A DNA stretch of 58,343 bases from NCBI GenBank assembly GCA_021769035.1, contig JAETTP010000009.1, positions 1 to 58,343 of the forward strand. Reading direction: 5' to 3'. Of the stretch, positions 1 through 58,343 are shown piece by piece (the first letter of the stretch is position 1; every line of letters begins with the position of its first letter). Source of the DNA: Bacillota bacterium. Its GTDB lineage: Bacteria > Bacillota > Dehalobacteriia > UBA4068 > UBA4997. A program made the position numbers and the translations under genes. The notes under the pieces were generated by a model. That model saw nothing but the letters and a program-made list of their open reading frames with translations. It searched no databases and had not been told where the DNA came from.

Positions 1-51
1 GCAGCTTTTCGGCAGGCTGTTTGCACCAGCTGCCTTGATTTGTGAGCGGCT

Positions 52-507
52 TTAATCGGGTTGGCGGCGGTTGCGAAAAAAATCCTGCAACACTTGGCGG
101 CATTCCTCCTCCAGGATACCGCCAATCAGCTCCGGGTGGAAATTGCTCTGCCTGCTTTCCGGGATATTAAAGGCGGAGCCGCAGGCTCCCCATTGGCTGT
201 CTGGGCAGCCGTAAACCACCCGGCCCACTCGGCAAAGCACGATAGCGCCGGCACACATCGGGCATGGTTCCATCGTGACAAAAAGGGTGGCGTCCTCCAG
301 CCAGCGGCGTTTTAGTTGACGTTGCGCTTTTTGCAGCACCAAAATTTCCGCGTGGGCCAGGGAATCGCCGTTGGCCTCCGTGGCGTTGGCGGAGGTGGCC
401 ACCACCTTGTTTTGCACAACCAGCAGCGCGCCCACCGGCACCTCGCCGCGGGCGGCCGCCAGGCTGGCCAGCGTCAGCGCTTGCTGCATATATCTTCGAT
501 AATCCAT
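52..507 (-). CDS. tadA: tRNA-specific adenosine deaminase TadA
   Basis: This 151-residue cytidine/deoxycytidylate deaminase-fold enzyme converts adenosine-34 of tRNA-Arg(ACG) to inosine in the cytoplasm. The zinc and catalytic motif HAE (in SLAHAEILVLQ, about residue 52) and the PCPMC motif (in TMEPCPMCAGAIV, about residue 80) are intact, and the length is normal for TadA. The ATG at 507 follows an AAGGAG. The gene lies downstream of the tRNA operon but behind that operon's terminator, so it needs its own promoter. In many Bacillota tadA is followed by SRP RNA and dnaX; only 51 bases remain downstream here, and no such RNA can be recognised. Confidence 0.95.
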   Translation of the reverse strand: MDYRRYMQQALTLASLAAARGEVPVGALLVVQNKVVATSANATEANGDSLAHAEILVLQKAQRQLKRRWLEDATLFVTMEPCPMCAGAIVLCRVGRVVYGCPDSQWGACGSAFNIPESRQSNFHPELIGGILEEECRQVLQDFFRNRRQPD

Positions 508-601
508 AGAGGAAATCTCCTTAATGCTGAAATCCAGGTTAAAAATTTAGACCATTTATAATTAAAGCGGCGTTTGTATTCCGTCGTTTTAAATTATTTC
601 T

Positions 602-638
602 AAAAAGGGCCTTCAAGCTAAATGCAAGCTTGAAGGCC
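602..638 (-). terminator. Rho-independent terminator of the tRNA operon
   Basis: A perfect 12-bp stem (608-619 with 627-638) encloses a 7-nt loop. Read on the minus strand it is followed by a CTTTTTA tract, directly after the tRNA-Gln 3' end. Confidence 0.85.
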
Positions 639-643
639 TTTGG

Positions 644-718
644 TGGCTGGGGTACTAGGATTCGAACCTAGGAATGCTGGTGCCAGAAACCAGTGCCTTA
701 CCGCTTGGCCATACCCCA
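644..718 (-). tRNA. tRNA-Gln (anticodon CTG)
   Basis: The minus strand folds as a 75-nt cloverleaf beginning TGGGGTATGGCCAAGCGG and ending in an encoded CCA. The anticodon stem CTGGT/ACCAG encloses the loop TTCTGGC, giving anticodon CUG, which reads CAG. The T arm contains GGTTCGAATCC. It is co-transcribed with the upstream tRNA-Arg. Confidence 0.93.
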
Positions 719-746
719 TTGAAATATTGGCAATAAATTAAGTTAA

Positions 747-823
747 TGGTGTGCTTGACAGGAATCGAACCTGCGACCTGTCGCTTAGGAGGCGACCGCT
801 CTATCCAACTGAGCTACAAACAC
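747..823 (-). tRNA. tRNA-Arg (anticodon CCT)
   Basis: This is a 77-nt cloverleaf with encoded CCA. The acceptor stem GTGTTTG pairs with CAAGCAC (one G-T pair). The anticodon stem GTCGC/GCGAC encloses CTCCTAA, giving anticodon CCU for the AGG codon. It is the first gene of a two-tRNA operon. Confidence 0.93.
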
Positions 824-845
824 GCGTGTTCCTAAATGCTTAACT

Positions 846-874
846 ATTATACCCTAAAAAGAAAGATTCGTCAA
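846..874 (-). promoter_or_regulatory. Sigma-A promoter of the tRNA-Arg/tRNA-Gln operon
   Basis: On the minus strand TTGACG, a 17-bp spacer and TATAAT lie 22 bp upstream of the tRNA-Arg 5' end. This is a near-consensus housekeeping promoter, as expected for stable RNA. Confidence 0.85.
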
Positions 875-923
875 GCCCTTTTTGTAAAAAATTTCATATT
901 TTTTAGCAAACTTCTTATTTTAT

Positions 924-1580
924 TCAGCCGCCCAACGTCACATCCTGTTTGGCCCACCAATCTAAGGCTGTTTGCAGGTGTTGCGGTTGCCAATCTGGCC
1001 AGAGCTCATCCAGAACGTAAAAATCGGCGTAAACAGCCTGCACCGGCAGCAGGCCGGAAAGCCGCCGCCGCCCGCCCCAGCGCACCACCAAATCAATCCG
1101 GGATATATCCGCCGATTGCAGGCCGCCGTATAACTGCTGCCGGGAAGCTGTTGGTTTAGTATTTTGCTGGAGGCCGGCCAAGTCCCATTCCCAGCCGTAA
1201 TTAACCAGAAAATTCAGGCGGATACCGCCGCCGGCCACGGGCTGCCGCTGGCGATATGCCATCAGCTCCGGCGGGAAACAGGGCGATTTGGCGTTGCCCA
1301 CCACTAGCAAATCCGCGCCCTCGGCCGCCTGGCAGGCCATTTGCACGGCCTCCACGCAGGCAGCGCGGAAAGCCTGCACTTGGGCGGCGGGCCGTTTGCA
1401 GTTGTCCGTGGTGAATCCGTAAAAGGTGATTTCCTCAATGCCCAGCGCTTTGGCTTGGCGCAGCAATTCCAGGGCGGGCCGCAGCCCGTGCTGATAACCT
1501 TCTTCCTTGCTGAGCCCTTGGCTGACGGCCCAGCGGCGGTTGCCGTCTGGTATCACGGCGATGTGTTTGGGTGTGCGCAT
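924..1580 (-). CDS. Undecaprenyl diphosphate synthase-like cis-prenyltransferase (diverged)
   Basis: This 218-residue protein has the UppS fold motifs. HIAVIPDGNRRWA near the N-terminus carries the catalytic Asp and the substrate-binding Asn and Arg. The C-terminal signature is recognisable as DLVVRWGGRRRLSGLLPVQ followed by YADFY. Family members condense isopentenyl diphosphates in cis to make the undecaprenyl carrier lipid. It is shorter than usual UppS (about 250 residues) and its middle is atypical. It does not sit with frr, cdsA or dxr, so it is more likely an accessory paralogue than the main housekeeping enzyme. The ATG at 1580 was chosen because AGGAGGAG lies 6 bases upstream; an earlier in-frame codon adds six residues without a ribosome site. 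Confidence 0.8.
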   Translation of the reverse strand: MRTPKHIAVIPDGNRRWAVSQGLSKEEGYQHGLRPALELLRQAKALGIEEITFYGFTTDNCKRPAAQVQAFRAACVEAVQMACQAAEGADLLVVGNAKSPCFPPELMAYRQRQPVAGGGIRLNFLVNYGWEWDLAGLQQNTKPTASRQQLYGGLQSADISRIDLVVRWGGRRRLSGLLPVQAVYADFYVLDELWPDWQPQHLQTALDWWAKQDVTLGG

Positions 1581-1722
1581 TTTGCTCCTCCTGGCCAACT
1601 CATTTTGCCTCTATTATGCACTGAGCCCAGCCAGATTATACCTTTTTTTCCTGGGCCGGGCACAAAGGGCTTATTCCTTGCATACTTTGAGGCAAATGAA
1701 GCGATTAAGGAGTGGCGCAAGA

Positions 1723-2778
1723 ATGAAGAAAGGTAAAATTTTGCATATGTTTCCCGGCAGCAACACAGCGCAGGGATTTAAGGGATTTTTGGCGGAAAAT
1801 TTGCAGGGAATGGAGCGGGTTTTTATCCTCAAGGGCGGGCCTGGCTGCGGCAAAAGCACTTTGATGAATAAGATTGCCCAAAATATGAGCGAACGCGGCT
1901 ATGATGTGGAGGTTTGGTTGTGCTCCAGCGCGCCGGAATCGTTGGACGGCGTTGTGGTGCCGGAGCTGGCCGTGGCCGTGGTGGACGGCACAGCGCCGCA
2001 CGTGGTGGAGCCGGGCTGCCCCGGCGTGGTGGAGGAGATTGTGAACCTGGGCGAGCACTGGAACCAGAGCCGCCTGCGCGAGCACAAGGAGGAGATTAAG
2101 CAGCTGGGCCGGCAGATTGAAGCCAGCTTTGAGCGGGCCTATCAGGAGCTGGCCGAGATGGCCGCGGTGCGCGGCGAGCAGCCGCCGGCGGATTTGGCGG
2201 TGACTGAGGACGAGGTGACGCAGCTTTGCCGGGGCTTGGCGGAGGAAATCTTTGGCCAGGAGCATTTACGGGTGCGTAAATTTTTTGCGGAGGCTATCAC
2301 TCGCAATGGCCGCCAAAGCTATGCGCAGGAGCTTTCTCTGGCTTGCCGGCGGCGTTATCTAATCAACGGCGCGGCTTCGCAGGTGCTGGCCGGCGTGGCG
2401 GAGTTGGCCGCGCAACGCGGGCACAATCTGGATTTGTATTACAGCTGTTTGGCGCCGGAGCAGTTGGAAATGGTTATCATTCCTGATTTGTCGGTGTCTT
2501 TGGTGGATTGTGATTGCCCGGAGCTGGAAGCGCGCTACGAGGACGTGCTGCTGAATTTGCGGCCGGAAAACGCGGAGCTTTCGGCCGAGGAGGCGGACGC
2601 GGCAGAGCAGATTTGGCTACATTATCTGGACAACGCCGTGCTGGAATTGGATAATGAACACCGTTTGCATGACGAGCTGGAAAGCTACTATATCGCTGCA
2701 ATGGATTTTGAGGAGCTGGACGCGGTCTGCAAGGATATTTTCGGCAAAATCTGGCAGCTGGCGGCGGAGCGGAGCTAA
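1723..2778 (+). CDS. P-loop ATPase with an internally duplicated architecture (PRK06851-like)
   Basis: This 351-residue soluble protein has a Walker A motif GGPGCGKST near residue 36. Two similar halves are visible. In the first, GYDVEVWLCSSAPESLDGVV precedes VPELAVAVVDG; in the second, GHNLDLYYSCLAPEQLEMV precedes IIPDLSVSLVDC. The second half has INGAASQVL where a P-loop would be, so only the first site should bind nucleotide. It resembles a family of uncharacterised Bacillota ATPases annotated only as hypothetical; its role is unknown. The ATG at 1723 follows AAGGAG; the upstream open frame has no supported start. It is divergent from the UppS-like gene. Confidence 0.75.
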   Translation: MKKGKILHMFPGSNTAQGFKGFLAENLQGMERVFILKGGPGCGKSTLMNKIAQNMSERGYDVEVWLCSSAPESLDGVVVPELAVAVVDGTAPHVVEPGCPGVVEEIVNLGEHWNQSRLREHKEEIKQLGRQIEASFERAYQELAEMAAVRGEQPPADLAVTEDEVTQLCRGLAEEIFGQEHLRVRKFFAEAITRNGRQSYAQELSLACRRRYLINGAASQVLAGVAELAAQRGHNLDLYYSCLAPEQLEMVIIPDLSVSLVDCDCPELEARYEDVLLNLRPENAELSAEEADAAEQIWLHYLDNAVLELDNEHRLHDELESYYIAAMDFEELDAVCKDIFGKIWQLAAERS

Positions 2779-2857
2779 AAAATATTGGAAAGAAACTGGG
2801 CAGGTATAATTTGCGGCCAGCCGGCATATACCTTGATTGACTAAGGGAGGTATGGCT

Positions 2858-4519
2858 ATGAGAACTCAACAGGATAAGACGAAACAGAACCGTTTGGTGC
2901 TGCCCATGGGGCAGACGGTTTTTCTGCCCCAAACGGCGATGGGCGTAAGCTATATCGACAAAGTGCGCACCAAGGTATATATTGATAACCTGCAACGGCA
3001 GGAGGGGCAGGTGTGCTTGCGCGGTTTTTATGAGATTGATTTGGAATATCACGGGCTGGAGGGGCAGAGGCTTTACAAGCACCGGGTGATGCTGCCCTTG
3101 CGGGCGGAGCTGCCGGACGATTGGCTGCTGCCGCTGGAATACGAGGCCGACGAGCTGCACGCGGTTATCAGCCAGCCAATGCTGCGCATTTTGTCGCCTT
3201 ACGTGCTGGAGTTTTCCGGCCAGCTGGTGGTGGAATATGTGGGTGATTTAATGCACCGCTTTGAAGATGAGCACCAAGATGATTGTGACGAGGAACGGAG
3301 TCAGGAACATTCTGGTCGTCGTGATTATCATTTGCCCTATATTTATCAGATGCAGAATGCCGAAGCCAAGGGGCAACCGGAAGAGGCTGAGGTTCAGGAG
3401 GTGCAGGAACGATTGGAAAGCAAGTATCACCTGCCGGTTTGGCAGGCTCAGCCGGAGGGCGCAACGGTGGCGGAGGCAAAGGCAGTGGAGAATGAAGGCA
3501 AGTATCATCTACCGGTTTGGTCAGCCCAGCCGGAGGGGGCAACGGCAGCAGATGCTGAGGCTGGGGAAATAAAGGTTGAGGCAAAAGCTGAGGTGGAGGC
3601 GGCTCCTGTGCTGGCGGTCGAAACGGCAGCTGAGCCGTCTGAGGAAGCGCCGCTTCAGGCGGTTGAGGCTTCGCCGGCGACTAAGACGGTTGCTACCGAG
3701 GGCGTGTTGCCCAGCTTTGACGGGGCTGAGCGCAGCAAAATGCGCTCCCTGCTGACTAGCGCTGCGATTTCCCGCTTGCAGGCTAAAGGTGAAAAATTGA
3801 TTGGCACTGTAGCTGAGGATAGTGTGTTGGAGAGACCGGCTAATGTGGTTCAGCAAGTCAGTGCGGAACCAGTGCAGGAGGTGATTTTGATTTCAGAGGG
3901 GGAAAAGGAGATGACACAGTTGACGGCGGTTGCGGCGGAGCAGACGGCGGCCCAGCCGGTGGAGGCGGCAAGCAAGCCGGAGGCTGAATTGGTGGCTGCG
4001 ACAAGCGAGGAGGTGCAGGCAGTTGAGGCGGCGGCAATGGTAGATACGACTGCGGCAACAGATATGGCAAAGGCGCCAGTAAGTGAAGCTGCGGAGGGTG
4101 AGCCCGAGCCGGTAATGGCTGAAGCGGCGGAAAGGGAGGTTTCGCCGGCGGAGGCGGCCAGTGAGTTGGCCGAGGCGGCTGCTGCGGCAGCCGAGGCTAA
4201 TGAAGCGGCAGAAGCAGCCGCGGAGGTTGAGGCAATAGCCGCGGAACAGCCAATGAATGCGTTCGGCGCAAGCAATTTGGTGAACGCCAACGGCGTGCGT
4301 TTGCGGGTTGGCCTGCGGGAGCCGGCTAAGATTTTGTCGACTGTTTCCTCAAATGCCGCCGGCACTGGTTTCCGGCTGAAATATTATGTGGTGAAGCCGG
4401 GCGACGACCCAATGAGCATCGCTTTGCAGCATAATGTGCCGCTGGAGAGCCTGCGGGCGGCTAATCAGGCTTTGGCCGGTGATTTAAGCGTGGGTATGGT
4501 GCTGCGGATTCCCAGTTGA
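2858..4519 (+). CDS. SpoVID/SafA-like LysM protein, probable spore coat morphogenesis factor
   Basis: A globular N-terminal domain of about 140 residues, typified by PMGQTVFLPQTAMGVSYIDK, resembles the SPOCS-type N-terminal domain of SpoVID and related spore proteins. It is followed by about 300 residues of Ala/Glu-rich low complexity and a C-terminal LysM domain (YYVVKPGDDPMSIALQHN to MVLRIPS). Domain order and acidic linker match SpoVID, which anchors coat layers to the forespore surface in the mother cell. A YHLPVW-type motif is repeated two to three times near residues 155-220. The ATG at 2858 is 7 bases after GGGAGG; an ATG two codons earlier is too close to it. The low-complexity region makes length comparison with homologues unreliable. 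Confidence 0.7.
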   Translation: MRTQQDKTKQNRLVLPMGQTVFLPQTAMGVSYIDKVRTKVYIDNLQRQEGQVCLRGFYEIDLEYHGLEGQRLYKHRVMLPLRAELPDDWLLPLEYEADELHAVISQPMLRILSPYVLEFSGQLVVEYVGDLMHRFEDEHQDDCDEERSQEHSGRRDYHLPYIYQMQNAEAKGQPEEAEVQEVQERLESKYHLPVWQAQPEGATVAEAKAVENEGKYHLPVWSAQPEGATAADAEAGEIKVEAKAEVEAAPVLAVETAAEPSEEAPLQAVEASPATKTVATEGVLPSFDGAERSKMRSLLTSAAISRLQAKGEKLIGTVAEDSVLERPANVVQQVSAEPVQEVILISEGEKEMTQLTAVAAEQTAAQPVEAASKPEAELVAATSEEVQAVEAAAMVDTTAATDMAKAPVSEAAEGEPEPVMAEAAEREVSPAEAASELAEAAAAAAEANEAAEAAAEVEAIAAEQPMNAFGASNLVNANGVRLRVGLREPAKILSTVSSNAAGTGFRLKYYVVKPGDDPMSIALQHNVPLESLRAANQALAGDLSVGMVLRIPS

Positions 4520-4560
4520 GGTAAAATTTAAAATCTATGCATATTTTTGCCAAAAAAGGC

Positions 4561-4601
4561 AAACACCTATCTATATAAAAAATATAGGTAGGTGTTTTTT
4601 T
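4561..4601 (+). terminator. Terminator-like hairpin that also holds the ribosome site of the next gene
   Basis: A 13-bp stem (4564-4576 with 4582-4594), extended by AAA/TTT, has a 5-nt loop and is followed by seven T. It ends the SpoVID-like transcript. Its 3' arm GGTAGGTG is also the only plausible Shine-Dalgarno of the gene starting at 4602, and the T-tract runs into the ATG. Confidence 0.75.
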
Positions 4602-5048
4602 ATGAATACAAATTGGCTGCTGCTAGGTCTGCCTTGTTTGGCCGGGCTGCTGATGGCGGTGCAGGGAAGCATTAACGGGCAGGTCAGCAAATCTATTGGC
4701 ACGCTGGAGAGCAATTTTTTAATGCACCTGATTGGCCTGGCGATCATTATGTTGCTGCTCTTTGTGGTGCGGATTGGCGACGGTGATTTCAGCAAGCTTT
4801 CCGAGGTGCCCTGGTACGGCTACAGCAGCGGCCTGATTAACGTGGTGATTATATACGGCGTGATGGTTTCCATTGCCCGGCTGGGCGCAGCCCCGGCCAC
4901 CACCGCCATTATCGTGGGCCAGGTGACAACGGCCGCCCTGATTGACTGGCTGGGCCTGTTTGGGCTGGAAAAAACCGCTTTTTCCCTGTGGCAGGCGGCG
5001 GGCATTGTGCTGCTGGCGACGGGGGCCAGGCTGTTGCTGGCAAAATAA
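4602..5048 (+). CDS. YdcZ-family (DUF606) membrane protein, DMT superfamily
   Basis: This 148-residue protein is almost entirely hydrophobic, with four to five predicted membrane helices. Its N-terminus (LAGLLMAVQGSINGQVSK) and C-terminus (AAGIVLLATGARLLLAK) are characteristic of YdcZ/DUF606 half-size drug/metabolite transporters, which act as dimers. The substrate is unknown. The start codon follows immediately on the U-tract of a hairpin, so expression appears to depend on read-through or refolding of that hairpin. No partner gene is adjacent. Confidence 0.85.
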   Translation: MNTNWLLLGLPCLAGLLMAVQGSINGQVSKSIGTLESNFLMHLIGLAIIMLLLFVVRIGDGDFSKLSEVPWYGYSSGLINVVIIYGVMVSIARLGAAPATTAIIVGQVTTAALIDWLGLFGLEKTAFSLWQAAGIVLLATGARLLLAK

Positions 5049-5066
5049 ACCTGTTAAAGCATAACT

Positions 5067-5096
5067 AAACCGCCGAGGCCAAAGCCCAGGCGGTTT
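5067..5096. terminator. Hairpin between converging genes
   Basis: An 8-bp stem (5067-5074 with 5089-5096) has a small inner GGC/GCC pairing. It lies between the converging YdcZ and SASP genes. The flanking T-tracts are short on both strands, so termination would be weak. Confidence 0.45.
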
Positions 5097-5124
5097 ATTA
5101 TAAAATATCAATTTTTAAGCAGAG

Positions 5125-5346
5125 TTATTTAATCTGCTCTGTCTGCGCCGCACTGTTGATAGCAGCGGTTTGGCCCTGGGCGATTGCCTGCTCGGCAAAG
5201 GCCACCATCTTACGGGTCATGTTGCCACCAACGTAACCGTTCTGACGAGAAGTCAGCTGGCCCTTATCAATCTGTTCATAATTGTTGATGCCCAACTCAT
5301 TGGCAACCTCAGTTTTGAACTGGTTCAGAACTGCTTTGTTTTCCAT
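5125..5346 (-). CDS. Alpha/beta-type small acid-soluble spore protein (SASP)
   Basis: This 73-residue protein carries the two SASP signature regions: FKTEVANELGI near residue 10, which includes the Glu-Val/Leu site cleaved by GPR, and NGYVGGNMTRKMV near residue 40. Such proteins coat forespore DNA, force it towards the A form, protect it from UV, and are degraded at germination. The ATG at 5346 follows AAGGAGGTG with 6-base spacing; the longer open frame upstream is unsupported. The C-terminus is Gln/Ala-rich. Its protease gene gpr lies just upstream on the same strand. Confidence 0.95.
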   Translation of the reverse strand: MENKAVLNQFKTEVANELGINNYEQIDKGQLTSRQNGYVGGNMTRKMVAFAEQAIAQGQTAAINSAAQTEQIK

Positions 5347-5601
5347 TGTTGTCACCTCCTTGTTTGGAACTTGCTTGATTTGGGCCGCCACGCATTCTGC
5401 CTGTGCTCTCAAAATTAGCTCTGCTTGCAAAAGCTCATTTTAGCAAACTATTAAAGTTTTGAAAGCCTGACAAAACCGCTTGCGGCCACGTTGCTTTTGT
5501 CGGTTTTTCAAAAGCATTTCTAGTATTGTACCGTTTTTGGCGGAATATCCTTAAAATTTGCTGGTAGTTTTTGGCGATTTGGCCGCAGCCTCGTTTTAAG
5601 C
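5347..5601 (-). other. gpr-SASP intergenic region with hairpin and possible sigma-G promoter
   Basis: No gene is visible in these 255 bases. On the minus strand GGATAT (5545-5550), a 16-bp spacer and CAATACTA (5521-5528) resemble a forespore sigma-G promoter, but it would give a 5' leader of about 170 nt. Between it and the SASP gene lies a hairpin (5472-5478 with 5501-5507) that could end gpr transcription. Both assignments are tentative. Confidence 0.3.
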
Positions 5602-6684
5602 TTAAAATCCCTGCATATATTGGCTGAAATTTTGCTCGTCGGCACCGGGGTGCAGGGCGCGGGTGATGCCGGCGGCAATCAGGCGGGCGGCCAGCGGCAC
5701 CAGTGCGTCGGCCTCTTTAGGGGTCATCACCAGATTATCCGCAAACGGCTCCAGCAGCGTTTGCAGCACCTCCTCCGGCAGGCCGGGAGCCTCGGCGGCC
5801 AGGCGTTGCAGGCAAAGCTCCGCGCTTTCCCGAATGATAGTGGCCCCATGCACCACCGTGGGGATACCGATAGCAATAACCGGCACGCCTAAGTAGGCCT
5901 GATTGACGGCCTGCCTTTTGTTTTGCACGCCGGAGCCAGGGCGGATACCGGTGTTGCAGATTTGAATACTGCTCATTATGCTGCTGATACTGCGGGCGGC
6001 CAGAGCGTCTACCACGATTAAGCAGGCCGGCTTGATTTGCTGCACCACGCCTTTGATTAGCTGGGCGGTTTCAATGCCGGTGTTGCCCACCACGCCGGGG
6101 GTGAAAGCGGCCACCGGGCGAATTTCGTCGGCAAATTCCGGCCGGAAGAAATGCCGGGTGGGCTGAATGTGGGCGATGGTTTGCGGGCCGATGGCGTCCG
6201 CCGTGGTTTGGAAGTTGCCCAGGCCCACCACCAGGGCGCTGCACCCAGGCGCGCGTTTGCGGCCGGCGGCTTTGTGGTTGGCTGAGGAAGCGTCTGGCTG
6301 CTTTTTGTTTGTCAGCTCCGGCGGCAGCAGCGTTTGGATATTTTCAGCCAGGGCGGCGCTCACCGGCAGCAGCAGGCTGGCGGTGGAATCCAGCCCTAGG
6401 CCCTCGTTTTTCAGCTCCGGCACCTCAATCGTGATGTAGGAGCCGATGGGCCGGCCCATAATTTCCGCGCCTTGCTCATCTAAAATTTCAATAGTGTTGA
6501 TAACGCCGCAGCTAAAATCGGTTTGGCGGTGGGCGACGCCGGGAATTTCCTGCCCGGCCTGGCCGCGCAGCAGCTGGTGCGCCTCCGCCGCCATATCCAG
6601 CACTTTGGCCTGCTGCAAAAGGCTGGGGCTAATTGTGCCGGCTGTTGCGCCGGTTGCCTGTGGCGTTTGGGATTTTTTTTGCAT
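5602..6684 (-). CDS. gpr: Germination protease GPR (SASP endopeptidase)
   Basis: This 360-residue aspartic-type protease cleaves alpha/beta and gamma SASPs at germination and is made in the forespore as a zymogen. Family segments are clear: TDFSCGVINTIEI, LVVGLGNFQTTADAIGP, FTPGVVGNTGIETAQLIKG, and VDALAARSISSIMSSIQICN followed by TGIRPGSGV. Compared with B. subtilis GPR (about 370 residues) it has a Lys/Arg/Gln-rich insert after residue 125 (TNKKQPDASSANHK). The ATG at 6684 follows GGAGG with 5-base spacing; a TTG four codons upstream overlaps that site and was rejected. It sits directly upstream of a substrate gene. Confidence 0.96.
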   Translation of the reverse strand: MQKKSQTPQATGATAGTISPSLLQQAKVLDMAAEAHQLLRGQAGQEIPGVAHRQTDFSCGVINTIEILDEQGAEIMGRPIGSYITIEVPELKNEGLGLDSTASLLLPVSAALAENIQTLLPPELTNKKQPDASSANHKAAGRKRAPGCSALVVGLGNFQTTADAIGPQTIAHIQPTRHFFRPEFADEIRPVAAFTPGVVGNTGIETAQLIKGVVQQIKPACLIVVDALAARSISSIMSSIQICNTGIRPGSGVQNKRQAVNQAYLGVPVIAIGIPTVVHGATIIRESAELCLQRLAAEAPGLPEEVLQTLLEPFADNLVMTPKEADALVPLAARLIAAGITRALHPGADEQNFSQYMQGF

Positions 6685-6843
6685 AATAGCCTCCAAAAAA
6701 ATAATCTTGTAAATAAAGCAGCTTTGCCGACATTTTTGGCAGGAAGAAGTCTGCTTTTTATAGAATAAATAAAGTTGAGTAAATAAGCTTAAATTTATTT
6801 TGTGCTTATCGTTTTTTGATTATGCCTGAAAGGTGGCTTGGCT

Positions 6844-7002
6844 ATGGAAATTCGTTGTGCTTTGTGCGGCAAAAAGATGGAAATTAACAAAATGAACAAG
6901 GATTTTGAGGCTATCCGTAGCGGTAAAAAACCGATTATTATCTGCCAGATGTGTCAGCGTTCGGCAGCCTATGAGGCCAAAAAGCAGTTGGAGCAGGTTT
7001 GA
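6844..7002 (+). CDS. Small zinc-ribbon protein, YlaI-like (DUF2197)
   Basis: This is a 52-residue protein with two CxxC pairs, CALC near residue 5 and CQMC near residue 35. That is a four-Cys zinc knuckle as in the DUF2197/YlaI family of Bacillota. Its function is unknown. An AAGGTGG lies 7 bases before the ATG, and a clean terminator follows, so it looks like a genuine monocistronic mini-gene. The charged C-terminal helix (AAYEAKKQLEQV) is typical of such small regulators, but no partner is visible. Confidence 0.75.
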   Translation: MEIRCALCGKKMEINKMNKDFEAIRSGKKPIIICQMCQRSAAYEAKKQLEQV

Positions 7003-7015
7003 GGCCTGGGAAGCG

Positions 7016-7066
7016 CAAAATTCCGCCCGCTGCATTTTGAGAACGCAGGAGCGGAATTTTGTTTGT
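7016..7066 (+). terminator. Terminator after the zinc-ribbon gene
   Basis: An 11-bp stem (7016-7026 with 7051-7061) has an inner CTGC/GCAG pairing and is followed by a T-rich stretch. Confidence 0.75.
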
Positions 7067-7174
7067 TTGGGAGAGGAAGATTATCTGCTTAAAAGATAAT
7101 CTGGCTTTAGTTTATGCCAAAAAGCCGTGTTTATACCCAATTTTTGAAAATTTAATAATTACAGATTTTTCTGT

Positions 7175-7204
7175 TTTACAAACTATAGTGGTTTATGATA
7201 TAAT
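7175..7204 (+). promoter_or_regulatory. Probable sigma-A promoter upstream of rsmD
   Basis: TTTACA, an 18-bp spacer and TATAAT lie 70 bp before rsmD in an otherwise gene-free, AT-rich stretch (7067-7273). A small palindrome (7079-7086 with 7094-7101) lies upstream. Confidence 0.5.
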
Positions 7205-7273
7205 ATAATTACTTAGCGAAATCAGATACCAAATATTGTGTAATATGGTTGTATTTATATAAGGAAGAAAAAA

Positions 7274-7828
7274 ATGCGGATAATTGCAGGAACGGCCCAC
7301 GGGCAGATGATTAAAGCGCCGGCCGGACGCAGCACCAGACCCACCACGGACCGGGTGCGGGAGGCCATTTTCAGTGCGCTGACGCCTTTTTTGGCGGAGG
7401 CCAAGGTGCTGGACGCTTTTGCTGGCAGCGGAGCCCTGGGGTTGGAGGCGTTGTCGCGCGGGGCGGCCCAGGCGGTATTTTGCGAGCAGGCCCGGGCGGC
7501 GCAGGCGGTGATTAAGGAAAACTTGCAGCGCACCCGGCTGGACAAGCAGGCCGTTTTGCTTGGCGGCCCAGCGGAGCAGCAGCTGGCCCGATTGGCTGGG
7601 GAGCGCCCGGCTTTTGATATTGTGCTGCTGGATCCGCCCTACAATAAAGGAATGATTGCGAAGATTGAACCGCTGCTGCTGGCGGAGGGCTTTTTGGCCG
7701 CCGACGCTTTGGTAATGCTGGAAACAGCGGCCAAGGAGCCGGAGCTTTTGGTCGACGCGCGCTGGCAGCTGCTGAAAAGCAGGGTATACGGCGACACCGC
7801 CGTGTACTATTGGGAGCTTATAGATTGA
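7274..7828 (+). CDS. rsmD: 16S rRNA (guanine(966)-N2)-methyltransferase RsmD
   Basis: This 184-residue Rossmann-fold SAM-dependent enzyme methylates G966 of 16S rRNA during 30S assembly. The N-terminal RIIAGTAHGQMIKAP and RPTTDRVREAIFSAL, the SAM motif LDAFAGSGALGLEALSRGA, and the catalytic DPPY motif (VLLDPPYNKG) are all intact and in order. It starts after an AAGGAAG site. In many Clostridia rsmD is followed by coaD and ylbJ; here a coiled-coil gene and a convergent ylbJ follow instead, and coaD is absent. Confidence 0.95.
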   Translation: MRIIAGTAHGQMIKAPAGRSTRPTTDRVREAIFSALTPFLAEAKVLDAFAGSGALGLEALSRGAAQAVFCEQARAAQAVIKENLQRTRLDKQAVLLGGPAEQQLARLAGERPAFDIVLLDPPYNKGMIAKIEPLLLAEGFLAADALVMLETAAKEPELLVDARWQLLKSRVYGDTAVYYWELID

Positions 7829-7873
7829 TAGCTGAAAAAAGGTTTGCTAACTGGTTAAGGGAGGTTTAGGGCA

Positions 7874-8392
7874 ATGGATTTTAATGACAACGACGGCTTG
7901 GGCAATGCGGATATTGGCGTTTTGTTGCAGGATTTGGAGAATTACATTGAAAAGTGCTCTCGCGTGCCGCTGACGGGCAAAATTATGGCGGAGGGCGATT
8001 TTATCCTGGAAACGATTGACAAAATCAACGCTATTTTGCCGGAGGAAATGAAACAGGCTAAGCAGGTTTTGGAGCAGAGCGATAAAATTTTGGAGAGCAT
8101 TGAGGCCCAGGGCAAAAAAATGCTGGACGACGCCCGCGCTCAGGCAGAAAAAATTGTGCAGGAAACCGAAATTGTGCAAATGGCTCAGCAGGAGGCTGAA
8201 AAGATTATCAGCGAGGCCAAGGATTACTGTGAGAGTATGGTCAACAAGGCCAACGAGCAGTCGGAGCAGATTATCAGCGACGCTGAAGAGTACATAAACA
8301 GCTTGCTGGCGCATTTGGAGGGCAACCTGAACAAGGTGCAGGACGCGGTGAAAACCACCCGCGAAAGCTTTGAGATTAGCCGCAAGGGATGA
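7874..8392 (+). CDS. Coiled-coil protein resembling ATP synthase subunit b / DivIVA-like helices
   Basis: This 172-residue protein is nearly all alpha-helical and rich in Ala, Glu, Lys and Gln, with heptad periodicity from about residue 60 to the end (for example QAEKIVQETEIVQMAQQEAE). There is no signal peptide or membrane segment. Stretches such as QQEAEKIISEAKDY resemble the stalk helices of F-type ATPase subunit b and DivIVA-like proteins, which is probably convergent. It follows rsmD by 45 bases with its own AAGGGAGG site and is likely co-transcribed. The function is unknown. Confidence 0.7.
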   Translation: MDFNDNDGLGNADIGVLLQDLENYIEKCSRVPLTGKIMAEGDFILETIDKINAILPEEMKQAKQVLEQSDKILESIEAQGKKMLDDARAQAEKIVQETEIVQMAQQEAEKIISEAKDYCESMVNKANEQSEQIISDAEEYINSLLAHLEGNLNKVQDAVKTTRESFEISRKG

Positions 8393-8401
8393 CCGCAGTG
8401 G

Positions 8402-9595
8402 CTAACCGCAATGCTTGAAATGTGCCCGGCGGCCAGCTATAGCCAGGGATATGGCCAGCAGCGCGCCCAGCGACAGCAGACCGGGTAGCAGCAACGCGCC
8501 GGGCAGTAGCAGCCAGGCTGGCACAGATTGCACGGCTGTGGCAAACCAGCTGCTGCTGAGGCTCAGCCAGCCTTGGCTTTGGCAGAACAGCAGCAGGGTC
8601 GGCGCGGCCAGCGCGTGCAGCAGGCGGCAGGGTAGATAATAGCGCAGGGTGAGGTCGGTTTCTGCCAGCACGCCGGCGATTTGGCAGTGAATGGAGAGGC
8701 CGCTCCAGGCTAAAATGATGGCGGCGCACAGCAATTTGGCGTTTAAGGGAGCTGAGCAGGCGGCCAGAGCGTCTATGCCCAGCGTCATCTCAAAGCAGCC
8801 GTCTGCCAGGGCCGGCAGCACTTCGTCCGGCAAATTCAGCAGGCGGCAGAGAGGCAGTAGCGCCAGCTGCAACAAATTGAGCAGGCCAAAATGCCGCAGG
8901 CTGAGCAGCAGCAGGCTGAAAACCAGCATAAACGCGCCAATCATGCCGATGTTGGTCAGTGCTTTCAGGGAGCTTTCCTTGAGCAGCAGGCTGAGGGGTT
9001 GGTTGGGCCTGTTGCGGCCCAACGCGGCCTGCCAGCCGGCGGCTAACAGCTGCCCGGCTGAGGCGTAGGTTTGGGTGGCTGTTTGGGATTTGCCAGCTTG
9101 GCCGTTCCAAAAGCGCAGCAGCAGACCCCAAAGCAGGTTTAGCGGATAATGCGCCAGAGCCAGCCAAACGCCGATTTCTGGCTGCCCCAGTGCGGCGGTG
9201 ACGGTAAGCATAATGTAAAGCGGGCCGGCGTTGTTGCAAAAGGCCAGCAGGCGTTCGCCCTCGTTGCGGCTGAGCAGGCCCTGCTGACGCAGCTGTCCGG
9301 CAATGGCGCCGCCGGTGGGCGAACCGGCAAAAAAGCCCAGGCAAACGCCCAGGGCCGCGGCCCCCGGCAGCCGAAAAAGCGGCTGCATAATCGGGCCCAG
9401 CCAAATGCTGAGCGCCTTAATCAGCCCGGTGCGGCTTAAAAATTCTGTTAGGATAAAAAAGGGCAGCAGGGCTGGCACCACATTGCGCCACCAGCTGCCA
9501 AGGGCTCCTTGGGTGGCGGCCAGCGCCTCGCTGGGCTGGCTTAGCGTGGTGAGGAAAATGCCCAGGGCGATTAAAATACGAAAAATATTCATCAT
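8402..9595 (-). CDS. ylbJ: Sporulation integral membrane protein YlbJ
   Basis: This polytopic membrane protein of about 397 residues has nucleoside-recognition (Gate) style segments. The YlbJ hallmarks LGFFAGSPTGGAIAGQLRQQ and FCNNAGPLYIMLTVTAALG are present, and the second Gate-like half spans about residues 210-390. In Bacillus YlbJ is sigma-E controlled and needed for heat-resistant spores; its transport role is unresolved. It converges with the coiled-coil gene and is divergent from ackA. The start is uncertain: no good ribosome site is seen, and the frame also allows a TTG two codons upstream and an ATG one codon downstream. Confidence 0.88.
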   Translation of the reverse strand: MMNIFRILIALGIFLTTLSQPSEALAATQGALGSWWRNVVPALLPFFILTEFLSRTGLIKALSIWLGPIMQPLFRLPGAAALGVCLGFFAGSPTGGAIAGQLRQQGLLSRNEGERLLAFCNNAGPLYIMLTVTAALGQPEIGVWLALAHYPLNLLWGLLLRFWNGQAGKSQTATQTYASAGQLLAAGWQAALGRNRPNQPLSLLLKESSLKALTNIGMIGAFMLVFSLLLLSLRHFGLLNLLQLALLPLCRLLNLPDEVLPALADGCFEMTLGIDALAACSAPLNAKLLCAAIILAWSGLSIHCQIAGVLAETDLTLRYYLPCRLLHALAAPTLLLFCQSQGWLSLSSSWFATAVQSVPAWLLLPGALLLPGLLSLGALLAISLAIAGRRAHFKHCG

Positions 9596-9686
9596 TTTCA
9601 AATTTATGGCGGCAGCGGTGCAAATATGCCAGCTTACAATAAACTAAGCAAGACAAAAATTTAATAAGGCAAAATGGGGTTATAAT

Positions 9687-10937
9687 ATGTTAATTTTGGT
9701 GCTAAATTCCGGCAGTTCATCTCTGAAATACCAGCTTTTCAACACCAACACGGAAAGGGCCATCGCCAAAGGTGTGGCGGATAAGATTGGGCTGGCGGAC
9801 TCTTATGTGGAGCACACCGTTTATCTGGAGCTGAAAACCAGCCTGGGCATAGAACACCGCAAAAAGAAAGATACTATTGAATGCCCGTTGCAAAATTCCC
9901 GCGACGCGCTGAGTATGGTAATCAAGCTGCTGACGCACCCGGATTTGGGTGTTATCCACGATTTGGGCGAAATCAGCGCGGTGGGGCACCGCATTGTGCA
10001 CGGCGGCGATTTGTTCAGCGAGGCGGTGGAGCTGACGCCGGAAAATCTACGGGAGCTGGAAAAGCTGAATCCGCTGGCCCCGCTGCATAATCCGCCGGCC
10101 CTGCTGGGTGTGCAGGCCTGCCTGGAGGTTATGCCGGGCGTGCCTAATGTGGGCGTTTTCGACACCGCATTTCATCAGACTATGCCGCCGGAAGCTTTTA
10201 TGTACCCAATCAGCTATGAGATGTATAAAAAGCATAGTATCCGGCGTTATGGCTTCCACGGCACATCTCACGCCTATGTTTGCAGCCAGGTTATCGGTTT
10301 GCTGAACAAACCGAAAGCGGAAACGCGGATTATCACCTGTCATATTGGCAACGGCAGCAGCCTGGCGGCTATCAAGGGCGGCAAGGTGATTGATACCTCT
10401 ATGGGTTTTACCCCGCTGGAGGGCTTGATGATGGGCACGCGCTGCGGCACTATTGACCCCTCAATCGGCGCTTTTTTGGAGGAGCAGGAGGGCTGGACGC
10501 CGGAGCGTGTGAACGAATATTTCAACAAGGAATGCGGGCTGCTGGGCATTTCCGGCATCAGCAGCGATATGCGGGATATTCGCAAGGCTTTGGGGAATGG
10601 GCACAAACGCTCGCGCCTGGCGGTGGAAATGCTCTATCACCAGCTGGTGAAGCTGATTGGCGGCTATGTTCTGCTGCTGGGCGGCGTGGACGCGCTGGTG
10701 TTCACAGCCGGCATGGGCGAAAACGACGCGCAAATGCGCAAGGATATTTGCCAGCGTTTGCAGTATATCGGCGTGGAGCTGGATTTGGAAATTAACAGCT
10801 CGGAGCAGGATTTTAAGCTGATTTCCACCCCGGAATCCAAGGTGCAGGTGTATGTGGTGCCCACCAACGAAGAATTGATGATTGCGCGGGACACGCGCGA
10901 GGTGGTGCTGAAAAACAATTTGATTACAGCAGACTAA
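9687..10937 (+). CDS. ackA: Acetate kinase
   Basis: This 416-residue enzyme interconverts acetyl phosphate and ADP with acetate and ATP, the ATP-yielding end of acetate fermentation. The ASKHA-fold signatures LNSGSSSLKYQL (N-terminus), GHRIVHGGD, RRYGFHGTSHAYV and HIGNGSSLAAIKGGK are intact. The length is slightly above the usual 400 because of a short insert (ELKTSLGIEHRKKKDTI) near residue 50. No pta gene is adjacent. The ribosome site is weak (GGGG). It precedes hslO by 35 bases and may be co-transcribed with it. Confidence 0.97.
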   Translation: MLILVLNSGSSSLKYQLFNTNTERAIAKGVADKIGLADSYVEHTVYLELKTSLGIEHRKKKDTIECPLQNSRDALSMVIKLLTHPDLGVIHDLGEISAVGHRIVHGGDLFSEAVELTPENLRELEKLNPLAPLHNPPALLGVQACLEVMPGVPNVGVFDTAFHQTMPPEAFMYPISYEMYKKHSIRRYGFHGTSHAYVCSQVIGLLNKPKAETRIITCHIGNGSSLAAIKGGKVIDTSMGFTPLEGLMMGTRCGTIDPSIGAFLEEQEGWTPERVNEYFNKECGLLGISGISSDMRDIRKALGNGHKRSRLAVEMLYHQLVKLIGGYVLLLGGVDALVFTAGMGENDAQMRKDICQRLQYIGVELDLEINSSEQDFKLISTPESKVQVYVVPTNEELMIARDTREVVLKNNLITAD

Positions 10938-10972
10938 ATCGGACTGCCAAAATATAAGAGGTGTTATTTATA

Positions 10973-11944
10973 ATGGAAGATTTTTGTTTGCGCGGGGTGA
11001 GCGAGGACGGCAGCGTGAAGCTGTGGCTGGCCCAAACCACCAATTTGTGCGAGGAGGGCCGCCGGCGGCACGACGCTTGGAGCGTGGCGGCCGCCGCTTT
11101 GGGCCGCCTGCTGACGGCTGGCGTGTTCTTTGGCCTGAATTTGAAAGGCGAGGGCGACAGCGTGACCCTGCGCGTGAACGGCGATGGGCCGCTGGGCAGC
11201 CTGGCGGTGGTGGCGGAGCCGGACGGCGCGGTGCGCGGCTTTGTGGCCCACCCGCAGGTGGATATTGACCGGCGGCCGGACGGCAAGCTGGACGTTGGCG
11301 CGGCCGTGGGCAGCGGCACCCTGACGGTGATTAAGGATATGGGTTTTGGCCAGCCTTACACCGGCACTGTGAATCTGGTGACGGGGGAAATTGGCGACGA
11401 CGTGGCGCAGTACTATCTGGAATCTGAGCAGACGCCAGCCGCCGTGGGGCTGGGCGTGCGCATTGCCCCGGCGGGCACGGTGGAGGCGGCGGGCGGCTTT
11501 TTGTTGCAGGTGCTGCCGCATGCCGACGAGCAGGTGATTAAGCAGCTGGAGCTGAACCTGGCCAATTTGGTGCCGGTGAGCCAGATGGTGGCGCAGGGCC
11601 TGAACCTGACGGAAATGGCCGACGAGGTAATGCTGGGCGTGCCCTGGCGGGAACTGGAGCGGCAGCCGCTGGTTTATCGTTGCTCTTGCAGCCGGGAGCG
11701 CCTGCGCGGCGCGCTGCTTAGCCTGGGTTATCAACAGCTGAAGGAGCTGTGGCAGGATAAGCAGCAGGCGGGCGAGAAAGCGGAGGTTGTTTGCCGGTTT
11801 TGCGGTGAAAAATACAGCTTTGGGGCCGACGAGCTGAAGCAGATGGTGGACGAGCTGGACAAGGAGCGTTTCCAACGCTTTGCCGCCAGTCTACAAAATC
11901 AGATTGACGAGCATTTGGCGAACAATTCGGAAAAAGAGGAATAA
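10973..11944 (+). CDS. hslO: Redox-regulated chaperone Hsp33
   Basis: This 323-residue holdase is activated by oxidation. The C-terminal zinc switch is visible as CSC near residue 238 and CRFC near residue 267, the four cysteines that bind zinc when reduced and form disulfides under oxidative stress. The N-terminal domain (VKLWLAQTTNLCEEGRRRH) and GDDVAQYYLESEQTPAAVG are typical. The ATG at 10973 lies 9 bases after AGAGGTG; a GTG at 10961 is part of that site and was rejected. It lies between ackA and the rplS promoter. Confidence 0.95.
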   Translation: MEDFCLRGVSEDGSVKLWLAQTTNLCEEGRRRHDAWSVAAAALGRLLTAGVFFGLNLKGEGDSVTLRVNGDGPLGSLAVVAEPDGAVRGFVAHPQVDIDRRPDGKLDVGAAVGSGTLTVIKDMGFGQPYTGTVNLVTGEIGDDVAQYYLESEQTPAAVGLGVRIAPAGTVEAAGGFLLQVLPHADEQVIKQLELNLANLVPVSQMVAQGLNLTEMADEVMLGVPWRELERQPLVYRCSCSRERLRGALLSLGYQQLKELWQDKQQAGEKAEVVCRFCGEKYSFGADELKQMVDELDKERFQRFAASLQNQIDEHLANNSEKEE

Positions 11945-11960
11945 TTTTTGCTAAAAATAC

Positions 11961-11989
11961 TTGCCAAAAGTAAAAAAGTGTGTTAAAAT
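11961..11989 (+). promoter_or_regulatory. Sigma-A promoter of rplS
   Basis: TTGCCA, a 17-bp spacer and TAAAAT lie about 130 bp upstream of rplS. Confidence 0.7.
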
Positions 11990-11995
11990 AATTAA

Positions 11996-12115
11996 GTATT
12001 TTATGCCAACATTCAGGCTGCGTTAATATGAATGGACGGGCGGTCCGCTGCCGGGGCTTTGTTATTCGATTGAGCCTTAATAAGAACGTCCGGGGATTTT
12101 AAGGAGGAGCAGACA
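11996..12115 (+). promoter_or_regulatory. Long rplS 5' leader, possible L19 autoregulatory leader
   Basis: About 120 nt separate the promoter from the rplS start. GGACG (12034-12038) can pair either locally with the nearby GTCC or with CGTCC (12087-12091) just before the AAGGAGGAG site, so two alternative folds are possible. L19 leaders with autoregulation are known in Bacillota; I cannot match the consensus from memory. Confidence 0.4.
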
Positions 12116-12457
12116 ATGAACGTAATCGAAGAATTGGAAAAGGAACAACTGCGTGATGATATTCCGGATTTTAAGCCCGGCGATACGGTTCGCCTTTCCG
12201 TGCGTGTTGTGGAGGGCGGCAAGGAGAGAATTCAGCAGTATGAGGGCGTGGTGATTAAACGCCAGAACAGCGGCATCCGCGAAACCTTTACGGTGCGCCG
12301 CGTCAGCTACGGCGTGGGCGTGGAGAGAACTTTCCCGGTACATTCTCCCCGTTTGGCTAAAATCCAGGTTATGCGCCGCGGCAAGGTTCGCAGAGCCAAA
12401 CTGTACTATCTGCGTAATCTGACCGGCAAGGCTGCACGTATCAAGGATATTCGTTAG
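12116..12457 (+). CDS. rplS: Large ribosomal subunit protein bL19
   Basis: This 113-residue protein lies at the 30S-50S interface. The conserved core [36 protein letters not shown] and [19 protein letters not shown] is complete, and the C-terminus [19 protein letters not shown] is typical. AAGGAGGAG precedes the ATG. In most Bacillota rplS closes the rpsP-rimM-trmD-rplS operon; here it stands alone with its own promoter, leader and terminator, which indicates rearrangement of the trmD operon. Confidence 0.97.
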
Positions 12458-12483
12458 GCCGAGGTTTTTTGTCTGTAGCAAGC

Positions 12484-12540
12484 ATAAGCACAAATTCCGG
12501 AGCTTTCTGATTCGGTTTTTGTGCTTATTTCGACTAACCA
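12484..12540 (+). terminator. Hairpin after rplS
   Basis: An 11-bp stem (12484-12494 with 12528-12538) has an inner CCG/CGG pairing but only a short T-tract. It is a probable but imperfect terminator. Confidence 0.55.
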
Positions 12541-12567
12541 GCAGTTGGTTTGATTTGTAAAAAAAGC

Positions 12568-12596
12568 TTGTGCAGAGTTTTTTCTTATGGTATAAT
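12568..12596 (+). promoter_or_regulatory. Sigma-A promoter of efp with extended -10
   Basis: TTGTGC, a 17-bp spacer and TATAAT, with TGG directly before the -10 box (extended -10), lie about 110 bp upstream of efp. The sequence from the preceding T-run to the -10 box resembles the ends of the structured repeats at 14888 and 31731, but the rest of the repeat is missing. Confidence 0.7.
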
Positions 12597-12704
12597 TAGA
12601 TAACGGATAATAATAATCAAATTAAAACGGCAAGATGGCGGCTGCATTTGGTTGGGGCCTGGGCAGTTGATTTTAAGGCTTGCGCAATTTGGGAGGTAAT
12701 GATT

Positions 12705-13259
12705 GTGATTTCCAGTAATGATTTCCGGAACGGCGTTTCCATTGACTTAGACGGCGACGCTTTTATTGTGGTTGATTTTCAGCATGTTAAGCCCGGCAAA
12801 GGCTCGGCCTTTGTGCGCACCAAGCTGAAAAACGTGCGCACCGGCGGCGTGGTGGAGCGTACCTTTGCGGCTGGTGAAAAGGTGCCGAAGGCCCATTTGG
12901 AGCGCAAGCAGATGCAGTATCTGTACAACGACGGCGATTATGTGTTTATGGATAACCAGACTTATGAGCAGATGTCGCTGACAGCAGACCAAATCGGCCC
13001 CAAGCTGAAATACTTGAAAGAGAATATGGATTTGTATATCCTCTTTTTCAAGGGCGATATTTTGGGTGTGGATTTCCCGCCGCAGGTGGAGCTGACTGTG
13101 GTGCAGACTGACCCCGGCATTCCTGGCGCCACGGCGACTGGCGGCACCAAGCCCGCGGTGACTGACACCGGCGCCACTGTTAAGGTGCCGATCTTCATCA
13201 ATGAGGGTGATGTTATCCGGGTGAACACGGAAACCAACGAATATATTGAACGTGTTTAA
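12705..13259 (+). CDS. efp: Translation elongation factor P
   Basis: This 184-residue protein relieves ribosome stalling at polyproline stretches. The KOW-like N-terminal domain starts ISSNDFRNG and contains [17 protein letters not shown], with the loop lysine that is the usual modification site. The OB domains end in [26 protein letters not shown] start at 12705 is preferred because GGGAGG lies 8 bases upstream and the N-terminus then matches the canonical M-ISSNDFR; the ATG two codons earlier is only 2 bases from that site. No EF-P modification enzyme gene is nearby. Confidence 0.95.
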
Positions 13260-13351
13260 GCTTTTGGCTTTTCGGGCATATTATAGGGAGATTTTGATGT
13301 TCCAATAAATGCCGTTAAGTATAAAAAATTTGGCAAGGGAGGTTTGCGCTG

Positions 13352-13831
13352 ATGAGAGAACTGAAAGAAAAGGTTGTGTTTTTGCAGGGCCTGGCCGAGG
13401 GTATGGAGATTGAAGAGGCCTCAAAAGAGGGTAAGCTGCTAAAATCCATCCTGGAGGTTTTGGCTGATATGGCCGATGAAGTGGCTGAAATGTCTACTGA
13501 TTTGGATGAAATTTATGATTACGTTGATGAACTGGACGAGGATTTGGCCGAGGTTGAGGACGAGGTTTTCGGTGAGGACGACGATGATTGCTGCTGTGAT
13601 GATGATTGTTGTTGCGATGACGACGATTGTGATTGCGACGAAGAAGAGGACTATGTTGAAGTCACCTGTCCAAACTGCCATGAAACCGTTTGCTTCAGCT
13701 CGGATATTTTGGACGCAGACGAACCGATTGAGGTTGTTTGCCCGGTTTGTGACGCGGCGGTTTTCTCCAACGATGCGGAATATGTAGAGGTGGAGAAAGA
13801 GGACGAAGCCAAAGAGGACGAGGAAAAATAA
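13352..13831 (+). CDS. CD1247 N-terminal domain protein with Cys/Asp cluster and zinc-ribbon tail
   Basis: This 159-residue acidic protein starts with the CD1247-type helical domain (LKEKVVFLQGLAEGMEI to YDYVDELDEDLAEVEDEVF), which is widespread in Clostridia but of unknown function. A striking central stretch (residues 76-94) alternates runs of Asp and Cys, including CCCDDDCCC. A zinc-ribbon with CPNC and CPVC pairs and a Glu/Lys tail follows. Seven to eight extra cysteines among Asp suggest metal binding or a redox buffer, which is inference. AGGGAGG precedes the ATG, and a strong terminator follows. Confidence 0.8.
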   Translation: MRELKEKVVFLQGLAEGMEIEEASKEGKLLKSILEVLADMADEVAEMSTDLDEIYDYVDELDEDLAEVEDEVFGEDDDDCCCDDDCCCDDDDCDCDEEEDYVEVTCPNCHETVCFSSDILDADEPIEVVCPVCDAAVFSNDAEYVEVEKEDEAKEDEEK

Positions 13832-13854
13832 ATTCCCGTTTGCTTAAAAAATAA

Positions 13855-13890
13855 TTAAGGCGACATTCCATTTGGAAAATGTCGCCTTAA
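13855..13890. terminator. Bidirectional terminator
   Basis: A 13-bp perfect stem (13855-13867 with 13878-13890) carries T/A-rich flanks on both sides. It lies between the converging CD1247 and C39-like genes. Confidence 0.8.
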
Positions 13891-13903
13891 ATTATGTGAA
13901 TAA

Positions 13904-14839
13904 TTATAATTCTCTTTTAGGGCTTAACAGCCAAAGCGGCGCGCCGCTGGAGCGGCTGGGGGAGAGTTCGTCTAAAATCAAATCCAAATCCCAAGGGGTG
14001 AGCGTGCGCTCCAGGCTGGCCGGGTCAGCCACCAGGACTTTGCCGTCCAGCGTGACCCCGCGCAGGAGAATGAAATGGCCGCTACTGGTGAAATGGCCCT
14101 TGCTCATCAGGGCGACGGCCAACTCGCCGTTAGCCAGATGCGCCATCAGATTATCCTTGCTTAAATCGCGCAGGGAAACCGGCGTGCACTCAAGGCTGTA
14201 GGCGTCGGCCACGCCGAGCACAATGGAAAGATAGGAGCCCTGGCGTTTGGCCCAGTAGCCGCTTTCGGCGCAAAACTGGCTCATCTGCGCCGGGTCAACC
14301 AGCTCCTCCCGGAAGGTGGAAACGGCCATGGCCAGCGCCGTTGGGCCGCAGGCGTAGCCGGCAATAGGGTCGGTGCCGTAAAGCTGACTGGCCCAAGGCT
14401 CCTCCTTTTGGTTAAAGTAAACCACTTGCAAGGTGCTGCCGGTGAGGTAATAAACGCCGTCCTGCTCAATCAGACTGGTGACGCTGGGGTCGCCGGCCAG
14501 CGGCACGGGCGGCAGTTCCAGGTCGTCCGGGGGCAGCTGGGCTTCCTCCACAGCCTCGGCCATTTGGGCCACCTGTTGGGAGAGGTTTTCCGCAGCCAGG
14601 CTGATTTGTTCGGAAAGGGTCTGGTTCATTTCCACCAGCTTATCCCGCCCGGCGATAATCATATTATTGACGTTGCGGCTGGTTTCCGCTGCAAACTGCT
14701 TGACCGGCTCCGTGATTTGGCGGTACAGGGCAGGGTCTGCCACGCGGCAGACGGCCAACTCCGTCAGGCCGATACAAAAAACGGCCAATGAAACCAGGGC
14801 CAGACAAATATAGAGGGTTTTGCGCGCTGATTGGTGCAT
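13904..14839 (-). CDS. Membrane-anchored C39-like cysteine peptidase
   Basis: This 311-residue protein has an N-terminal membrane anchor or uncleaved signal (LYICLALVSLAVFCIGLTEL), a coiled-coil-like stretch (about residues 55-100) and a C-terminal peptidase_C39_2 fold. The catalytic Cys is in GYACGPTALAMAVSTF, the His in TSSGHFILLRGV and the Asp in VLVADPAS. It should face the outside, and the substrate is unknown. Such proteases without a transporter domain are common in Clostridia and are not evidence of a bacteriocin system. It is transcribed towards the CD1247 gene. Confidence 0.8.
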   Translation of the reverse strand: MHQSARKTLYICLALVSLAVFCIGLTELAVCRVADPALYRQITEPVKQFAAETSRNVNNMIIAGRDKLVEMNQTLSEQISLAAENLSQQVAQMAEAVEEAQLPPDDLELPPVPLAGDPSVTSLIEQDGVYYLTGSTLQVVYFNQKEEPWASQLYGTDPIAGYACGPTALAMAVSTFREELVDPAQMSQFCAESGYWAKRQGSYLSIVLGVADAYSLECTPVSLRDLSKDNLMAHLANGELAVALMSKGHFTSSGHFILLRGVTLDGKVLVADPASLERTLTPWDLDLILDELSPSRSSGAPLWLLSPKREL

Positions 14840-14887
14840 ATTTTTATCCTTTTTTCCCTATTTTAATGGTGACTTTAGGTTTCAGAT

Positions 14888-15010
14888 GTGGTATAATGTG
14901 AGCAAAGGCGATTGCGACGCTTTCAAAGCGGAAGCAGAGCCCATTGCGAACAAATACCACAGTGCAATTTGTTGTGATAAGGTGAAGTAACCTTTTTTCT
15001 GTGGTATAAT
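14888..15010 (+). repeat. Structured promoter-containing repeat, single unit (copy C)
   Basis: This is a 113-bp unit bounded by two TGTGGTATAAT-type boxes (14888-14897 and 15001-15010). The first TATAAT has a possible -35 (GTGACT) 17 bp upstream. Inside are a hairpin CGCTTT/AAAGCG, the arm ATACCACAG that is complementary to the CTGTGGTAT of the terminal box, and a hairpin AAGGT-gaagta-ACCTT followed by T6. Long blocks are identical to the reverse complement of 31848-31975, including TATAATGTGAGCAAAGGCGA. The terminal TATAAT points at the FtsE-like gene 77 bp downstream. Confidence 0.8.
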
Positions 15011-15086
15011 ATCATTATAGCATTTTTGGCAGGCAGTGTCCAGTGGCAACACAATTTTTATATTAAAAAATAAGGAGTGGCGGCTT

Positions 15087-15866
15087 ATGCCGGATTTGCG
15101 TCTGGAGGGTGCAAGCAAATTTTATAAGGTGGAAAAACGCAAGCTGGTGGCTGTGCAGGATATTAACCTGACGATAGAGCAGGGCGAGTTTGTGTTTTTA
15201 ACCGGTAGCAGCGGCGCTGGCAAAACCACGGTGTTGCGCCTGTTGGGCGGTGATTTGCAGCCGGACGAGGGGGCGGCCTATCTGGATAATGTGAACATGG
15301 GGCATTATTTTGGCCCGTGGCATTTCCGGCTACGTCGTTGTTTTGGCTATGTTTGGCAGGAGCCTCAGCTGCTGCGCAAACGCACAATATATGAAAACTT
15401 GTTTATGGCCCAGGCGGCGCGCTCCATTGGACGGCGGGCCAAATGGGATAAGGCGGTTGGCAAGGCGTTGGCTTTGGTTGGTATGCAGGGCGTGGAGCAT
15501 TGCTTCCCGGCGGACCTTTCGCTAGGCGAGGTGCGCCTGGTGGAGCTGGCCCGCGCTTTGGTGAACAGCCCGAAAATATTGCTGTTAGATGAGTTGACGG
15601 CCAATCTGGACGACGACAACATTTGGGATATTATGTATCTGCTGAACGAGCTGAATAGCCACGGCGTTACCATTGTGATGGCAACCCACGCCAGCCAATA
15701 CGTGAATATTATGCGCCGGCGGGTGATTACCCTGACGGACGGGCGGCTTACTGGCGATGTGCATAATGGCCGCTACGGCGAGGTGCCGCGGCAGCCGGCT
15801 GATATTTTTGCCGAAACTTGGGCAGATAAACAGAGGAAAAAGCGCAAGAGGTGGGAGAGGAAATGA
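15087..15866 (+). CDS. FtsE-like ABC transporter ATPase without a paired permease
   Basis: This 259-residue ABC ATPase has Walker A GSSGAGKTT (residues 40-48), Q-loop FGYVWQEPQL, Walker B ILLLDEL followed by TANLD, and an H-loop in VMATHAS. The signature motif reads LSLGEVRLVELARAL instead of LSGGQ-type, a marked deviation at the ATP-sandwich contact. Overall similarity is to FtsE, the cell-division ATPase, including NLTIEQGEFVFLTG. FtsE normally pairs with FtsX, but no FtsX follows. Instead the stop codon overlaps the ATG of a single-span membrane protein. The ATG at 15087 follows AAGGAG. Its probable promoter is the end of the structured repeat upstream. Confidence 0.85.
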   Translation: MPDLRLEGASKFYKVEKRKLVAVQDINLTIEQGEFVFLTGSSGAGKTTVLRLLGGDLQPDEGAAYLDNVNMGHYFGPWHFRLRRCFGYVWQEPQLLRKRTIYENLFMAQAARSIGRRAKWDKAVGKALALVGMQGVEHCFPADLSLGEVRLVELARALVNSPKILLLDELTANLDDDNIWDIMYLLNELNSHGVTIVMATHASQYVNIMRRRVITLTDGRLTGDVHNGRYGEVPRQPADIFAETWADKQRKKRKRWERK

Positions 15867-17032
15867 AGAAGAAAGCAAAAAAGGATAATTCGGCTAAACA
15901 AGAGGCTAAGGCCCGTAAAAAAGAAGAAAAAATTAGAAAAAAAGCGGAAAAAAACGAGGAAAAGTCCAAAAAGAAAAAAGAAAAAGCGGCGATTAAAGCC
16001 CAAAAGCAAAAGGCTAAGCAGGCTGCCAAAACGAAGAAGCAGGAAGCTAAAAAAAGCAAAAAGGTCAGCAAGGGCGGCAAATCAGGCAAGGGTGGCAAAT
16101 CGGATAATGGCGAGGGCAAGAAAAAGCTGAGCTTGAAGCTGTTAATTCCTCTGCTGGTGCTGCTGCTGGCCGGCGGCGCGCTGGCAGCTAATTTTGTGCT
16201 GGGCGGCAAGGAGGAGCTGATTCCGCCGGAAGCATATACGATTGCTGAGGAAAGCACTATCGTGCTGGACAGCTATCTGGAGGAGGGCGGCAAGCTGGTG
16301 GCCTTTACTTTGCAGGAGCCGGAGCCTGCCGAGGGCGAGGCGCCACAAGAGGAGCAAAAGGACGAAACGGCTGCCGATGAGGCGGAAAATGGCGAACCGC
16401 AGCCGGTGGATATTGACGCGATGCTGCTTTACGACTACGAGGGAGTGACGCCGGCGGCGCTGGAGCAGTATGTGGCGGCCTTGCAGGCGGAGGAACAGGG
16501 CTTTATTATCGTTGATGAGAATTACAAAGCGGTGGAGGAACCGCCGGTTTTTGCAGCCCCGGCGGAGGAAGCGGCCGATGATGAAAAGGCAGCTGATGAT
16601 GCGGAATCGGCTGCGCCTAAATTGACGGACGGCACTTTGCTTTTGGCGCGGGAGGCCAGCGTGGAGGGCCGGCTTTTCCTGGTGCGCCTGACCTGGCAGG
16701 AGGAAAAGGGAGCCTGCACGGTGGAAATTAGCTGCCCGCAGGCGGCATTCCCGCAGGAGCCGATGATGAACACTGGTAGCGCAATGGATTATGTGGAGCG
16801 CATGAGCCCGGCCGATTTGGGCCTGCCTGGGGAATCTATGGATGAATATCATACTTACGCCCAAGGCGGTAATGTGCTGATAGATGGCAAGGTATTCCGC
16901 AAATTTACGGTTTACAGCGTTGACGAGGTGACTAACACCAACGAGTTTGTCGGCGTGTTTGTAATGAGCGGTAATGGCCGGACAATTTACCGGGAGGACC
17001 AAGAAACCGGCGAACTACTACCGATTAAGTAG
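15863..17032 (+). CDS. Lys-rich single-span membrane protein of unknown function
   Basis: In this 389-residue protein the first 92 residues are extremely Lys/Ala/Glu-rich and should be cytoplasmic. One membrane helix (LLIPLLVLLLAGGALAANFVL) follows, then an acidic outer domain of about 270 residues. Within that domain the stretches around residues 155-180 and 235-255 are Glu/Ala/Asp linkers. The C-terminal part (YTLFDGKVF-like VLIDGKVFRKFTVYSV to FVGVFVMSGNGRTIY) looks globular. No family is recognised. The start overlaps the ATPase stop as ATGA, so translation is probably coupled; it could be the membrane partner of that ATPase. Confidence 0.65.
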   Translation: MKKKAKKDNSAKQEAKARKKEEKIRKKAEKNEEKSKKKKEKAAIKAQKQKAKQAAKTKKQEAKKSKKVSKGGKSGKGGKSDNGEGKKKLSLKLLIPLLVLLLAGGALAANFVLGGKEELIPPEAYTIAEESTIVLDSYLEEGGKLVAFTLQEPEPAEGEAPQEEQKDETAADEAENGEPQPVDIDAMLLYDYEGVTPAALEQYVAALQAEEQGFIIVDENYKAVEEPPVFAAPAEEAADDEKAADDAESAAPKLTDGTLLLAREASVEGRLFLVRLTWQEEKGACTVEISCPQAAFPQEPMMNTGSAMDYVERMSPADLGLPGESMDEYHTYAQGGNVLIDGKVFRKFTVYSVDEVTNTNEFVGVFVMSGNGRTIYREDQETGELLPIK

Positions 17033-17058
17033 TAGGCCGGTGCAGGGGATTTGAGGAA

Positions 17059-17703
17059 ATGCCAAAATTTCAGCTGAAAAAGCCGGATTTGAAAAAGCTG
17101 GATAAGCGCTTTTGGTTGGGCTTGCCCCTGCTGTTGCTGCTGCTTTACGGCACGTTTGCGCAATATGCAGCCTGGCGGGCGGGATTGTTGCCGCCGGCGG
17201 AGCCTGTGGCGGGCATTGAGGCGGCCGCCGGTTTTGACGAGCCGCTGCCGGAGGGCGAAGTGGTGGTGGCAATCAGCGGCAGCGTGCGCAACCGCGGCTA
17301 CTACCGCCTGGGCCCGGAGGTGACGCTGCGCGATTTTTTGGAGTTTGCCCGGCCTTTGCCAGAAAGCGACCTCAGCCAGTTGAATTTGGCGCGTCAGCCA
17401 CAGCACGGTGATGAATATTACGTGGCGGCGGCAGACGAACCGGCCTCTGCGGCGCGGCCCTGGCTGGTCAACAGCTGGCAGCAGGAGGAAAGCGCGGCGG
17501 TAACTTCGCAGCAGCTTTTGAATATCAACACGGCCACGCTGGAGGAGCTTTGTCAGCTGCCGAGCATTGGGCCCAGCCGGGCGCAGGCGATCATTGATTA
17601 TCGGCTGGAGCACCAGGGCTTTGCCTACAAGGAGGAGCTGTTGGGCGTTAAAGGGATTGGCGAAAAGATATATGAACAGCTTAAAGACAAAATTGAAGTT
17701 TGA
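17059..17703 (+). CDS. comEA: ComEA-like DNA-binding competence protein
   Basis: This 214-residue protein has an N-terminal membrane anchor (FWLGLPLLLLLLYGTFA), an SLBB-like domain (VVVAISGSVRNRGYYRLGPE) and a C-terminal helix-hairpin-helix pair (INTATLEELCQLPSIGPSRA and LLGVKGIGEKIYEQL). This is the ComEA domain order. ComEA binds double-stranded DNA outside the membrane and hands it to the ComEC channel, whose gene overlaps the 3' end here. It lies 26 bases after the Lys-rich membrane protein gene and is probably in the same operon. Confidence 0.92.
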   Translation: MPKFQLKKPDLKKLDKRFWLGLPLLLLLLYGTFAQYAAWRAGLLPPAEPVAGIEAAAGFDEPLPEGEVVVAISGSVRNRGYYRLGPEVTLRDFLEFARPLPESDLSQLNLARQPQHGDEYYVAAADEPASAARPWLVNSWQQEESAAVTSQQLLNINTATLEELCQLPSIGPSRAQAIIDYRLEHQGFAYKEELLGVKGIGEKIYEQLKDKIEV

Positions 17704-19234
17704 GCGGTTGGAAAAACCTGGTGGGCTTTGGGCAGAATTGCGGGCGGCCTGCCAGGTTTATTTTGTCTGGGCGGCGATGTTGGCCTTTGTGGTTGGCGTT
17801 GCGCTGCGGGAGCTTGGCGTTTTGGCTTGGCCGGCGGATTGGCTGCCTGTCTTGCTGGGCCTGCTTGGGTTGTTGGCCGCGGCGGCCTTGCTGGCAAACC
17901 GGCCGCTTTGGCTGCTGCCGGCTTTTTTGCTGTTGGGGCTGGCCTGGAGCGGCCTGGCGGAACTGCGGCTGAACAGCTTTGCCGTGCCGCCTGACGAAGC
18001 GGTGTTTTTCCGCGGCCGCGTGGTGCAGGTTTTGGAGCGGGAGGAAAATGCCTTTGACGCGCTGGCGGAAACGCCGCGCAACGGCTACAGCTTCATTATG
18101 CAGGGCGAGGACCAAAACGACTGGCGTGGGCGTTTGCTGATTGTGACGGCCCCGGTGCAGCCTAAGGCCGGCGATTGCTTGCAGGTGAGCGGCCTGGTGC
18201 TTGACCAAAGCCGCACGCACAATTTCAGCTTGCGCGAGCGGGATTATCTGCGCAGTCAATCTGTGGCGGCCGCCGTGCGCCCCACGCCGCAGGGAATACG
18301 CTTTAGCCGGCTGGCCTCGCCCTATGCCCTGCCCGGCTTGGGCCTGGCGGTGCGCCAGCGGGTGTTTGCGGCGATGGAGCCGCTGCCGCCTTTGCAGCAG
18401 GCTTTGCTTAAAGGCATTGGTTTTGGCGAAACCGGTATGCTCACCAACGGCCAGAGCAGCGTTTTGGCGCAAAGTGGCATTATGCACCTGTTTGCGGTTT
18501 CCGGCCTGCATGTAGGTTATGTGACGCTGCTGGCCGGTTGGCTGTTCCGCGGCCTGGGCCGGCTGCTGCGCCTGCCGGATTGGCTGAGCGGTTTAGCTGT
18601 GGCGGCCGCCGTGTTGTTTTTCTGCCTGGTGGTGGGGCTGAGGCCCTCGGTGCTACGGGCCGCCGTGATGACGCTGGCGGCCTGGCTGGCCTTGGCTGGT
18701 GAACGGGGCGGGCACAGCGGCTGCGCCCTGATTTTGGCCGCCTTTTTGCTATTGCTGTGGCAGCCGGAATGGCTGCGGGAGCCGGGCTTTTTGCTGTCTT
18801 TTCTGGCAACGGCGGGCATTGTGTTCACCGGGCCTTTGTGGCGGGCGTTGGCGCCCAGCCCGCTGCTCAGCGTCAGCCTGGCGGCTCAGTTTATGATTAT
18901 GCCGCTGTTGGTCGGCTTTTTTAATACAGTGTCATTGGTAGGGTTGGTGGCCTCGCCGTTTTTGCTGTGCGGCGCGGGTTTGGTGCTGCTGCTGCTTTTG
19001 CTGGCTATGCCGCTGGCCTGGCTGGGCTTGGCTTACATACCGCTGGCCGGAGCGGGCCTGTTGGCGGAATTGATGTATCGCGGGGCGGAGCTGCTGGCCA
19101 ATCTGCCGCATGCTTTTGTTTATGCGTTGCGGCCGGGCTGGCCGGCGTTGTTGCTGTATTATTTGCTGTTGACGGCGGCTTTATATTGTTTGGCGAGGGT
19201 GAAAAATGAAGCTTGGGCAGAAGAAAAAATATAA
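17672..19234 (+). CDS. comEC: ComEC channel part (DNA internalisation protein, N-terminal and competence domains)
   Basis: This polytopic membrane protein of about 520 residues has the DUF4131-like N-terminal OB segment (VFFRGRVVQVLEREENAF) and the Competence domain with GIMHLFAVSGLHVGYVTLL and GLRPSVLRAAVMTLAAW. ComEC forms the membrane pore for single-stranded DNA uptake. Unlike B. subtilis ComEC, the C-terminal metallo-beta-lactamase domain is not in this frame but in the next gene, which overlaps by 29 bases. The start is uncertain: the ATG at 17672 lies inside the end of comEA and lacks a clear ribosome site, and a TTG at 17693 is an alternative. Confidence 0.9.
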   Translation: MNSLKTKLKFERLEKPGGLWAELRAACQVYFVWAAMLAFVVGVALRELGVLAWPADWLPVLLGLLGLLAAAALLANRPLWLLPAFLLLGLAWSGLAELRLNSFAVPPDEAVFFRGRVVQVLEREENAFDALAETPRNGYSFIMQGEDQNDWRGRLLIVTAPVQPKAGDCLQVSGLVLDQSRTHNFSLRERDYLRSQSVAAAVRPTPQGIRFSRLASPYALPGLGLAVRQRVFAAMEPLPPLQQALLKGIGFGETGMLTNGQSSVLAQSGIMHLFAVSGLHVGYVTLLAGWLFRGLGRLLRLPDWLSGLAVAAAVLFFCLVVGLRPSVLRAAVMTLAAWLALAGERGGHSGCALILAAFLLLLWQPEWLREPGFLLSFLATAGIVFTGPLWRALAPSPLLSVSLAAQFMIMPLLVGFFNTVSLVGLVASPFLLCGAGLVLLLLLLAMPLAWLGLAYIPLAGAGLLAELMYRGAELLANLPHAFVYALRPGWPALLLYYLLLTAALYCLARVKNEAWAEEKI

Positions 19235-20117
19235 GCTGGCGGCAATCGGCTTGCTGTTGGCTGCTTTGTTGGTGCTGCTGCTGCCGGGTTGGGCGGCCAG
19301 AAGCAATGGTTTTCAGCTGACGGTGCTTGATGTGGGGCAGGGCGACGCGTTGCTGGTTTCTGCGGACGGCTACAATGTTTTGGTTGACGGCGGTGGCCGG
19401 CCGGCGGATATTACCGGTATGGCGGAGCAAGTGGTTATTCCGTATCTGAAAGCGCAGGGCATTGGCCGCCTGGATCTGGTTTTCAATACGCATCCGGATA
19501 CCGACCATATCGGCGGGCTGTTTGCGGTGCTGGACGAGCTGCGGGTGGATTATCTGGCTGTTTTTCGCGGTTATCTGGACAACGAGCGGCAGGAGCAGCT
19601 GTTGGCGCTGGCTGAGACTAAGGAGGTGCCGGTGCTGGCGGTGGCGGCCGGCGAGGTTTTTCAGTTTTCCGACGATTTTCGGATTGAGGTGCTGGGGCCG
19701 GCTGCGGCGGCGGAATTTGGCCCGGAGCAGGTGAATAATGGTTCCTTGGTGTTGCGGATTAGTTATCAGGATTTTGACGTGCTAACCTGCGGCGATTTGC
19801 AGGGCGAGCAGTTGCAAATGGCGGTGGCCGGGCTGGAGTGCGGCGAGATTGAGGTTTTGCAGCTGCCGCACCACGGCAGCCGCTACAGCTACGACGAAAG
19901 CTGGTACGCCGGTTTTACCCCGCAGGCGGTTTTTATCTCGGTGGGGCGGGGCAACAGCTTTGGCCACCCCGGCCAGGCGGTGGTGGAGTATTGGCAGGGG
20001 CGCGGGGTGCCCATTTGGCGCACGGATTTGCAGGGCTCCTGCCGCATTTCGTATCGGAACGGGCAAGCGTATTACGAAAGCGCTCTTGAGGATAGTCGCT
20101 TATTAGGAGCTGATTAA
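19206..20117 (+). CDS. ComEC C-terminal metallo-beta-lactamase domain as a separate protein
   Basis: This 303-residue protein has an N-terminal membrane helix (LAAIGLLLAALLVLLLPGWAA) and then a complete MBL fold. It begins FQLTVLDVGQGDALLV, the usual junction of ComEC with its MBL domain, and carries the metal motif THPDTDHIGG and LPHHGSRYSYDESWY. In ComEC this domain is proposed to degrade the non-transported DNA strand. The reading frame is +1 relative to the channel gene and overlaps it by 29 bases. Either the gene is truly split with coupled translation, or a frameshift joins the two. Confidence 0.88.
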   Translation: MKLGQKKKYKLAAIGLLLAALLVLLLPGWAARSNGFQLTVLDVGQGDALLVSADGYNVLVDGGGRPADITGMAEQVVIPYLKAQGIGRLDLVFNTHPDTDHIGGLFAVLDELRVDYLAVFRGYLDNERQEQLLALAETKEVPVLAVAAGEVFQFSDDFRIEVLGPAAAAEFGPEQVNNGSLVLRISYQDFDVLTCGDLQGEQLQMAVAGLECGEIEVLQLPHHGSRYSYDESWYAGFTPQAVFISVGRGNSFGHPGQAVVEYWQGRGVPIWRTDLQGSCRISYRNGQAYYESALEDSRLLGAD

Positions 20118-20219
20118 GCAGGAATTGGCTGGCCGGTGTCGAAAATATTGCATTAAAATATAATGTTGCGTTAAAGTATATTGGAGATTTTGTAAAGTGG
20201 TTGAGAGGAGTGAGCTTCA

Positions 20220-20954
20220 ATGGAATTGCCGGAGATTTTGGCGGAGCAGCGGGACTTTTTGGAATCCACCCTGCGGCCCAGCGTGGAGATTAGCTTTGAG
20301 CTGCGGCCCACTAAGCCTTGGGAAAGCAAGCTGGGCGGCTGCCCTTATTTGGCGGACGCGGCGGATTATCCCAGGGATTCCGAGGGGCGGCCGATGATGT
20401 TTTTGGCCCAGCTGAATTTGGACGATATGCCGCCGCTGCCGGATTTTCCCCGCACCGGTTTGTTGCAGTTTTTTGTCGGTGATGATGAGCTTTACGGTTT
20501 GGAGGAAAAATGCGAGGTGCGTTATCTGGCTGAATACCGGCGGGAGGAGGCCGGTTTGCTGACGGAAAACCCCTTTGAGGCGGCTTATCAGGGCTATCAG
20601 CCGTTTGATAAGGCCGGGGCAATGCTTTTTACGCCGGCGGAAAAGCCGATAACCACCGAATGCGAGGCTTTTAGCGAGCGTTTTTTTAATAAGGTGAGCG
20701 AGGAGCAATGGGACGCCTTATATGAGATTTGTTATGCCTCCGGCTGCCGGGTGGGCGGCTATCCGGTTTTTGTGCAGAGCTCGCCGGCGTATTATGACGA
20801 TGGCGAGTGCGACGTGTTGCTGTTGCAACTGGATTTGGACGACGAATGCGGCATTATGTTTGGCGATTCCGGCAACTGCACCTTTTTAATCTCCCGCGAG
20901 GCCTTGCAGAAATGCGATTTTTCCGAGGTGGAATATGACTGGCAGTGCTGTTAG
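20220..20954 (+). CDS. YwqG-family protein (DUF1963)
   Basis: This 244-residue soluble acidic protein has the YwqG hallmarks KLGGCPYLADAADYP, MMFLAQLNLDDMPPLPDFP, GLLQFFVGDDELYG, SGCRVGGYPVFVQSSPAYY and LLQLDLDDECGIMFGDSGN. The function is unknown; in B. subtilis the relative sits in a locus with a secreted toxin, but no toxin gene is adjacent here. GAGAGGAG precedes the ATG. The 3' end overlaps holA by 20 bases, so the two genes are probably translated from one mRNA. Confidence 0.88.
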   Translation: MELPEILAEQRDFLESTLRPSVEISFELRPTKPWESKLGGCPYLADAADYPRDSEGRPMMFLAQLNLDDMPPLPDFPRTGLLQFFVGDDELYGLEEKCEVRYLAEYRREEAGLLTENPFEAAYQGYQPFDKAGAMLFTPAEKPITTECEAFSERFFNKVSEEQWDALYEICYASGCRVGGYPVFVQSSPAYYDDGECDVLLLQLDLDDECGIMFGDSGNCTFLISREALQKCDFSEVEYDWQCC

Positions 20955-21984
20955 TGAACACTTAGCGATTATTAAACCTGTCTATTTGTTTTACGGCCCG
21001 GAGCGTTTTTTGCTGCAAGCCGCTTTGCAGGAGTTGATTGCAGCGGTGGCTCCTGGGAATAATCCTTTTAATCTGACTCGCTTGAATGGGGAAAACGCCA
21101 GCGTGGCCGAGATTTTGACCCACGCTAACACGCTGCCCTTTTTCACCGAGCGCAAGCTGGTGATTGTGGATAATTGCCCGCAGGGTTGGTTTGCCAACCG
21201 TAAAAAGGCGGCGGAAAACGAGGCGGAGGCGGCGGAAACGGTTGCCGAGCCGGATTTGGCTGCCTTGCTGGCTTATCTGCAAAATCCGGCGGAGAGCACC
21301 GTGCTGGTTTTTCTGGCCGGCGAGAGCATTAATAAGGCCAAAAAACTGTGCAAAGCAGCGGCTAAATGCGGCGTGGTGCAGGAGTTTGCCCAGCTGAAAG
21401 GCAACAACGCTATGCTGTGGCTGGACAATATGCTGAGCCAGAGGGGTTGCGCGATGGAGCCGGCGGCCAAGCAGCAGCTTTTGCTGTATTGCGATTACGA
21501 CTGCACCTTGATTAATAACGAGCTGGAAAAGCTCCGCCTTTACGCGGCCGGGCAGCCGAAAATCAGCCGGGCTGATGTGGAAGCGGTGGTGAGCAGCAAC
21601 GCCACGGCCAGCATTTTTAATTTGATAGATTATGTGGCGACGGGCAATTTGGCCCAGTCCCTGCGGGCCTTGGAGCAGGTGGTGCTCAGCGAGGCCCCGG
21701 AAAGCGTGCTGCCCCGGCTGGCAGACCATTTTCAAACCCTGTATATCGTGAAAGGAATGCAGCAGCACGGCTACACCACGAAAGAGATTATGGCGGCCAG
21801 CGGCAAGGGCCACCCTTTTGTCATCGAAAAGGCCGGCCGGCAGGCGGCTAAATACACCGAACGCAAGCTGCAAAAGGCGTTGGAAACCCTGCTGATGGCT
21901 GATCACAAGTTTAAAAGCGGCGTCAGCGATATTATGGACGCGATTGAAACGGCGATTATTCAGATTTGCCTGCTGAGCCGCTGA
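20935..21984 (+). CDS. holA: DNA polymerase III delta subunit (HolA)
   Basis: This 349-residue clamp-loader subunit opens the beta clamp. The N-terminus YLFYGPERFLLQAALQELI, FTERKLVIVDNCP and the C-terminal TTKEIMAASGKGHPFVIEKA and KFKSGVSDIMDAIETAIIQI are typical of YqeN/HolA. A Glu/Ala-rich insert (residues 84-104) is a small oddity. GAGGTGG lies 4 bases before the ATG, inside ywqG. In Bacillota holA often follows comEC, as it does here with ywqG between them. Confidence 0.93.
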   Translation: MTGSAVSEHLAIIKPVYLFYGPERFLLQAALQELIAAVAPGNNPFNLTRLNGENASVAEILTHANTLPFFTERKLVIVDNCPQGWFANRKKAAENEAEAAETVAEPDLAALLAYLQNPAESTVLVFLAGESINKAKKLCKAAAKCGVVQEFAQLKGNNAMLWLDNMLSQRGCAMEPAAKQQLLLYCDYDCTLINNELEKLRLYAAGQPKISRADVEAVVSSNATASIFNLIDYVATGNLAQSLRALEQVVLSEAPESVLPRLADHFQTLYIVKGMQQHGYTTKEIMAASGKGHPFVIEKAGRQAAKYTERKLQKALETLLMADHKFKSGVSDIMDAIETAIIQICLLSR

Positions 21985-22019
21985 GTCCAGCGGTAATATT
22001 TAATAAGGAGAGGATATGT

Positions 22020-22688
22020 ATGTATACCTGTGCTCATTGCGCCGTTAAGGCCTGCTACAACAACACCAAGGACAAAATGCCGCAAAATTGCCCAATGCGC
22101 ACGCCGGAGCTTTATATCGGCGTGCCGGAAACCTATCATGAGGAAGAAAACCTGCGGATTTTTCAGGAATCGGCCCAGATTGAACATGACGGCTACTGCC
22201 AGTGGAACCGGGTTTATGAAACGATTGAGTTCATTAAACGAATGGATTACAAGCTGGTGGGCATTGCTTTTTGCGTGGGTTTGCAGCGGGAGGCGGCGGC
22301 GTTTGACCGTCTGCTGCGGGAGCACGGCGTTAAAACCTGCTCACTGATTTGCAAGAACGGCGGCTTTGACAAAAACGAGTTTGGCATTGCCGACGAGAAC
22401 AAGCTGAAAGGCTGCGGCTACGAGGCGGCCTGCAATCCGGTGGGGCAGGCGAAGCTGCTGGCGGCTGCCGGCACGGATTTCAACGTGGTTATCGGCCTGT
22501 GCGTGGGGCATGACACGCTGTTTTTCAAGTATACGGAAACGCCTTTCACTGTGTTGGTGGTGAAAGACCGCGTTTTGGGGCATAATCCCTGCGTGGCGCT
22601 TTACGGTGCGGAAGGCTATTTTAAGGGCGAGGGCTACTTCCGCAAAAAGTTTGGCCTGCCTTTGCCGACCGAAAAGTCAGATAAGTAA
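22020..22688 (+). CDS. Cysteine-rich DUF1847 protein
   Basis: This 222-residue protein begins YTCAHCAVKACYNN and has CPMRTPELY nearby, a metal-binding-type Cys cluster (CxxC, C, C). Further cysteines lie in FCVGLQREA, CSLICKNGGFDKNEFG and NPVGQAKLLA contexts, all hallmarks of DUF1847, which is found mainly in anaerobes and has no known function. Redox or metal chemistry is likely. AAGGAGAGGAT precedes the ATG at 22020, 35 bases after holA. It converges with ybaK. Confidence 0.88.
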   Translation: MYTCAHCAVKACYNNTKDKMPQNCPMRTPELYIGVPETYHEEENLRIFQESAQIEHDGYCQWNRVYETIEFIKRMDYKLVGIAFCVGLQREAAAFDRLLREHGVKTCSLICKNGGFDKNEFGIADENKLKGCGYEAACNPVGQAKLLAAAGTDFNVVIGLCVGHDTLFFKYTETPFTVLVVKDRVLGHNPCVALYGAEGYFKGEGYFRKKFGLPLPTEKSDK

Positions 22689-22697
22689 GGCCGGCGT

Positions 22698-23183
22698 TTA
22701 AACCGTAAGCTGGGCGAATTTGGCCTCGCAAATCTGGGCTAAATCCTGGGGCGCAAGGGTTATTTGCAGCCCCAGCTTGCCTGCGCTTACCGTTAGGCTG
22801 GCTAAGCCTTGCGCGCTGTCGTCGATGACGGTAGCGAAGTGTTTTTTCATACCAATGGGTGAGCAGCCGCCTTTCACATAGCCGGTGGTGGCGGTGATTT
22901 CCTTGGCGGGCAGCATAGCAATGGATTTTTCCTCCACGCTGGCGGCGGCCTTTTTCAAATCCAGCTCCGCGGCCACGGGGATTACAAAAACATAGTTGAT
23001 GCGGCTGGCGGCCACCGTTACCAGGGTTTTGAAACATTCCTCTGGCGGCTTGCCAACGGCTTGGGCCACGCTGAGCCCGTCCATAAAGCCCTCGCTTGGG
23101 TAGGCGGTATATTCATATTTGATGTGCTGCTGGTCCAGCGTGCGCATCGCGTTTGTTTTAGCAACTTTGGTTGTTTTAGACAT
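22698..23183 (-). CDS. ybaK: Cys-tRNA(Pro)/Cys-tRNA(Cys) deacylase YbaK
   Basis: This 161-residue trans-editing enzyme hydrolyses Cys-tRNA(Pro) that ProRS makes in error. The YbaK motifs PPEECFKTLVTVA, FVIPVAAELDLKKAA and KGGCSPIGMKKHF are intact. The ATG at 23183 follows GAGGTG with 5-base spacing; the longer upstream frame overlaps the divergent rlmD region and is rejected. Only 73 bases separate it from rlmD, so the two divergent promoters must lie in that AT-rich gap. Confidence 0.93.
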   Translation of the reverse strand: MSKTTKVAKTNAMRTLDQQHIKYEYTAYPSEGFMDGLSVAQAVGKPPEECFKTLVTVAASRINYVFVIPVAAELDLKKAAASVEEKSIAMLPAKEITATTGYVKGGCSPIGMKKHFATVIDDSAQGLASLTVSAGKLGLQITLAPQDLAQICEAKFAQLTV

Positions 23184-23256
23184 TATTACACCTCTTGTTT
23201 GGATTAATTTAGCTTGAACAACATTTATTATAATATTTTTTTGGAGATTGTCAATA

Positions 23257-24591
23257 TTGTTAGCAGATATAAATGGAAAGAATTTGCGGCCGGGCGACGT
23301 TATCACGGCGGAGGTTGGCGGTTACACCCACGAGGGCCTAGGCGTGGCCCGGCAGGCCGGGCGGGTGATTTTTGTGCCGGGCGCCTTGCAGGGCGAGCTG
23401 GTGCAGGCGGAAATTAAACGGGAACGTCGTGGCGTGCTTTACGCGGATTTGCGGGCGGTGCTGCGGGCCAGCGAGCAGCGGCAGGAGCCGGTCTGCCCGG
23501 TTTACGCTGGCTGCGGCGGCTGCCATTTGCAGCATATGAGTTATGTCGAGGAGCTGCTTTTCAAGCGGCAGCAGGTGCAGGCGGCTTTGCAGCGGCTGGC
23601 CGGTTTGCAGGTGGAGTGCCGGCCGCCTGTGGCCGCGGAGCAAATTTATCATTATCGCAACAAGGGCGTTTTCCACGTCAGCCGGCAGGCGGGCCGGGTA
23701 CAGCTGGGCTTTTGGGACGAAGCCTCGCACCGGCCGGCCGGGGAGGCTTGCCAGCTGCTTTTCCCTCAGCCTGTAAACGAGCTGCTGGCCTTTTTGCAGC
23801 AGTCGGGATTGCCTGATTGCGTTAGTGACGTTATGCTGCGTTTCAGCTTTGCTGAGGGCAAAATTATGCTGTTTTTGCGTACGCAGGCCGGCAGCAGCAA
23901 AAGAGCTTTGGCGGCAGCCGGCGCTTTTTTGCCGCAAATTAGCCGGGAATTTCCTAATTTGGCAGTTTGGGGTTTGCAAACGGATAAGGGTTGGCAAACC
24001 TTGTCGGCGGAAAAGTATTTGACGGACGCTTTGGCTGATGTGCACTACCAAATTGCGCCAGAGGCTTTTTTTCAGGTTAACAATGCGCAAACTCTGTGCA
24101 TTTTGCAGGTTATTGAGCAGGCTTTGGCGCCGGATACGGAGCTGCTGCTGGACGCTTACTGTGGCATTGGCACGCTGGGTGTGGCTTTGGCTAAACGTCT
24201 GCCTGGTTTGCAGCAGCTGCTGGGTATTGAGCTGAACCAGGGAGCGGTGGCTAGCGCCAGACAAAACGCTAAGCTGAACGGTTTGGCTCAGGTGGAGTTT
24301 TGGCAGGGCAAGGCGGAGGCGGAATTTGCCAAAGTTTTGCAGCAGGGATTTATTCCGGACGCAGTGATTGTCGATCCACCGCGGCGGGGTTGTCACCAGC
24401 AGCTTTTGCAGGGCATTTTACAGCTGGCGCCGCGGCAGTTGATTTATGTTTCCTGCAATCCGGCCACTTTGGCCAGGGATTTGCGGCTGCTTTGCGCGGA
24501 AAAATACGTGGTGCAGTTGGTGCAGCCGGTGGATATGTTCCCCAGGACGCATCACGTGGAAACAGTATGTGCACTGAGCCGCCTAAATTAA
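23257..24591 (+). CDS. rlmD: 23S rRNA (uracil-C5)-methyltransferase RlmD/RlmCD type
   Basis: This enzyme of about 444 residues has an N-terminal TRAM domain (VITAEVGGYTHEGLGVARQA), an iron-sulfur cysteine set (CPVYAGCGGC near residue 78 plus a later Cys), a SAM-binding motif LLLDAYCGIGTLGVALAK and a catalytic Cys in IYVSCNPATLARDL. It methylates uridine in 23S rRNA (U1939 and, in Bacillota, often also U747). The ATG-less start is uncertain: TTG 23257 is 10 bases after TTGGAG, while TTG 23248 is too close to it. The long size and FeS set separate it from TrmFO. Confidence 0.92.
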   Translation: MLADINGKNLRPGDVITAEVGGYTHEGLGVARQAGRVIFVPGALQGELVQAEIKRERRGVLYADLRAVLRASEQRQEPVCPVYAGCGGCHLQHMSYVEELLFKRQQVQAALQRLAGLQVECRPPVAAEQIYHYRNKGVFHVSRQAGRVQLGFWDEASHRPAGEACQLLFPQPVNELLAFLQQSGLPDCVSDVMLRFSFAEGKIMLFLRTQAGSSKRALAAAGAFLPQISREFPNLAVWGLQTDKGWQTLSAEKYLTDALADVHYQIAPEAFFQVNNAQTLCILQVIEQALAPDTELLLDAYCGIGTLGVALAKRLPGLQQLLGIELNQGAVASARQNAKLNGLAQVEFWQGKAEAEFAKVLQQGFIPDAVIVDPPRRGCHQQLLQGILQLAPRQLIYVSCNPATLARDLRLLCAEKYVVQLVQPVDMFPRTHHVETVCALSRLN

Positions 24592-24653
24592 GGATACAGA
24601 GAATTGATTGAATACTTGGATTATTATAATAATAGCAAAATTTAGTTAAAGCT

Positions 24654-24697
24654 AAACGGCTTAACTCCTGCTATGCACAGGTGTCAAGCCGTTTTTG
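24654..24697 (+). terminator. Terminator after rlmD
   Basis: A 9-bp stem AAACGGCTT/AAGCCGTTT (24654-24662 with 24686-24694) is followed by a T-tract. The surrounding gene-free stretch 24592-24767 holds nothing else recognisable. Confidence 0.8.
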
Positions 24698-24767
24698 TTG
24701 CTTAATTTTTATTGTCTAACTTTTGGGGAGCATTTCACAAGCCGGGGGATATACTTATTGTGTTTCT

Positions 24768-25268
24768 TTAATCAAATTTTTCCATTTCGGCTTTAATCAG
24801 CTGCTTTTGCTGTTCCAGATAATCGCTGAGCTTTATTTCGGCAAAGTTATCACTTTGGCCCTGGCTTTGGCGGATAGTGGCTCGTTTGCTGAACCACTTG
24901 ATTGACCGCAGTTGTTTACTGCATTGCTCCAGTCCTGCCAGATAGGCGGCCTTATCCTGAGTTTGCTGGTAGGCCTCCTGGGCGTTGTAAAGCTGCTCCG
25001 CAATTTTGTGCAGCCGCTTGGTTAGCCACCAAATCAAGCCGACGATCAGCAGCGCCAGCAGGGCCAGGGCCACGGCGGCAAATTGCAGGATGGGCAGGTG
25101 CAGCTCCAAGATCAGATAGGCAAGGCCCAAAGCAATGAGCCAAAGCGGAATACTGCGCAGACGTTGCTCCTTAGGCTGCAAAATAATCAGCAGCGCAACG
25201 CCGGCCAGCGCAAAGCACCATTCCCAATGGCTGCCGGCTGAGGGAAAGCTGGCTTCAACAATTTCCAT
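24768..25268 (-). CDS. Small membrane protein with cytoplasmic coiled coil, unknown
   Basis: This 166-residue protein has two to three membrane helices in the first 80 residues (HWEWCFALAGVALLIIL, IPLWLIALGLAYLILEL, AAVALALLALLIVGLIWWL). A charged, Gln-rich helical tail follows that is likely to form a coiled coil. No family is recognised. It starts 11 bases after the thrS stop, on the same strand, so it is probably co-transcribed with thrS. The ribosome site (AGGG) is weak, consistent with translational coupling. Confidence 0.6.
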   Translation of the reverse strand: MEIVEASFPSAGSHWEWCFALAGVALLIILQPKEQRLRSIPLWLIALGLAYLILELHLPILQFAAVALALLALLIVGLIWWLTKRLHKIAEQLYNAQEAYQQTQDKAAYLAGLEQCSKQLRSIKWFSKRATIRQSQGQSDNFAEIKLSDYLEQQKQLIKAEMEKFD

Positions 25269-25279
25269 GGGCGTTTACC

Positions 25280-27208
25280 CTAAAAGATTTGGCCGCGCGC
25301 CTCGGCCTCGGCTTTGGCTTGGGCGGCAAAATCAGCAACCGGCATCACGATACTTTCCTCGCTGCCGCGTTTGCGCACCGCCAGCGCGCCGGCTTCGGCT
25401 TCCTTAGCGCCGATAACCAGGAGATAGGGCGTTTTCAGATTGCGGGCCTCGCGGATTTTGTAGCCGATTTTTTCATTGCGCAGGTCGGTTTCCACACGCA
25501 GGCCAGCCTCGCGTAGCTGCTCGGCCACTTGCAGGGCGTAATCGTTCTGGTGCTCGGTGATGGTGAGGATTCTGGCCTGCACCGGGCTCAGCCACAGCGG
25601 GAAAGCGCCAGCGTAATGCTCGGTCAAAATGCCGATAAAGCGTTCAATGCTGCCAAAGCAAACTCGGTGAATCATTACGGGACGGTGCTTTTGATTATCC
25701 TCGCCGATATAGGTGAGGTCAAAACGTTCCGGCATTACAAAATCCAGCTGAATGGTGCCGCACTGCCAGGTGCGGCCAATGCTGTCGGTCAGGTGAAAAT
25801 CCAGCTTGGGGCCGTAAAAAGCGCCGTCGCCCTCATTAATCTGATAAGGCATATTGATAGCGTCCATAGCGTCACGCAGGGCCTGGGTGGCTTGTTCCCA
25901 AACCGCGTCGTCGCCGGCATGGTCCTCCGGCATAGTGGAAAGCTCCACATAGTAGCTGAAGCCGAACTGTTTGTAAACGGTATCAATCAAGCGGGTTACG
26001 CCGATAATCTCATCTTTAATCTGTTCCGGCAGCATAAAGATGTGAGCGTCGTCCTGCCAAAAGGCGCGCACGCGCATCAGGCCGTGCAAGGCACCGGAAA
26101 GCTCGTGTCGGTGTACCAGGCCAATCTCGCCAATGCGCATAGGCAGTTCGCGATAGCTGTGCATATTATGCTTATAAACCAAAATGCCGCCGGGGCAGTT
26201 CATTGGTTTAACTGCGTAATCCTCATCGTCAATCTTGGTAAAGTACATATTTTCTTTGTAGTGATCCCAGTGGCCGCTACGCTCCCACAGGCTGCGGTTC
26301 AGGATAATTGGCGTGCGTATTTCTACGTAGCCGGCCTTGCTATGAATTTCCCGCCAGTAGGCCTCCAGTTGGTTACGCAACACGATGCCGTTGGGCAGGA
26401 AGAACGGGAAACCCGGCCCCTCGTCCACAAAGGTGAAAAGCCCTAACTCCGCGCCTAGCTTGCGGTGGTCGCGCTTTTTGGCTTCCTCAATGCGGAACAG
26501 ATAAGCGTCCAGCTCCTTTTTATCCGGGAAAGTGATGGCGTAAATGCGTTGCAGCATTTTATTTTTCGCGTCGCCGCGCCAATAAGCGCCGGCAAAGCTT
26601 AGTACGGCGGCCGCTTTAACCAGGCCGGTGGCCGGCAGGTGCGGCCCGCGGCAGAGGTCGGTGAAATCGCCTTGGGTGTAGGTGCTGATGACCGCGTCCT
26701 CCGGCAGGTCGCTAATCAAAATCTGCTTGTAGCTTTCGCCGCGCTCGCTGAAAAAGCTTAGCGCCTCGGCGCGGGGCAGCTCCTGCCGCTGGAAAGGCAG
26801 GTTTTCCTTGGCAATTTTCAGCATTTCCTGCTGAATGGCCTCCATATCCTCCGGCACGAAAACGTGGGAGCTGTCCACGTCGTAGTAAAAGCCCTCCTTG
26901 ATAGCCGGGCCAATGCCGAACTGAGTATCCGGGAACAGCCGCTTGATGGCCTGGGCCATAATGTGGGCGGAGCTGTGCCAAAACACCTTTTTGCCCTCCT
27001 CGTCGTCAAAGGTGAGGATTTGCAGCTGCAAATCGCCCTCCAGAGGCAGGGCCAAATCCACAATTTTTTCCGCGCCGTCTGCGCTGATTTTGGCGGCCAG
27101 CGCCTTTTTAGCCAGCTTGCCGCTGATGGATTGGGCAATTTCCAGCGCGGTTGTGGCCTGGGCGAATTCTTTTATTTGACCGTCCGGGAACGTAACTTTT
27201 AAGCTCAT
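25280..27208 (-). CDS. thrS: Threonyl-tRNA synthetase
   Basis: This 642-residue class II synthetase has an N-terminal TGS domain (LKVTFPDGQIKEFAQATTA), a second editing domain with HSSAHIMAQA and DLCRGPHLPATG, and a catalytic core with the zinc ligands in KPMNCPGGILVYKH, DDAHIFM and MIHRVCFGSIERFIGIL. A C-terminal anticodon-binding domain (ENQ-HQNDYALQVAEQLREA) completes it. The ATG at 27208 follows GAGGTG with 7-base spacing. Its promoter gives a leader of only about 37 nt, so there is no T-box, unlike many Bacillota thrS genes. Confidence 0.97.
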   Translation of the reverse strand: MSLKVTFPDGQIKEFAQATTALEIAQSISGKLAKKALAAKISADGAEKIVDLALPLEGDLQLQILTFDDEEGKKVFWHSSAHIMAQAIKRLFPDTQFGIGPAIKEGFYYDVDSSHVFVPEDMEAIQQEMLKIAKENLPFQRQELPRAEALSFFSERGESYKQILISDLPEDAVISTYTQGDFTDLCRGPHLPATGLVKAAAVLSFAGAYWRGDAKNKMLQRIYAITFPDKKELDAYLFRIEEAKKRDHRKLGAELGLFTFVDEGPGFPFFLPNGIVLRNQLEAYWREIHSKAGYVEIRTPIILNRSLWERSGHWDHYKENMYFTKIDDEDYAVKPMNCPGGILVYKHNMHSYRELPMRIGEIGLVHRHELSGALHGLMRVRAFWQDDAHIFMLPEQIKDEIIGVTRLIDTVYKQFGFSYYVELSTMPEDHAGDDAVWEQATQALRDAMDAINMPYQINEGDGAFYGPKLDFHLTDSIGRTWQCGTIQLDFVMPERFDLTYIGEDNQKHRPVMIHRVCFGSIERFIGILTEHYAGAFPLWLSPVQARILTITEHQNDYALQVAEQLREAGLRVETDLRNEKIGYKIREARNLKTPYLLVIGAKEAEAGALAVRKRGSEESIVMPVADFAAQAKAEAEARGQIF

Positions 27209-27250
27209 AATTTTACACCTCATAAAATCAAAATTTTTTTTATTCTTTTT

Positions 27251-27279
27251 ATTATAATATAACTCTTTTTTTTTGTCAA
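27251..27279 (-). promoter_or_regulatory. Sigma-A promoter of thrS
   Basis: On the minus strand TTGACA, a 17-bp spacer and TATAAT form a consensus promoter 43 bp upstream of the thrS start codon. Confidence 0.88.
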
Positions 27280-27401
27280 ATAATATGCTATTATTTATAA
27301 GAACAATTTAATTTGCCAATCCGCTTGACAAGCGTTGATTTAATTATAATACTTTAGCGGTTTTTTTGCAAGGGCAAGCAAAATATAAAAGGAGGATAAA
27401 A

Positions 27402-28061
27402 ATGTCGAACAAATCAGGCAATCCGCCAGCGGCCCGCTTGTGGGAGCTTTTTAATGTTTTTGCGCAGATTGGCCTTTTCACCATTGGCGGCGGCGCGGTG
27501 ATGTTGCCGTTTATCCAAAAAGCGGTGGTGGAGGACAAACGCTGGCTTGATGATGAGGAATTTGCGGATATGCTGGCCATCACCAACAGTGCGCCGGGGG
27601 CTTTCACCATCAACGCCTCCATTTATATCGGCTACACGCAGCGCGGGCTGATTGGCTCCACGGCAGCTATGCTGGGAATGGTGACGCCCTCCATTGTGAT
27701 CATTTTAATTTTGGCTTATCTGATTTTGCAGGGGCAGAGTATCGACTGGCTGCAACAGTTTTTCGCCGGCGTGCGGCCGATTGTGGCGGCGCTGCTACTG
27801 GACGCGGCGTTGAAGCTGCGCAGCACAATGGTGAAAAGCAAATTTGATTTCTGCCTGCTGTGCTTGGGCCTGATTATGCTGCTGTTGGCCTCCATCAACA
27901 CGGTGCTGGTAATCATTTGCGGCGCGGTTTTAGGCGTGCTGTATCCGCGCATTCGCCAATATCGGCACGCTAAGCCGGAGGCGGCGGCAGCTCAGGCCGA
28001 TGCCGCAGAACCTAAGGCCGACCTAACCTCAACGGATAATGCGGAAAAGGAGGCGGATTAA
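27402..28061 (+). CDS. Chromate transporter, short CHR protein 1
   Basis: This 219-residue half-size CHR-family membrane protein contains FAQIGLFTIGGGAVMLPFIQ, WLDDEEFADMLAITNSAPGA and FAGVRPIVAALLLDAALKL. It has about five to six helices and an Ala/Glu/Asp-rich cytoplasmic tail of about 35 residues. Short CHR proteins work as pairs of opposite topology, and the second partner follows at once. The physiological substrate in anaerobes is uncertain (chromate, sulfate or another oxyanion). AAAAGGAGG precedes the ATG. Confidence 0.9.
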   Translation: MSNKSGNPPAARLWELFNVFAQIGLFTIGGGAVMLPFIQKAVVEDKRWLDDEEFADMLAITNSAPGAFTINASIYIGYTQRGLIGSTAAMLGMVTPSIVIILILAYLILQGQSIDWLQQFFAGVRPIVAALLLDAALKLRSTMVKSKFDFCLLCLGLIMLLLASINTVLVIICGAVLGVLYPRIRQYRHAKPEAAAAQADAAEPKADLTSTDNAEKEAD

Positions 28062-28595
28062 ATGCCGATACTGTTGCAGCTTTTCCTGACCTTTGTCTTT
28101 ATTGGTATTCTCAACTTTGGCGGCGGCTATGCTATGATTGCCTTTATCCAAAATCAGGTGGTAAATGTGCATGGCTGGCTGACTTTGCAGGAATATACGG
28201 ATATGCTGGCGATTTCCCAGTCCACGCCGGGGCCGGTGGCCGTCAACACCGCCACCTACACCGGCTTCAAAATCGGCGGCCTGCCCGGCGCGCTGCTGGC
28301 CACCTTTGGCCTGGTGGTGCCGGCCTACTTCATCATCTTGGGCCTTATGTATATCCTGCGGCATAATCCGGACAATCCGCTGTTGCGCCAGATTATTTCC
28401 GGCGTGCGGCCGATGGTGGTGGCGCTGACGGCCGGCTCCGCCGTGCTGCTGGCCTTTGAAAATATCGGTTCGTTTTACGAGTTGGCCCTGTTTTTGCTGG
28501 CCTTTTTGCTGCTGCGTTTTTTTAAGCTGAACCCGATCATTCTGGTTTCAGTTTTCGGCGTTTGGGGCATTGCCTATGCCAATTTTGTCGTCTGA
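28062..28595 (+). CDS. Chromate transporter, short CHR protein 2
   Basis: This 177-residue partner has FVFIGILNFGGGYAMIAFIQ, YTDMLAISQSTPGPVAVNTA and ISGVRPMVVALTAGSAVLL. The ATG directly follows the TAA of the first CHR gene, and its ribosome site AAAAGGAGG lies inside the upstream gene, so a strict one-to-one operon pair is expected. It lacks the charged tail of partner 1. Confidence 0.9.
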   Translation: MPILLQLFLTFVFIGILNFGGGYAMIAFIQNQVVNVHGWLTLQEYTDMLAISQSTPGPVAVNTATYTGFKIGGLPGALLATFGLVVPAYFIILGLMYILRHNPDNPLLRQIISGVRPMVVALTAGSAVLLAFENIGSFYELALFLLAFLLLRFFKLNPIILVSVFGVWGIAYANFVV

Positions 28596-28624
28596 TAGCT
28601 GTTAAGGATTAAGGAGGAGCTTTT

Positions 28625-29206
28625 ATGTTAAATGAAGAGTATTATGATGAAGATATTGTGGAGGATTCCGCTGATAAGCGTGGCAACGACCCGGCGGATA
28701 AGGAAATTCGGGACGCTCAGCTGCTCACATTGCTTAGCGACGCGGAAAAATATCGTCAGCAACGGGCTTACGGCATTGAGGCCCAGCTTTTGGCTCACGC
28801 TTTGAAGCTTAAACCGAACGACCCGATGATTTGGAACAAGCTGGGCCGGGCCCACCGGGCCGCCGGCTTTTTGGACAAGGCCTTGGAATGCTATGAAAAA
28901 GCCCTGGAGTTAAATCAGGAAGACCCCTGGGCTTTGGGCAATATTGGCGCGGTTTACATCGCCAAGGAGGATTTTGCGGCGGCCTGTGATTTTTATGCTA
29001 AGGCGGTGCAGTTGGCTGAAAGCCAGCAAAAACAGAACGACCGGGATTATCCGGTCATTCTGGCTAATTATGCTTTTGCACTGGGCAAAAACGGCGATAA
29101 ACGCCAAGCCGCCAAGCTGCTGAAAGAGGCGGAAAAGCTGGGCTACACCGGCGGCGCGAATATTCGCAAACAGCTGAAATTTTCCATTTTCGACAAACTT
29201 TTTTAG
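28625..29206 (+). CDS. TPR-repeat protein
   Basis: This 193-residue soluble protein has an acidic N-terminus (MLNEEYYDEDIVEDSADK) followed by three to four tetratricopeptide repeats, clearest at WNKLGRAHRAAGFLDKALEC and ALGNIGAVYIAKEDFAAAC. TPRs mediate protein contacts; the partner is unknown. TAAGGAGGAG precedes the ATG, 29 bases after the chromate transporter pair. It converges with queF with only 17 bases between the stops and no visible terminator. Confidence 0.82.
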   Translation: MLNEEYYDEDIVEDSADKRGNDPADKEIRDAQLLTLLSDAEKYRQQRAYGIEAQLLAHALKLKPNDPMIWNKLGRAHRAAGFLDKALECYEKALELNQEDPWALGNIGAVYIAKEDFAAACDFYAKAVQLAESQQKQNDRDYPVILANYAFALGKNGDKRQAAKLLKEAEKLGYTGGANIRKQLKFSIFDKLF

Positions 29207-29223
29207 GCCTTTTGATTGCTCTC

Positions 29224-29718
29224 TTAGCGGTTGTTCACGGTCTCCGGATACATATCGTGCCAGAGCAGTCGGTCAGCGGCGGCTTTTTCCCAACGGCTGC
29301 CGGGCTGGCCCCAGTTACAGTAAGGGTCTATGGAGAGGCCGCCGCGGGGCAGGAATTTGCCCCAAACCTCGATGTATTTGGGTTGGAGCAAATTGCGCAG
29401 GTCTTTCATAATAATGTTGACGCAGTCCTCGTGAAAATCCCCGTGGTTGCGGAAGCTGAACAGATATAGCTTCAGGCTTTTGCTTTCCACCAGCAGCTTG
29501 TCCGGCACATAGCTGATATAAATGGTGGCAAAATCCGGCTGGCCGGTTACGGGGCACAGGCTGGTGAATTCCGGGCAGTTAAACTTCACAAAGTAATCGT
29601 TATCCGGGTGCTTGTTGGCGAAGCTTTCCAAAAGCTGCGGGGCGTAGTCGGTGGGGTAGGCCGTTTTGGCGGCCCCAAGCTGGCTTACGCCTTGCAGCTC
29701 GTCTTTGTTACGGCTCAT
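29224..29718 (-). CDS. queF: NADPH-dependent 7-cyano-7-deazaguanine reductase QueF
   Basis: This 164-residue unimodular (YkvM-type) enzyme reduces preQ0 to preQ1. The catalytic Cys lies in [20 protein letters not shown], and the NADPH-binding segment [20 protein letters not shown] is intact. It is the last gene of the que operon, and its ATG overlaps the queC stop as ATGA. Confidence 0.97.
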
Positions 29719-30443
29719 TTTTCGGCCTCCTCGTTGGGGACCGGCTTTTGCTGCTGGGGATAGCGCAGAGGGTCCTCCACGCCGTTAATGCGGAAAGCCT
29801 CCTGCCTATCGCGGCAGGTGCCGCACAGGCCGCAGGGCTCCTCGCCGCCCTCGTAGCAGCTCCAGGTCAGCTGATAGGGCACGCCGAAGTGCAGGCCGTG
29901 GGCCACCACGCCAGCCTTGTTATCCTGCACAAAGGGGGCCACCAGCTTCAGCTGGCCGCCGCTGCCCTGCCAAACGGCTTCTGCCATGGCGTGGTTAAAG
30001 GCCTCGCTGCAATCAGGGTAGGCGGCGCCGGCGGCGTCGTCCGCGTGGGCCCCGTAGTAGAGGCGGTTGCAGCCGTGGGCCAGGGCCACGCTAGCGGCGG
30101 CGGAGATGAACAGGCCGTTGCGGAACGGCACGTAGGTGCTCACCGGGCCTTGTCCTCCCGCCAACTGCTCGGCATAATCGGTGTGCGGAATAGCTTGGGC
30201 GGAGCCTTGCAGCAGTGCGTTATCACTAAATTGGAAGATACCGCTTAAATCCAGCAGCAAATGCTCCACTTGATACCATTTGGCCACGTCGGCTGCGGCT
30301 TGCAGCTCCCGCTGATGTTTCTGGCCGTAAAACATGGAAAGAGCGATTACATTTTCAGCTCCCAGGTCATGCACGGCCCAAGCCAGGCAGGTGGCGCTGT
30401 CTATGCCGCCGGAGGTCAGCACCAGGGCTTTGTTATTTGTCAT
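29715..30443 (-). CDS. queC: 7-cyano-7-deazaguanine synthase QueC
   Basis: This 242-residue ATP-dependent enzyme converts 7-carboxy-7-deazaguanine to preQ0. The PP-loop [16 protein letters not shown] is at the N-terminus, [18 protein letters not shown] follows, and the zinc site CGLCGTC precedes RDRQEAF. AAAGGAG precedes the ATG. It is the third gene of the operon. Confidence 0.97.
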
Positions 30444-30492
30444 TGAAAAAACTCCTTTCTATATGGCAAAGAATGAAAATATATTAAACCGA

Positions 30493-31173
30493 TTAAACGC
30501 CGCGCGCATCGGGCGGCCAGATAAACTTGTGCATTTGCAGCTGCAAATTAACGCCGTTCAGCTGCTTTTGCCGCATAAATTCTACTATTGCCGCCGGCTC
30601 AATCTGCCCCCAAACCGGGCTTAAATAAACGCCAACCCGGCCAAGCAGCCGCAGCCGGCGGATTACCTCCTCAGCCCGTTGTAAGTCTGCCTGGCTGCCG
30701 CAGACGAACTTCACCACGTCCTGCTTGTCCAACCGGGCCAGATCCTGCGGGCGCATTTGCGTCTCCATACCGCTGCCGGGCAGCTTGTAGTCCACGGTGA
30801 GGGCAGGGCGGTTGGCCAGGGCCAGCACCGGCCCCAGCGGTTGGCTGCCGTTGGTTTCAATCTCCACGGCCAGGCTTGGGTCGGCCGCCAGCTGCTCCAA
30901 CAGCGGCAAAATATGCGGCTGGCGCAATGGCTCGCCGCCGGTTAGGGTTACGTTTTGAACGCCGCTTTGCTTGATGTATTGATAGATTTCGTCATTAGTT
31001 AGTTGTTCGCCGGGGCCGTTTGCCGGGATAGCGTCCGGCCAGGCCCAGGCGGTGTCGCAATAGGAGCAGCGCAGGTTGCAGCCAAAAAAGCGGATAAAAA
31101 CCGCCAGTTGACCGGCCCGGCGGCCCTCGCCGTTGATACTGACAAACTTTTCCGCAACGTTATAGCTGGGCAT
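30493..31173 (-). CDS. queE: 7-carboxy-7-deazaguanine synthase QueE
   Basis: This 226-residue radical-SAM enzyme rearranges 6-carboxytetrahydropterin to 7-carboxy-7-deazaguanine. The cluster motif CNLRCSYC (CxxxCxxC) follows VAEKFVSINGEGRRAGQLAV, and the SAM motif is LTGGEPLRQ. The ATG at 31173 follows AGGAGG and overlaps the end of queD by 14 bases; the longer open frame reading back through queD is a shadow. Confidence 0.96.
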   Translation of the reverse strand: MPSYNVAEKFVSINGEGRRAGQLAVFIRFFGCNLRCSYCDTAWAWPDAIPANGPGEQLTNDEIYQYIKQSGVQNVTLTGGEPLRQPHILPLLEQLAADPSLAVEIETNGSQPLGPVLALANRPALTVDYKLPGSGMETQMRPQDLARLDKQDVVKFVCGSQADLQRAEEVIRRLRLLGRVGVYLSPVWGQIEPAAIVEFMRQKQLNGVNLQLQMHKFIWPPDARGV

Positions 31174-31609
31174 CGGCGGCCTCCTGGGGTGTTTCATAAT
31201 AGGCGGCGCAGTTTTTTGGCGTTTCATAAACCCAAACCTGGGCCGGTTGCACGCCCTGCTGCTGCAAGGCCTGATAGAACCAGCGGGCCAGCTCCTCCGC
31301 CGTGGGGCGGAAAGGCACCGAAGCCAGGGCAAAGCCCTCGGCTTGCAGGGCGGCCACGGTGGCCGGTTGCAGGCTGCCTTCTTCATAGATAAACGTGTGG
31401 TCAAACCGGGCGGCCAGCTCTTTCAGGCATTGCTTTAGGCCGGCAAAATCCAGCAGCATGCCGCGCTCCGGCCCGGCGGCGTTCAGGCTGGGGGCCTGCA
31501 CCTCCGCCCGCACTCTCCAGCGGTGGCCGTGCAGGTTGCGGCATTTGCCGGGGTGGCCGGCCAAAAAATGGGCGGCGTCAAAGCTGGCCTCGGCCTGCAA
31601 ACTATACAT
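31160..31609 (-). CDS. queD: 6-carboxy-5,6,7,8-tetrahydropterin synthase QueD
   Basis: This 149-residue T-fold enzyme forms 6-carboxytetrahydropterin from dihydroneopterin triphosphate. The zinc histidines are in FDAAHFLAGH and NLHGHRW, the catalytic Cys is in GKCRNLHGH, and the C-terminal glutamate motif is VYETPKNCAAYY. It is the first gene of the queD-queE-queC-queF operon. The GTP cyclohydrolase (folE) that feeds it is not in the window. Its leader carries a preQ1-I-like riboswitch with a terminator. Confidence 0.96.
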   Translation of the reverse strand: MYSLQAEASFDAAHFLAGHPGKCRNLHGHRWRVRAEVQAPSLNAAGPERGMLLDFAGLKQCLKELAARFDHTFIYEEGSLQPATVAALQAEGFALASVPFRPTAEELARWFYQALQQQGVQPAQVWVYETPKNCAAYYETPQEAADAQL

Positions 31610-31649
31610 AAATTCACTTTCCTTTCATTATATATATGTATTTTCAGAC

Positions 31650-31678
31650 AAAATAAAAGGGCCTGTGGCAGCCCTTTA
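31650..31678 (-). terminator. Riboswitch-controlled terminator upstream of queD
   Basis: On the minus strand AAAGGGC (from 31677) pairs with GCCCTTT across an 8-nt loop and is followed by TTATTTT. It lies between the aptamer and the queD start, as for transcriptional attenuation. Confidence 0.8.
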
Positions 31679-31712
31679 GGTGTTTTGTTTAACGACAGGG
31701 GCTGCGACTGTC
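31656..31712 (-). promoter_or_regulatory. PreQ1-I-type riboswitch of the que operon
   Basis: On the minus strand GACAG, TCGCAGCCC, CTGTC and then GTTAAACAAAACA form an H-type pseudoknot-like arrangement. P1 is GACAG/CTGTC. The loop TCGCAG and the A-rich tail closely match the T. tengcongensis preQ1 aptamer as I remember it. GCAGCCC in the loop is fully complementary to GGGCTGC at the base of the terminator, giving an antiterminator. The expected effect is that preQ1 switches the operon off. The tail has four extra bases compared with the known aptamer. Confidence 0.8.
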
Positions 31713-31730
31713 AGCAGATATTATTATTTT

Positions 31731-31975
31731 CTCACATTATACCATAGAAATAACGTTATTTTTCTAATTTCACAGGTTACACTATGGTATTTGTGACTTC
31801 GTCAGACTACAGTTCAATCTGCGCTTTAAGCTTGATTTCACTGAGTACTCACATTATACCATAGAAACAAGATTATTTCATCTGATTTTACAAATTGCAC
31901 TATGGTATTTGTTCGCAATGGGCTCTGCCATCGCCCTTTGGGCTTGGCACTCGCCTTTGCTCACATTATACCATA
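31731..31975 (-). repeat. Tandem structured promoter-containing repeats (copies A and B)
   Basis: CTCACATTATACCATA occurs at 31731, 31848 and 31960, giving two units of 117 and 112 bp. CACTATGGTATTTGT occurs at 31780 and 31898. Read on the minus strand each unit starts and ends with TATGGTATAATGTGAG. The first (31960) has TTGCTT 17 bp upstream as a -35. The last box (31731-31743) is the apparent promoter of the riboswitch and queD. Unit B shares long identical blocks with the unit at 14888-15010. Together with the riboswitch region it fills the gene-free stretch 31610-31996. Confidence 0.85.
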
Positions 31976-31996
31976 ATTAATTGGCAAAAGCAATAG

Positions 31997-33160
31997 CTAT
32001 CTTTTACGCTCGCCGATTTCCTCCAGGCATTCCCAGCGCACAGTGGCGGCCCAGATGTCGCCCTCCAGCAGCTGATAAGTAACTTCCTCGTTCAAAAGCT
32101 GGTTTTCCTGGCCGATTTGGGCTTGCAGGCTGGCGATGGCCTGGGCCAAGGCCTGCGCTTTGGCTTCCTCCTCCGTGTTGGTGCGCCAAAAGCTGCTTTG
32201 GGCCGTTTGTTTTTCCACCTGCAAGGGTAGTTGAATTTGGCCGATTTGCAGCGGGCGTTCGGAATACTCGCTGGCGATAGTCATATTTTCGCCCTCGGCT
32301 TTAGGCGGAAAACCCCAAATTTGCAGGCGCGCTTCGCCCTTGGGCAGGGTGTAGAGGCAGCGGCTTTCCGCGGCGGCCCGCAGAATTTGCTCCTGCAAAG
32401 GGGCTTCGCCGTAGCCCTCATACCAGACGCGGGCTTTGATGATCGCGTCGGCCCGGCCATCCGCCAGCGGGGAAACCAGCAGCTCGCCTTTTTGCACGGT
32501 GTCGCCGTGCTTCACCACCGCCTGGCCGTGTTTAATCAGCACGTCTTCAATCAGGGCGTTGCGGTTGGCCCAGATAGCGCCAATGGTGGCGTTTTCCAGC
32601 TCGTCAGGGTAAATGGAGCGTTCGGCAATTTTGATATTCAAAATGGTGCCCTGCCGCTCAATATAAACCCAGGATAGCTCCGCAATATCCTGTTTCAGCT
32701 GTTTAGCCAGCTCGTCGACGTCCAGCAGCCGCCAGATGGCCCCCGGCCGCAGGCCCAGCTCCGCCGCCCGCTGGCGTACGGTTTCCGGTTGCAGCTGTGT
32801 TAGCTGCTCCTGTGGTTGGATCCGCACCGCAAACACCACCTGCGAGAGGCTCGCCAGCCCCAGAGCGAAGAGCAGCACGCCGGCGGCCAGGGTTTTGCGC
32901 CGCCGCAGATAGCGATAGACAAAGGGCAGGCCTTGACTGCGCCGGATTTTCAGATTGCAGCCGGTTACCTTGGCCATTTTTTTCAGCTGGCCCAATTCCT
33001 GCCAGGCGGCCTTAACCTCCAGCAGATCGTCCGTCAGCCAGTTGATGTCGTAAACGTCAATGTCCCGTTGCAGGGCCAGGTTTAGCAGGCGTTCCGGCGA
33101 GCTGCCGCTGATGTGCAGCACCACGTAACCGCGGAGCCAGCTTAAAAACATTGTCAGCAT
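31997..33160 (-). CDS. yqfD: Sporulation protein YqfD
   Basis: This 387-residue protein starts FLSWLRGYVVLHISGSSPER, has a membrane helix (TLAAGVLLFALGLASLSQVVF, about residues 90-110), then an outer domain with LRPGAIWRLLDVDELAKQL and LSWVYIERQGTILNIKIAE and the KHGDTVQKGELLVSP turn typical of YqfD. In B. subtilis YqfD is a sigma-E-dependent mother-cell protein needed for engulfed forespore development. It follows yqfC as in other spore formers, but phoH does not follow. GGAGG precedes the ATG at 33160. Confidence 0.93.
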   Translation of the reverse strand: MLTMFLSWLRGYVVLHISGSSPERLLNLALQRDIDVYDINWLTDDLLEVKAAWQELGQLKKMAKVTGCNLKIRRSQGLPFVYRYLRRRKTLAAGVLLFALGLASLSQVVFAVRIQPQEQLTQLQPETVRQRAAELGLRPGAIWRLLDVDELAKQLKQDIAELSWVYIERQGTILNIKIAERSIYPDELENATIGAIWANRNALIEDVLIKHGQAVVKHGDTVQKGELLVSPLADGRADAIIKARVWYEGYGEAPLQEQILRAAAESRCLYTLPKGEARLQIWGFPPKAEGENMTIASEYSERPLQIGQIQLPLQVEKQTAQSSFWRTNTEEEAKAQALAQAIASLQAQIGQENQLLNEEVTYQLLEGDIWAATVRWECLEEIGERKR

Positions 33161-33165
33161 AAGTT

Positions 33166-33621
33166 TTAGTCCTCCGTTTGGCCGGTCGGGTTGACGCCCT
33201 CTGCTTTCTGATTGGCGGCGTTTTCAGTTGTGGCTTCTTCGGCCAGTTCTTCCTGGAGCAGTCGGGCCAAATCCTCGCTGTTCAGCCAGCCGCCGGCCCC
33301 CTCGGAGGCTGCGTCCGCGTCCAGCACGATAGCCAGGTGGTTGATTTCCCCCTCCAGTGAAACGTCCGTTTTGCTGATGCTGCGCAGCTTAAAGCCGCTG
33401 CCTCTGGCAATCAGATAGCCCTCGCTGACCCGCAGGCGCACTTCTCTGGCAGAATAGTTGATAATGCCCCGGTGGTTTTCAATATGCAGGCTGACGTTGC
33501 CAATCAGAGTGACGCGGGGCAGGTCCAGGGCCAGCTCCTCCGGCATCTCCAGGGCCTCGGCAAACATGGCGCGCATAAACTGGCCGGGCTTTTTTTTGAG
33601 TTTGCTGTTTTTGGCGGCCAA
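33166..33621 (-). CDS. yqfC: Sporulation protein YqfC
   Basis: This 151-residue protein has the YqfC core LDLPRVTLIGNVSLHIENHR and IINYSAREVRLRVSEGYLIA to LEGEINHLAIV. Beyond about residue 105 there is a Glu/Asn-rich extension not usual for the roughly 95-residue B. subtilis protein. The start is TTG at 33621, 8 bases after GGAGG. It is co-transcribed with yqfD. Confidence 0.92.
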   Translation of the reverse strand: MAAKNSKLKKKPGQFMRAMFAEALEMPEELALDLPRVTLIGNVSLHIENHRGIINYSAREVRLRVSEGYLIARGSGFKLRSISKTDVSLEGEINHLAIVLDADAASEGAGGWLNSEDLARLLQEELAEEATTENAANQKAEGVNPTGQTED

Positions 33622-33655
33622 ATGGGGCGCCTCCTTTTGGGGTGAATTTGCTTTA

Positions 33656-33684
33656 ATTATATGCCCTGCTGGTTGGAAAAATGC
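33656..33684 (-). promoter_or_regulatory. Possible sigma-E promoter of yqfC-yqfD
   Basis: On the minus strand GCATTTT, a 14-bp spacer and CATATAAT fit the mother-cell sigma-E pattern, 35 bp upstream of yqfC. The yqfCD operon is sigma-E dependent in B. subtilis. The sequence also contains a TATAAT-type box, so sigma-A use cannot be excluded. Confidence 0.4.
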
Positions 33685-33691
33685 TTACTTA

Positions 33692-33720
33692 TTGACAACA
33701 GCGCTTAATGGAGTTATACT
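33692..33720 (+). promoter_or_regulatory. Sigma-A promoter of the methionine operon
   Basis: TTGACA, a 17-bp spacer and TATACT lie 36 bp before the DUF1638 gene. The leader is too short for a SAM or cobalamin riboswitch. Confidence 0.85.
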
Positions 33721-33756
33721 TACTAATATGTGCCTTGTAGATTGGGAGGGATATAA

Positions 33757-34413
33757 ATGCAGGCGATTATTTTAGGCTGTGGCTCGCTGCTGAGCCATAT
33801 TGAGGCGGCTCAGGCCAAAATGCAGACTGATTTTCCGGTGGTGGAGCTGAACCGCAAATATCACGTGGACCCCAGACAAATGCAGCAGGAAATTTTGGCG
33901 AAAATGCAACAGCTGCCGGCGGAGGTGGACACCGTGCTGGTGGCGATGGGCTTTTGCGGCGGCTCCTGGCAGGGAGTGCGGCCGGGACGGCGTTTGGTTA
34001 TGCCGCGGGTTGATGATTGTGTGACGCTATTGCTGCACACCGACGATAGCCCGCATTTCAATTTGAAGCAGGGGCGGCATTTTTATCTGCGGGATAGCGA
34101 CCGCGGTGAGCACTCTCTGGAGGCAATGCAGCAAAGCCTTTGCGCGGAGCACGGCGAGGAACAGGGGGCGGCGATCTTCCGCTCCTGGTTCGCCAATTAT
34201 CGGGAGGCGGATATTATTGACACCGGCGCTTACGATAGCCAGGCGGCGGATTTTCTGGCGGAGGCCCAACGCAATGCGGATTTGGCGGGCTGCCGGCTGA
34301 ACCACGTGCCGGGCAGCAATCTGCTGCTGGAAAAGCTGGTGAGCGGCCGCTGGGACGAGCAGTTTGTTGTGGTGGAGCCGGGCCAGGCCGTGGAGTTGAA
34401 TCTGTTCGTTTGA
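33757..34413 (+). CDS. DUF1638 protein, corrinoid/methyltransferase-associated
   Basis: This 218-residue protein starts AIILGCGSLLSHIEAAQ and contains DTVLVAMGFCGGSWQGV and MPRVDDCVTLLLHTDDSP, the conserved Cys and Asp motifs of DUF1638. The family is found next to corrinoid-dependent methyltransferases in anaerobes, where its biochemical role is unknown. Here it opens an operon with a cobalamin-dependent methionine synthase, which fits. GGGAGG precedes the ATG. Confidence 0.85.
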   Translation: MQAIILGCGSLLSHIEAAQAKMQTDFPVVELNRKYHVDPRQMQQEILAKMQQLPAEVDTVLVAMGFCGGSWQGVRPGRRLVMPRVDDCVTLLLHTDDSPHFNLKQGRHFYLRDSDRGEHSLEAMQQSLCAEHGEEQGAAIFRSWFANYREADIIDTGAYDSQAADFLAEAQRNADLAGCRLNHVPGSNLLLEKLVSGRWDEQFVVVEPGQAVELNLFV

Positions 34414-34437
34414 TAGGAGCAGGAGTTTAATTTAAAT

Positions 34438-35133
34438 ATGGAAATTAGCGAGATTGCAGCTTTACAGATTGATAGAGCGGAGGCCTTGCGTTATCTGCGC
34501 TGGCCGGCGGAGAAGCCCTTGCCGCCGGAGTTGGCGGCGGATTTGGCCCAGGCGGAGGCGGCGGTTTTGGCAGCCGCCCAGCCGCGTTTTGTGTTTAAGC
34601 AGTTTACTCTGCTGCCGGAAACGGAAGCCGCCGGGCGTTCCTTGCAGGGGGCCAGCCTGCATTTGGCCGGGCAGGATATTGCCTGCCTGTTGCGGGGCTG
34701 CTCGGCCTGCCTGCTGCTGGCGGCCAGCCTGGGCGCGGCGGTGGACGAATTAATCCGGCGGGCGGAAATTCGGGACGTGGGCCAAGCCTTGCTTTTGGAC
34801 GCTTGCGCTAGCGCGGCGGTGGAAAACCTGTTGGAGCAGCTGCAAGCCGGCCTGGCAGCAGACTTGCAGGCGCAGGGTTGGCAGCTGACAGCCCGCTTCA
34901 GCCCTGGCTACGGGGATTTGCCCTTGGCCTGCCAGGCTCAGTTTTGCGCCACGCTGGACGCCGTCCGGCGCATTGGCCTGACGGTTTCCGGCAGCGGTTT
35001 GCTGTTGCCGCGCAAGTCCGTCACGGCGGTTATTGGCCTGAGCCGGCAGGAGTTGATAGCGGAGCAGCGGGATTTAAGCAAGCACAACTGCGCCGCCTGC
35101 CGCCTGCTGGATTGCCCGTATCGGCGTAAATAA
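34438..35133 (+). CDS. Stand-alone MetH activation-domain protein (TM0269-like)
   Basis: This 231-residue protein resembles the reactivation domain of cobalamin-dependent methionine synthase. ARFSPGYGDLPLACQ and RRIGLTVSGSGLLLPRKSV followed by TAVIGL are the SAM-binding hallmarks. A C-terminal CAACRLLDC cysteine cluster (residues 222-227 area) is typical of stand-alone versions. It should donate a methyl from SAM to oxidised cob(II)alamin with an electron donor. It lies 30 bases before a MetH that lacks this domain, so the two proteins together equal a full-length MetH. Confidence 0.88.
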   Translation: MEISEIAALQIDRAEALRYLRWPAEKPLPPELAADLAQAEAAVLAAAQPRFVFKQFTLLPETEAAGRSLQGASLHLAGQDIACLLRGCSACLLLAASLGAAVDELIRRAEIRDVGQALLLDACASAAVENLLEQLQAGLAADLQAQGWQLTARFSPGYGDLPLACQAQFCATLDAVRRIGLTVSGSGLLLPRKSVTAVIGLSRQELIAEQRDLSKHNCAACRLLDCPYRRK

Positions 35134-35162
35134 ATTTGAAAAAACAGATGGAGAGATGGCAA

Positions 35163-37568
35163 ATGAACAAACAAGCATTTAGGGAGCGGCTAGCTCGGCA
35201 AAATTTCGTGCTGCTGGACGGCGCGATGGGCACCCAGCTGATTGAGGCCGGCTTGCAGCTGGGGGATAATTCGGAGCTGTTTGCTCTGGAAAGGCCGCAG
35301 CTGCTGGTGGATATTCACCGGCGTTATATTGCGGCCGGCGCGGATATAATTTACGCCTGTACCTTTGGGGCTAACGCGCACAAGCTGGCCGGCAGCGGCC
35401 GCACCCCGCGCGAGGTGATCAGCCGGGCGGTGGGGCTGGCCCGACAGGCCGCCGCGGGCACGGACACGCTGGTGGCGCTGGACGTGGGCTCCCTGGGCGA
35501 GCTTTTGGAGCCGGCCGGCACCTTGCGCTTTGAGCAGGCCTGCGCCGAGTTTAAGGAGATGGTGCAGGCCGGGCTGGCCGCCGGTGTGGATTTGCTGGTG
35601 TTTGAAACGATGACCGACCTATACGAGCTGAAAGCGGCCCTGCTGGCAGCGCAGGAAAGCTTTGAGGCCGGCCGGGAGCTGCCAGTTCTCTGCACCATGA
35701 CCTTTGATAAGAACAACCGCACTTTCAGCGGCGTGCACGTGGAGGCGATGGCCTGCTTGCTAAACGCCTGGCCAGTGGACGCTATCGGCGTCAACTGCTC
35801 GCCGGGGCCGCAGGGCTTGCTGCCGGTGGTGCAGGAGCTGCGGCGGCACACCAATCTGCCGCTGATTGTGAAAGCCAACGCCGGCCTGCCCAACCCGCAA
35901 ACCGGCGCTTACGACATTACGCCGGAGGAGTTCGCCGCCCAAATGTTGCCCTTTGCGGATTTGGGCGTGCAGCTGCTGGGCGGCTGCTGCGGCACCGGCC
36001 CGGCTTATATTGCCGCCCTGCGCCTGGCCTTGCAGGGCCGCCGGCGGGGAGAGCGGCCGGAAGTGCGGCAGGCAGCGGTTTGCTCGCCCACCCGCACGGT
36101 TTATCTCGACCGGCCGCTTATCGTGGGCGAGCGTTTGAACCCAACCGGCAAAAAGGTCTTTCAGCAGGCCTTGCGGGAGCAGGATTTGGATTATATACTG
36201 GCCCGCGCCTTGGAGCAGCAGGAGGCCGGGGCAGATATTTTGGACGTGAACGTGGGCCTGCCCGGCCTGGACGAGCCGGCCCTGCTGGCCCGCGTGGTGA
36301 AAGCCCTGCAAGGGGCGGTGGATTTGCCCTTGCAGATTGATTCCAGCGACCCGGCGGCGATTGAGGCGGCTTTGCGGGTTTGCAACGGCAAGGCCATTGT
36401 CAATTCCGTCAACGGCAAGCCCGAAAGCCTGGAGGCCGTTCTGCCGCTGGTGAAGCGTTACGGCGCGGCGGTTATCGGCCTGACATTGGACGAAAACGGC
36501 CTGCCGCAGACGGCGGAGCAACGGCTGCAAATTGCCCAGCGGATTATGGAGGCGGCCTTGGCGGTGGGCATACCCAAAGAGGATATTTACATAGATTGCC
36601 TGACGCTGACGGTTTCCGCCCAGCAGGAGCAGGCGCGGGAAACGCTGGCGGCCATTCGGCTGGTTAAGGAGCAGCTGGGGCTGAAATGCGTGCTGGGCGT
36701 TTCCAATATCTCCTTTGGCCTACCTAATCGGGAGCTGATTAACCAGACTTTTTTGAGCATGGCTTTGCAGGCCGGGTTGGATTTGGCGATTGTCAACCCC
36801 AACATTAAAAGTATGACGGATACGGTGGCAGCGGCCCGCGTGCTGCTGAATAAGGACGCGGGCAGTGCGGCATATATTGCCGGGCAGACGGCGGCTGCGG
36901 GCCAACCGAAGCCGGCCCCAATTGCGGCAGAGCCGGCGGCCGATTTGTCGCAGCAGCTGACCGAGGCGGTGCACAAAGGTCTGCGCGGCGAGGTGCGCCA
37001 GCTGACCGAGCAGCTGCTAGAGGAGCAGGAGCCAATGCAGCTGATAAACGGCCTGCTAATTCCGGCCCTGGACGCTGTGGGCCAGCGTTATGAGCGGGAG
37101 GAAATTTTTCTGCCGCAGCTGATTAACGCGGCGGCGGCGGCCAGCGAGGCCTTTGAGGTTATCAAGGCCCGGATTATCAAGCAGGGCCGGCCGGGCGTGG
37201 CTAAGGGCAAAATTTTGCTGGCCACGGTGTTTGGCGATATTCACGATATTGGCAAGAATATTGTCAAGGTTATTTTGGAAAATTACGGCTATCAGGTTTT
37301 GGATTTGGGCCGGGACGTGCCGGTGCAGCGAGTGGTGGTGGAGGCTAAGGCGCAGGATATTCGGCTGATTGGCCTGAGCGCGCTGATGACCACCACGGTG
37401 GTTAGCATAGAGCAAACCATTGCCGCCCTGCGGGAAAGCGGTCACCCCTGCCAGGTGTTTGTGGGCGGCGCGGTGCTGACCGCCGATTATGCCGCGGCTA
37501 TTGGGGCCGATTTTTACGCCAAAGACGCGGCCCAGGCCGTGCAGATTGCCAAGCAGGTGTTTGATTAA
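35163..37568 (+). CDS. metH: Cobalamin-dependent methionine synthase without activation domain
   Basis: This 801-residue protein has a homocysteine-binding TIM barrel first (LLDGAMGTQLIEAG; zinc cysteines in IGVNCSPGPQG and GGCCGTGPAYI). A methyltetrahydrofolate (pterin) barrel follows (LIVGERLNPTGKKVF, NVGLPGLDE), then the cobalamin cap and the B12 domain with DIHDIGKNIVKVIL (DxHxxG, His ligand near residue 692). The C-terminal activation module of E. coli MetH is absent and is supplied by the preceding gene. The ATG at 35163 follows GGAGAG. It works with the methylenetetrahydrofolate reductase encoded next. Confidence 0.95.
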   Translation: MNKQAFRERLARQNFVLLDGAMGTQLIEAGLQLGDNSELFALERPQLLVDIHRRYIAAGADIIYACTFGANAHKLAGSGRTPREVISRAVGLARQAAAGTDTLVALDVGSLGELLEPAGTLRFEQACAEFKEMVQAGLAAGVDLLVFETMTDLYELKAALLAAQESFEAGRELPVLCTMTFDKNNRTFSGVHVEAMACLLNAWPVDAIGVNCSPGPQGLLPVVQELRRHTNLPLIVKANAGLPNPQTGAYDITPEEFAAQMLPFADLGVQLLGGCCGTGPAYIAALRLALQGRRRGERPEVRQAAVCSPTRTVYLDRPLIVGERLNPTGKKVFQQALREQDLDYILARALEQQEAGADILDVNVGLPGLDEPALLARVVKALQGAVDLPLQIDSSDPAAIEAALRVCNGKAIVNSVNGKPESLEAVLPLVKRYGAAVIGLTLDENGLPQTAEQRLQIAQRIMEAALAVGIPKEDIYIDCLTLTVSAQQEQARETLAAIRLVKEQLGLKCVLGVSNISFGLPNRELINQTFLSMALQAGLDLAIVNPNIKSMTDTVAAARVLLNKDAGSAAYIAGQTAAAGQPKPAPIAAEPAADLSQQLTEAVHKGLRGEVRQLTEQLLEEQEPMQLINGLLIPALDAVGQRYEREEIFLPQLINAAAAASEAFEVIKARIIKQGRPGVAKGKILLATVFGDIHDIGKNIVKVILENYGYQVLDLGRDVPVQRVVVEAKAQDIRLIGLSALMTTTVVSIEQTIAALRESGHPCQVFVGGAVLTADYAAAIGADFYAKDAAQAVQIAKQVFD

Positions 37569-37612
37569 ATCTACTATAAAAAAGGGGAAACGACAAATTG
37601 GGAGAGAATATT

Positions 37613-39433
37613 TTGGCTAACGTTTCGGTTCGGGAGTATCTGGAGCGGGAGATTTTGCTTTTTGACGGCGCAATGGGCACCTATTTAAGCCAGCTGAGCC
37701 GGGCCGGGCTGGATAAGTGCGAGCTGGCTAATTTGCAGCAGCCGCAGCAGGTTTTGCAGGTGCACCGGGCCTACTTGCAGGCCGGGGCCAAGGCTTTGAA
37801 AACCAACACGTTTGCCGCCAATCCGGCAATGCTGGACAACGACCAGGATTTGCTGCGCCAGGTTATCAGCGCGGGCTGGCAGCTGGCTAATCAGGCAGCG
37901 GCGGAGCGGCCGGCGGCGGAGCGGCCTTTCATCTTTGCGGACTTGGGGCCGTTTGCCGCCGCGGCCGAGGCTGGGCTGGGCCTGGACGTGCAGGCCGGCC
38001 TGCGGCCGGTGCTGGATATATTTTTGCAGCTGGGGGCGGAGAATTTCCTGTTTGAAACTTTCAGCGACGAGGCCGGTCTGCCGGAGCTGGCGGCCTACAT
38101 CAAGCGGCAATGCCCGCAGGCCTTTGTGGTGACTTCCTTTGCCGTGCAGCCAGACGGCTACACGCGCGCCGGCCGGGCCGGGGCGGAGCTTTTGCGGCTG
38201 GTCCAGGCCTGTCCGCAGATTGACGCGGCCGGCTTTAACTGCGTTTCTGGGCCGTATCATCTGGGTAAATATTTGCGGGAGCAGCAGCTTCAACCGGCGG
38301 ACGGCCAGCTGCTTTCCATAATGCCCAACGCCGGTTATCCCACCGTCATCAACAACCGAACCTTTTTTGGCAACAACCCGGAATATTATGCCGAGCAGCT
38401 GGGGCGCATTGCGGAAATGGGCGTTCGGCTGCTGGGCGGCTGCTGTGGCACTACGCCGGAGCATATTGCGGCGGTGGCGGAAAGGCTGCGTCTGTTTAAG
38501 CAGGCTAAGCCTGCCGGGGCTGGGGCTTTTCAGGCCGGGCCGGCAGAGCAGACGGCCGGCGAGCTGGCCGCCGCGCCCTTGCCCAATCGTTTCCGCAGCA
38601 AGGCGGAGGCCGGCCAAAAGCTGCTGGCGGTGGAGCTGGAGCCGCCGCAGGACGTCAACCTGCCGCAGTTTATGCAGAAAGCTAAAATTTTGCAGCAGGC
38701 CGGGGTGGATATTATCACCGTGCCGGATTGCCCGATTGGCCGGGCCCGAATGGACAGCAGCCTGCTGGCCTGCAAGCTGCACCGGGAGCTTGGCGTGGAC
38801 GCGCTGCCGCATATGACCTGCCGCGACCGCAACCTGAACGCCACCAAGGCTTTGCTGCTGGGCCTCAGCGTGGAGGGCGTGAACAATGTGCTGATTGTCA
38901 CCGGCGACCCAATCCCCACCGCCGAGCGGGACGAGATTAAAAGCGTGTTCAACTTCAATTCCCGTATGTTGGCTAAGTATATCAGCAATTTGAATGAAAC
39001 CACCCTGCAAACGCCCTTTTACATCTGCGGCGCGCTGAATGTGAACGCCCGTAATTTTGACGTGCAGCTGCGCCTGGCCGAGGAAAAGCTGCAAAACGGC
39101 GTGCAAATGCTGCTGACCCAGCCGGTGCTGAGTAAACAGGCCGCGCTGAACCTGCGGCGGGCGCATGGGCAGCTGGGCGCCAAAATTTTGGCCGGCATAA
39201 TGCCGCCGGTCAGCTATCGTAACGCTTGCTTTATGCACAATGAAATCAGCGGCATTACCTTAGATGAGGAGCTGATTGAAAGCTATCGGGACACCACGCC
39301 GGAGGAGGCCCGCGCCCTGGGCGTGCAGGTGGCCTGCCGGGTTATGCAAGGGGTGGCCGATTTTTGCGACGGCTATTATATGATACCGCCGTTTAATAAA
39401 GTTGATATTATCTGTGATATATTAAAGTCTTAG
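37613..39433 (+). CDS. Bifunctional homocysteine S-methyltransferase / methylenetetrahydrofolate reductase (YitJ-like)
   Basis: This protein of about 606 residues has an N-terminal homocysteine-binding barrel (LLFDGAMGTYLSQL; zinc cysteines in GFNCVSGPYH and GGCCGTTPEHI). From about residue 310 an MTHFR flavoprotein barrel follows (LLAVELEPPQDVN, ALPHMTCRDRN, GVNNVLIVTGDPIP). The fusion makes 5-methyl-THF from methylene-THF and may methylate homocysteine itself. TTG at 37613 is preferred, 6 bases after GGGAGAG; TTG 37598 is an alternative. It ends the operon that begins with the DUF1638 gene. Confidence 0.92.
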   Translation: MANVSVREYLEREILLFDGAMGTYLSQLSRAGLDKCELANLQQPQQVLQVHRAYLQAGAKALKTNTFAANPAMLDNDQDLLRQVISAGWQLANQAAAERPAAERPFIFADLGPFAAAAEAGLGLDVQAGLRPVLDIFLQLGAENFLFETFSDEAGLPELAAYIKRQCPQAFVVTSFAVQPDGYTRAGRAGAELLRLVQACPQIDAAGFNCVSGPYHLGKYLREQQLQPADGQLLSIMPNAGYPTVINNRTFFGNNPEYYAEQLGRIAEMGVRLLGGCCGTTPEHIAAVAERLRLFKQAKPAGAGAFQAGPAEQTAGELAAAPLPNRFRSKAEAGQKLLAVELEPPQDVNLPQFMQKAKILQQAGVDIITVPDCPIGRARMDSSLLACKLHRELGVDALPHMTCRDRNLNATKALLLGLSVEGVNNVLIVTGDPIPTAERDEIKSVFNFNSRMLAKYISNLNETTLQTPFYICGALNVNARNFDVQLRLAEEKLQNGVQMLLTQPVLSKQAALNLRRAHGQLGAKILAGIMPPVSYRNACFMHNEISGITLDEELIESYRDTTPEEARALGVQVACRVMQGVADFCDGYYMIPPFNKVDIICDILKS

Positions 39434-39553
39434 GAACGTCGCTAAACGCCCATCTTTGAACTCTTCGCTGCGCTCAAATCGTCAACGTACTTTTAGTACG
39501 CCTCCTCATTTCACTTGCGAAATCATTCAAATCTGAGCATTTATCAACATTCC
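39433..39553 (-). repeat. Long imperfect-palindrome element, possible structured RNA or MITE-like unit
   Basis: The 28-nt arms 39433-39460 and 39526-39553 are inverted copies. In minus-strand RNA 25 of 28 positions pair (20 Watson-Crick and 5 G-U); on the plus strand those five G-U pairs would be C-A mismatches. Inner hairpins CGTAC/GTACG and ATTTC/GAAAT are also present. It lies at the 3' end of the PBP transcript, between converging genes, and has no terminator-type U-tract. It fills most of the gene-free gap 39434-39568. Confidence 0.7.
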
Positions 39554-39568
39554 TGTTTTTTAATTAAA

Positions 39569-41299
39569 CTAAACGCGTCTTTGATTGGTAATATCCTCCA
39601 AAATGGCAATTTTTTCGGCAATCTCCCGGCAAACGCCACCCGCGTCGGAGCCGCCGCTTTGGCCATCAGCGATATAAACGGCGATTGCCCAACGCGGTTC
39701 GTCCGCCGGGAAAAAGCCGGCGAACCACACGCCAAAATTCTGGCTGGTGCCGGTTTTGCCGGCAATGCTGATTAAATCGCTGGCGGCCGGCTGGCCGGTG
39801 CCCTCCTGCACGGCCTGCACCAGCCAACGCTTCACTTGGCGGGCGCTTTCCGCCTGCACCACCTGCTGCGGCTGCGCGCTGGGGACTTCATAAAGCACGC
39901 GGCCTTTTTCGTCCAGCACGGCTTGCACCAGGCGCGGCGTGGGCAGTTGGCCGTCGTTAGCCACGGCGGACAGCAGCCGGGCCACCATCAGCGGTGTGGC
40001 TCGGATTCCCTTTTCGCCGATAGACAGATTGGCTACGTCGGCCGGCACCGCGGGGTTGAAGTTGAGCCTACTGGCGGAATCGCTCTGGCTGAGCTGAAAG
40101 CCGCGCAAAACCTGCTCGGCCATACCAAGGCGGTAGGCGTATTCGCCTATCAGCTCGCCGCCCAGGCTTTGGCCCAGCTGAATGAAATAGGGGTTGCAGG
40201 AATTGCCCAGGGCGCGGCCGATGTCCTCCTCGCCGTGGCCGTGGCTGTTCCAGCAGCCCACCTGGTGCCCGTTGGGCAGGGTTATGCTGCCGCTGCAATT
40301 AAACAGCTGGCCGGAGTTATCTATGCTGATATTGTGGTCCAGCGCGGCCAGACAGAGCACAATTTTAAACACCGAGGCCGGCGGATAGTAGGATAGGGCC
40401 TTGTTGACGTAAACGTCGCCCTCGGTGGCCGGCTGGCCAATATACTGGTTGTAGTTGGGGGCGCTTACCATTGCCAGAACGTCGCCATTTTGCACGTCCA
40501 GCAGCACGGCTGCGCCGTTTTTATCCTGCATAGCGGCTTCGGCAATGGCCTGATAGTTGTAATTGAGGGTCAGTTGCAGGTTAAGGGTCGGCTTGCCGCC
40601 GTCGGCGGCAATATAGCGCAGCCCCTCCGCGGTCGGCCGATTTTTTTCGTCCACCGTTACGGCGATATGGGCGCTGGACTGCCCGCGCAGCAAGGCGTCA
40701 TATTGTTTTTCCAGCCCACTTTTGCCGATATAGGCGGTGTCCTGGTTGCCCTGCCGGGTTAGCGTTTCCGCTTCGGTGGCGCTGCTGGCCCCAACATAGC
40801 CAATCAGGTGGGCGGCCAGGCCGTCTGTGCCGTAACGCGGGCGAATGGTGGTGGCGTATAGCCCGCTGATTTGGGCCAAAACCGGTTGCAAATCCTCCAA
40901 CTGACGCAGGCTTAAATTGCGGGCCAATATGAACGGCTGGCCGGCAGCCAGCTGTTGCTTGAGTTGGCCGGCGGCTGTGGCGGCGTTGGCTTGCAGCCGG
41001 CGGTTTTGCAGCAGGCTGTTTAAATAGGTGACCCAGTAGGCGTCGCTGTTTTCCGGCAACAGCCGGGGAAACACCAGCAGCACGCGTTCCGCCCGATTGG
41101 TGAAGCTTTGCCCGCTGCAATCTAAAATGTCACCGCGGGCGTATTCCCGCTCCTCCACGGCCAAAAGCCGCTGCCGCTGTACTTGGGCGGTGTAATCCGC
41201 CGCGTGGCTGTAATTGATTTGCAGCAGCCGGACGGCCAGCAGCGCAAAAAGCAGCAGCAGCAGCAGGGAAATATGGCGATGGCGGCGCAGAGAAAGCAA
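39569..41299 (-). CDS. Class B penicillin-binding protein (transpeptidase)
   Basis: This 576-residue protein has an N-terminal membrane anchor (ISLLLLLLFALLAVRLLQI), a PBP dimerisation domain (EYARGDILDCSGQSF, GLAAHLIGYVGA) and a transpeptidase domain with catalytic Ser in PPASVFK (about residue 309), SCN in LGNSCNPYF and KTG in IAGKTGTSQNFG. It cross-links peptidoglycan. No PASTA domain is present, so it differs from a typical SpoVD; its role in vegetative or spore wall synthesis is undecided. The TTG at 41299 is placed 6 bases after GAGGTG, and this site is inside a terminator-like hairpin. Confidence 0.88.
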   Translation of the reverse strand: MLSLRRHRHISLLLLLLFALLAVRLLQINYSHAADYTAQVQRQRLLAVEEREYARGDILDCSGQSFTNRAERVLLVFPRLLPENSDAYWVTYLNSLLQNRRLQANAATAAGQLKQQLAAGQPFILARNLSLRQLEDLQPVLAQISGLYATTIRPRYGTDGLAAHLIGYVGASSATEAETLTRQGNQDTAYIGKSGLEKQYDALLRGQSSAHIAVTVDEKNRPTAEGLRYIAADGGKPTLNLQLTLNYNYQAIAEAAMQDKNGAAVLLDVQNGDVLAMVSAPNYNQYIGQPATEGDVYVNKALSYYPPASVFKIVLCLAALDHNISIDNSGQLFNCSGSITLPNGHQVGCWNSHGHGEEDIGRALGNSCNPYFIQLGQSLGGELIGEYAYRLGMAEQVLRGFQLSQSDSASRLNFNPAVPADVANLSIGEKGIRATPLMVARLLSAVANDGQLPTPRLVQAVLDEKGRVLYEVPSAQPQQVVQAESARQVKRWLVQAVQEGTGQPAASDLISIAGKTGTSQNFGVWFAGFFPADEPRWAIAVYIADGQSGGSDAGGVCREIAEKIAILEDITNQRRV

Positions 41300-41359
41300 A
41301 AAAATCACCTCAAATATTTTTAGTGTGTGGACGCTGACAATATTTAAGGTGATTTTTTT
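41298..41359 (-). terminator. Terminator-like hairpin holding the PBP ribosome site
   Basis: Arms 41298-41318 and 41339-41359 pair over 20 of 21 positions with a 20-nt loop. On the minus strand it follows the Xaa-Pro peptidase stop by 4 bases and ends in seven T. The 3' arm contains GAGGTG, and the TTG start of the PBP gene overlaps the end of the T-tract. Confidence 0.78.
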
Positions 41360-41363
41360 AGTT

Positions 41364-42485
41364 TTATTTTATGCAGCATACGGCCAGTTTTTTCGGGAAA
41401 TGCGTTAAGGGCCGCAGGCCCTTTTCCGTCACCAGACAGGAGTCCTCAATGCGGACGCCGAAGCCGGCCTGCGGAAGGTAAACGCCGGGCTCCACCGTCA
41501 CGATTTGCCCCGGCTGGAGAACTTCCTGGCCGTTCTGGCGCAAATAGGGCGCTTCGTGCACGTTCAGGCCCACGCCGTGCCCCAGCGAGTGGGAAAAATA
41601 TTCGCCCAGGCCGCCGGCCTCGATAACGTCGCGGGCAATTTTGTCCGCTTGGTGGCAGGTCATACCCGGCTGAATTTGCTCCAGGGCCGTTTCCTGAGCC
41701 TGCTGTACCAGCCGGTAGGCGGCGGCTTGCTCCGGCTGCGGCTGGCCGATAATAAAGGTGCGGGTGCAATCGCCGCAATAATGTAGATAGGTTGCGCCAA
41801 AATCCAGGGTTACAAAGTCGCCGTTTTGCAGGCGATAATCCGAGGGAATGGCGTGCGGCTTGGCGCTATTGGGCCCGGCCGCCGCAATGGTGGGAAAAGC
41901 CAGGCCGTGGCCGCCGTTCTCGTGCAGGGCCTGCTCCAAAGCCCAGGCCAGCTCCCGCTCGGAAATGCCGGGAGCCAGCAGCGGTTGAATATCAATCAAC
42001 GCTTTATCGGCAATCTCGCCGCATTTTTCCAGGGCCAGGCACTCGACGGAGTCCTTGCAGAGGCGCGTCTGCAATGGCAGGCTGCCGGCCTCCTGCAAGC
42101 GGCAGGCGGGTGCGTTTTGGCTGAGGCTTTCGCTAATCTGCTGCCATTGGCTGTAGCTGAGGGCGGCCCCCTCAAAGCCCAGGCTGGTTAGCTGCTGCTC
42201 GGCGCAGATTTGGCTGAGCAGGGCGGCGTGGCTTTGCCCCGGCTGCTTGCAGATAAACTCCGCTTGCGGGGCCTCGGCCTCCGCCTGGGCGATGTAGCGT
42301 CCGTCGGAGAGCAGCCAGGTTTGGCGCAATCCCACCAGCAGCAGGCTGTCGTCGCCGGCAAAGCCGGAATAGTAAAAAATGTTTTGGGCGTCGCTTAACA
42401 GCAGGGCTTGCAGATTATGCTCCTGCAATAGCCGGCGCAGCTTTTGTAGGCGTTGCTGGAGCGGGCCGGGAATACAGCAATCCAT
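41364..42485 (-). CDS. Xaa-Pro peptidase, M24 family (YqhT-like)
   Basis: This 373-residue metallopeptidase has a creatinase-like N-terminal domain (ALLLSDAQNIFYYSGFAGDD) and a pita-bread catalytic domain. Metal ligands are in TLDFGATYLHYCGDCTRTF (two Asp), SHSLGHGVGLNVHEAP (His), VTVEPGVYLP and VRIEDSCLV (two Glu). It removes N-terminal residues before proline. In many Bacillota yqhT sits next to efp; here it is 29 kb away, in an apparent operon with lepB upstream and the PBP downstream. GAGGTG precedes the ATG. Confidence 0.92.
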   Translation of the reverse strand: MDCCIPGPLQQRLQKLRRLLQEHNLQALLLSDAQNIFYYSGFAGDDSLLLVGLRQTWLLSDGRYIAQAEAEAPQAEFICKQPGQSHAALLSQICAEQQLTSLGFEGAALSYSQWQQISESLSQNAPACRLQEAGSLPLQTRLCKDSVECLALEKCGEIADKALIDIQPLLAPGISERELAWALEQALHENGGHGLAFPTIAAAGPNSAKPHAIPSDYRLQNGDFVTLDFGATYLHYCGDCTRTFIIGQPQPEQAAAYRLVQQAQETALEQIQPGMTCHQADKIARDVIEAGGLGEYFSHSLGHGVGLNVHEAPYLRQNGQEVLQPGQIVTVEPGVYLPQAGFGVRIEDSCLVTEKGLRPLTHFPKKLAVCCIK

Positions 42486-42509
42486 ATTTACACCTCGTAT
42501 TCAGAAAAT

Positions 42510-43928
42510 TTATTTTATTGTGCCGAATGTTTCAAACGGATAAATCCGCCACAGGGCTTTGCCGCTGATGGTGGAAATTTTGATAAAGGAAACGTCGCTG
42601 TCGCGGCTGTCGTGGCTGACCTCCCGGTTGTCGCCCATCACAAAGACGGAATCGTCCGGCACCAGGGTGTCCACAAAGCCGCCGGTGGTTTGGCCGTTCA
42701 GATAATCCTCGTTTAAGGGCTGGCTGTCGATATAAACCTGGCCCTCGCTGATTTGCAGGTGCTCGCCGGGCAGGCCGATAATGCGTTTTACGTAAAACAC
42801 GCCTTCGGCCTCGTTTGGCGCTTGAAAGACCACAATATCGCCGCGCTGCGGCGCGCCCCACAAATAGGGCAGGGGCGAGGTGAGCACCTTATCGTCCGGC
42901 TCCAGCGTAGGCTGCATAGAGCCGCCGGAAACTTGCGTTGGCATCAGCACCCAGGTGCGAATGGCCATAGCCACCGCCAAAGCCAGCACAATGCAGATTA
43001 AATAGCTTTTCCAACTGCTGCGTTTGGGTTGGGGCGCTGCTTCTGTTTCTGTTTTGTTTGTTTCCGCCTCTGCAAGTTGCGGCGCAGCTTCCGGGTTGGC
43101 CGCTGCGGCAGCTTCCGGGTCGTTCAGCTTCAGGTAGGCGTGCTGCTTGGCTTCCCAAAAGTTGGCGTTGGCGTGGTTGGTGTTGCGGCCCAGGTTTGGT
43201 TGCGCCGCCTGGTTGGTTTGATTAGTCTGGTCGGCTGCCTCCGCCGCTGCTTCGTTCGCTGTCGCGTTTGGCGCGTTTGGCGTGTCTGCCGCGTCTGTTG
43301 GTTGCTGCCCGTCGGCGGGCTTGGCCTCTGGTTCGCTAGGCAGCTGGGGAGCCTCCAGCTCGCTGAGCTGGGGCAGTATTTCGGCAAAGCTAAGCGGGGG
43401 CAGTTCCTCCTGCTCCTCCGGCGGAACCTGCTCCAAATGCTGGCGAATGGCTTGCAGACGGCTTTCCACTTCCTGGCTGAGGGTTTGCTGTTTTTGCATA
43501 AAAAAGTTGCTGTTCTGCCAGTTTTCCATCAGCCGCCGAATGGTTTCCTGCTGGTTCTGCACCGCGGCGGCGTCCTCCTCCAGCCTGGTGTGCAGGCTTT
43601 TAATATTGTTCAGCTGCTCGTTGTAAGCGTGCAAAGTTTGCACGCTTTTTTGCTTGGCCAGGGCCAGCTCCAGCAGCGCGTTTTTGTTCTCCTCTTCCAG
43701 CTCGTTCAGCAGGGCCTTTTCGGCTTGCAGCTTTTGGCGGTTGGTTTCCTCTATATTAAGCGCCGCCGCCACCAGGGGTTGTTGACGCTGCATTTGGCGG
43801 CTGAGGTGCTGGGTGTTGTTTTCCGTAACCTCCAACAGCTGTTTCCGCTTTTGCTTGTAAATAATGGTTTGCGTCAACTGCTCCTGCGCGGTTGTAGGCT
43901 TGTTGACGTCCGGGTGGAGATTGTTCAA
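42510..43928 (-). CDS. lepB: Signal peptidase I with a ~305-residue coiled-coil N-terminal extension
   Basis: This 472-residue protein has a C-terminal, complete S26A signal peptidase domain: membrane helix YLICIVLALAVAMAIRTWVL, catalytic Ser337 in SGGSMQPTL, Lys381 in FYVKRIIGLPGE, and MGDNREVSHDSRD. The first 305 residues are cytoplasmic. They comprise a long helical coiled coil (about residues 20-165, rich in Gln, Leu, Glu), then a Pro/Ala/Asn/Gln-rich linker. Normal type I peptidases of Bacillota have about 180 residues. The N-terminus LHPDVNK resembles the HPD motif of a J-domain followed by one helix. The start is TTG, 9 bases after AGGAGG. Confidence 0.9.
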   Translation of the reverse strand: MNNLHPDVNKPTTAQEQLTQTIIYKQKRKQLLEVTENNTQHLSRQMQRQQPLVAAALNIEETNRQKLQAEKALLNELEEENKNALLELALAKQKSVQTLHAYNEQLNNIKSLHTRLEEDAAAVQNQQETIRRLMENWQNSNFFMQKQQTLSQEVESRLQAIRQHLEQVPPEEQEELPPLSFAEILPQLSELEAPQLPSEPEAKPADGQQPTDAADTPNAPNATANEAAAEAADQTNQTNQAAQPNLGRNTNHANANFWEAKQHAYLKLNDPEAAAAANPEAAPQLAEAETNKTETEAAPQPKRSSWKSYLICIVLALAVAMAIRTWVLMPTQVSGGSMQPTLEPDDKVLTSPLPYLWGAPQRGDIVVFQAPNEAEGVFYVKRIIGLPGEHLQISEGQVYIDSQPLNEDYLNGQTTGGFVDTLVPDDSVFVMGDNREVSHDSRDSDVSFIKISTISGKALWRIYPFETFGTIK

Positions 43929-43971
43929 AGTAGTATTCCTCCTGAGGCGGCTAAAATCCGCCTGGTTTGAC

Positions 43972-44000
43972 TTGCCTGTGTGCTATTTATGTGATATAAT
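43972..44000 (+). promoter_or_regulatory. Probable sigma-A promoter of rnhA
   Basis: TTGCCT, a 17-bp spacer and TATAAT lie in the divergent gap between lepB and rnhA. Confidence 0.6.
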
Positions 44001-44123
44001 TAATGATATAATTTAAGCTAAGGCTTAATTTAGCGAATGTTCGAGCAACATTTATTATATTCGCAAAAAGGCGGCGTTTTCCTGCTGCTTTTGCGCAAGT
44101 TTGCGAGAGGGGTTGGAGTTTTC

Positions 44124-44597
44124 TTGACGAAAGCATTAAATAATAACTACGAAGGCTTTTTGGCCGGCGTGCAGATTTATACCGACGGCGCTTGTTCCGG
44201 CAATCCGGGGCCGGGCGGCTGGGGCGCGGTGCTGATGTTTGGCCCGCACAAGCGGGAGCTATCCGGCTTTGAGGCCAACACCACCAACAACCGTATGGAG
44301 CTGTTGGCGGCCATTTGCGCCTTGGAGGCCTTAACCAAGCCTTGCGCGGTGGATTTGTTCAGCGACAGCGCTTATCTGGTGAACGCCTGGAAGCAGGGCT
44401 GGCTGGCCGGTTGGCAGCGCAACGGCTGGCAGACCGCAAAAAAGCAGCCGGTGGAAAATCAGGATTTGTGGCAGCGGCTGCTGGCACTGAGCCAAAAACA
44501 CCGCATAACCTGGCACAAGGTGAAAGGGCATGCGGATAATCAATGGAACAATCGCTGCGACGAGCTGGCAGTGGCTGAGGTTAAACGCCATAGTTAG
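44124..44597 (+). CDS. rnhA: Ribonuclease HI
   Basis: This 157-residue enzyme degrades RNA in RNA-DNA hybrids. The catalytic acids are in [15 protein letters not shown] (Asp), NRMELLAA (Glu), [12 protein letters not shown] (Asp) and NNRCDELA (Asp), as in E. coli RnhA, which has nearly the same length. The TTG at 44124 is chosen because GGAG lies 5 bases upstream and the length then fits; the longer open frame starting at 44037 has no ribosome site. Confidence 0.93.
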
Positions 44598-44675
44598 CTA
44601 TTTTATTATTATAGAAAAAACGGGCCAAAATATTAGGGCCTATTTGGGTAATCTAAAGAGGAGTTTAAGCGAAAT

Positions 44676-46610
44676 ATGAAAATTCGGAAAAAAACTTTGG
44701 CGTTGTTGTTGTTTTCCACCGCCTTTATCTGCACGGTTGGGGTCAGCGCGCTGGTGCTGTGGCAGACAGACGTGCTGAATTTACCCAACAGTCAGCCGGT
44801 GGAGCCGGCGGTGACGGAAAACCCGCAGCCGGTCAGCCTGCTTTATCCGGCCTTGAACGACGACGGCCTTTGGGGTTATATTAACGATAAGGGTCAGTTG
44901 GTGCTGCCTGCGGTTTATCAGGAGGCGTTGCCTTTCACTGGCAAGGCGGCCTGGGTGAAGCAAAACGGCCTTTGGGGCGCTATTGATTTTGAGGGGAATT
45001 TTTTGGTGCCGGCGGAATATGAAAGCATTATCACCTACAGCTACAACGGCAGCAGCATTGTGGCGGCTTACAATGCGCTTTCCTCGCCGGTTTATCCGGA
45101 GGCGAACACGGCTTTGTTCGACGCGAACGCCACCAAGCTTTTTGGCGTTTCCGGCCGGCTGGGCCAGCTTTGCGACGGCTTGATGGCTTTTTCCCGCCAG
45201 CGGGGCGATCAGGTGAGCTGGGGTTATATCAACCCGCACGGCGAGATTGTGATTGAACCGGTTTATGCCGAGGTGGGGCAGGTTTCCGGCAACTTTGCTC
45301 TGGTGCGGGATTTTGAGGGCAAAACCCTGCTGCTGAATATCCACGCTAAAAATGCGGTGGAGGCGCCGGAACTGACTACGGAGCTGATTCCGGATTTGAA
45401 TGTGATTGGCAGCCGTCTGGTTTTGGCGCAGCAGGACGGCAAATATGGCTATGTCAGCGTAAGCGGCGGTGTGGTGATTGCTTACGCCTTTGATTGGGCC
45501 CTGCCTTTTCAGGGCGGCGCGGCTTTGGTGGGCCAGGGCGAGCAGGCTGAGCTGCTGGCAGCTGACGGCACGGTGTTGGTGCCGGCCAAAAATTATGCGG
45601 CGGCGGAGTATCTGGGGGCGGGCCTCTATGCCTTTAAGGAGCAGGGAACAGCTTCCTGGCAGGTTTACAATGCCCAGGGTGACTTGGCGGTGGAGGAGCC
45701 GGTTTTTGGCTTCGGTCAGTGGCAGAATGGTTTGCTCAGCTTTTGGACGGCTGATTACACCGCCTTTTTCAATGCGGAGGGGCAAGTGCAGCCGGGTCTG
45801 CGACTGGGCTTGCAGCCGGGCGTTTTCCGGCTTGGCCATTTGTACGGCGTGCAGGACGTGAACGGCCAAACCTGGTTCGACGAGCACGGCCGCACGGTTT
45901 GGAGCGTGGGGCGCGACCGTCAGTTGGCCCCTGGGGTCAGCTTGCTGACGGTGTTGGAAAACCGCGATGTTAATTATCTGGTTTACTATCCGCAGGTGGA
46001 GCTTAACAGCCGGGCCGCCGCCGGACAGGAGGTTGTTTGGGAGCGGCTGAACCGGGCGCTAGAGGACAACGCCCTGGGCGAATATTATGATAGCTATATG
46101 CTACGGGACGAGCTGCAATTTAGGGTGAGCGGCGATTTTGTCATTGTGAGCAGTGGCGCGGTGCTTACCGCGGTGCAGCGGCTGCGTTTGGACGATTCCT
46201 GGCAGAGCTATCAGGCCGGCAATGGCGAGCCAGAGGAGCAGGTGCACACTGTTTGCTTTGATAAGGAAAACGGTCAGCTTTATAATCTGAGCGATTTGTT
46301 TAAGCCGGGGGTGAATTGGCGGTTGGAGCTGCTGGAGCCGGCCCGCGGCACCTACAGCGTGAGCCAGGCCGGCCAGGGCCTGCCGGAAAATCCGGAGGTT
46401 TTGGATTTCCTGGAGCGTCGCCTGCCGCGCGCGGTGGAATTTTCCCTCAGCTGGAACACTTTAACCCTGTATATTCCCCTGAGCGACGGCTCCTGCCAGC
46501 CCTTGGAGATTTACTACCAGGATATTGAAGAGCTGATTGATATGGAGGGCGAGCTTTGGCAGCGAATGCGCACGGTTGATTCCCCTGCCCAGCTGCCGGA
46601 GAGCCGCTAG
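44676..46610 (+). CDS. Secreted or membrane-anchored WG-repeat protein with C-terminal DUF3298-like domain
   Basis: This 644-residue protein has an N-terminal signal anchor (LALLLFSTAFICTVGVSALVL). From about residue 60 to 330 it has WG beta repeats (DGLWGYINDKGQLVLP, NGLWGAIDFEGNFLVP, VSWGYINPHGEIVIEP, DGKYGYVSVSGGVVIA), each about 40-45 residues. The C-terminal third (YYDSYMLRDELQFRVSGDF, GQLYNLSDLFKPG) resembles the DUF3298 domain of cell-surface proteins. It should act outside the membrane; the ligand is unknown. AGAGGAG precedes the ATG. It is followed at once by hemW. Confidence 0.82.
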   Translation: MKIRKKTLALLLFSTAFICTVGVSALVLWQTDVLNLPNSQPVEPAVTENPQPVSLLYPALNDDGLWGYINDKGQLVLPAVYQEALPFTGKAAWVKQNGLWGAIDFEGNFLVPAEYESIITYSYNGSSIVAAYNALSSPVYPEANTALFDANATKLFGVSGRLGQLCDGLMAFSRQRGDQVSWGYINPHGEIVIEPVYAEVGQVSGNFALVRDFEGKTLLLNIHAKNAVEAPELTTELIPDLNVIGSRLVLAQQDGKYGYVSVSGGVVIAYAFDWALPFQGGAALVGQGEQAELLAADGTVLVPAKNYAAAEYLGAGLYAFKEQGTASWQVYNAQGDLAVEEPVFGFGQWQNGLLSFWTADYTAFFNAEGQVQPGLRLGLQPGVFRLGHLYGVQDVNGQTWFDEHGRTVWSVGRDRQLAPGVSLLTVLENRDVNYLVYYPQVELNSRAAAGQEVVWERLNRALEDNALGEYYDSYMLRDELQFRVSGDFVIVSSGAVLTAVQRLRLDDSWQSYQAGNGEPEEQVHTVCFDKENGQLYNLSDLFKPGVNWRLELLEPARGTYSVSQAGQGLPENPEVLDFLERRLPRAVEFSLSWNTLTLYIPLSDGSCQPLEIYYQDIEELIDMEGELWQRMRTVDSPAQLPESR

Positions 46611-46621
46611 GAGGCGTGCAG

Positions 46622-47851
46622 ATGGCTTTTAAATCTCTTTATGTGCATTGGCCGTTCTGCTTGCGGCGTTGTAATTACTGCGATTTTCTCTCGCATAATA
46701 TTTTTGAGGTGCAGGAGCAGGCGGCGGCCTATCCGCAGGCCTTGCGGCAGGAGCTCAGAATGTATCGCGCTTACGCGGACGAGCTGGTTTCCATCTATTT
46801 TGGCGGCGGCACGCCTACGGTTATGCCGGCGGAGGAGTTGTGCTCTCTGCTGGATTTTATCCGCCAAACCTACGCCGTGCGCGAGGACGCGGAAATTACC
46901 GTGGAGTGCAATCCAGCCACGGCGGACGAGGCTTATCTACGCCAGCTGCGGCAGGTTGGCTTTAACCGGCTTTCCCTGGGGGCGCAGAGCTTTCAGCCGG
47001 CGGAGCTGCAACGGCTGGGCCGGGCCCACAGCGCGGCGGACACCGTGCTGGCGGTGGCGGAGGCGCGGGCGGCCGGCTTTGATAATCTGAGCCTGGATTT
47101 GATGTATGCCCTGCCGGGGCAGACGATGGCCGATTTGGAGTTTAATCTGCGCACTGCTATGCGTTTGCAGCCGGACCACATCTCGCTTTACTCCTTGCAG
47201 CTGGATAACAACAGCCCCTGGGGTCGGCAGCATGCCAAAGGGCTCCTTTCAGCGGCTGATGAGGATTTGGAAGCGGATATGCTGCTTTTTGCCTGGCAGT
47301 TTTTGCAGGAGCATGGGTTTGTGCAGTATGAGATAGCCAACTTTGCCAAAAAAGACCAACGGGATTTCCGCAGCCGCCACAATCGAATGTACTGGCAGCG
47401 GGAGGATTACCTGGGCGTGGGCCTGGGTGCGGCCTCCTGCCTGTTTTTGCGGCGTTGGCAGAATGTGGGCGGGCTTGCCGCCTACATTAACAGCCTGCTC
47501 AAACTGCACCGGCCGCCGGTGGAGGAGGAGGAGCTGACCATGGCCCAGTGCATGAGCGAGGTTATGTTTATGGGCCTGCGCCAAACGGCGGGCGTGGATA
47601 TTTACCCGGTGATTGAGCGTTTCCGGGTTGACCCTTTGCGCTTTTATGCGCAGGAGCTGCCGCCGCTTTACGCCGCCGGCCTGCTGGAATATTTGGAGGA
47701 CGCGCACAACCTGCGCCTGACTAAAAAAGGTCTGGTGCTGGCTAATCAGGTGTTTTTGGCGTTCATCAAGGACGAGGCAGAGGATATTCAACTTTGCCGC
47801 CGGCCGGATTGCCCCGACGATTTGGCCGGGCTGGGGGATATTGAGATATAA
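46622..47851 (+). CDS. hemW: Heme chaperone HemW (radical SAM, HemN-like)
   Basis: This 409-residue protein has the radical-SAM motif CLRRCNYC near residue 15 (CxxxCxxC), the HemN-family segments IYFGGGTPTVMPAEEL, LSLGAQSFQPAELQRLGR and LDLMYALPGQTMADLEFNL, and the HemW C-terminal domain. HemW binds heme and delivers it to membrane enzymes; it is not a coproporphyrinogen oxidase. The ATG at 46622 is 7 bases after AGGAGG; the GTG at 46616 is too close. Its place just before hrcA is the classical order in Bacillota. Confidence 0.93.
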   Translation: MAFKSLYVHWPFCLRRCNYCDFLSHNIFEVQEQAAAYPQALRQELRMYRAYADELVSIYFGGGTPTVMPAEELCSLLDFIRQTYAVREDAEITVECNPATADEAYLRQLRQVGFNRLSLGAQSFQPAELQRLGRAHSAADTVLAVAEARAAGFDNLSLDLMYALPGQTMADLEFNLRTAMRLQPDHISLYSLQLDNNSPWGRQHAKGLLSAADEDLEADMLLFAWQFLQEHGFVQYEIANFAKKDQRDFRSRHNRMYWQREDYLGVGLGAASCLFLRRWQNVGGLAAYINSLLKLHRPPVEEEELTMAQCMSEVMFMGLRQTAGVDIYPVIERFRVDPLRFYAQELPPLYAAGLLEYLEDAHNLRLTKKGLVLANQVFLAFIKDEAEDIQLCRRPDCPDDLAGLGDIEI

Positions 47852-47888
47852 TATATATAGAAAATAAAAAAAAACTTGAATTTGGATA

Positions 47889-47948
47889 TTGACAAATTCA
47901 GGGTATGGTGCTATCCTATTATTAGCACTCGATGAGTTAGAGTGCTAA
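47889..47948 (+). promoter_or_regulatory. Heat-shock promoter with CIRCE operator
   Basis: TTGACA (47889-47894), a 17-bp spacer and TATCCT (47912-47917) are followed by a perfect CIRCE: TTAGCACTC (47922-47930), 9 bases, GAGTGCTAA (47940-47948). HrcA binds CIRCE and represses the operon at low temperature, so the operon is autoregulated. Confidence 0.96.
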
Positions 47949-47974
47949 CAAAAAAATGCGAAGGAGGATGCCTG

Positions 47975-49048
47975 ATGGACGAACGGAAAAAGCAGATTTT
48001 GCATGCTTTGATTCGGGATTATGTGGATGTGGGTGAGCCGGTGGGTTCCCGGACGATTGCCAAAAAATATGGTTTGGGCGTTTCTCCGGCCACTATTCGC
48101 AATGAGATGTCTGACCTGGAGGAAATGGGCTTTATTATCCAGCCCCATGCTTCGGCCGGGCGAGTGCCCTCCGATAAGGGTTATCGCTATTATGTTGATA
48201 ATTTGATGGAGCCGGAGGAAAAACTGCTTTCCGACGAGGAGCAGCAGCGGCTGGCGGATTTTTTTGACGGCTGCGCGGCGGAGCTGGAGCAGCTTTTTCA
48301 GCAAAGCTGCAAGCTGCTTTCCAATATGACAAATTACACCGCTATGCTGGTGAAGCCTAAGCTTTCTGAGAGCGTTTTGGAGCGTTTTAAGCTGGTGCGG
48401 CTGAATGAAAACCAGCTGTTGGCGATTATGATAACCGATGACGGCAAAATCCACAATAAGATAATGAAGCTGCCGGCCAGCCTTTCCGACGCCAACCTGG
48501 CGGAGGTGGAGGCTGTTTTGCAGGAGCGGCTGCTGGGCCTTTCCTTTGCCCAGGTGGCGGATTCTCTGACGATGGAAATTGCCCGCCATTTGTTGCAGCA
48601 GCAATCCCGTTTGCAGCAGGCATTGGGGCTTTTGCAGGAGCTGCTGCTGGACTACAGCCGGACCGACCAGGACGGCAGCCTGCTGATTCAGGGCACGCTG
48701 AACCTGCTGAAACAGCCGGAATTTCACGATGTGGACACTGTGCGGGAGCTTTTCACCGTTTTGGAAACCGACGAGGTGGTGAAGGAGCTGCTTTTGGTGG
48801 CCTCCAAACAGCGGCAGGGCACGGTGGTTTATATCGGCGACGAATTGAACTCGCAGGGAATGTCCGCTTGCAGCATGGTGACCACGCCTTTTTACGTGAA
48901 TGGGGAAAAGGTGGGCAGCATTGGCGTGCTGGGCCCTACCCGCATGCCTTACCCCAAGGTGATTGCGTTGGTGGAACAGATTGGTCAGCAGGTCAGTCGG
49001 AAAAGCGGCGGCCGGGCCATTAGCGATAATAATAATAAGGAAGATTAA
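47975..49048 (+). CDS. hrcA: Heat-inducible transcription repressor HrcA
   Basis: This 357-residue repressor has a winged-helix N-terminal domain (YVDVGEPVGSRTIAKKYGLG, SPATIRNEMSDLEEMGFI, HASAGRVPSDKGYRYYVD) and a GAF-like middle domain ending in GSIGVLGPTRMPYPKVIALV. It binds CIRCE with help from GroEL. The ATG at 47975 follows AAGGAGG, 27 bases after the operator. Confidence 0.97.
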   Translation: MDERKKQILHALIRDYVDVGEPVGSRTIAKKYGLGVSPATIRNEMSDLEEMGFIIQPHASAGRVPSDKGYRYYVDNLMEPEEKLLSDEEQQRLADFFDGCAAELEQLFQQSCKLLSNMTNYTAMLVKPKLSESVLERFKLVRLNENQLLAIMITDDGKIHNKIMKLPASLSDANLAEVEAVLQERLLGLSFAQVADSLTMEIARHLLQQQSRLQQALGLLQELLLDYSRTDQDGSLLIQGTLNLLKQPEFHDVDTVRELFTVLETDEVVKELLLVASKQRQGTVVYIGDELNSQGMSACSMVTTPFYVNGEKVGSIGVLGPTRMPYPKVIALVEQIGQQVSRKSGGRAISDNNNKED

Positions 49049-49091
49049 ATAAACGGAATTGGAAAATGGCAGAATATAGAGGTGAGATTTG

Positions 49092-49769
49092 ATGAATAAG
49101 AAAAAACACAATCTGGAGCCGAACGGCGAGCAGCCGGAGGTGCAGCCGGCGGCCGAGGCTGTGGAAAACGCTGCCGCCGCGGTGGAAAATGCCGAAGCTG
49201 CTGCCGACGAGGCTGCTGTTGCGGCTGAAGCTGAGGCTGAAGCTGCCGTTGAGGCTGAGGAACCGCCGCCGGAGGAGGCTTTGGCTAAGCTGGCGGCGGC
49301 CTATGCCGATTTGGAGCGGCAGAACCGCCAGCTGACGGAGGCCAAGCAGGCTGTGGAGGGTCAGCTGGCCCGTTTGCAGGCTGATTTTGATAACTTCCGC
49401 CGGCGCACCAGGCAGGAAAAGGAAGATTGGCAGCGCAATAATACGGCGGCTTTTTGCACGGAGCTTTTGCCGATTATCGACAACTTTGGCCGGGCGTTGC
49501 AGGCAATGAAAGCCAGCGAGGCCGACGCGGGCCACAGCGCCGGGGTGGAGATGATTGCCCGGCAGCTGGCGGAGCTGATGGCGGCCAAGGGCGTGGAGCG
49601 TATCCCCGCGCTGGGCGAGGATTTTGACCCCAACTGGCACGAGGCCATCGGCCAAACGCCGGTGGAGGACGAGGCCCAGGTTGGCAAGGTGACGGCGGAG
49701 TTGCAGGCGGGCTACCGCATTGGCGATAAGCTTTTGCGGGTGGCGATGGTGCAGGTTGGCAGTAAATAA
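49092..49769 (+). CDS. grpE: Nucleotide exchange factor GrpE
   Basis: In this 225-residue protein the N-terminal 60 residues are a disordered Ala/Glu-rich stretch. A long helix (YADLERQNRQLTEAKQAVEG, DFDNFRRRTRQEKEDWQ) and the C-terminal beta domain (GVERIPALGEDFDPNWHEAI, AGYRIGDKLLRVAMVQV) follow. It releases ADP from DnaK. The ATG at 49092 follows AGAGGTGAG. Confidence 0.96.
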   Translation: MNKKKHNLEPNGEQPEVQPAAEAVENAAAAVENAEAAADEAAVAAEAEAEAAVEAEEPPPEEALAKLAAAYADLERQNRQLTEAKQAVEGQLARLQADFDNFRRRTRQEKEDWQRNNTAAFCTELLPIIDNFGRALQAMKASEADAGHSAGVEMIARQLAELMAAKGVERIPALGEDFDPNWHEAIGQTPVEDEAQVGKVTAELQAGYRIGDKLLRVAMVQVGSK

Positions 49770-49799
49770 TTTAGTCAAAAAATTTTCATAAAAATATAA

Positions 49800-51671
<1,872 letters not shown>

Positions 51672-51694
51672 AAGCATAAGCTGGATTGAGGGAT

Positions 51695-52864
51695 ATGAGC
51701 AATAAAGATTATTACGCAGCCTTGGGCGTTTCCAAAACGGCGACCGAGGCGGAGATTAAAAAGGCCTACAAGCAGCAGGTCAAAAAATATCATCCAGACT
51801 TGAACCCGGACAGCAAAACGGCCGAGGCCAAAATGAAGGAAATCAACGAGGCCTATGACGTGCTCTCCGACCCGGACAAACGCGCCCGCTACGACCAGTT
51901 TGGCGCGGACGGCATGAACGGCGCTTACGCCGGCGGCGGTGCGGGCGGCTTCGGCGGTTTTGGCGGCGCAGACTTTGGCGATATTTTTGATATGTTCTTT
52001 AACGGCGCTGGCGGCGGGCGGAGCGCCCGGCGCCAGAATATGGCCCGGCAGGGCGACGACGTGCGCCTTGATGTGAAGGTGACGTTTGAGGAGGCCGCCA
52101 AAGGCACCACGCGGGAGGTGCCGTTGACCCGCTCCGAGAACTGCCCGGATTGCGGCGGTAGCGGCGCTAAGGCCGGCACGGGGCGCATCACCTGTTCCCA
52201 CTGCGGCGGCAGCGGCCAGGTGAGCAGCACGCAGACCACGCCTTTTGGCCAGTTCCAGACGGTGAAGCCCTGCCCGCGCTGCGGCGGCCGGGGCAGCGTG
52301 GTGGAAACTCCCTGCCCAACTTGTTCCGGCAACGGCCGGGTGCGCAAGCAACGCAAAATCAAAATCAATATTCCGGCCGGCGTGGATAATGATTCCCGCC
52401 TGCGGATGTCCGGCGAGGGCGAGGGCGGCTTTAACGGCGGCCCGCCGGGCGACCTCTATATCTTCATCAGCGTGGAGCCGCATAAATACTTCCGCCGCAA
52501 CGGCGATGATATTCTCTGCGATTTGCCAATTACGATGGTGCAGGCGGCCCTGGGCGATGAGGTGGAGGTGGAAACCTTGGACGGCAAGGTGAAACTGACG
52601 ATTCCGGAGGGCACCCAGAGCGGCACCTCGTTCCGCCTGCGCGGCCGGGGCTTCCCCAAGCTGCGCGGCTACGGCAAGGGCGACCAGAACGTAAAAGTGA
52701 ATGTGGTGACGCCAAGCGGCCTGACCGCGGAGCAGAAAGACCTGCTGCGGAAGTTTGCCCAGGCGGGCAACGCCAAAAAGCCGGATAACAAGGGAAAAGG
52801 CAAGGACAACAAACCCAAGGGTTTTTTTAACAAAATAAAGGACAGTATCTCCGACAACAAGTGA
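51695..52864 (+). CDS. dnaJ: Chaperone DnaJ (Hsp40)
   Basis: This 389-residue protein has a J-domain with HPD (KKYHPDLNPDS), a Gly/Phe-rich linker (GGGAGGFGGFGGADFGDIF), four zinc CxxCxGxG repeats (CPDCGGSG, CSHCGGSG, CPRCGGRG, CPTCSGNG) and a C-terminal substrate domain. An unusual Lys/Asn/Asp-rich tail ends the protein. The ATG at 51695 is only 3-4 bases after GAGGGAT; the TTG at 51686 is not supported. It activates the DnaK ATPase. Confidence 0.97.
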   Translation: MSNKDYYAALGVSKTATEAEIKKAYKQQVKKYHPDLNPDSKTAEAKMKEINEAYDVLSDPDKRARYDQFGADGMNGAYAGGGAGGFGGFGGADFGDIFDMFFNGAGGGRSARRQNMARQGDDVRLDVKVTFEEAAKGTTREVPLTRSENCPDCGGSGAKAGTGRITCSHCGGSGQVSSTQTTPFGQFQTVKPCPRCGGRGSVVETPCPTCSGNGRVRKQRKIKINIPAGVDNDSRLRMSGEGEGGFNGGPPGDLYIFISVEPHKYFRRNGDDILCDLPITMVQAALGDEVEVETLDGKVKLTIPEGTQSGTSFRLRGRGFPKLRGYGKGDQNVKVNVVTPSGLTAEQKDLLRKFAQAGNAKKPDNKGKGKDNKPKGFFNKIKDSISDNK

Positions 52865-52887
52865 TACTGAGATGAGGCTGATTAAAG

Positions 52888-53883
52888 ATGATTTGGCAAG
52901 AAGTTAAGCTATACCTTTTGGGCGCAAGTTCGGTGGGGGCAGAAATGCTCGCCGCCGAACTTTTGCGTTTAGGCGTGGCCGGCTGGCAGCAACAATCTGC
53001 CCAGGAGCTGCGCGCTTACTTACAGGACGAAAATTCGCCTTTTGATTACGCGACGGCGGAGCTGCGCCAGGCAGCGGCGGAGGCGGACGACACGGTGGTT
53101 TTTACCCTCTATCTGGCGGACGACGAGCAGGGTAAGCAGATTTTGGCGGCTCTGCGCCGGCTGGCGGCGGAACCGGCGGCTTTGGGATTGCAGGAACTAC
53201 GGGTTCAGGTGAACCGCCGCAGCTCCGAGGAATGGGAGGACAACTGGAAGCAGTATTACAAACCCTTTAAGGTGGGCGGCCGCCTGGTGGTGTGCCCCAG
53301 CTGGGAGGAATATGCGCCGCAGGCCGGGGAGCTGCTGCTGCGTATTGAGCCGGGCGGCAGCTTTGGCACGGGCCAGCACCAGACGACGCGCCTGTGCTTG
53401 GAGCTGCTGGAAAGCTGCCTGGCCGAGCAGCCGGCGGGCGCAAAGCTGCTGGATTTGGGCTGCGGCACTGGCATTTTGTCCATTGGCGGGCTGCTGCTGG
53501 GCGCAGGCTCCGCCGTGGCGGTGGACATTGAGGAGCACTCCGCCCACGCGGCGGCGGAAAACGCGGCCTTAAACGGCCTGCCGCCGGAGCGTTATCAAAC
53601 CTTTTGGGGTAATATTTTGGCAGATGAGCAGCTTTTGGCGCGCCTGCGGGCTTGCGCTGGTTCCTCTGGTTATGATATAATTGTAGTAAATATTGTGGCT
53701 GATGTGATTATCGCAATGAGCCCGCTGTTTGGCGGCCTGCTGGCCGGGCAGGGGCAGGTTATCTGCTCCGGTATTATTGCGAACCGCCGGGACGAGGTTT
53801 TGCAGGCTATGCAAGCGCAAGGCCTGCGCTTGCAGGCAGAACGGCAGGACGGCGGCTGGTGCTCAATGCTGTTTGCGCTTTAA
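52888..53883 (+). CDS. prmA: Ribosomal protein L11 methyltransferase PrmA
   Basis: This 331-residue SAM-dependent enzyme trimethylates lysines of L11. The N-terminal recognition domain is followed by RIEPGGSFGTGQHQTTRLCL, the SAM motif LLDLGCGTGILSIGGLLLGA and the NIVADVI motif (DIIVVNIVADVIIAM). It is the last gene of the hemW-hrcA-grpE-dnaK-dnaJ-prmA series. Confidence 0.96.
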   Translation: MIWQEVKLYLLGASSVGAEMLAAELLRLGVAGWQQQSAQELRAYLQDENSPFDYATAELRQAAAEADDTVVFTLYLADDEQGKQILAALRRLAAEPAALGLQELRVQVNRRSSEEWEDNWKQYYKPFKVGGRLVVCPSWEEYAPQAGELLLRIEPGGSFGTGQHQTTRLCLELLESCLAEQPAGAKLLDLGCGTGILSIGGLLLGAGSAVAVDIEEHSAHAAAENAALNGLPPERYQTFWGNILADEQLLARLRACAGSSGYDIIVVNIVADVIIAMSPLFGGLLAGQGQVICSGIIANRRDEVLQAMQAQGLRLQAERQDGGWCSMLFAL

Positions 53884-53918
53884 ATCGGCCGCGAAAGTGA
53901 GAGGGGAGGCTGAATATT

Positions 53919-55211
53919 GTGGCAGTTTTGTTTAAGAATGTTCGTTATCTGACGCCTGATTTTCAGGTGCAGGAGGGCTTTGTGGGCGTGCAGGGCAGGG
54001 ATATTGTCTATCTTAGCGCGGCAGAGCCGCCTGACGCTGCGGTTTACGATACGGTGATTGAGGGGCGCGGCAAGCTGCTGCTACCCGGTTTGGTGAATAC
54101 GCATACCCATTTGGCGATGACCCTACTGCGTGGTTATGGTGAAAATCTGAGCTTGCAGGATTGGATGAATACCCGTATTTTCCCCTTTGAGGCCAAGCTG
54201 ACCCCGGAGGCGATTTACTGGTCTACCAAGCTGGCCTTGGCGGAATCCCTGCGCTTTGGCGTTACCTCCTCCACGGATATGTATATGGACGTGAATGCGA
54301 TTTGCCGGGCGGTTGATGAATCTGGTTGCAAGATTAACGCCGCATTGATGGGCCCGGTGGGCTGTGACGATACGCAGGAGAAGCCCTTTGCCGGCGCGGC
54401 GGCGGCCTTGCGCGAATGGCACGGCCGGGACGAGGGGCGTATTTTACTGGACAGCTATATCCACGCGGAATATACCACCGACGAGGAACGCTGCCTGTTG
54501 ATGTCCGATTTGGCTAAGCGGCACGGTTTGCGTATGCATCTGCACCTTTCCGAAACCAAGCTGGAGCACGAGGAATGCCAACAGCGGCACGGCGGCCAGA
54601 CCCCGACAGCTTACTTTGCCGGCTTGGGCGTTTTTGACCAGCCGGCCACGGTGGCCCACGGGGTTTGGCTGGAGCCGGCGGATATTGAGATTTTGGCGGC
54701 CAAAGGGGTGACGGTGGCTCATAACCCGGTGAGCAATTTGAAGCTGGCTAGCGGTGTGGCTCCGGTGCCGGCCCTGCTGCGGGCTGGGGTGAACGTGGGC
54801 CTGGGCACCGACGGCGTGGCCAGCAACAACAACCTGAACCTTTGGGAGGAAATGAAGCTGATGGGCCTGCTGCATAAATGGGGCAGCCAGGACCCCACGG
54901 TGATTACGCCGCGGGAGGTTTTGGCGGCGGCTACCGTCAACGGCGCGCGTGCTCAGGGGCGCGGTAACACTGGCGCGATTGCCTTGGGCAAGCGGGCGGA
55001 TTTGCTGCTGTTGAACATTGACCAGCCACACTATCAGCCGTGCTATGATATGCTGAACAATCTGGTTTACGCGGCGCAGGGCAGCGACGTTGTGCTGACG
55101 ATGGTCGACGGCCGTATTCTCTACCGGGACGGCGAGTTTAGCAGTATTGACTATGAGCAGGTGGTTTTTGAGGTGGAAAAACAGCGGCAGGCGATTTTGG
55201 CCCAGCTTTAG
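53919..55211 (+). CDS. mtaD: S-adenosylhomocysteine / 5'-methylthioadenosine deaminase (MtaD-type amidohydrolase)
   Basis: This 430-residue amidohydrolase has the metal motif in NTHTHLAMTLLRGYGE, later ligands HLHLSETKLEHEECQ and VAHGVWLEPADIEIL, and the Asp in GLGTDGVASNNNLNLWEEMK. It deaminates SAH, MTA or adenosine to inosyl products, an alternative route to dispose of SAH made by methyltransferases. The start is GTG at 53919, after GAGGGGAGG. It follows prmA by 35 bases and may be read from the same mRNA. Confidence 0.9.
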   Translation: MAVLFKNVRYLTPDFQVQEGFVGVQGRDIVYLSAAEPPDAAVYDTVIEGRGKLLLPGLVNTHTHLAMTLLRGYGENLSLQDWMNTRIFPFEAKLTPEAIYWSTKLALAESLRFGVTSSTDMYMDVNAICRAVDESGCKINAALMGPVGCDDTQEKPFAGAAAALREWHGRDEGRILLDSYIHAEYTTDEERCLLMSDLAKRHGLRMHLHLSETKLEHEECQQRHGGQTPTAYFAGLGVFDQPATVAHGVWLEPADIEILAAKGVTVAHNPVSNLKLASGVAPVPALLRAGVNVGLGTDGVASNNNLNLWEEMKLMGLLHKWGSQDPTVITPREVLAAATVNGARAQGRGNTGAIALGKRADLLLLNIDQPHYQPCYDMLNNLVYAAQGSDVVLTMVDGRILYRDGEFSSIDYEQVVFEVEKQRQAILAQL

Positions 55212-55249
55212 GCCGCTGAGGAGAATATGATGGCAGATTTGGCAAACAG

Positions 55250-55858
55250 GTGATTAGAGAATATGAGTCGCCGGATATTTGCTTGGAAATTGCGATTATT
55301 CCGCCGCGGCCGGAGCATAACTACTACACATTGGCGACGGTTGGCTTGGGAGCGCATCGAATGAATGTGCCGGAGGACGAGCCGCAGGCTGAGCTGGAGC
55401 GGGCGGAGTTGCTTATTAATCTGCCGCCGGATTGGCCGCTGACGGACGAGGCTATTAATGAAGCCTTTAATGAGGAACGTTATTTTTGGCCGGTTCGTCT
55501 GCTGCGCCAGATAGCGCGATTGCCGATTATCGACAACACTTTCCTTGATTGGGGGCATTTGGTGCGCAACGGCGGCGAGGCTTACGCGGAAAGCACGCGG
55601 CTTTGCAGCGTGCTGCTGCTGAGCCCCGGCGTGTTTGGCGAGGCCTCTTACAGCTGCGCCCTGCCGGGCGGGGAAACGTTGAATTTTTACCAGCTGATTC
55701 CGCTTTACCAGGAGGAGCTGGATTTTGTGCTGGAAAACGGGCTGGCTGAATTTTTGGAGCAAGCGCCGGCGGAGCAGCTGGCGGTGATTGGGTCGGAGCG
55801 GCCGAGTATCACCTTTTCCGTTCCGCCTGAAGCTGAGGAAACTGAAAATGGCGATTAA
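55250..55858 (+). CDS. Suppressor-of-fused (SuFu) domain protein, N-terminal end damaged or mis-started
   Basis: The SuFu fold is recognisable: ESPDICLEIAIIPPRPEHNY followed by YTLATVGLGAHRMNVPEDE, RAELLINLPPDWPL, FWPVRLLRQIARLPIIDNT and LDWGHLVRNGG. As given it starts at GTG 55250 with no ribosome site. The same frame is open upstream only to a TGA at 55217 and reads RFGKQ just before the GTG, which looks like coding sequence, but has no start codon. The good site GAGGAG with ATGATG at 55227-55232 is in another frame that stops after eight codons, overlapping this GTG. A one-base deletion near the start, or translational coupling, is implied. Bacterial SuFu proteins are often immunity proteins. 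Confidence 0.7.
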   Translation: MIREYESPDICLEIAIIPPRPEHNYYTLATVGLGAHRMNVPEDEPQAELERAELLINLPPDWPLTDEAINEAFNEERYFWPVRLLRQIARLPIIDNTFLDWGHLVRNGGEAYAESTRLCSVLLLSPGVFGEASYSCALPGGETLNFYQLIPLYQEELDFVLENGLAEFLEQAPAEQLAVIGSERPSITFSVPPEAEETENGD

Positions 55859-56660
55859 CAATGAATCGATTGGTATTTCCGCGGAGGTGGCGATTGCCCA
55901 GACCTTTGGCGTGCCGATTAATCCGCAATACGCGGCCAGGGCGGAGCAGGAGATTGTTGACCTGCTGCTGCGCGGCGGCTGCGTACGGCAGATTTTTGAC
56001 CGCTGGCGGATTCCTTACCCGGTGAAACACGTGGCGGAGGGCGGCAACCCGGTGGATTTTAAGCTGGCTGGCGGCCAAACGCTTTCGGTGAAAACCAATC
56101 AAAAGGGTTTGGGGCGGGTGGCCCCGCAGAAAATCGGCCAGCCAACCTCAGGCACCTATTTTAATTTTTTGGAGGAAAATAAGGTTATTCCCGGTTTTAC
56201 GCTGCAAAAGGCCTTGGCGCATTTTCGGCTGGCGGATACATATCAAAACCGGGCCTGGCTTTTTAAGTGGCTTTCAATGAATTACACCGATACGCTGCTT
56301 AATATGTATTGGCAAAATTTGTTTGATTGCGATTATCTTCTGCTGTTTTTCAATTTGGATTATCACCTGAACCCGTTGCTGAATCACAAAGTTTTTGGCC
56401 GTTTGGCCGGAAACCCGCTGTTTGCGGGCGGGTATTTCAGCTTTACGCAAACCCTGGATAGCTGGAATGAGTCAAACACCATAAAATACAACGGTGTGGT
56501 GATTGGTAATTTTCAGGTACACCGCAATCGGGACTGTTTTAAGTTCCGCTTTGATATGGACGGTGTGCTGCGGCTGCTGGGGGCTGATTTGCAGCTGATT
56601 AATGATGATGATCTAAAAATGGCTCTGAAAGAAGTCTGGAAAAATAGGAAAAACTCTTGA
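55848..56660 (+). CDS. Possible PD-(D/E)XK restriction-endonuclease-like protein
   Basis: This 270-residue protein contains GNPVDFKLAGGQTLSVKTN (residues about 67-85): an Asp followed after about 13 residues by a strand with SVK, as in many type II restriction enzymes where the second acidic residue is replaced. KGLGRVAPQKIGQPTSGTY next to it is basic and Gly-rich. The N-terminus NNESIGISAEVAIAQTFGV is also seen in such nucleases. No methyltransferase is nearby. The start overlaps the SuFu gene by 11 bases, so the two are coupled. The family assignment is from memory of similar sequences and is uncertain. Confidence 0.45.
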   Translation: MAINNESIGISAEVAIAQTFGVPINPQYAARAEQEIVDLLLRGGCVRQIFDRWRIPYPVKHVAEGGNPVDFKLAGGQTLSVKTNQKGLGRVAPQKIGQPTSGTYFNFLEENKVIPGFTLQKALAHFRLADTYQNRAWLFKWLSMNYTDTLLNMYWQNLFDCDYLLLFFNLDYHLNPLLNHKVFGRLAGNPLFAGGYFSFTQTLDSWNESNTIKYNGVVIGNFQVHRNRDCFKFRFDMDGVLRLLGADLQLINDDDLKMALKEVWKNRKNS

Positions 56661-56685
56661 CAAATGGCGGCAGTTATGCTAAACT
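56657..56685 (+). promoter_or_regulatory. Sigma-A promoter of rplU-rpmA
   Basis: TTGACA, a 17-bp spacer and TAAACT are present. The -35 overlaps the stop codon of the nuclease-like gene. Confidence 0.8.
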
Positions 56686-56691
56686 TTACAA

Positions 56692-56815
56692 GGTTATGTA
56701 CCATCTAATGTACGTAAACCGCACTTGAGTTGGGTCGGCCTGAGCCTTGGCGGCAGGCCGGAAAGAGCGGCAACGCCACCCACTGAGGCGAGTCTTTGGC
56801 ATAGGAGGTGTAAAA
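56692..56815 (+). promoter_or_regulatory. rplU 5' leader (L21 leader-like)
   Basis: This 124-nt leader is GC-rich and structured. CGGCCTG (56736 region) pairs with CAGGCCG (56754 region), GCGGCAACGCC forms a small hairpin, and the leader ends in AGGAGGTG. L21 operon leaders of this type are known in Bacillota; the exact consensus cannot be checked here. Confidence 0.5.
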
Positions 56816-57127
56816 GTGTACGCAATTATCGAGAGCGGCGGCAAGCAGTATCGCGTTAAGCAGGGCGACATTCTGCAAGTGGAGCTGTTGGCTGCTGAGG
56901 CCGGCACTGTGGTGCAGGCGGAAAAGGTTTTGGCTGTTGGCGAGGGCGAGGCTTTGCAGGTGGGTAATCCCACTGTGGCAGGCGCTAGCGTCAGCCTGAA
57001 AGTGCTGGAGCACGGTAAGGGCAAAAAGGTTGTAGTTTTCCATTACAAGCCCAAAAAGCACAGCAAAAAGAAGAACGGCCATCGTCAGCCTTTCACCAAA
57101 GTACAGGTGGAAGCTATCAATGCCTAG
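56816..57127 (+). CDS. rplU: Large ribosomal subunit protein bL21
   Basis: This 103-residue protein starts YAIIESGGKQYRVKQGDIL and ends FHYKPKKHSKKKNGHRQPFT followed by KVQVEAINA, the usual L21 pattern. The start is GTG at 56816, 5 bases after AGGAGGTG; the longer open frame reads through the leader and is rejected. In most Bacillota prp (ysxB) follows, but here rpmA follows directly. Confidence 0.96.
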   Translation: MYAIIESGGKQYRVKQGDILQVELLAAEAGTVVQAEKVLAVGEGEALQVGNPTVAGASVSLKVLEHGKGKKVVVFHYKPKKHSKKKNGHRQPFTKVQVEAINA

Positions 57128-57199
57128 GCATTGAGGGCGAGTTGGTTGATTTTGAAGAAATTTTATGCAAATTGCCTAATATAAAGGAGGTGGGCTTTA

Positions 57200-57463
57200 A
57201 TGGCACACAAGAAAGCAGGCGGTAGTTCCAAAAACGGTCGTGATAGTGAGTCTAAACGACTTGGTTTGAAGCGCCATGACGGTCAGCTGGTTACGGCTGG
57301 TTCGATTATCGTGCGTCAGCGCGGCACACATTTCCATCCCGGCACCAACGTTGGCTTGGGTAAGGACGACACTTTGTTTGCCAAAGTGGATGGTATTGTT
57401 AAATTTGAGCGCAAAGACAAAACCCGCAAAAAGGTTAGCGTTTACGCAGTGGAAACCGCTTAG
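57200..57463 (+). CDS. rpmA: Large ribosomal subunit protein bL27
   Basis: This 87-residue protein has the L27 core [20 protein letters not shown], and [20 protein letters not shown] is complete. It starts MAHKKAGG without the N-terminal extension that the Prp protease removes in Bacillus and Staphylococcus, and no prp gene lies between rplU and rpmA, which is consistent. AAAGGAGGTGGG precedes the ATG. A strong terminator follows. Confidence 0.97.
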
Positions 57464-57494
57464 GTTGCCGCTGATATTCAACCTTGAATAAATT

Positions 57495-57535
57495 ACAGCA
57501 CAGACTGGGCAATTTCTCAGTCTGTGCTGTTGCTT
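57495..57535 (+). terminator. Terminator of rplU-rpmA
   Basis: A 13-bp perfect stem (57495-57507 with 57518-57530) has a 10-nt loop and a TGCTTTT tail. Confidence 0.85.
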
Positions 57536-58162
57536 TTAGCTTAATTTTTCAATTTGACCGCTTTGAATGGCTGCAAGATTGGCAGCAATCCTTTCCAGCG
57601 GCCAGTTCCACCATTGCAGCTGCTGCAAGCGGGCAATGGTTGGCTCGTCGAAGCGTTTGCGGATAGGCCGGGCCGGAACTCCGGCGGCTATCGTATAGGG
57701 CGGAATATCCCTCGTGACCACGGCGCGCGCGCCGATAATGGCTCCGTCGCCAATGGTGACGCCGGCCAAAACCACGGCTTCATAGCCTAACCAAACATCA
57801 TTGCCGATGTCGATGTCGCCCTTGTTGTCCCAGGCCGAGGCCACGTCGGCCGGACTACCTTGCCATTCCTCCCAAAAGATGGGAAAGGGGTAGGTGGATA
57901 AGGATTTGCTGCTGTGGTTGGCGCTGTTAAACAGGAAGCGCACGCCGCAGGCCAGGGAACAGAATTTACCAATTTGCAGCTTATCATGATTGACAGGGTA
58001 ATGATAAAGCACATTGTTGTTTTCAAAGGCAGTGGGGTCGTTGACGAAATCATTATACATTGTATAATCGCCCACGCTAATATTTGGCTTTGTGATAGCG
58101 TTTTTAAGATAAATTGTTTGTTTATCCCCGCTGCGAGGATATAATTTTTCTGGAATAGTCAT
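57536..58162 (-). CDS. Vat/CatB-like xenobiotic O-acetyltransferase (left-handed beta helix)
   Basis: This 208-residue hexapeptide-repeat enzyme has the Vat/XAT features [36 protein letters not shown] (catalytic-type His), [39 protein letters not shown] and [15 protein letters not shown]. Relatives acetylate streptogramin A or chloramphenicol using acetyl-CoA; many chromosomal members have unknown substrates, so resistance is not proven. AAAGGAG precedes the ATG. A 13-codon open frame with its own ribosome site precedes it. Confidence 0.9.
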
Positions 58163-58184
58163 TTAAATTCTCCTTTGCTTGAAA

Positions 58185-58226
58185 TTAATTGCTAACTATT
58201 CCAGCCATTGCAATGCAGCGTTTCAT
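58185..58226 (-). CDS. Possible 13-residue leader peptide of the acetyltransferase gene
   Basis: This is a 14-codon frame, MKRCIAMAGIVSN and stop, preceded by AAGGATGTGGTGAT. It ends 22 bases before the acetyltransferase ATG and lies within its mRNA leader. Drug-induced ribosome stalling on such leaders controls several resistance genes. Function here is inferred from position only. Confidence 0.5.
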   Translation of the reverse strand: MKRCIAMAGIVSN

Positions 58227-58263
58227 ATCACCACATCCTTTTTTAGTTTGAAAAACCATTTTA

Positions 58264-58292
58264 ATTATAGCACTCAGCTATGATTTTGGCAA
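58264..58292 (-). promoter_or_regulatory. Sigma-A promoter of the acetyltransferase gene
   Basis: On the minus strand TTGCCA, a 17-bp spacer and TATAAT leave a leader of about 95 nt that contains the short open frame. Confidence 0.8.
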
Positions 58293-58343
58293 GTTGAAAA
58301 AATCTCTTCCGTTTTATTTTGTTATTTTTACAAAAATGCTTTT

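What the first reader, a model, noticed from the sequence alone, without database searches (positions are those of the whole stretch)
14888..15010. A structured, covarying repeat that carries promoters: copy upstream of the FtsE-like gene
This unit and the two tandem units at 31731-31975 share the boundary box TGGTATAATGTGAG (the terminal box here ends ATATC instead), the block GCAAAGGCGA, and an ACAAATACCA-[C/T]-AG-TG arm. Where sequences differ, pairing is kept. The terminal box CTGTGGTAT matches ATACCACAG here, but CTATGGTAT matches ATACCATAG in the other copies. The first hairpin is CGCTTT/AAAGCG here and GCCC/GGGC in copy B. The last hairpin is AAGGT-gaagta-ACCTT here and AGAT-gaaata-ATCT in B. 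Such compensatory change across three copies argues for selection on structure, not just recent duplication. Each unit could be a promoter, a short RNA and a weak terminator, with the next box as a second promoter.
Basis: seen in the sequence. Interest (0 to 1): 0.82.

Follow-up and report, generated by a model that had tools for sequence, protein, structure and literature searches.

The report
Mobile hairpin repeat inserting into promoters
This is one copy of a roughly 112-letter mobile DNA repeat, found so far only in a few gut Peptococcaceae, that inserts inside a gene's promoter at the -10 box, folds into a conserved two-hairpin shape and ends with a fresh copy of that box, so a promoter-like sequence remains in front of the gene.

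Summary
The repeat is real, and it is not just a duplication in this window. The unit at 14898-15010 and the two at 31736-31964 belong to a family with about 34 blastn hits in this genome. Relatives occur in three other species of the genus and nowhere else found. All 12 wobble cells fit folding of the gene-sense strand (12 G-U against 0 A-C).

Seven well-matched empty sites and a few weaker ones in sister species show it inserted at or beside the TATAAT of extended -10 promoters. Its own 3' end, CTRTGGTATAAT, re-creates that box. Every testable array (28 of 28) lies upstream of a co-oriented gene. Empty sites carry TGn before the hexamer in 9 of 10 cases, against 28% of ordinary promoter-like sites. 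An internal strand, ATACCAYAG, pairs with the box. Mixed-type tandem arrays fit insertion into an earlier copy's box.

The 5' hairpin (GTGA...GAAC) is shared with other repeat families there. No mobilising enzyme was found. "Promoter-carrying" stands as inference; "short RNA plus terminator" is unproven.

The parts
14869..14897 (+). Native host promoter that received the insertion: -35-like GTGACT, 17-bp spacer, extended -10 ATGTGGTATAAT (TATAAT at 14892-14897)
   Evidence: Promoter scan; the orthologous empty site in G006 has ATGTAGTATAAT|ATCATTATAGC
14898..15010 (+). The element: one 113-nt unit, GTGAGC...CTGTGGTATAAT
   Evidence: Model R1 hit, 112.5 bits; ends set by the empty site, ambiguous by the repeated TATAAT
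14898..14951 (+). 5' hairpin module GTGA...GAAC, with tandem GA/GA mismatches, P1, P2 and terminal hairpin CGCTTT/AAAGCG
   Evidence: Covariation in A1; same module in other repeat families
14954..14962 (+). Internal strand ATACCACAG, able to pair with the box at the element's 3' end; nearly complementary to the left (target) box as well
   Evidence: P5 columns 72-80 with 120-128: 99.7% paired; at the variable pair UA 20, CG 13, UG 3, CA 0
14979..14994 (+). Small hairpin AAGGT/ACCTT inside the P5 loop (weakly conserved)
   Evidence: Helix 5: 78.5% paired
14999..15010 (+). 3' end of the element, CTGTGGTATAAT: re-created extended -10 box in front of the ABC-ATPase gene
   Evidence: Sequence; 27 of 28 arrays are followed by a co-oriented ORF, the other by a tRNA gene
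15014..15042 (-). Divergent promoter-like site TGGACA-17-TATAAT reading left; a transcript from it would now cross the element antisense
   Evidence: Promoter scan
31853..31964 (-). Second copy, type A, first unit of a tandem pair
   Evidence: R1 113.1 bits
31736..31852 (-). Third copy, type B 5' hairpin, second unit of the tandem pair; its last box faces a PTPS (QueD-like) gene
   Evidence: R1 81.2 bits; Pfam PTPS
31965..31975 (-). Target-derived box TATGGTATAAT upstream of the tandem pair
   Evidence: Empty orthologue in G006: CTGTGTTATAAT, followed by the same leader

Best explanation
A small non-autonomous mobile element. It inserts at the -10 hexamer of extended -10 promoters (TRTGnTATAAT), in the direction of transcription. 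Because its own 3' end is CTRTGGTATAAT, insertion leaves an extended -10 box on both sides: the host's original promoter upstream and a re-created box in front of the gene. That makes insertion into promoters tolerable. It also leaves a target for the next copy, which builds mixed tandem arrays with a period of about 112 nt. The mobile form is most likely single-stranded nucleic acid of the gene-sense strand, folded into a 5' hairpin (GTGA...GAAC) and a 3' hairpin in which an internal strand (ATACCAYAG) pairs with the box at the element's own end. The same strand can pair almost as well with the target box, so it may act as a guide, much as guide sequences do in IS200/IS605 elements. Shown: mobility, insertion site, structure, strand polarity, target preference. 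Inferred: working promoter, guide role, ssDNA (rather than RNA) form, and an enzyme acting in trans.
For: Mobility: 34 blastn hits in this genome and copies in G001, G006 and G007; joined flanks matched along most or all of their length at seven empty sites, plus a shorter match across the joint at an eighth, in both directions between species. Site: filled TATAAT|GTGAR...CTRTGGTATAAT|flank against empty TATAAT|flank. Structure: 28 pairs, 91.9% of cells paired, 121 double-changed cells against 44 shuffled; sliding by 1-3 columns drops pairing to 32-52%. Polarity: 12 G-U cells at 8 pairs, 0 A-C. Target preference: TGn in 9 of 10 empty sites against 37 of 131 native promoter-like sites, p = 1.8e-4. 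Orientation: 28 of 28 arrays lie upstream of a co-oriented gene. Mixed-type tandem arrays. IS608 precedent for base-pairing target choice and one-sided insertion 3' of a short motif: PMC5934647.
Against: No enzyme was found. Y1 transposase is absent from G000, G001 and G006; reverse transcriptase and IS110 do not track the carriers, and no shared tyrosine recombinase was seen in an incomplete comparison. Position n of the target is G in only half of the empty sites, so guide pairing would often carry a mismatch. Two insertions duplicate 25-38 bp of their own upstream flank, which a simple precise insertion does not explain. Repeated TATAAT makes the exact ends ambiguous, so a 6-bp target duplication cannot be told from insertion beside TATAAT.
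Confidence: 0.68

Rival explanations
1. A structured RNA element selected for gene regulation: a promoter-proximal leader whose folding (P5 against an alternative pairing with the upstream box) controls the downstream gene, spread by ordinary duplication.
For: Always upstream of a co-oriented gene; strong covariation and gene-strand polarity; two alternative pairings of the same strand are possible.
Against: Downstream genes are unrelated (ABC ATPase, PTPS, tRNA and others). Sites are mostly present in one species and empty in its sister. The fold includes bases upstream of the expected start site. The same 5' hairpin lies after terminators and stop codons in sister families.
Confidence: 0.12
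2. An RNA-mediated (retro) element: a transcript of a tandem unit is copied back into TRTGnTATAAT sites by a reverse transcriptase, like a bacterial SINE; sister families sit after terminators, as class C group II introns do.
For: RNA-like folding of the sense strand with tandem GA motifs; insertion of sister families right after terminators; duplicated flank in two insertions suggests template switching.
Against: RVT_1 is absent from G006 and G007, which carry copies, and present in the non-carriers G002 and G004.
Confidence: 0.12
3. Site-specific recombination of folded single-stranded cassettes by a tyrosine recombinase, as in integrons: a circular unit integrates at box-like sites through a TATAAT crossover.
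For: Array form box-unit-box-unit-box; structure conserved more than sequence; recombination between short identical cores would give exactly these junctions.
Against: No GTTRRRY core. Among the recombinase proteins compared, the only one in G006 has no close relative in the other carriers (that comparison was incomplete, as several proteins were cut short).
Confidence: 0.05
4. Only local duplication of promoter-containing DNA, with chance pairing.
For: Tandem copies within one array are sometimes nearly identical.
Against: Dispersed copies with clean empty sites; covariation far above controls.
Confidence: 0.01

Closest known systems
REP/BIME repeats moved by TnpA-REP (RAYT)
   Same: Hairpin preceded by a conserved tetranucleotide, conserved stem mismatches, one strand recognised, tandem groups, mostly between genes (PMC8266576).
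   Different: GTGA rather than GTAG; about 112 nt with a second, box-pairing hairpin; targeted to -10 boxes; no Y1 transposase in G000, G001 or G006.
IS200/IS605 (IS608, ISDra2) and their non-autonomous derivatives
   Same: No terminal inverted repeats, subterminal hairpins, oriented insertion 3' of a short motif kept in the left flank, motif recognised by base pairing with the element (PMC5934647).
   Different: No tnpA found; motif is about 11 nt and is a promoter element; right end carries the same motif as the target; the 5' hairpin starts at nucleotide 1.
MITEs such as Correia elements and RUP
   Same: Small, non-autonomous, structured when transcribed, promoter-bearing in the Correia case (PMC10969869, PMC2229807).
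   Different: No terminal inverted repeats, no TA duplication; the promoter is the insertion target itself and is regenerated.
BOX elements of Streptococcus pneumoniae
   Same: Modular structured repeats with shared and swapped modules and tandem inner parts (PMC3049150).
   Different: No sequence comparison with BOX was made; BOX is not described in the passages read as sitting in -10 boxes; module order and ends differ.
IS110 bridge RNA / seekRNA systems
   Same: Structured RNA-like module that could pair with target DNA; a promoter forms at the unit-unit junction (general knowledge).
   Different: IS110 transposase found above cut-off only in G001.

Membership tests
IS200/IS605 derivative | Y1 (HUH) transposase available in the genome | tested here: not met
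   PF01797: none in G000, G001 or G006; one fragment in G007. Draft assemblies, so a collapsed copy is not fully excluded.
IS200/IS605 derivative | Oriented insertion 3' of a fixed motif, no terminal inverted repeats | tested here: met
   Empty and filled sites; ends GTGAR and TATAAT are not inverted repeats
IS200/IS605 derivative | Guide sequence pairing with left and right cleavage sites | tested here: inconclusive
   ATACCAYAG pairs with the right end and covaries; pairing with the target is plausible but not demonstrated
REP/BIME | GTAG (or GGAG) tetranucleotide before the hairpin and an associated RAYT | tested here: not met
   Tetranucleotide is GTGA (ATGA in some); no Y1 in G000, G001 or G006
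MITE | Terminal inverted repeats and a DDE-type target duplication | tested here: not met
   No terminal inverted repeat; the repeated hexamer TATAAT is the target motif itself
Known Rfam family | Score above gathering, or a credible weak match | tested here: not met
   Only two tRNAs in the window; nothing credible on the repeats at E up to 5
Group II intron / retroelement | Reverse transcriptase tracking the carriers | tested here: not met
   Absent in G006 and G007, present in non-carriers G002 and G004
IS110 | DEDD transposase tracking the carriers | tested here: not met
   Absent in G000, G006 and G007
Integron cassette (attC) | Integron integrase and GTTRRRY core | tested here: inconclusive
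   Core not present at the junctions; tyrosine recombinases exist, but an integron-specific model was not run

The most novel reading that the evidence does not exclude
A mobile element that has made the bacterial extended -10 promoter its insertion site, chosen by base pairing between an internal guide and the box, moved by an enzyme of an unrecognised kind. Sister families sharing its 5' hairpin use terminators and gene ends instead.
Probability: 0.3. Interest if true: 0.82.

Novelty: new variant of a known kind. Interest (0 to 1): 0.62.

Why it matters
Small dispersed repeats in bacteria are common. In the papers I could search I found none described as inserting precisely into -10 boxes and handing a new -10 box back. 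If that is right, it shows how a genomic parasite can live in the most sensitive part of a gene's control region without killing expression, and how promoters and leaders can be rewired in steps of about 112 bp. Target choice by pairing would make it a natural case of guided insertion at promoters, and the missing enzyme is a concrete thing to look for. The shared 5' hairpin, combined with tails suited to promoters, terminators or gene ends, would be a clear case of modular evolution of mobile repeats.

Tried and rejected
Known RNA family: no Rfam match at gathering or at low threshold.

Y1 transposase, reverse transcriptase and IS110 transposase as the mover: none present in all carriers. Tyrosine recombinases: only one in G006, and no close relative in the other carriers among the proteins compared (my automatic reading of those proteins was incomplete for loci on the other strand).

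Autonomous copy bounded by the same ends: not found. The lone boxes at C57, C98 and C100 have no unit beside them. Contig ends inside repeats were read and show more repeats; I did not annotate every gene there.

Wider spread: no match in the 34 genomes of the class outside the genus that were searched with the model. An exact-pattern scan of 84,980 species genomes gave only Peptococcaceae bins plus two unrelated chance hits. No family-1 match in viral contigs, plasmids or phages.

Short peptide reading of some units: frames differ between types, so dropped as coincidence. Pairing ACAAAT/ATTTGT inside the arm: breaks in many copies, so dropped. Long target duplication as the general rule: seen in two insertions only.

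Full report
WHAT IS THERE. The unit upstream of the ABC-ATPase (FtsE-like) gene runs 14898-15010 on the + strand. Two more units lie in tandem on the - strand at 31853-31964 and 31736-31852. The 171-bp query has 34 matches in the 2.23-Mb genome. Among 40 relatives only G001, G006 and G007, all of the same genus, had matches. A covariance model (R1) found full-length copies in the same four genomes and in none of the other 39 genomes of the class that were searched. An exact-pattern scan of 84,980 species genomes returned two uncultured Peptococcaceae bins and two single hits that do not look like the element. IMG/VR, plasmids and phages gave none.

STRUCTURE. I aligned 36 units (A1). A unit begins GTGAR and ends CTRTGGTATAAT. 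It has two domains. The 5' domain is a hairpin closed by GU...AC with tandem GA/GA, then P1, a second GA/GA, P2 and a terminal stem. The 3' domain is a 9-bp stem, P5, between an internal ATACCAYAG and the terminal CTRTGGTAT, enclosing a small weak hairpin.

Several 5' sequence types (for example GCAAAGGC, TACTCAGT, ACATCGGC, ATACACAGC, ATATCGGT) keep the same pairing. Counted on A1, 91.9% of cells pair, 16 of 28 pairs have double changes, and there are 121 double-changed cells (shuffled mean 44). Sliding the partner by 1 to 3 columns drops pairing to 32-52%. These counts include related sequences and the structure was partly read from the same sequences, so the shuffle figures are not p-values. 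The size of the gap to the slid controls makes the structure safe all the same.

Across 21 confident pairs there are 12 G-U and no A-C cells, at 8 different pairs. This says that the strand with the sense of the promoter and gene is the one that folds. It does not say whether as RNA or as single-stranded DNA. Single-sequence folds agree: for eight units the sense strand folds with z from -2.7 to -5.1, better than the other strand in each case.

IT IS MOBILE, AND IT SITS IN -10 BOXES. I joined the left flank (up to the first TATAAT) to the right flank (after the last TATAAT) of the arrays and searched the genus. Seven arrays gave matches covering most or all of the joined sequence in a sister species, and an eighth gave a shorter match crossing the joint. 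The alignments show, for this site, filled ATGTGGTATAAT[GTGAGC...CTGTGGTATAAT]ATCATTATAGC and empty ATGTAGTATAATATCATTATAGC (G006). The 31.7-kb tandem pair is empty in G006 as well. The traffic goes both ways: some sites are filled in G006 and empty in G000, or filled in G001 and empty in G007, or the reverse. A few further, weaker alignments are compatible with empty sites.

Because TATAAT lies on both sides, insertion beside TATAAT and a 6-bp target duplication cannot be told apart. Deletion at a filled ancestor cannot be formally excluded for each site. The reciprocal pattern, the many types and the lack of remnants at most sites favour insertion.

TARGET. The 29 host-side boxes read T-R-T-G-n-TATAAT, but they were found with a pattern that favours this. 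The fair test uses the empty sites: 9 of 10 have TG before n, against 37 of 131 ordinary promoter-like sites in the same DNA (p = 1.8e-4), and 7 of 10 have TRTG against 20 of 131 (p = 3.7e-4). I read the ten empty-site sequences by eye, and two of them come from weaker alignments. The preference matches what the internal ATACCAYAG could pair with, except that n is G in only half of the sites.

CONTEXT. In 27 of 28 testable arrays an open reading frame starts within 300 nt of the last box on the same strand. The other array stands before a tRNA gene (the tRNA sequence is visible). Downstream genes are unrelated. In this window they are an ABC ATPase with a Peptidase_C39-like gene diverging, and a PTPS (QueD-like) gene. 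The first box keeps the host's -35 region; the later boxes mostly do not, and would have to work as extended -10 promoters. The promoter scan flags the host box and a diverging promoter, and no terminator inside the unit. No expression data exist here, so promoter activity is inference from consensus.

ARRAYS. Arrays hold one to three units, often of different 5' types (for example B-A-A or A-B). Several contigs end inside units. Mixed arrays are what insertion into an existing copy's box would give; nearly identical neighbours in some arrays suggest duplication as well.

SISTER FAMILIES. The 5' hairpin GTGA...GAAC, with the same GA/GA places, also begins other repeat families in the same four genomes. 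Some lie straight after terminators, followed by a long hairpin such as CAACCAGCCGCGCCCTTTAGGGTAGCGGCTGGTTG. Others lie after gene ends, followed by TCCAGCCGGCGCAGCCGGTTGGA. One lies in a viral contig beside a tail-sheath-like gene. G1-C is replaced by A1-T in several of them, which supports the pair at the very first nucleotide. That nucleotide is about six bases upstream of where RNA polymerase should start. I take this as a hint that the selected fold is not just the transcript from the element's own left box. The promoter-targeting family is therefore one branch of a modular group.

HOW IT MAY MOVE. The anatomy resembles IS200/IS605 and REP systems: no terminal inverted repeats, hairpins near the ends, one strand, orientation fixed by a short motif left in the flank, and a strand inside the element complementary to that motif (PMC5934647, PMC8266576). 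Membership fails on the enzyme: no Y1 transposase in G000, G001 or G006. Reverse transcriptase and IS110 do not fit the carriers either, and no shared tyrosine recombinase was seen, though that comparison was incomplete. So I propose 'works like a guided single-strand element' at moderate confidence and leave the mover open. Two insertions in G006 contain a 25-38 bp copy of their own upstream flank inside the 3' domain (z = 5.0 and 3.5, rank 1 of 23), which may be a clue to a copying step.

VERDICT.

Noticed in passing
L194, L185, L186, L178, L189, L193, L210, L213 (G001, G007 and others): Related repeat families start with the same GTGA...GAAC hairpin but carry other 3' hairpins; they lie after terminators or stop codons, often at the same place in two or three species.
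   Followed up: partly
L212, L202, L193, L246, L211, L247: In several sister-family copies the three bases left of GTGA are complementary to the three bases right of GAAC (TTA/TAA, TAG/CTA, TAA/TTA, TTT/AAA, TGT/ACA, TAT/ATA), so the stem extends into the flank. Not explained.
   Followed up: no
L107 (G006:C34:35178-35290) and L040 (G006:C4:33637): These two insertions carry a 25-38 bp copy of their own upstream flank (including the -35 region) inside the unit's 3' part.
   Followed up: partly
window 31640-31735 (-): Between the last box and the PTPS (QueD-like) gene lies a leader, conserved in G006 (CTGACAGTCGCAGCCCCTGTC..TAAACAAAACA..CTAA) and followed by a terminator-like hairpin; it may be a preQ1-type leader, but Rfam gave no match.
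   Followed up: partly
L253 3263-3321: A viral contig (IMGVR_UViG_3300006217_000361) carries a sister-family hairpin between its tail-sheath-like gene and the next gene, so phages of this host may carry the repeats.
   Followed up: partly
G006:C34:66680 (L044): A copy lacking the whole 5' hairpin, as if deleted between the two GTGAAC repeats that bound it.
   Followed up: no
G000 contigs C6, C21, C27, C71, C86, C100: Contigs end inside these repeats; the arrays break the assembly, so copy number is a lower bound.
   Followed up: no

Follow-up and report, generated by a model that had tools for sequence, protein, structure and literature searches.

What is the 121-nt imperfect palindrome that lies between two convergent genes in the window (the whole stretch of DNA that was analysed, 58,343 nucleotides of contig JAETTP010000009.1 of a Bacillota bacterium), and which of its strands, as RNA or as DNA, does its symmetry serve? 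The first-pass annotation, made from the sequence alone, had noted arm differences compatible with G-U pairing on one strand only and had proposed selection on an RNA transcribed in the same direction as the neighboring PBP gene.

Structure of the Element and Its Flanking Genes

The element occupies positions 39433–39553 and is supported by folding, repeat searches and a match to the covariance model R2 described below. As annotated, it is an inverted element; it forms one continuous hairpin that is stable only as the GA-rich minus strand. Minus-strand RNA folds with a predicted energy of −53.8 kcal/mol (z −9.1; none of 200 shuffled sequences did as well), whereas plus-strand RNA reaches −21.5 kcal/mol (z −2.2), and with DNA parameters the values are −21.5 for the minus and −9.2 for the plus strand. 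The two further short hairpins that had been described inside the element are in fact the inner part of this single hairpin, which is interrupted by regular 2×2 internal loops. A conserved apical module, GAGGAGGCGTACT-AAA-AGTACGTTGACGA, located at positions 39479–39507 (minus strand) and recognized in the core scan and in alignments, forms an 8-pair stem closed by tandem G.A mismatches.

The arms of the foldable strand, defined by the fold and by the arm count, are 28 nt long; the 5′ arm (39526–39553, minus strand) carries a tandem GA at about 39532–39533, and the 3′ arm (39433–39460, minus strand) carries one at about 39453–39454. Counted position by position, the arms form 21 Watson–Crick pairs, four G-T pairs (positions 5, 8, 15 and 18), no A-C pair and three purine–purine oppositions (A.G at position 10 and tandem G.A/A.G at positions 21–22). 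The earlier count of seven or eight differences, five of them G-U compatible, is therefore correct for seven differences; four wobbles are found within the arms, and the fifth is at position 29, just beyond the 28-nt arm. All four wobbles in the arms suit the same strand, which taken by itself is a weak indication of strand bias; since four wobbles in one element say little, the strand signal rests on the family counts given below.

On the 3′ side of the foldable strand lies a plus-strand gene (37598–39433) whose 611-aa product contains homocysteine S-methyltransferase and MTHFR domains according to gene calls and domain search. Its own TAG stop codon (39431–39433, plus strand) adjoins the element, and the last base of the stop is the first base of the element. 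The convergent PBP gene (39569–41308, minus strand; 579 aa, PBP_dimer and Transpeptidase domains) was identified in the same way and has its stop codon 15 nt from the element. The gene touched by the element is thus the methyltransferase/MTHFR gene and not PBP. Elsewhere in the window, two adjacent tRNA genes are present on the minus strand (647–823).

The statement that there is no U-tract holds only when the minus strand is read; the plus strand has six consecutive T (39556–39561) starting 2 nt past the hairpin, and this run is no general feature of the family. That the element is not a standard terminator was borne out, since runs of at least four T were found beside the hairpin in 8 of 51 genus copies as compared to 5 of 51 farther downstream, and no terminator site was called at the element in the window. 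An intrinsic terminator was accordingly rejected as an explanation. A known RNA family was rejected as well, as Rfam searches at gathering or permissive thresholds retrieved nothing relevant.

A Family of Repeats in the Genus

In the genome that contains the window (G000), two further close relatives of the element were found, with 93% and 87% identity, making three in all, and genome G006 of the same genus contains three close copies of this subtype. These six sequences were used to build alignment A3 and covariance model R1. The R1 search retrieved matches in seven of nine genus genomes, in agreement with the proposal of a dispersed palindromic, MITE-like repeat. After removal of eight weaker opposite-strand duplicates, one 26-nt fragment and an unrelated hairpin (G002:C1:46696), 51 elements from seven genomes were examined.

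Most genus elements are strongly divergent in stem sequence and constant in plan, with short stems separated by 2×2 loops. Tandem G.A prevails in the loops, with 152 of the GA/GA type counted in 70 elements, and the usual cap is GGAGGCGTACT...AGTACG followed by YYGAC or a close variant. Tandem and truncated copies were observed clustered within a few hundred bases at four loci of G005 (L092, L094, L096 and L097), which suggests local duplication and decay. Two orthologous elements, L075 (G000:C3) and L086 (G006:C4), come after a gene whose Terminase_3 domains were seen in G000, and these two elements therefore probably lie in a prophage.

Spread beyond the Genus

An exact scan for the apical core in 84,980 species genomes retrieved 24 stretches. 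Their hosts belong to Oligoflexia, Omnitrophota, Polyangiaceae, Peptococcaceae, Nomurabacteria, Uhrbacteria, Auribacterota, Desulfobacterales, other deltaproteobacteria and Clostridia. Nearly all stretches lie in hairpins of about 120 nt (two from Auribacterota fold less cleanly), and the same strand folds better in all 24.

Alignment A5, from which model R2 was derived, combines 15 genus elements with five elements from other phyla. The window subtype is absent from the training set, and R2 nevertheless detects the element in the window with an E value of 4.3e-15. The 11 genomes behind the core-scan loci contain from 2 to 54 R2 matches each, and matches were present in 16 of 199 genomes of the phylum. 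In one single-contig genome of the Bacillota phylum (G146, locus L302), four R2 matches were seen on one contig. For the analysis of position, 74 elements in 60 stretches were chosen among the R2 matches listed in five of the 11 genomes; they remained from 77 rows after two opposite-strand duplicates and a second match in L267 were left out.

Two core patterns gave no matches in 2.9 million viral contigs, and spread by phages was rejected on this basis, yet L075 and L086 follow a terminase gene, as mentioned above. We found no literature description of ERIC-like elements in these phyla, in a search that covered subscription papers thinly, so that this absence is not proof.

Pairing Is Conserved on One Strand

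In A3, 96.7% of cells are paired and none of 500 shuffles reached the pairing or the covariation score; double changes occur at 8 of 40 pairs, a number reached by 9 of 500 shuffles. In A5, 90.8% of cells are paired and double changes occur at 21 of 32 pairs, with no shuffle out of 500 doing as well. Both structures were derived from the alignments on which they were scored, which favors pairing, and sliding of the partners served as a control, upon which pairing dropped to 29–46%. A strand-symmetric test, which starts from folds made of Watson–Crick pairs only, was carried out on ten orthologous or likely orthologous pairs of elements. It gave 581 unchanged pairs, 62 double changes, 36 G-T, 20 A-C, 50 other changes and 21 gaps; these counts include a badly aligned pair (G005:C8/G008:C28) that contributes 23 of the 50 other changes and 10 of the 20 A-C.

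Single wobbles within elements are distributed unequally, with 65 G-T versus 13 A-C in the 51 genus copies and 17 versus 1 in 19 copies from core-scan loci; binomial p values for these counts are merely indicative, since the copies are related. In model columns, the G-T to A-C ratio is 48:2 for A3 and 80:17 for A5. The fold is conserved more than the base sequence, and the constraint acts on one strand, as had been proposed. The annotation had named a single copy without conserved pairing as evidence against it; instead, seven of the nine genus genomes contain matches and the pairing covaries.

Elements Tend to Adjoin Stop Codons in a Fixed Orientation

Genes around the elements were called with a simple codon-usage caller and not taken from curated annotation. 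Of the genus copies, 49 have a gene beyond the 3′ end of the foldable strand, and in 44 of them this gene reads into the element. The stop codon is located −15 to +10 nt from that end in 31 of 47 genus copies, with 3.8 expected from random placement within the same gaps. When 11 named orthologous or tandem copies were removed, the number became 27 of 36, with 3.4 expected and a single case of the mirror arrangement. Elements were counted if a called gene lay on each side, no gene call spanned them and overlap with a gene did not exceed 60 nt, which was the case for 47 genus elements out of 51 and for 63 of the 74 from other phyla.

In the other phyla taken together, stop adjacency was found in 32 of 63 elements (2.9 expected; no mirror case). 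It is strong in Nomurabacteria G064 (22/25) and in Auribacterota G068 (5/9), is based on few copies in Omnitrophota G062 (2/8) and deltaproteobacterial G067 (2/5), and is not above chance in Desulfobacterales G070 (1/16). Several genes, cbiC for example, have their stop codon inside the element.

Since the 3′ side of the foldable strand adjoins the stop codon, the mRNA of the touched gene contains the strand that folds poorly, and its template is the foldable strand. The proposal of selection on an RNA read in the PBP direction did not hold for the family: in the 44 of 49 copies just mentioned, and in 22 of 25 in Nomurabacteria G064, the foldable strand runs antisense to the gene that the element touches, and it follows that no common sense transcript has that fold. 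Single-stranded DNA, or else an antisense RNA so far unseen, would agree better with this arrangement. Exceptions were seen within the window subtype, where the foldable strand of L003 and L013 is in sense with the flanking genes.

Gain and Loss at Orthologous Sites

The site between cbiC and cbiD is filled in G000 and G006 and empty in G001, G007, G005, G002 and G004. At the window site, both convergent genes are present and the element is absent in G001 and G007, and a 16-nt piece of one arm is left in G006; no adjacent pair of these two genes was found in the remaining genus genomes. At purC/purB, a full element follows the purC stop codon in G000, G007, G002 and G005, only the outer stem remains in G001, and the element is missing in G006 and G004. 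Target-site duplications, suggested earlier as a check, were looked for at aligned full and empty sites, and none was clear.

The four full purC/purB copies differ from one another by compensatory changes. Such changes in place are unexpected for a dead insertion and favor either local function, with pairing maintained after insertion, or conversion, with copies overwriting each other.

Possible Nature of the Element

We consider it rather probable that the elements are non-autonomous miniature mobile palindromes of the ERIC-like kind, whose DNA is recognized in folded, single-stranded form and which are targeted to gene 3′ ends. The GA-rich strand (minus in the window) folds into a long hairpin of short stems with tandem G.A between them and a GGAGGCGTACT/AGTACGYYGAC cap. 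Copies lie at gene 3′ ends, touching or supplying the stop codon, with the foldable strand serving as template (bottom strand) of the gene. Most likely, an enzyme encoded by the host or by a helper would recognize this strand in its folded, single-stranded DNA form and move the element, which would then stay as a tolerated 3′-UTR hairpin that may decay or be lost. Three observations favor folded single-stranded DNA: the foldable strand runs antisense to the gene it adjoins, DNA energies also show the bias, and copies are gained and lost. We infer that movement passes through single-stranded DNA, that it needs an enzyme and that the consequences for the host gene range from neutral to mildly regulatory; no transposase or recombinase linked to the elements was found.

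One could also imagine that the palindrome is a functional 3′-UTR element whose CT-strand hairpin, formed in the mRNA, ends or protects the transcript of the abutting gene, as proposed for ERIC and YPAL in Yersinia. Tight stop-codon adjacency and the compensatory changes at orthologous purC/purB copies agree with this, as does the influence of ERIC and YPAL on mRNA stability reported in a review (PMC2229807). However, in almost all complete copies the strand found in the mRNA folds less well and contains A.C and U.C mismatches, T-runs in the genus are little more frequent right after the hairpin than farther downstream (see above), and sister species do without the element at cbiC and purC, which makes a 3′-UTR function unlikely. 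Still less probable appears selection on a GA-strand RNA, be it the 3′ UTR of PBP or an antisense or small RNA. The z value of the minus-strand fold, the family-wide excess of G-U over A-C and a PBP gene located 15 nt upstream in that sense would be accounted for, but this RNA would be antisense to the 3′-side gene in 44 of the 49 genus copies that have such a gene. In addition, copy flanks compared by eye share no promoter-like sequence, no promoter-like site is present at 39300–39750, the strand asymmetry is the same with DNA parameters, and Rfam gives no match.

Movement of single-stranded DNA raises the question of known enzymes. Elements of the REP/REPIN type are moved by Y1 HUH transposases (RAYT/TnpA_REP) with the same logic of strand-specific hairpins, and Y1_Tnp genes are present in 8 of the 11 other-phylum genomes. 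They were not found in the draft assemblies of G000 and of eight of nine genus genomes, nor in those of G067, G068 and G070, which contain 46, 19 and 54 element matches, so that we regard a RAYT mover as very improbable. The REP/REPIN repeats of RAYT systems are also palindromic, recognized strand-specifically and found at gene 3′ ends; they differ in unit size (20–40 bp for REP) and in that several high-copy genomes studied here are without Y1_Tnp. The integron recombination site attC is similar in size, and it, too, lies directly after a stop codon, is used as the folded bottom strand and is conserved in structure over sequence. The attC R-box motif is RYYYAAC ... GTTRRRY; both R boxes were found in 1 of 125 elements, against a shuffle mean of 0.2, an integron integrase scored above the cut-off in 1 of 14 genomes, and the copies are dispersed at ordinary chromosomal genes. 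Sites used by an integron integrase are therefore the reading to which we give the least credence. With Y1_Tnp missing from key genomes, and R boxes and integrase nearly absent, both RAYT and integron integrase are largely excluded as the mover.

Relation to ERIC and YPAL

The closest known relatives in appearance are ERIC elements (also IRU or RU-1, 127 bp), which have a similar size, form one long imperfect hairpin and are multicopy and intergenic. ERIC copies were taken from one E. coli record and one Pantoea plasmid. Their apical stem is closed by tandem GA, as in the family described here, within a GC(T/G)TAC...GTA(A/C)GTGAC module. The sequences are otherwise largely unlike, and the hosts studied here are far outside enterobacteria. 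ERIC has fixed TA-ended termini with target duplication, whereas outer stems of the family vary between copies and share no TA ends, and no duplication was identified at its empty sites. The ERIC copies inspected in an E. coli record adjoin gene ends in both orientations, unlike the fixed one of the family.

Alignment A6 and model R3 were built from eight ERIC copies and used to search 55 stretches (402 kb). R3 gave 14 matches at E ≤ 1, the best at 1.8e-5, and all are full-length family elements, in register and on the same strand; the element in the window (in L071, which was searched) and other elements in those stretches were not matched. The reverse search of 15 ERIC-bearing sources with R2 gave one weak match (E 0.013). 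By this similarity between models, common ancestry of the family and ERIC is probable, the alternative being convergence on a shared recognition structure.

YPAL (RU-2, 168 bp) is likewise a multicopy hairpin and inserts just downstream of stop codons, a preference that the family shares; it is longer, has another host range and is likened here by its description. A 2007 review describes target duplications of 3–26 bp for YPAL, next to dyad symmetry, and effects of ERIC and YPAL, both multicopy hairpins, on mRNA stability, and states that there was as yet no experimental support for a transposase of either (PMC2229807).

It has long been asked by what means ERIC and YPAL repeats move and for what reason they accumulate at gene ends. 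The hairpin design and the strand bias recur in genomes of Peptococcaceae, candidate phyla and deltaproteobacteria, and the stop-codon rule recurs in most of those tested. The puzzle thereby becomes a comparative one: which enzyme the hosts share, whether it binds the GA-strand hairpin, and why stop codons are chosen. It is possible, if on the doubtful side, that all these elements belong to a bacteria-wide mobile class that acts only as a folded single strand, with a hairpin code of tandem G.A on the template strand that an enzyme would read and with fixed-orientation insertion at stop codons, of which ERIC would be the enterobacterial branch. The covariance models permit annotation of such elements, which would otherwise be mistaken for terminators or small RNAs. 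At two E. coli ERIC loci (L197 and L198), an additional insertion, at one and the same internal position, has displaced the 3′ part of the element.
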